The notes beneath the pieces are model-generated. The model saw only the letters and a list, made by a program, of their open reading frames with translations, did no database searches and was not told the DNA's origin. The position numbers and the translations under genes were made by a program. From NCBI GenBank assembly GCA_028290385.1, contig JAQGJZ010000078.1, positions 1 to 10,246 on the forward strand: DNA of 10,246 nt. Direction: 5' to 3'. This stretch comes from Enterovirga sp. GTDB lineage: Bacteria; Pseudomonadota; Alphaproteobacteria; Rhizobiales; Beijerinckiaceae. Position 1 is the stretch's first letter. Each line of letters begins with the position of its first letter. Of the stretch, positions 1-10,246 are shown piece by piece.

Positions 1-110
1 AAGTTGACGGTCTTCTTGACCAGCCGCAGTCCCAGGACGCGGGTGTAGAAGTCCAGATTGCGGCGGGCGGGACCAGCGATTGCGGTCACGTGGTGGATGC
101 CGTTCGTCAT
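1..110 (-). CDS. VOC/glyoxalase-family ring-cleaving dioxygenase-like protein, N-terminal fragment
   Basis: Reading left from an ATG at 110-108, 36 codons are visible before the window ends. The peptide begins [13 protein letters not shown] and continues with a segment containing [19 protein letters not shown]. This is the first beta-alpha-beta unit of the vicinal-oxygen-chelate fold. In this family His7 of the HHVTA motif is a metal ligand, and the Y-x-x-V-L-G-L segment follows it. The match is closest to the two-module extradiol dioxygenase-like proteins of the PcpA/LinE/MhqO type, which often lack a proven substrate. A weak purine-rich stretch (GAGAAG on the minus strand) lies about 9 nt before the ATG. 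The gene is divergent from the lytic transglycosylase. The rest of the protein, and therefore its activity, is outside the window. Family membership is fairly sure; substrate is unknown. Confidence 0.82.
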
Positions 111-248
111 TGGCGCGCTTCTCGACAGCATTGAGGCTCGACCCAGAAGTAGGACGACCTTGGCCGCGGCGCAGCACCTGGTTGATTGCGCGCGTGCAAA
201 CGAACCTTGGCCGCGATCATTGAGCGAAGCGGCACGGCTCTCTGGGGC

Positions 249-270
249 AAAAAAGCAGAGATAACTCTGC
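249..270 (-). terminator. Inverted repeat plus T-run: terminator-like or operator element
   Basis: The plus strand carries GCAGAG at 255-260, ATAA, then CTCTGC at 265-270. This is a perfect 6-bp inverted repeat around a 4-nt loop. It is preceded by six A (249-254), so on the minus strand the hairpin is followed directly by TTTTTT, the layout of an intrinsic terminator. It lies about 140 nt upstream of the minus-strand dioxygenase-like gene and has no gene immediately before it on that strand. It would therefore act inside a leader or stop spurious antisense transcripts. The stem is short and only half GC, so an operator palindrome for a dimeric regulator is an equally good reading. Confidence 0.45.
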
Positions 271-322
271 CATCTCCCATCCGGTTCCAAAAAATCTTTG
301 TCCGGTCGCATTCCAGCCACAA

Positions 323-340
323 GCCCCGGCGAAAGGGGGC
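323..340 (+). other. GC-rich leader hairpin with GAAA tetraloop
   Basis: GCCCC (323-327) can pair with GGGGC (336-340), and C330 with G335 closes a GAAA tetraloop, leaving a GG bulge at 328-329. If transcribed it would lie about 43 nt before the transglycosylase ATG and leave the ribosome-binding site free. In GC-rich DNA such stems arise often by chance, so I give it little weight. Confidence 0.25.
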
Positions 341-382
341 CCGTCGGCGGCCCAACTTCGGGCGGAGCTGATCGGAGGTGAA

Positions 383-1606
383 ATGCAGGTTCGGACCGAG
401 GCGACATCCACGAAGGCAATCGAGCTCGATCTGGACACGCAAGATCCCGTTCTTTGGCTGAAGGCCCGCGGGCCCGGCCGTCGTCGCCTGAGCACGATGC
501 TCGACACGATTGATCGGGCAGGCACCCGCGTCGGACGCGTCACGGCCGTGGTGAGCTTCGGCCTTATTGCCTGCAGCGCGGTGCCGAATTCGGCCTTGGC
601 GCCGTTCGGAACCGCCCATGCGGCCGGCGAGCGCTTCACGCTCCAGCCCGTCTTCCCGGCGCTGATCGAACATTTGACCGAGCCGACCGAGAACGGCATC
701 GAGCCGGGTCGCCCCGTGCAGGGCCACAGCATCGCGGTCGCGATCCCTCCCGGCGTGACCCTTCGGGCCGCCGAGGGCGCCCCCGAGGTGTCGGCCGCGA
801 GCGTCAACCGCCCGGGAGAGGTCGTGAGCCCGGCCTCGAGCGGCACGCCTGACCTCAGCGTCGCCACGGTCGGTGCGCACGAGATCCAGAGCCCGAGCTT
901 CGAAGAGCGCCGCGACGAGGCCGAGGAATTCCTCCGCTTCGGGTCCCGCGAGCTGCCGCGAAGCCTCGTAGAAACCATCGTCAAGGCCGCGCTCGCGACG
1001 GAGGTCGACCCGATTTACCTGATGGCGCTGGCCGACAAGGAATCGAGCTTCCGCCCGCAGGTGAAGGCGTCCACGTCGAGCGCCGAAGGGCTGTTTCAGT
1101 TCATCGAGCGGACCTGGCTCGACACGGTGAAGACTTTTGGGCCGAAGCATGGGCTCAAGGCTGAGGCCGCCCTCGTGGAGACCGTCGACGACAAGCCGAC
1201 GATCACGGACGAGGCCGAGCGCACCCGCGTGCTCAACCTGCGCCGGGACCCCTATATCGCGGCCGTAATGGCGGCCGAGATGCTGCGCCGCGACGCTTCC
1301 CTGATTGGGCTGAAGATCGGCCGCGAGCTCAACGCGACCGAGATGTACCTCGCGCACTTCCTGGGGCTCGACGGTGCCGCCCGCTTCATCGCCATGAAGG
1401 GCGCGAAGACCGCGAAGAGCGCCACGGCCGCCTTCCCGGCCGCCGCGAAGGCCAATGCCTCGATCTTCTTCGAGCGTGGCAAGAAGGGGCGCCGCAAGGG
1501 CCTCTCGATCCCGGAGGTCTATGCCAAGATCGACCAGATGATCGATGCGCGGCTGGAGCTGTTCCGGCCCGTGAAGGGCATGGCCGCAATCCGCACGGAC
1601 GGCTGA
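383..1606 (+). CDS. SLT-type lytic transglycosylase domain protein
   Basis: A 407-residue protein with a C-terminal lysozyme-like transglycosylase domain at about residues 195-335, predicted to cleave peptidoglycan glycan strands in the periplasm. Visible SLT motifs are the catalytic Glu220 in ALADKESSF, the AEGLFQF segment (234-240), and YLAHFLG (322-328), the usual third motif. Residues 82-190 are a Pro/Ala/Ser/Glu-rich, probably disordered linker, and the basic tail after 340 is lysine- and arginine-rich. The ATG at 383 has GGAGGTG just upstream, with 4 nt between GGAGG and the start, rather tight. The export signal is odd: a hydrophobic stretch (about 53-64) begins only after some 50 residues. 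It contains a lipobox-like LIAC (Cys64) and is followed by an AHA-A site (78-81). A start at Met39 (position 497) would give a conventional signal peptide. Convergent with the alcohol dehydrogenase. Domain sure; export mode and true start uncertain. Confidence 0.88.
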
Positions 1607-1607
1607 G

Positions 1608-2765
1608 CTAGAGCCGGCCGTCGTAGGCGGCCCGGAAGAGAGCGAGCGCGGCCTCGCGGTCGAGCGGCACGGGGTTGCCGCCGGCCGTCGGATCCTGCGG
1701 CGCCATGGCGGCGACCAGATCCGCCCGCGCATCGTCGACGCCGAAATCGCGCAGCGTGTGCGGCACGCCGACCCGCTCGCGCAGGGCCAGCACCCACTCC
1801 ATAAACCCGGCGAACCCGCCCGGGATGCCGAGATAGGCCGCCACGCGGCCGATCCGCTCCTCGATCGCCGGCCGGTTGAAGGCCAGCACGTAGGGCATGA
1901 ACACGGCATTCGTCATGCCGTGATGCGTGTCGTAGAGCGCGCCGACCGGGTGGGACAGCGCGTGGATCGCGCCGAGCCCCTTCTGGAACGCGGTCGCGCC
2001 CATGGCCGCCGCCGCCATCATGTCCGCCCGGGCATCGAGGTCGCGTCCGTCCGCCACCGCGCGCGCGAGAGCCTCCTTGACGAGCCGCATGCCCTCGGCC
2101 GCGATGCCGTCCGCCATTGGGTGAAAGCCCGGCGCGCAATACGCTTCCAGGCAATGCGCGAGCGCGTCCATGCCGGTTCCGGCCGTGATGGCCGGCGGCA
2201 TGCCGATCGTCAGCTCGGGATCGCAGATCGTGATCGCCGGCATCATCTTCGGGTGAAAAATCACCTTCTTGGTATGGGTCGCCTCGTCCGTGATCACGCC
2301 GGCGCGGCCGACCTCCGATCCGGTCCCGGCCGTCGTCGGCACCGCGACGATCGGGGCGATCCCGTTCGGGTCGGCGCGCGTCCACCAATCGCCGACATCC
2401 TCGAAATCCCACATCGGCCGGGTCTGGCCGGCCATGAAGGCGACGACCTTGCCGGCATCGAGCGCCGAGCCGCCGCCGAACGCGACGACGCCGTCATGCC
2501 CGCCCTGCCGCAGGGCCGCGATGCCGGCCTCCACGTTCGCGGCGACCGGGTTCGGCTTGATGTCCGAGAACACGGCCCGGCCGAGCCCGGCCGCGTCCAG
2601 CGCCGCGAGCGCCGATTCTACGATCGGCATGGTCGCGAGGCGCGGATCGGTGACCAGCAGCGGCCGGGACATGCCGGCCGCGCGCACCGCCTCCGCCAGC
2701 TCCGCGATTCGGCCTGCGCCGAAGCGGACCGACGTCGGAAAATTCCAGTTCGCACGTTGGAGCAT
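1608..2765 (-). CDS. Iron-containing (group III) alcohol dehydrogenase
   Basis: A 385-residue NAD(P)-dependent alcohol/aldehyde oxidoreductase of the Fe-ADH family, normal full length. The N-terminal nucleotide-binding half shows the F-G-x-G start motif (about 15-18), GGGSALDAGK at 97-106 and TTAGTGSE at 144-151. The C-terminal helical half has the expected metal ligands Asp200 and His204 (GMDALAH), His268 (GAIHALSHP) and His282 (THHG). The ATG at 2765-2763 is clear, but the upstream ribosome-binding site is weak. It lies on the same strand as the phosphonate genes, separated from them by the toxin-antitoxin pair. Known relatives include PhpC, which reduces phosphonoacetaldehyde to hydroxyethylphosphonate. 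Here the enzyme may interconvert those two compounds, joining hydroxyethylphosphonate to the AEP route. That is inference from context: the family is broad (1,2-diol, butanol, 4-hydroxybutyrate and other substrates), and sequence alone does not fix the substrate. Confidence 0.92.
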   Translation of the reverse strand: MLQRANWNFPTSVRFGAGRIAELAEAVRAAGMSRPLLVTDPRLATMPIVESALAALDAAGLGRAVFSDIKPNPVAANVEAGIAALRQGGHDGVVAFGGGSALDAGKVVAFMAGQTRPMWDFEDVGDWWTRADPNGIAPIVAVPTTAGTGSEVGRAGVITDEATHTKKVIFHPKMMPAITICDPELTIGMPPAITAGTGMDALAHCLEAYCAPGFHPMADGIAAEGMRLVKEALARAVADGRDLDARADMMAAAAMGATAFQKGLGAIHALSHPVGALYDTHHGMTNAVFMPYVLAFNRPAIEERIGRVAAYLGIPGGFAGFMEWVLALRERVGVPHTLRDFGVDDARADLVAAMAPQDPTAGGNPVPLDREAALALFRAAYDGRL

Positions 2766-2782
2766 GGCAGGGTCCGGGTGAT

Positions 2783-2811
2783 TTGACGGTCTGACGGGCT
2801 GTGCTTAGCTA
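2783..2811 (+). promoter_or_regulatory. Candidate promoter for the toxin-antitoxin pair
   Basis: TTGACG at 2783-2788 is a good -35 match. At 17-bp spacing the -10 position falls on TAGCTA (2806-2811), a poor match that lies inside the first palindromic repeat. A start point here would leave a leader of roughly 20 nt before the antitoxin ATG, and a repressor on the repeats would cover the promoter, as in autoregulated type II systems. The weak -10 keeps confidence low. Confidence 0.35.
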
Positions 2812-2823
2812 AGGCTTAGCTAA
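2803..2823. repeat. Tandem palindromic repeats, probable antitoxin operator
   Basis: The 10-mer GCTTAGCTAA occurs twice, at 2803-2812 and 2814-2823, so the copies are 11 bp apart, about one helical turn. Each contains the perfect 8-bp palindrome TTAGCTAA (2805-2812 and 2816-2823); the first extends to the 10-bp palindrome CTTAGCTAAG. This AT-rich pair stands out in GC-rich DNA. It lies 17 bp before the antitoxin ATG and 37 bp from the divergent dehydrogenase start. Phd/YefM antitoxins are known to bind tandem palindromes cooperatively as dimers, so this is the expected place and form for their operator. Binding could also affect the divergent dehydrogenase. Confidence 0.7.
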
Positions 2824-2840
2824 ACCGGGTGGCGGGCAAC

Positions 2841-3101
2841 ATGGCGGTTTTCACCATCCATGAGGCGAAGACGAACCTGTCGAAGCTCATCGCACAGGCG
2901 GAGGCCGGCGAGGAGGTCGTGATCGCGCGCGGCCGTGAGCCGGTGGTCAGGTTGACGCCGGTCGCGCCCCGGCTCGAGCGGCGGATCCTCGGGCGGCTGC
3001 AGGGACAGGCAACGCTGCCCGACGCGGTTTTCTTCGACCCGCTTCCAGAAGACGAGCTGCGCCTGTGGGAGGGCTTGGGGGAGGAGCAGTTGGAGCCGTG
3101 A
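2841..3101 (+). CDS. Phd/YefM-family antitoxin of a type II toxin-antitoxin pair
   Basis: An 86-residue protein starting MAVFTIHEAKTNLSKLI, typical of the Phd/YefM fold: an N-terminal DNA-binding and dimerisation domain (about 1-50, including GEEVVIARGREPVVRLTPV). A flexible acidic tail (FDPLPEDELRLWEG, about 65-78) is the kind that wraps around and blocks a PIN toxin. I chose the ATG at 2841 because it gives the standard family N-terminus; an in-frame GTG at 2829 would add four residues. GGTGG at 2828-2832 can serve as ribosome-binding site. The stop overlaps the toxin start in GTGA, so the two are translationally coupled. Together with the toxin the protein probably represses its own promoter through the tandem palindromes at 2803-2823. 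Family assignment is firm; the autoregulation is inferred. Confidence 0.9.
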   Translation: MAVFTIHEAKTNLSKLIAQAEAGEEVVIARGREPVVRLTPVAPRLERRILGRLQGQATLPDAVFFDPLPEDELRLWEGLGEEQLEP

Positions 3102-3484
3102 GGCTGCTCATCGACACCCACGCCTGGGCCTGGGCGGTGGACGGCGACCCGCGGCTTTCCGTGCGGGCCCGTGCGTTGATTGCAGACCCCGCGACCGAGC
3201 TGATCGTCAGCGCCGTCGTGCCGTGGGAGCTCGCGACCAAGTTCCGGGTCGGGAAATGGGCGCAGGCCGAAGCGATCCTGCGCGACCTCGATGCCGCTCT
3301 CGACCAGCCGAATGTGCGCCCGCTCGGAATCAGCCATGCCCATGCCAAGCGGGCCGGTCTGCTCGCGTTTCCCAATCGCGACCCGTTCGACCGCATTCTC
3401 GCGGCCCAGGCCGAGTTGGAAGGCCTGGCGCTGATGACCGCCGACAGCGTGTTTGGGCAGGGCGGAATCGAGGTGGTGTGGTGA
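3098..3484 (+). CDS. vapC: VapC-family PIN-domain ribonuclease toxin
   Basis: A 128-residue PIN-domain protein, normal length for a VapC toxin, which is a magnesium-dependent endoribonuclease that usually cuts tRNA or rRNA. The acidic active-site residues are in place: Asp6 (LLIDTHAW), Glu44 (VPWELATK), Asp95 and Asp98 (NRDPFDRILAAQA) and Asp116 (LMTADSVF). The start is the GTG at 3098, which overlaps the antitoxin stop (GTGA); it gives the canonical N-terminus MRLLIDTHAW and has GGAGGAG at 3080-3086. A longer in-frame reading from 3065 would add a Gly-rich leader unlike the family. The gene ends 10 bp from the stop of the convergent PLP enzyme. Nothing suggests it is broken. The RNA target cannot be read from the sequence. 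Confidence 0.92.
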   Translation: MRLLIDTHAWAWAVDGDPRLSVRARALIADPATELIVSAVVPWELATKFRVGKWAQAEAILRDLDAALDQPNVRPLGISHAHAKRAGLLAFPNRDPFDRILAAQAELEGLALMTADSVFGQGGIEVVW

Positions 3485-3494
3485 CACCCGGCGA

Positions 3495-4847
3495 TCACCC
3501 GGCCGCGATGGCCGCGTCGATGATGGCGAGCGCGCCCATCATCTCCGATTCCGTCACGACAAGGGGAGGGGTGAGCGTGAGCACGTTCCCCATCGTGGTC
3601 TTGAACGACAAGCCCGCATCGAGGCAGCGGTAGAGCACCGCTTCGGCGAGGTCGCCGTCAGGCTCCTTGGTGTCGCGGTCGCGGACGAGCTCGATGCCGA
3701 GCACCAGCCCGCGCCCGCGCACGTCGCCGATGGCGGGGTGGCGGGCCTTCATGTCCTCCATGCGGGCGAGGGCGGCCGTTCCGACCCGGGCGGCGTTTCC
3801 GGCCAGGTCCTCGTCCTCGATCACCGCGATGGTTTCGAGCGCGGCCCGGGTCGTCACCGGGTTCTTCTCGTGCGTGTAGTGCCCGAAAGCCCAGGCGCCC
3901 CCGAGATCGAGCTCCGGGCGGGCGATCACGGCCGCGATCGGCAGGATGCCGCCGCCGAGCGCCTTGCCCAGCACCAGGATATCCGGCGCAACGCCGTCGT
4001 GATCGCAGGCGAACATGCGCCCGGTCTTGCCGAGCCCGGTCGGGATCTCGTCGAAGATCAGCAAAACGCCGTGGCGGTCGCAGATCCGGCGCACCTCGGC
4101 CCAGAACCCCTGCGGCGGGAGGTAGGGCACGGCGCGCGTCGGCTCGGCGACGAAGCAGGCAACGTCCGTGTCGTGCGACAGGACGTAGTCGATCATGCGG
4201 GCGCAGGCCGCGCCGCTCTCCTGCGGGCTCGCCGTGCCGTAGGGGCAGCGATAGCCCCCGAAGGGCGCGACCTGCATGGCGCCCGCGACGAGCGGGGCGG
4301 CCGGGCCCGACCGGAACAGCACCTCGCCGGACAGGGCCGAGGCGCCGAAGCCGGCGCCGTGAAACGCATCCCAGAAAGACAGGGTCTTGTGGCGCCCGGT
4401 GGCTGTGCGGGCGAGTTTCACCGCGACCTCGATCGCGTCCGAGCCGCCGGTCGTGAACAGCACCTTGGACAGCGTGCCCGGCGCGATCGCGGCGAGCTTC
4501 TCGGCAAGCTCCAGCGCCGGCCGGCAGGCATAGCGGCGCGGCGCGAAGGGCAGCGAATCCATCTGCTCGGCGATCGCCCGCTTCACGCGCGGGTGGCCGT
4601 AGCCGATGTGGTGGACGTTGTTGCCGTGAAAATCCATGTAGCGCCGGCCCGCCACGTCCTCGATCCAGATCCCCTCGGCCTTCGCGATCCCATTGAGGCA
4701 GGGTGTGGAGACGGATTGGTGCAGAAACGCGTCGGCATCCCGGGCGAGCAGGTGGCGGGTGTCCCCGTCGAGCGCGCGGGCCTGCCACGCGGCCCGGCGG
4801 TCGGTCAGGTTCGTATCGCTTTCGGATTCCGCGACGGCGCGCAGCAT
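3495..4847 (-). CDS. pbfA: PLP-dependent class III aminotransferase-fold enzyme, probable (R)-1-hydroxy-2-aminoethylphosphonate ammonia-lyase (PbfA-like)
   Basis: A 450-residue fold-type I PLP enzyme, full length. Visible elements: FHGNNVHHIGYGHP (73-86), the phosphate-binding TTGGSDAIE (132-140), FWDAFHG (158-164), Asp266 in IFDEIPTGLGKTG contacting the pyridine nitrogen, Lys295 in LGKALGGG as Schiff-base lysine, and HYTHEKNP (323-330). The FHGN segment and DEIPTGLGKTG in place of the usual DEVQTGFGRTG recall the PbfA group, which eliminates ammonia from (R)-1-hydroxy-AEP to give phosphonoacetaldehyde. A true transaminase acting on AEP or another amine is the main alternative; databases usually label such proteins only as aspartate aminotransferase family. 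Its ATG shares one base with the stop of the FAD oxidoreductase gene (TGATG), so the two are co-translated. The locus supports a phosphonate role strongly; the exact reaction is inferred. Confidence 0.85.
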   Translation of the reverse strand: MLRAVAESESDTNLTDRRAAWQARALDGDTRHLLARDADAFLHQSVSTPCLNGIAKAEGIWIEDVAGRRYMDFHGNNVHHIGYGHPRVKRAIAEQMDSLPFAPRRYACRPALELAEKLAAIAPGTLSKVLFTTGGSDAIEVAVKLARTATGRHKTLSFWDAFHGAGFGASALSGEVLFRSGPAAPLVAGAMQVAPFGGYRCPYGTASPQESGAACARMIDYVLSHDTDVACFVAEPTRAVPYLPPQGFWAEVRRICDRHGVLLIFDEIPTGLGKTGRMFACDHDGVAPDILVLGKALGGGILPIAAVIARPELDLGGAWAFGHYTHEKNPVTTRAALETIAVIEDEDLAGNAARVGTAALARMEDMKARHPAIGDVRGRGLVLGIELVRDRDTKEPDGDLAEAVLYRCLDAGLSFKTTMGNVLTLTPPLVVTESEMMGALAIIDAAIAAG

Positions 4848-5971
4848 CACAGGTCCAGCTCCTCGACCACGTCCTCCGCCACCGCAAAGGCGCAGGACAT
4901 CCCCGCCCCGGTCGCGACCGTGACGACCCGGATTTCGGGACAGGGTGCCGCAACCACCACGGGGGCGGCGGCCGAGGAGGCGTAGGTGCCGGTCCAGCGC
5001 TCGACCACGGCCGGCGCCTCCCCCAGCAACTCGGCGTATTCGGCGAGGATCATGCGGTCGATAGCCTCGTCCGCGAACGGGTCCGGCGTCGAGTCGTAGG
5101 TGTGCGAATCGCCGACCACGCAGGTGCCGTCGCGGGAGGCGGCGACGATCAGGTGGATGCCAGCCGCGAGCTGCGGACCGGCCTCCCGTTCGAGCCGCGA
5201 TCGGAGGGCTGCGGCCTCGGGCAGGTCGGCGAAGCCACCATAGCGGATCAGGGACAGGTCGCTCATCAGCACATGCGGCAGCACCGGCCTGTCTGGGCGC
5301 ACGCGCAGCATCTGCAGCTTGCAGCGGGTGAGCCCGTAGGGCGCGAGCGCGTCCGGAAACAGCGTCGTCGAATCGTCGCCCGGCGCCACCACGATCCGGC
5401 GCGCCCGGATCGGGCCGCGGCTGGTCAGGAGCTCGCCCGGCCCGGCCGCGGTCACGGCCGTCTGCCACAGGAACGTCACCCCGAACGCGGCCGCAAGATA
5501 GGCGGCGAGGCGGGGCAGGGCGTCGCGCGGTTCGATGCGGATCTCGTGCGGGCTGAGGAGCCCGGCCGAGACGCCTGGCGCAAGCTGCGGAAACCGCGCC
5601 GCGGCCTCGCGGCCGGTGAGGAGGGAGCAGCCATCGCCCATCGGCCCCGCCGCGAAAGCCTCGACCAGCGCCGCTGCCTCCGGCCGCCGCGCCGCGGTGA
5701 GCATGCCGCGCTGGTGGATGGCGATTCCGGCCGCCTCGGCGAGCTCCAGCCAGATGTCGCGCGAGCGCCGGGCGCGGCCCCACATGGCGCCCTCCGCCTG
5801 ACCGGACACGGTGACGAAGCCGAAATTGCGGACCGACGCGCCGTTCGCGCGGGCGTCGCGATCGACCACCACGACCCGCAGCCCGCGCCTCGCACAGGCC
5901 AGCGCATGCGCGAGCCCGACGATGCCGGCCCCGACGATTGCGACGTCGCATGGTGCGTCGGGCCCGGTCAC
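4847..5971 (-). CDS. FAD-dependent oxidoreductase of phosphonate clusters (TIGR03364-like), probable AEP/N-methyl-AEP oxidase
   Basis: A 374-residue DAO-fold flavoprotein. The N-terminal dinucleotide-binding motif is VAIVGAGIVGLAHA (10-23, GxGxxG at 14-19), with Asp37 closing the second strand as the ribose contact. GASVRNFGF (44-52) follows in the substrate/FAD region. Other landmarks are IRYGGF (242-247), GDSHTYD (287-293) and the C-terminal FAD-binding ATGAGMSCAFAVAED (353-367). Such enzymes recur beside AEP genes. Studied members (named PbfC and PbfD in the literature) oxidise N-methyl-AEP, and some plain AEP, to phosphonoacetaldehyde with release of the amine and reduction of oxygen. They thus can replace the transaminase PhnW. 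The start is a GTG at 5971-5969 overlapping the permease stop (GTGA); no downstream ATG keeps the nucleotide motif. Cytoplasmic, no signal. Family firm; preferred substrate (AEP, N-methyl-AEP or other) unknown. Confidence 0.88.
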   Translation of the reverse strand: MTGPDAPCDVAIVGAGIVGLAHALACARRGLRVVVVDRDARANGASVRNFGFVTVSGQAEGAMWGRARRSRDIWLELAEAAGIAIHQRGMLTAARRPEAAALVEAFAAGPMGDGCSLLTGREAAARFPQLAPGVSAGLLSPHEIRIEPRDALPRLAAYLAAAFGVTFLWQTAVTAAGPGELLTSRGPIRARRIVVAPGDDSTTLFPDALAPYGLTRCKLQMLRVRPDRPVLPHVLMSDLSLIRYGGFADLPEAAALRSRLEREAGPQLAAGIHLIVAASRDGTCVVGDSHTYDSTPDPFADEAIDRMILAEYAELLGEAPAVVERWTGTYASSAAAPVVVAAPCPEIRVVTVATGAGMSCAFAVAEDVVEELDL

Positions 5972-7686
5972 CGCACGCGCCAGCGCTGCAGGCGCGCGAA
6001 GACGAAGCGCGACAGGCCGAGCTGGGCGAGCTTGGCGCCGATCGCGGTCAGGACGATCGCGCTCGCCATCGCGGCCGCGGCCGAGGTGGTGCCGGCCTCG
6101 TCCATATGGACGATCGCGACGGAGGCGAGCTTCGTCTCCGCCCCGTAGAGGAAGATCACGGCCGAAACCGTCGTCATTCCGTTCACGAACAGATAGACGG
6201 CAATATCGAGGATGGCCGGCATCGAGATCGGCACGGTGACGCGGGCAAAGGTCACCCAGAACGGGATTTTGAGCGAGGCGGACACCGCCTCGAACTCGCC
6301 GTCGAGGTTCTTCAGCGCCGTCGTGGCCGTCATGTGGGCGACGGTGTAGAAATGCGCGACCGAGTTGATGACGAGGATCGCGAGCGTTCCGTAGAGCCAG
6401 TTCAGCGGGTTCGACGGGGCATTAAAGAAGAACACATAGCCGAGCCCGATGACGAGGCCCGGTACGGCCATGGGCAGCATCGCCAAAAACTGCGCGAAGA
6501 AGCGGCCCGCCCCGAACTGCTTCGTCTTCTCGATCAGGTAGGCGCCCGTGAAGACGAGGCCGGTGCCGAGAAGCGCCGTCAGCGCCGCCATCTTCAGCGA
6601 CGTCCAGTACGGGTCCCAGCCTGACGGCTCGAAGCGCTCGAAATCGTAGTTCGCCAGCGTCGGGGTCAGGTTGTAGGGCCAGTAGGTGATGAACGAGGCC
6701 CAGACGGCGACGCCGTAGGTGCCGATCACCGTGCCGGCGACCAGGCCGCAGAACACGGTCAGCAGGCTGTCGGCGAGCGGGCGGCGCTTCGGCTCGAGCG
6801 GGACGGCGCGGGCCGACAGCAGCGCCACCTGCCGCCTCTGGACGGTCCGCTCGACCAGGAACGCCAGGATCGCGGGGGCGAGCAGCACGATCCCGACCAC
6901 CGCGCCCATCGGGAAATTCTGCTGCCCGACGACCTGCTTGTAGGCATCCGTCGCGAGCACGTTGAACTGGCCGCCGATCACCTTCGGGATGCCGAAATCG
7001 GTCACCACGAGGGTGAACACCACGAAGGCGGAGCTGATCAGGCCGTAGCGGGCGCCCGGCAGCGTCACGGTGCGGAACACCCGCGCGGGCCGCGTGCCGA
7101 GCGCCTCGGCGGCCTCGTAGAGGCGCCCATCCGCCAGCGCGAGGGCGGCGACGTTGATCACCAGCGCATGCGGCAGCGCATACAGGATCTCCGCGATCAC
7201 GATCCCGATCGGGCCGTAGATCGAGTTTCCGAACAGCGCGCCGCGGAGAAAGCCTTGGTTGCCGAAGATGTAGGTGAGCGAGATCGCGGCGAGCAGCGAG
7301 GGGGCGAAGACCGGCAGCAGCGCCGCCGCATAGAACAGGCCCTTCAGCCGCATGCGGCTGCGCGTCAGCGCATACGCGTAGGTGAAGGCCAGGGGCACGA
7401 CGATCGCGGTTGCGAGCGCCGCGACCGCGACGCTGTTGAACAGCGACGCGACCAGCGTCGGGGTGGAAAAGTAGGTCGCGAAGTTGCGCAGGCCCACAAA
7501 GGCGCCGCTCCCGTCCTCCACGCTCTTCGACAGCAGCGAGGCGAGCGGAAGCGCGATGATGCCGAGGAGCAGGGCCACGAGAAGCAGGATGAGCAGGCGC
7601 GCGACCGCAGCCTCGCTGAGGCTCATCCGGCGCGGATGCGGCGCGGCTCCGGTCAGGATGGCACCGCCTGCCACGGCCTCGGCCAC
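5968..7686 (-). CDS. phnU2: 2-aminoethylphosphonate ABC transporter permease, fused double permease (PhnU2/AepW-like)
   Basis: A 572-residue inner-membrane protein with two BPD-transporter permease domains in one chain, as in the FbpB/TIGR03262 type. About six membrane segments lie in each half (roughly 30-280 and 310-560). Each half keeps the cytoplasmic EAA loop that docks on the ATPase: EAAEALGTRPARVFRTVTLP (191-210), and EAVSASLKIPFWVTFARVTV beginning at 466. One ATPase homodimer would serve this single polypeptide. The chosen start is GTG at 7686, two bases after the ATPase stop, with GAGG 7 nt upstream. An ATG at 7626 (Met21) would give 552 residues, close to the family's usual size and starting just before the first membrane segment, but lacks a good ribosome-binding site. 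It overlaps the FAD oxidoreductase gene by 4 nt. Import of AEP-type phosphonates is inferred from family and neighbours. Confidence 0.9.
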   Translation of the reverse strand: MAEAVAGGAILTGAAPHPRRMSLSEAAVARLLILLLVALLLGIIALPLASLLSKSVEDGSGAFVGLRNFATYFSTPTLVASLFNSVAVAALATAIVVPLAFTYAYALTRSRMRLKGLFYAAALLPVFAPSLLAAISLTYIFGNQGFLRGALFGNSIYGPIGIVIAEILYALPHALVINVAALALADGRLYEAAEALGTRPARVFRTVTLPGARYGLISSAFVVFTLVVTDFGIPKVIGGQFNVLATDAYKQVVGQQNFPMGAVVGIVLLAPAILAFLVERTVQRRQVALLSARAVPLEPKRRPLADSLLTVFCGLVAGTVIGTYGVAVWASFITYWPYNLTPTLANYDFERFEPSGWDPYWTSLKMAALTALLGTGLVFTGAYLIEKTKQFGAGRFFAQFLAMLPMAVPGLVIGLGYVFFFNAPSNPLNWLYGTLAILVINSVAHFYTVAHMTATTALKNLDGEFEAVSASLKIPFWVTFARVTVPISMPAILDIAVYLFVNGMTTVSAVIFLYGAETKLASVAIVHMDEAGTTSAAAAMASAIVLTAIGAKLAQLGLSRFVFARLQRWRVR

Positions 7687-7688
7687 GC

Positions 7689-8771
7689 TCAGGCCTCGAC
7701 CGGAAACAGCCTGATGGACTCGGGCGGCAGCGCGACAAGGATCGTCTGCCCCGGGGCCATGCCGAGATCGCGCATGAGGTTGGCGGAAAAGTCGGCCGTG
7801 ATCGGCGTCGCGCCGGCATGGTCCGGCGCGAGCCGGGCCCGGCAATAGGCGCCGAGAAACTCCAGGCCGTCGATGCGGACGCTGAGCGCGTTCGCGTCCT
7901 GCGCCTGCACGCCCCTGACCCGGATCTCCTCCGGCCGGAAGCCCAGCTTGACCCGGGCGCCCGGCAGAAAGCCGCGTTCGCCGGCGCAATCCAGCACGAT
8001 CGAACCGGCCTGGACGCGCTGCGGACCGGTCACGACGCCGTCCAGGAAGGTCATGGCGCCGATGAAATCGGCCACGAAGGGCGTCACCGGGCGCTGGTAG
8101 ATGTCGGACGGCGTGCCGACCTGCTCGATCGCGCCGCGGTTCATCACCACGATCCGGTCGGCCATCGCGAGCGCTTCCTCCTGGTCGTGCGTGACCATGA
8201 TGGTGGTCACGCCGAGCCGCCGCTGCAGGTCGCGGATCTCCTCGCGCAATCGCACCCGCACCTTGGCGTCGAGGGCGGAGAGCGGCTCGTCGAGCAGCAG
8301 CAGCGAGGGCGAGGTGGCGAGCGCGCGGGCGAGCGCGACCCGCTTCTGCTGCCCGCCGGACAACTTCACCGGGTATTTGGTGCCCTGCTCGGGCATGCCG
8401 ACAAGGGCGAGGAGCTCGCGCACCCGGCTTTCGCGGGCAGCCCGCCGCATGCGGAGGTTGACCAGCCCGTAGCCGACGTTCTGCGACACGGTGAGGTTCG
8501 GAAACAGGGCGTAGGACTGGAACACGATGCCGAAATCGCGCTCCGCGGGCGGCGCGCGCGACACGTCCCGGCCGGCCATCCAGATCGCGCCCTCGTCGTG
8601 CCGGTCGAGCCCTGCGATCGCGCGGAGCAGGGTCGTTTTTCCGCAGCCGGACGGGCCGAGAAAGCAGACGAACTCCCCGCGCTGCACCTCGAGGTCGATC
8701 CCGTCCAGCGCCGTGAAGGCGCCGAACCGCCGGGTTAGGCCGGCAACCCGCAGGAACGGGGCGGTGCTCAT
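7689..8771 (-). CDS. phnT2: 2-aminoethylphosphonate ABC transporter ATP-binding protein (PhnT2/AepV-like)
   Basis: A 360-residue ABC ATPase with all core motifs intact: Walker A GPSGCGKTT (39-47), Q-loop Gln85 (VFQSYALFPNLTV), signature LSGGQQKRVALARA (137-150), Walker B LLLLDEP (157-163), D-loop SALD (165-168) and switch His195 (VTHDQEEA). A C-terminal TOBE-type extension (about 240-356) matches the MalK/PotA/FbpC subgroup that powers binding-protein-dependent import. It lies between the binding protein (41 nt upstream) and the permease (2 nt downstream). The ATG at 8771-8769 gives the standard N-terminus (FLRVAGLTRRFG), though its ribosome-binding site is weak. The ATPase alone could belong to a polyamine, iron or phosphonate importer; the AEP assignment rests on the neighbours and on its resemblance to the TIGR03258 group. 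Confidence 0.92.
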   Translation of the reverse strand: MSTAPFLRVAGLTRRFGAFTALDGIDLEVQRGEFVCFLGPSGCGKTTLLRAIAGLDRHDEGAIWMAGRDVSRAPPAERDFGIVFQSYALFPNLTVSQNVGYGLVNLRMRRAARESRVRELLALVGMPEQGTKYPVKLSGGQQKRVALARALATSPSLLLLDEPLSALDAKVRVRLREEIRDLQRRLGVTTIMVTHDQEEALAMADRIVVMNRGAIEQVGTPSDIYQRPVTPFVADFIGAMTFLDGVVTGPQRVQAGSIVLDCAGERGFLPGARVKLGFRPEEIRVRGVQAQDANALSVRIDGLEFLGAYCRARLAPDHAGATPITADFSANLMRDLGMAPGQTILVALPPESIRLFPVEA

Positions 8772-8812
8772 CGGGTGATGCCCAGCGCGTTCCGCCCCCC
8801 CTGCCGCAGGCG

Positions 8813-9841
8813 TCAGTTCTTCGGCGCCGCCTTGGCTTCGTAGCGCTTCGACCATTCGGCCAGAACGCGCTCGCGGTTCTCGGCCATCCAGCCGAGATCG
8901 TTCTTGATCATCGCCTTTTCGGCACCGGCCGGGTAGTTCGGCGGCGTGTTCTCGACGCCCGGATAGGCGACGATCGCGTAGGTCTTGGAATACAGCTCGT
9001 TCGCCTCCCGGGTAGCGCCCCAATCGGCGACCTTCTTGGCGAGCGCGAGGTTCTTCGTGCCCTTCACGATGCCGAAAGCCTCCTCCTCCCAGCCGACGCC
9101 CTCCTTGGGGAGGATCACGTCGATGGGGGCGCCCTTCGACTTCTCCGAGGCGCCGCGCATGTCGAGCGCGAGCCCGGCGACCCGTTCGCCGCGGGCCGCC
9201 TGCACGCAGGGTGCCGAGCCGGAATGGAGATAGGACGCGATGTTTGCGTGCAGGCCGTCCATGAAGGCCCAGCCCTTCTCCTCCCCCATGCTCTGCAGCC
9301 AGCCCGCCACCATCAGGTAGCCGGTGCCGGAGGAGGCCGGATGGGGCATCACCACCTTGCCCCTGAACTCGGGCTTGGTCAGGTCGGCCCAGGAGCCGGG
9401 GGCGGCGATCTTGTCCTTCGCGGCCTCGGCCGTGTTGAAGCAGACGACGCCCAGGAACGCGTCCATGCCGGTCCAGGTATGCGGCCCCTTGGTGGGCCGG
9501 AACGTGTCCTTCAGCTGGTCGACGCCGGCCGGCTTGTAGTCCTCGAGCAGCCCGGCCTTGTCGAAGACGAGCAGGCTCGAGGCGGCAAGCCCGAGCACCA
9601 TGTCGGCGCGGGGATTGTCCTTCTCGGCCATGAAGCGGGCCGTGATCACGCCCGTGCTGTCGCGGACCCAGACCACCTCGGCCTCGGGCACCTTCGTCTC
9701 GATGGAGCGCTTGAAGGGCGCGAGCTGGTCGTTTTCCAGCGCCGTGTAGATCGTGAGCCGCGTCTTTGTCTGCGCCGCCGCCGCTCCCGCGAGACCGCAT
9801 ACGAGCCCGGCCGTCAGCGCCGCCGTGATCCAGGACCTCAT
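8813..9841 (-). CDS. phnS2: 2-aminoethylphosphonate ABC transporter periplasmic binding protein (PhnS2/AepX-like)
   Basis: A 342-residue secreted solute-binding protein of the Fbp-like (COG1840-type) family. Residues 1-23 form a Sec signal peptide with cleavage after AAA (mature start QTKTRLTIYTALE). The mature part shows the usual two-lobe landmarks: TIYTALENDQ (30-39), the DSTGVITARF segment (61-70), GMDAFLGVVCFN (125-136) and MPHPASSGTGYLM (165-177). In this family the last carries Ser/Thr/Gly groups that hold the phosphonate or phosphate moiety. It lacks the tyrosine pair typical of iron binders at the C-terminal lobe as far as I can judge, which fits an organic anion ligand. The ATG at 9841-9839 has AGGGG 7 nt upstream. 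It is the first transporter gene, 116 nt after phnY. Matches the TIGR03261 group; AEP or a close analogue is the likely ligand, not proven from sequence. Confidence 0.9.
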   Translation of the reverse strand: MRSWITAALTAGLVCGLAGAAAAQTKTRLTIYTALENDQLAPFKRSIETKVPEAEVVWVRDSTGVITARFMAEKDNPRADMVLGLAASSLLVFDKAGLLEDYKPAGVDQLKDTFRPTKGPHTWTGMDAFLGVVCFNTAEAAKDKIAAPGSWADLTKPEFRGKVVMPHPASSGTGYLMVAGWLQSMGEEKGWAFMDGLHANIASYLHSGSAPCVQAARGERVAGLALDMRGASEKSKGAPIDVILPKEGVGWEEEAFGIVKGTKNLALAKKVADWGATREANELYSKTYAIVAYPGVENTPPNYPAGAEKAMIKNDLGWMAENRERVLAEWSKRYEAKAAPKN

Positions 9842-9957
9842 CTCAGCACCCCTGTCGCTCGCGTCCGTGTGACCCGGACCGTTTTGAGCCGCTCGTCAGT
9901 ACACGCCGGGCCGTCGCGGCGGACAAGCCGGAAATTTCACCACATTTGCCAACTTTT
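9842..9957 (-). other. phnY-phnS2 intergenic region (116 bp)
   Basis: No gene is seen. Directly after the phnY stop the DNA is relatively AT-rich and includes the 8-bp palindrome GAAATTTC, then a GC-rich stretch. There is no hairpin followed by a T-run on the minus strand, so I see no intrinsic terminator separating phnY from the transporter genes; read-through is plausible. The binding-protein gene's ribosome-binding site is AGGGG at 9849-9853. Confidence 0.5.
9898..9926 (-). promoter_or_regulatory. Weak candidate internal promoter for the transporter operon
   Basis: On the minus strand TTGTCC (9926-9921) and TGTACT (9903-9898) are 17 bp apart, each matching 4 of 6 sigma-70 consensus bases. 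They would start transcription about 50 nt before the binding-protein ATG. Such matches occur by chance; this is only a pointer. Confidence 0.22.
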
Positions 9958-10246
9958 TCACACGGACCAGGGCATCGACCATGTGCGGACGTTGGTGAAG
10001 CTCTTCATCGCCTCGACCACCCCCTCCTTGTAGCCGAGCCCGGAATCCTTGATCCCGCCGAAGGGCGACATCTCGATCCGGTAGCCCGGCACCTCCCAGA
10101 TGTTCACCGTGCCCACCTCCAGCTCGGCGACGAAGCGCTGAACGTAGTCGAGGCGGTTGGTGCAAACGCCCGAGGACAGCCCATAAGCCGTGGCGTTCGA
10201 CAGTTTGATGACTGCCGCGATGTCGTCCGGGCAGCGGATGATCGGG
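9958..10246 (-). CDS. phnY: Phosphonoacetaldehyde dehydrogenase, C-terminal fragment
   Basis: The last 95 codons of an NAD-dependent aldehyde dehydrogenase enter from the right edge and end at TGA (9960-9958). Visible ALDH landmarks are [21 protein letters not shown] in the first 21 residues, GLSSGVCTN soon after, then [21 protein letters not shown] and [10 protein letters not shown], closing with [12 protein letters not shown]. The [18 protein letters not shown] segment and the FTNV-PW ending closely recall PhnY of Sinorhizobium meliloti, which oxidises phosphonoacetaldehyde to phosphonoacetate for hydrolysis by PhnA. The catalytic Cys and Glu lie outside the window, so activity cannot be judged. 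Being upstream of the AEP importer and amino-phosphonate enzymes supports this role strongly. A related semialdehyde dehydrogenase is the alternative. Confidence 0.88.

Follow-up and report, generated by a model that had tools for sequence, protein, structure and literature searches.

The aminophosphonate genes at positions 3495 to 10246 are best read as the downstream part of an ordinary aminophosphonate operon, phnW-phnA-phnY-importer-pbfD-pbfA, that was cut by a contig end; we put the probability of this reading at roughly 0.92. The window, i.e., the whole stretch of DNA analysed, is an entire contig (C188) of 10,246 bases, one end of which falls inside phnY. It belongs to an Enterovirga sp. 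bin of 552 contigs and 3.14 Mb, estimated to be 77.78% complete and 1.59% contaminated. The stretch from 3495 to 10246 is an operon only as far as assembled and represents an incomplete locus; as the window is the whole contig, "phnW not in view" means "beyond the contig end".

Results

Gene content of the window

Genes were identified with NCBIfam profiles and their curated cut-offs (Table 1). A sequence-only reading of this DNA had named an importer, a FAD oxidoreductase, a PbfA-like pyridoxal phosphate (PLP) enzyme and PhnY. All were present, far above chance, and all except the cut phnY passed their cut-offs, including each of the three adjacent PhnS2-T2-U2 importer subunits. That reading was also accurate in seeing no PhnW, as none was detected among the window open reading frames (ORFs) scanned or in the window by searches of the whole bin. 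The phnY piece scored 166.6 bits over model positions 381 to 472 of 472 against a cut-off of 635.65, a shortfall that is expected from the presence of only 95 codons; it shared 83% identity with the complete PhnY encoded at a related locus, L006, and that PhnY scored 804.5 bits with the same profile.

Table 1. Features of the window, with the profile matches on which each assignment is based
Feature	Position	Strand	Basis
phnY 3' end (phosphonoacetaldehyde dehydrogenase), final 95 codons, truncated at contig end	9958..10246	-	TIGR03250
phnS2-type substrate-binding protein of 2-aminoethylphosphonate ABC importer	8813..9841	-	TIGR03261, 436.7 bits (cut-off 392.75)
PhnT2-type ATP-binding protein of importer	7689..8771	-	TIGR03265, 500.5 bits (cut-off 457.7); ATG at 8771
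PhnU2-type permease, two fused permease domains	5968..7626	-	TIGR03262, 764.9 bits (cut-off 593.25)
pbfD-type FAD oxidoreductase	4847..5971	-	TIGR03364, 421.8 bits (cut-off 285.1); PF01266 (DAO domain), 140.2 bits
PbfA-family protein	3495..4850	-	NF049939, 643.9 bits (cut-off 525)
Phd/PIN toxin-antitoxin-like pair	between pbfA and Fe-alcohol dehydrogenase	+ (opposite to pbfA)	profile matches
Fe-containing alcohol dehydrogenase	1608..2765		family profile matches
SLT-domain protein	far side of pbfA from importer		domain match

The putative start of PhnU2 is the ATG at 7626 (ORF scanned as 5968-7635). The pbfD-type gene, which sits between phnU2 and pbfA within the 2-aminoethylphosphonate (AEP) degradation cluster, has a GTG start and encodes GAGIVG at residues 14 to 19, while the PbfA-family protein carries a GKALGGG motif, which we take to hold the PLP lysine. 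The GTG of pbfD overlaps the phnU2 stop and the ATG of pbfA overlaps the pbfD stop; these overlapping ends point to a single, translationally coupled transcript. The TIGR03364 family and the position in the cluster indicate that the FAD enzyme is of the PbfD kind, with a predicted activity to match (N-methyl-AEP and O2 giving phosphonoacetaldehyde and methylamine), and NF049939 membership predicts that PbfA is an ammonia-lyase for (R)-1-hydroxy-AEP (R-HAEP) that would leave S-HAEP unchanged.

The Phd/PIN pair, the Fe-containing alcohol dehydrogenase and the SLT-domain protein had no match in L006 at an E value of 1e-10. The alcohol dehydrogenase was considered as a pathway member and rejected: the topic-nearest of its 16 listed families were all below cut-off (4-hydroxybutyrate dehydrogenase, 335.6 versus 500; PsrA-type Phn_Fe-ADH, 153.6 versus 423.7), and the oppositely oriented Phd/PIN pair separates it from pbfA.

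A sister locus that continues into phnA and phnW

Across the genome collection, the FAD enzyme matched best, at 76% identity, to L006, a 21-kb stretch from Enterovirga sp. RYN_504. All eight L006 probes tried matched contig 118 of G003, a genome placed in the genus of the window. The window operon aligned to L006 from the cut phnY through the end of pbfA, in three blocks of 76 to 83% DNA identity, and the two loci are collinear for phnY, importer, pbfD and pbfA, with PbfD and PbfA being 76% and 79% identical, respectively. They differ in what follows pbfA, a Na/Pi symporter gene in L006 and the Phd/PIN pair in the window, and in that L006, but not the window, is assembled through the phnW end. 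Upstream of phnY, L006 encodes PhnA (538.2 bits; cut-off, 407.55) and, beyond it, PhnW (TIGR02326, 466.0 bits with a cut-off of 400.8; NF010006, 510.5 bits with a cut-off of 296), together with a divergently encoded LysR regulator, of the phn_lysR type, that scored below its family cut-off (296.4 versus 341.1). Projection of the L006 coordinates onto the window places phnW about 2.5 to 3.7 kb past position 10246. The sequence-only reading had named a phnW gene just beyond this position as the observation that would count against it; such a gene was seen in the sister genome, G003, and not directly in the genome of the window.

By analogy with L006, the minus-strand order would be phnW, phnA and the 5' part of phnY (all beyond the contig), followed by the 3' part of phnY, phnS2, phnT2, phnU2, pbfD and pbfA. 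The gene families, their order and overlaps, the contig break and the sister loci were observed directly; from homology, we infer that this organism has phnW and phnA, and the activities of all of the enzymes are predicted. The importer would take up AEP and its relatives; PhnW would transaminate AEP; PbfD would oxidise N-methyl-AEP and, to some degree, AEP; and PbfA would eliminate ammonia from R-HAEP. All three routes would yield phosphonoacetaldehyde, which PhnY would oxidise to phosphonoacetate for presumed cleavage by PhnA to acetate and phosphate. The convergence on phosphonoacetaldehyde proposed in the sequence-only reading is supported by curated families and published enzymology; its further proposal, that PhnW may be absent and AEP entry oxidative only, is not supported.

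Searches of the bin

The genome search that had been suggested for phnW, phnX and phnA was carried out and found none of them in the bin (77.8% complete). No match near the cut-offs was obtained for PhnW (TIGR02326 and NF010006), and neither PhnA (TIGR02335) nor PhnX (TIGR01422) was found. The best TIGR02326 matches, at 80.5, 78.3, 64.9, 28.9 and 21.5 bits, fell well short of the 400.8-bit cut-off and were taken as other transaminases; at the same loose threshold, all of the 14 control genomes also gave a match. The product of PhnY requires PhnA for further breakdown. The organism very probably has phnA, and yet this gene was not found in the bin either; little can therefore be concluded from the failure to find phnW, and the bin absences of phnW, phnA and phnX do not test gene content.

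To look for the adjoining contig, the phnW end of L006 (L006:1-5800, 5.8 kb) was compared with the bin at the DNA level; the contig was not found among the 40 of 376 candidates scored. The matches consisted of the phnY end already present in the window (178 bits, 81%) and three weak, short pieces scoring at most 75.2 bits. Two contigs, C200 and C281, each begin at the left edge with a minus-strand aldehyde dehydrogenase gene whose position fits the gap (model positions 12-378 and 14-266; 145.4 and 151.8 bits, respectively). Both were ruled out as the missing part of phnY by identities to the L006 PhnY of 31% and 32%, compared with 83% for the window piece.

Related genomes

A total of 60 genomes were compared, consisting of the window's own, 8 others of the genus, 27 of the family and 24 of the order. 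Scores over cut-off were obtained for PbfA in 9, PhnW in 9, PhnA in 6 and PhnX in 8 of these genomes and for TIGR03364 in at least 6 (up to 27 candidates were scored per genome). In all five relatives in which PhnA accompanied a PbfA match over cut-off (G003, G018, G033, G041 and G053), PhnW was over cut-off as well. Among the five holders of TIGR03364 besides the window's genome, G003 was the only one with PhnW; the other four (G022, G035, G048 and G052), each 98% complete or more, had PhnX and no PhnW match.

The PbfD-pbfA locus was present in one (G003) of the eight other same-genus genomes examined. No match to PbfA (E value, 1e-100) or TIGR03364 (E value, 1e-40) was detected in the other seven, indicating a patchy distribution of the locus within the genus; five of these seven genomes are 85% complete or less. 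One member of the genus, G002, has no PbfA or TIGR03364 match and contains a phnW fragment that covers model positions 4-133 at a below-cut-off score of 141.7 bits, with 73% identity to the L006 PhnW over 137 residues. This fragment adjoins a match to the phn_DUF6 region of L006 and runs to within two bases of where its 7,542-base contig ends, such that truncation of phnW by a contig edge has a precedent in the genus. In G018, from another genus of the family, the order is the same, lysR / phnW-phnA-phnY-SBP-permease-pbfA (L141), with about 170 bases separating the permease and pbfA matches, leaving no room for pbfD.

PbfD loci and the oxidase tree

Neighbours of the best 80 of 106 confirmed PbfD loci, several of which are cut by contig ends, were detected by tblastn with self-set thresholds. 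Either phnX or phnA was nearby in 57 of these 80 loci: phnX in 44, none of which had phnW, and phnA in 13, three of which also had phnW (L006, L038 and L062) and 10 of which had no phnW within the fetched flank. One locus (L052) had phnW alone, and none of the tested genes was found in 22. A quick maximum-likelihood tree was built from 85 rows (the window, the 80 loci and 4 from relatives, two rows being identical), with a midpoint root for drawing only. The window paired with L006 (SH-aLRT, 99). The 41 rows beside this pair comprised 35 with phnX neighbours, 5 without a detected neighbour and 1 with phnW (L038). The window's half of the tree contained only two loci with phnA, L006 and L038, both having phnW, while all 10 loci with phnA and without phnW fell in the opposite half. 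PhnW-free use of PbfD, with PhnX as a partner, is thus real and common in this lineage.

Discussion

Several observations run against an extension of the window operon into phnW. Neither phnW nor phnA was found in the window's own bin, and the extension rests on homology; four of the five other relatives holding TIGR03364 pair it with PhnX; 10 of the 13 phnA-bearing loci fetched (from the best 80 of 106) have no phnW in the flank, albeit with every one of them placed opposite the window in the tree; and G013 combines a PhnA over cut-off with no PhnW match. G013 was kept in the counts and not accepted as a parallel, its phnA being the only one of nine tested genes to be found in 20 kb (L140) and its PbfA-like protein being below cut-off (425.1 bits). 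The alternative is that phnW is truly absent, with the PbfD-type oxidase as the sole entry for AEP and N-methyl-AEP and with PhnY and PhnA acting next (the "fourth pathway" of the literature), and with PbfA adding R-HAEP. It draws on the bin result, on the phnX neighbours without phnW that dominate the oxidase's nearest relatives besides L006, on the four nearly complete PbfD-PhnX genomes and on PbfD2-PhnYA without PhnW in Luteolibacter luteus, as described in PMC10590968. Nevertheless, the contig breaks inside phnY, exactly where G003 and G018 have phnA and phnW; phnA was likewise not found in the incomplete bin; and phnW sequence occurs in both G003 and G002, two members of the window's genus, with that of G002 itself cut by a contig end. 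The absence of PhnW is not supported by these data, and we regard this alternative as very unlikely.

Still less probable, to the point of being barely credible, is that the FAD enzyme resembles a glycine or sarcosine oxidase, lies in the operon by chance and is no aminophosphonate oxidase. Its solved relatives by sequence are sarcosine and glycine oxidases, though these are weak (three PDB matches, none close; best E value, 8.5e-10), and ThiO scores 68.8 bits, compared with 421.8 bits for TIGR03364. The gene overlaps both of its neighbours, phnX or phnA lies near most of its best relatives, and PMC10590968 describes purified PbfC and PbfD as unreactive with nonphosphonate analogues such as sarcosine. 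For PbfA, no entry of that name occurred among the PDB matches listed (60 of 97).

Within the preferred reading of a truncated phnW-to-pbfA operon, an oxidase most closely related to enzymes of PhnW-free PbfD-PhnX pathways may have been inserted, with its gene ends overlapping, between phnU2 and pbfA of a pre-existing phnWAY-importer-pbfA operon of the G018 form, a suggestion that we make tentatively and rate somewhat below even odds. The difference in pbfD between the window and G003 on one side and G018 on the other could be either a gain here or a loss in G018. If insertion did occur, there would be two routes from AEP to phosphonoacetaldehyde, by transamination and by oxidation, and the AEP activity of the oxidase would be free to drift towards N-methyl-AEP. 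Set beside G018, the window offers a modest comparison, open to testing, between two otherwise similar operons that differ in having or lacking an accessory oxidase. The locus also illustrates that a contig edge can mimic a missing pathway step, for which a useful control is whether an obligatory neighbour gene, here phnA, is missing too.

No literature pairing Enterovirga with phosphonate was found. PbfA itself was established in PMC8154272. According to PMC10590968, N-methyl-AEP is converted to phosphonoacetaldehyde by oxidation with PbfC or PbfD, PbfD2 is also efficient with AEP (kcat/KM of 3400 versus 13500 M-1 s-1 for AEP and N-methyl-AEP, respectively), and TIGR03364 is the annotation of PbfD1 from A. 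baumannii. Published preferences for N-methyl-AEP are about 400-fold for PbfC and 4-fold for PbfD2. The PhnW-free PbfD2-PhnX and PbfD2-PhnYA routes that occur in that source (Mariniblastus fucicola and Luteolibacter luteus) share with the window a PbfD-family oxidase in an AEP-degradation cluster and PhnY; they are defined by the absence of phnW from the genome, whereas the window's contig ends short of the projected phnW position. The most likely combination here, phnWYA with pbfA and pbfD, is already listed for the Hyphomicrobiales Mesorhizobium plurifarium and Labrys sp. WJW (PMC12366243, Table 1), in whose clusters, as in the window, phnY, pbfA and a PbfD-family gene occur together; the window has importer genes alongside. 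These clusters contain phnW and phnA, which are not on the window's contig and are present in its sister locus, L006; they are listed in that table for also holding pbfF, whereas no pbfF was detected among the scanned operon genes of the window or L006. Both the likely arrangement here and the PhnW-free one proposed from the sequence are thus already described in print, and the window would add one more Hyphomicrobiales-type AEP operon broadened to N-methyl-AEP and R-HAEP.

Gene content around pbfD and phnW

In four loci of Latescibacterota/Gemmatimonadota (L053, L057, L058 and L066), pbfD was located immediately downstream of phnA, and no match to phnY, phnW or phnX was detected within the fetched flank of the phnA-pbfD loci of this group. 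The phnA gene of L057 scored 473.5 bits and was preceded by an HpnZ-like gene, whose score against TIGR03366, a proposed phosphonate-catabolism alcohol dehydrogenase, was 304.3 bits, slightly below the cut-off of 328.1 (only L057 was scanned). Speculatively, this gene might substitute for PhnY. The Brucella cytisi locus (L038) contained a phnWYA-pbfA-importer operon, with a PbfD-family gene past lysR pointing away from this operon; the branch of this PbfD was among the longest in the tree.

The Phd/PIN pair of the window lay immediately beyond the downstream end of pbfA, on the strand opposite to it, and gave no match in the collinear Enterovirga sp. RYN_504 locus (L006) at E 1e-10. The top NCBIfam match of the alcohol dehydrogenase was 4-hydroxybutyrate dehydrogenase, at 335.6 bits (cut-off, 500).

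Coordinates of features in the window and fetched loci
Feature	Location	Strand	Source or group
Fe-containing alcohol dehydrogenase	window 1608-2765	-	NCBIfam
Phd-type antitoxin (PF02604) and PIN-domain toxin (PF01850) pair	window 2829-3484	+	
phnA-pbfD region	L057:7724-11128		Latescibacterota/Gemmatimonadota
Cut phnW and phn_DUF6-like sequence	L144 (G002:C174), 6280-7540		

G002 was a second genome of the genus with phnW truncated at a contig end; there phnW adjoined the phn_DUF6-like sequence, whereas in L006 lysR intervenes. In another genus of the family (L141, G018:C15), lysR and phnW through pbfA followed the operon order of L006, but pbfD was missing between the permease gene and pbfA (approximately 6338-6509).
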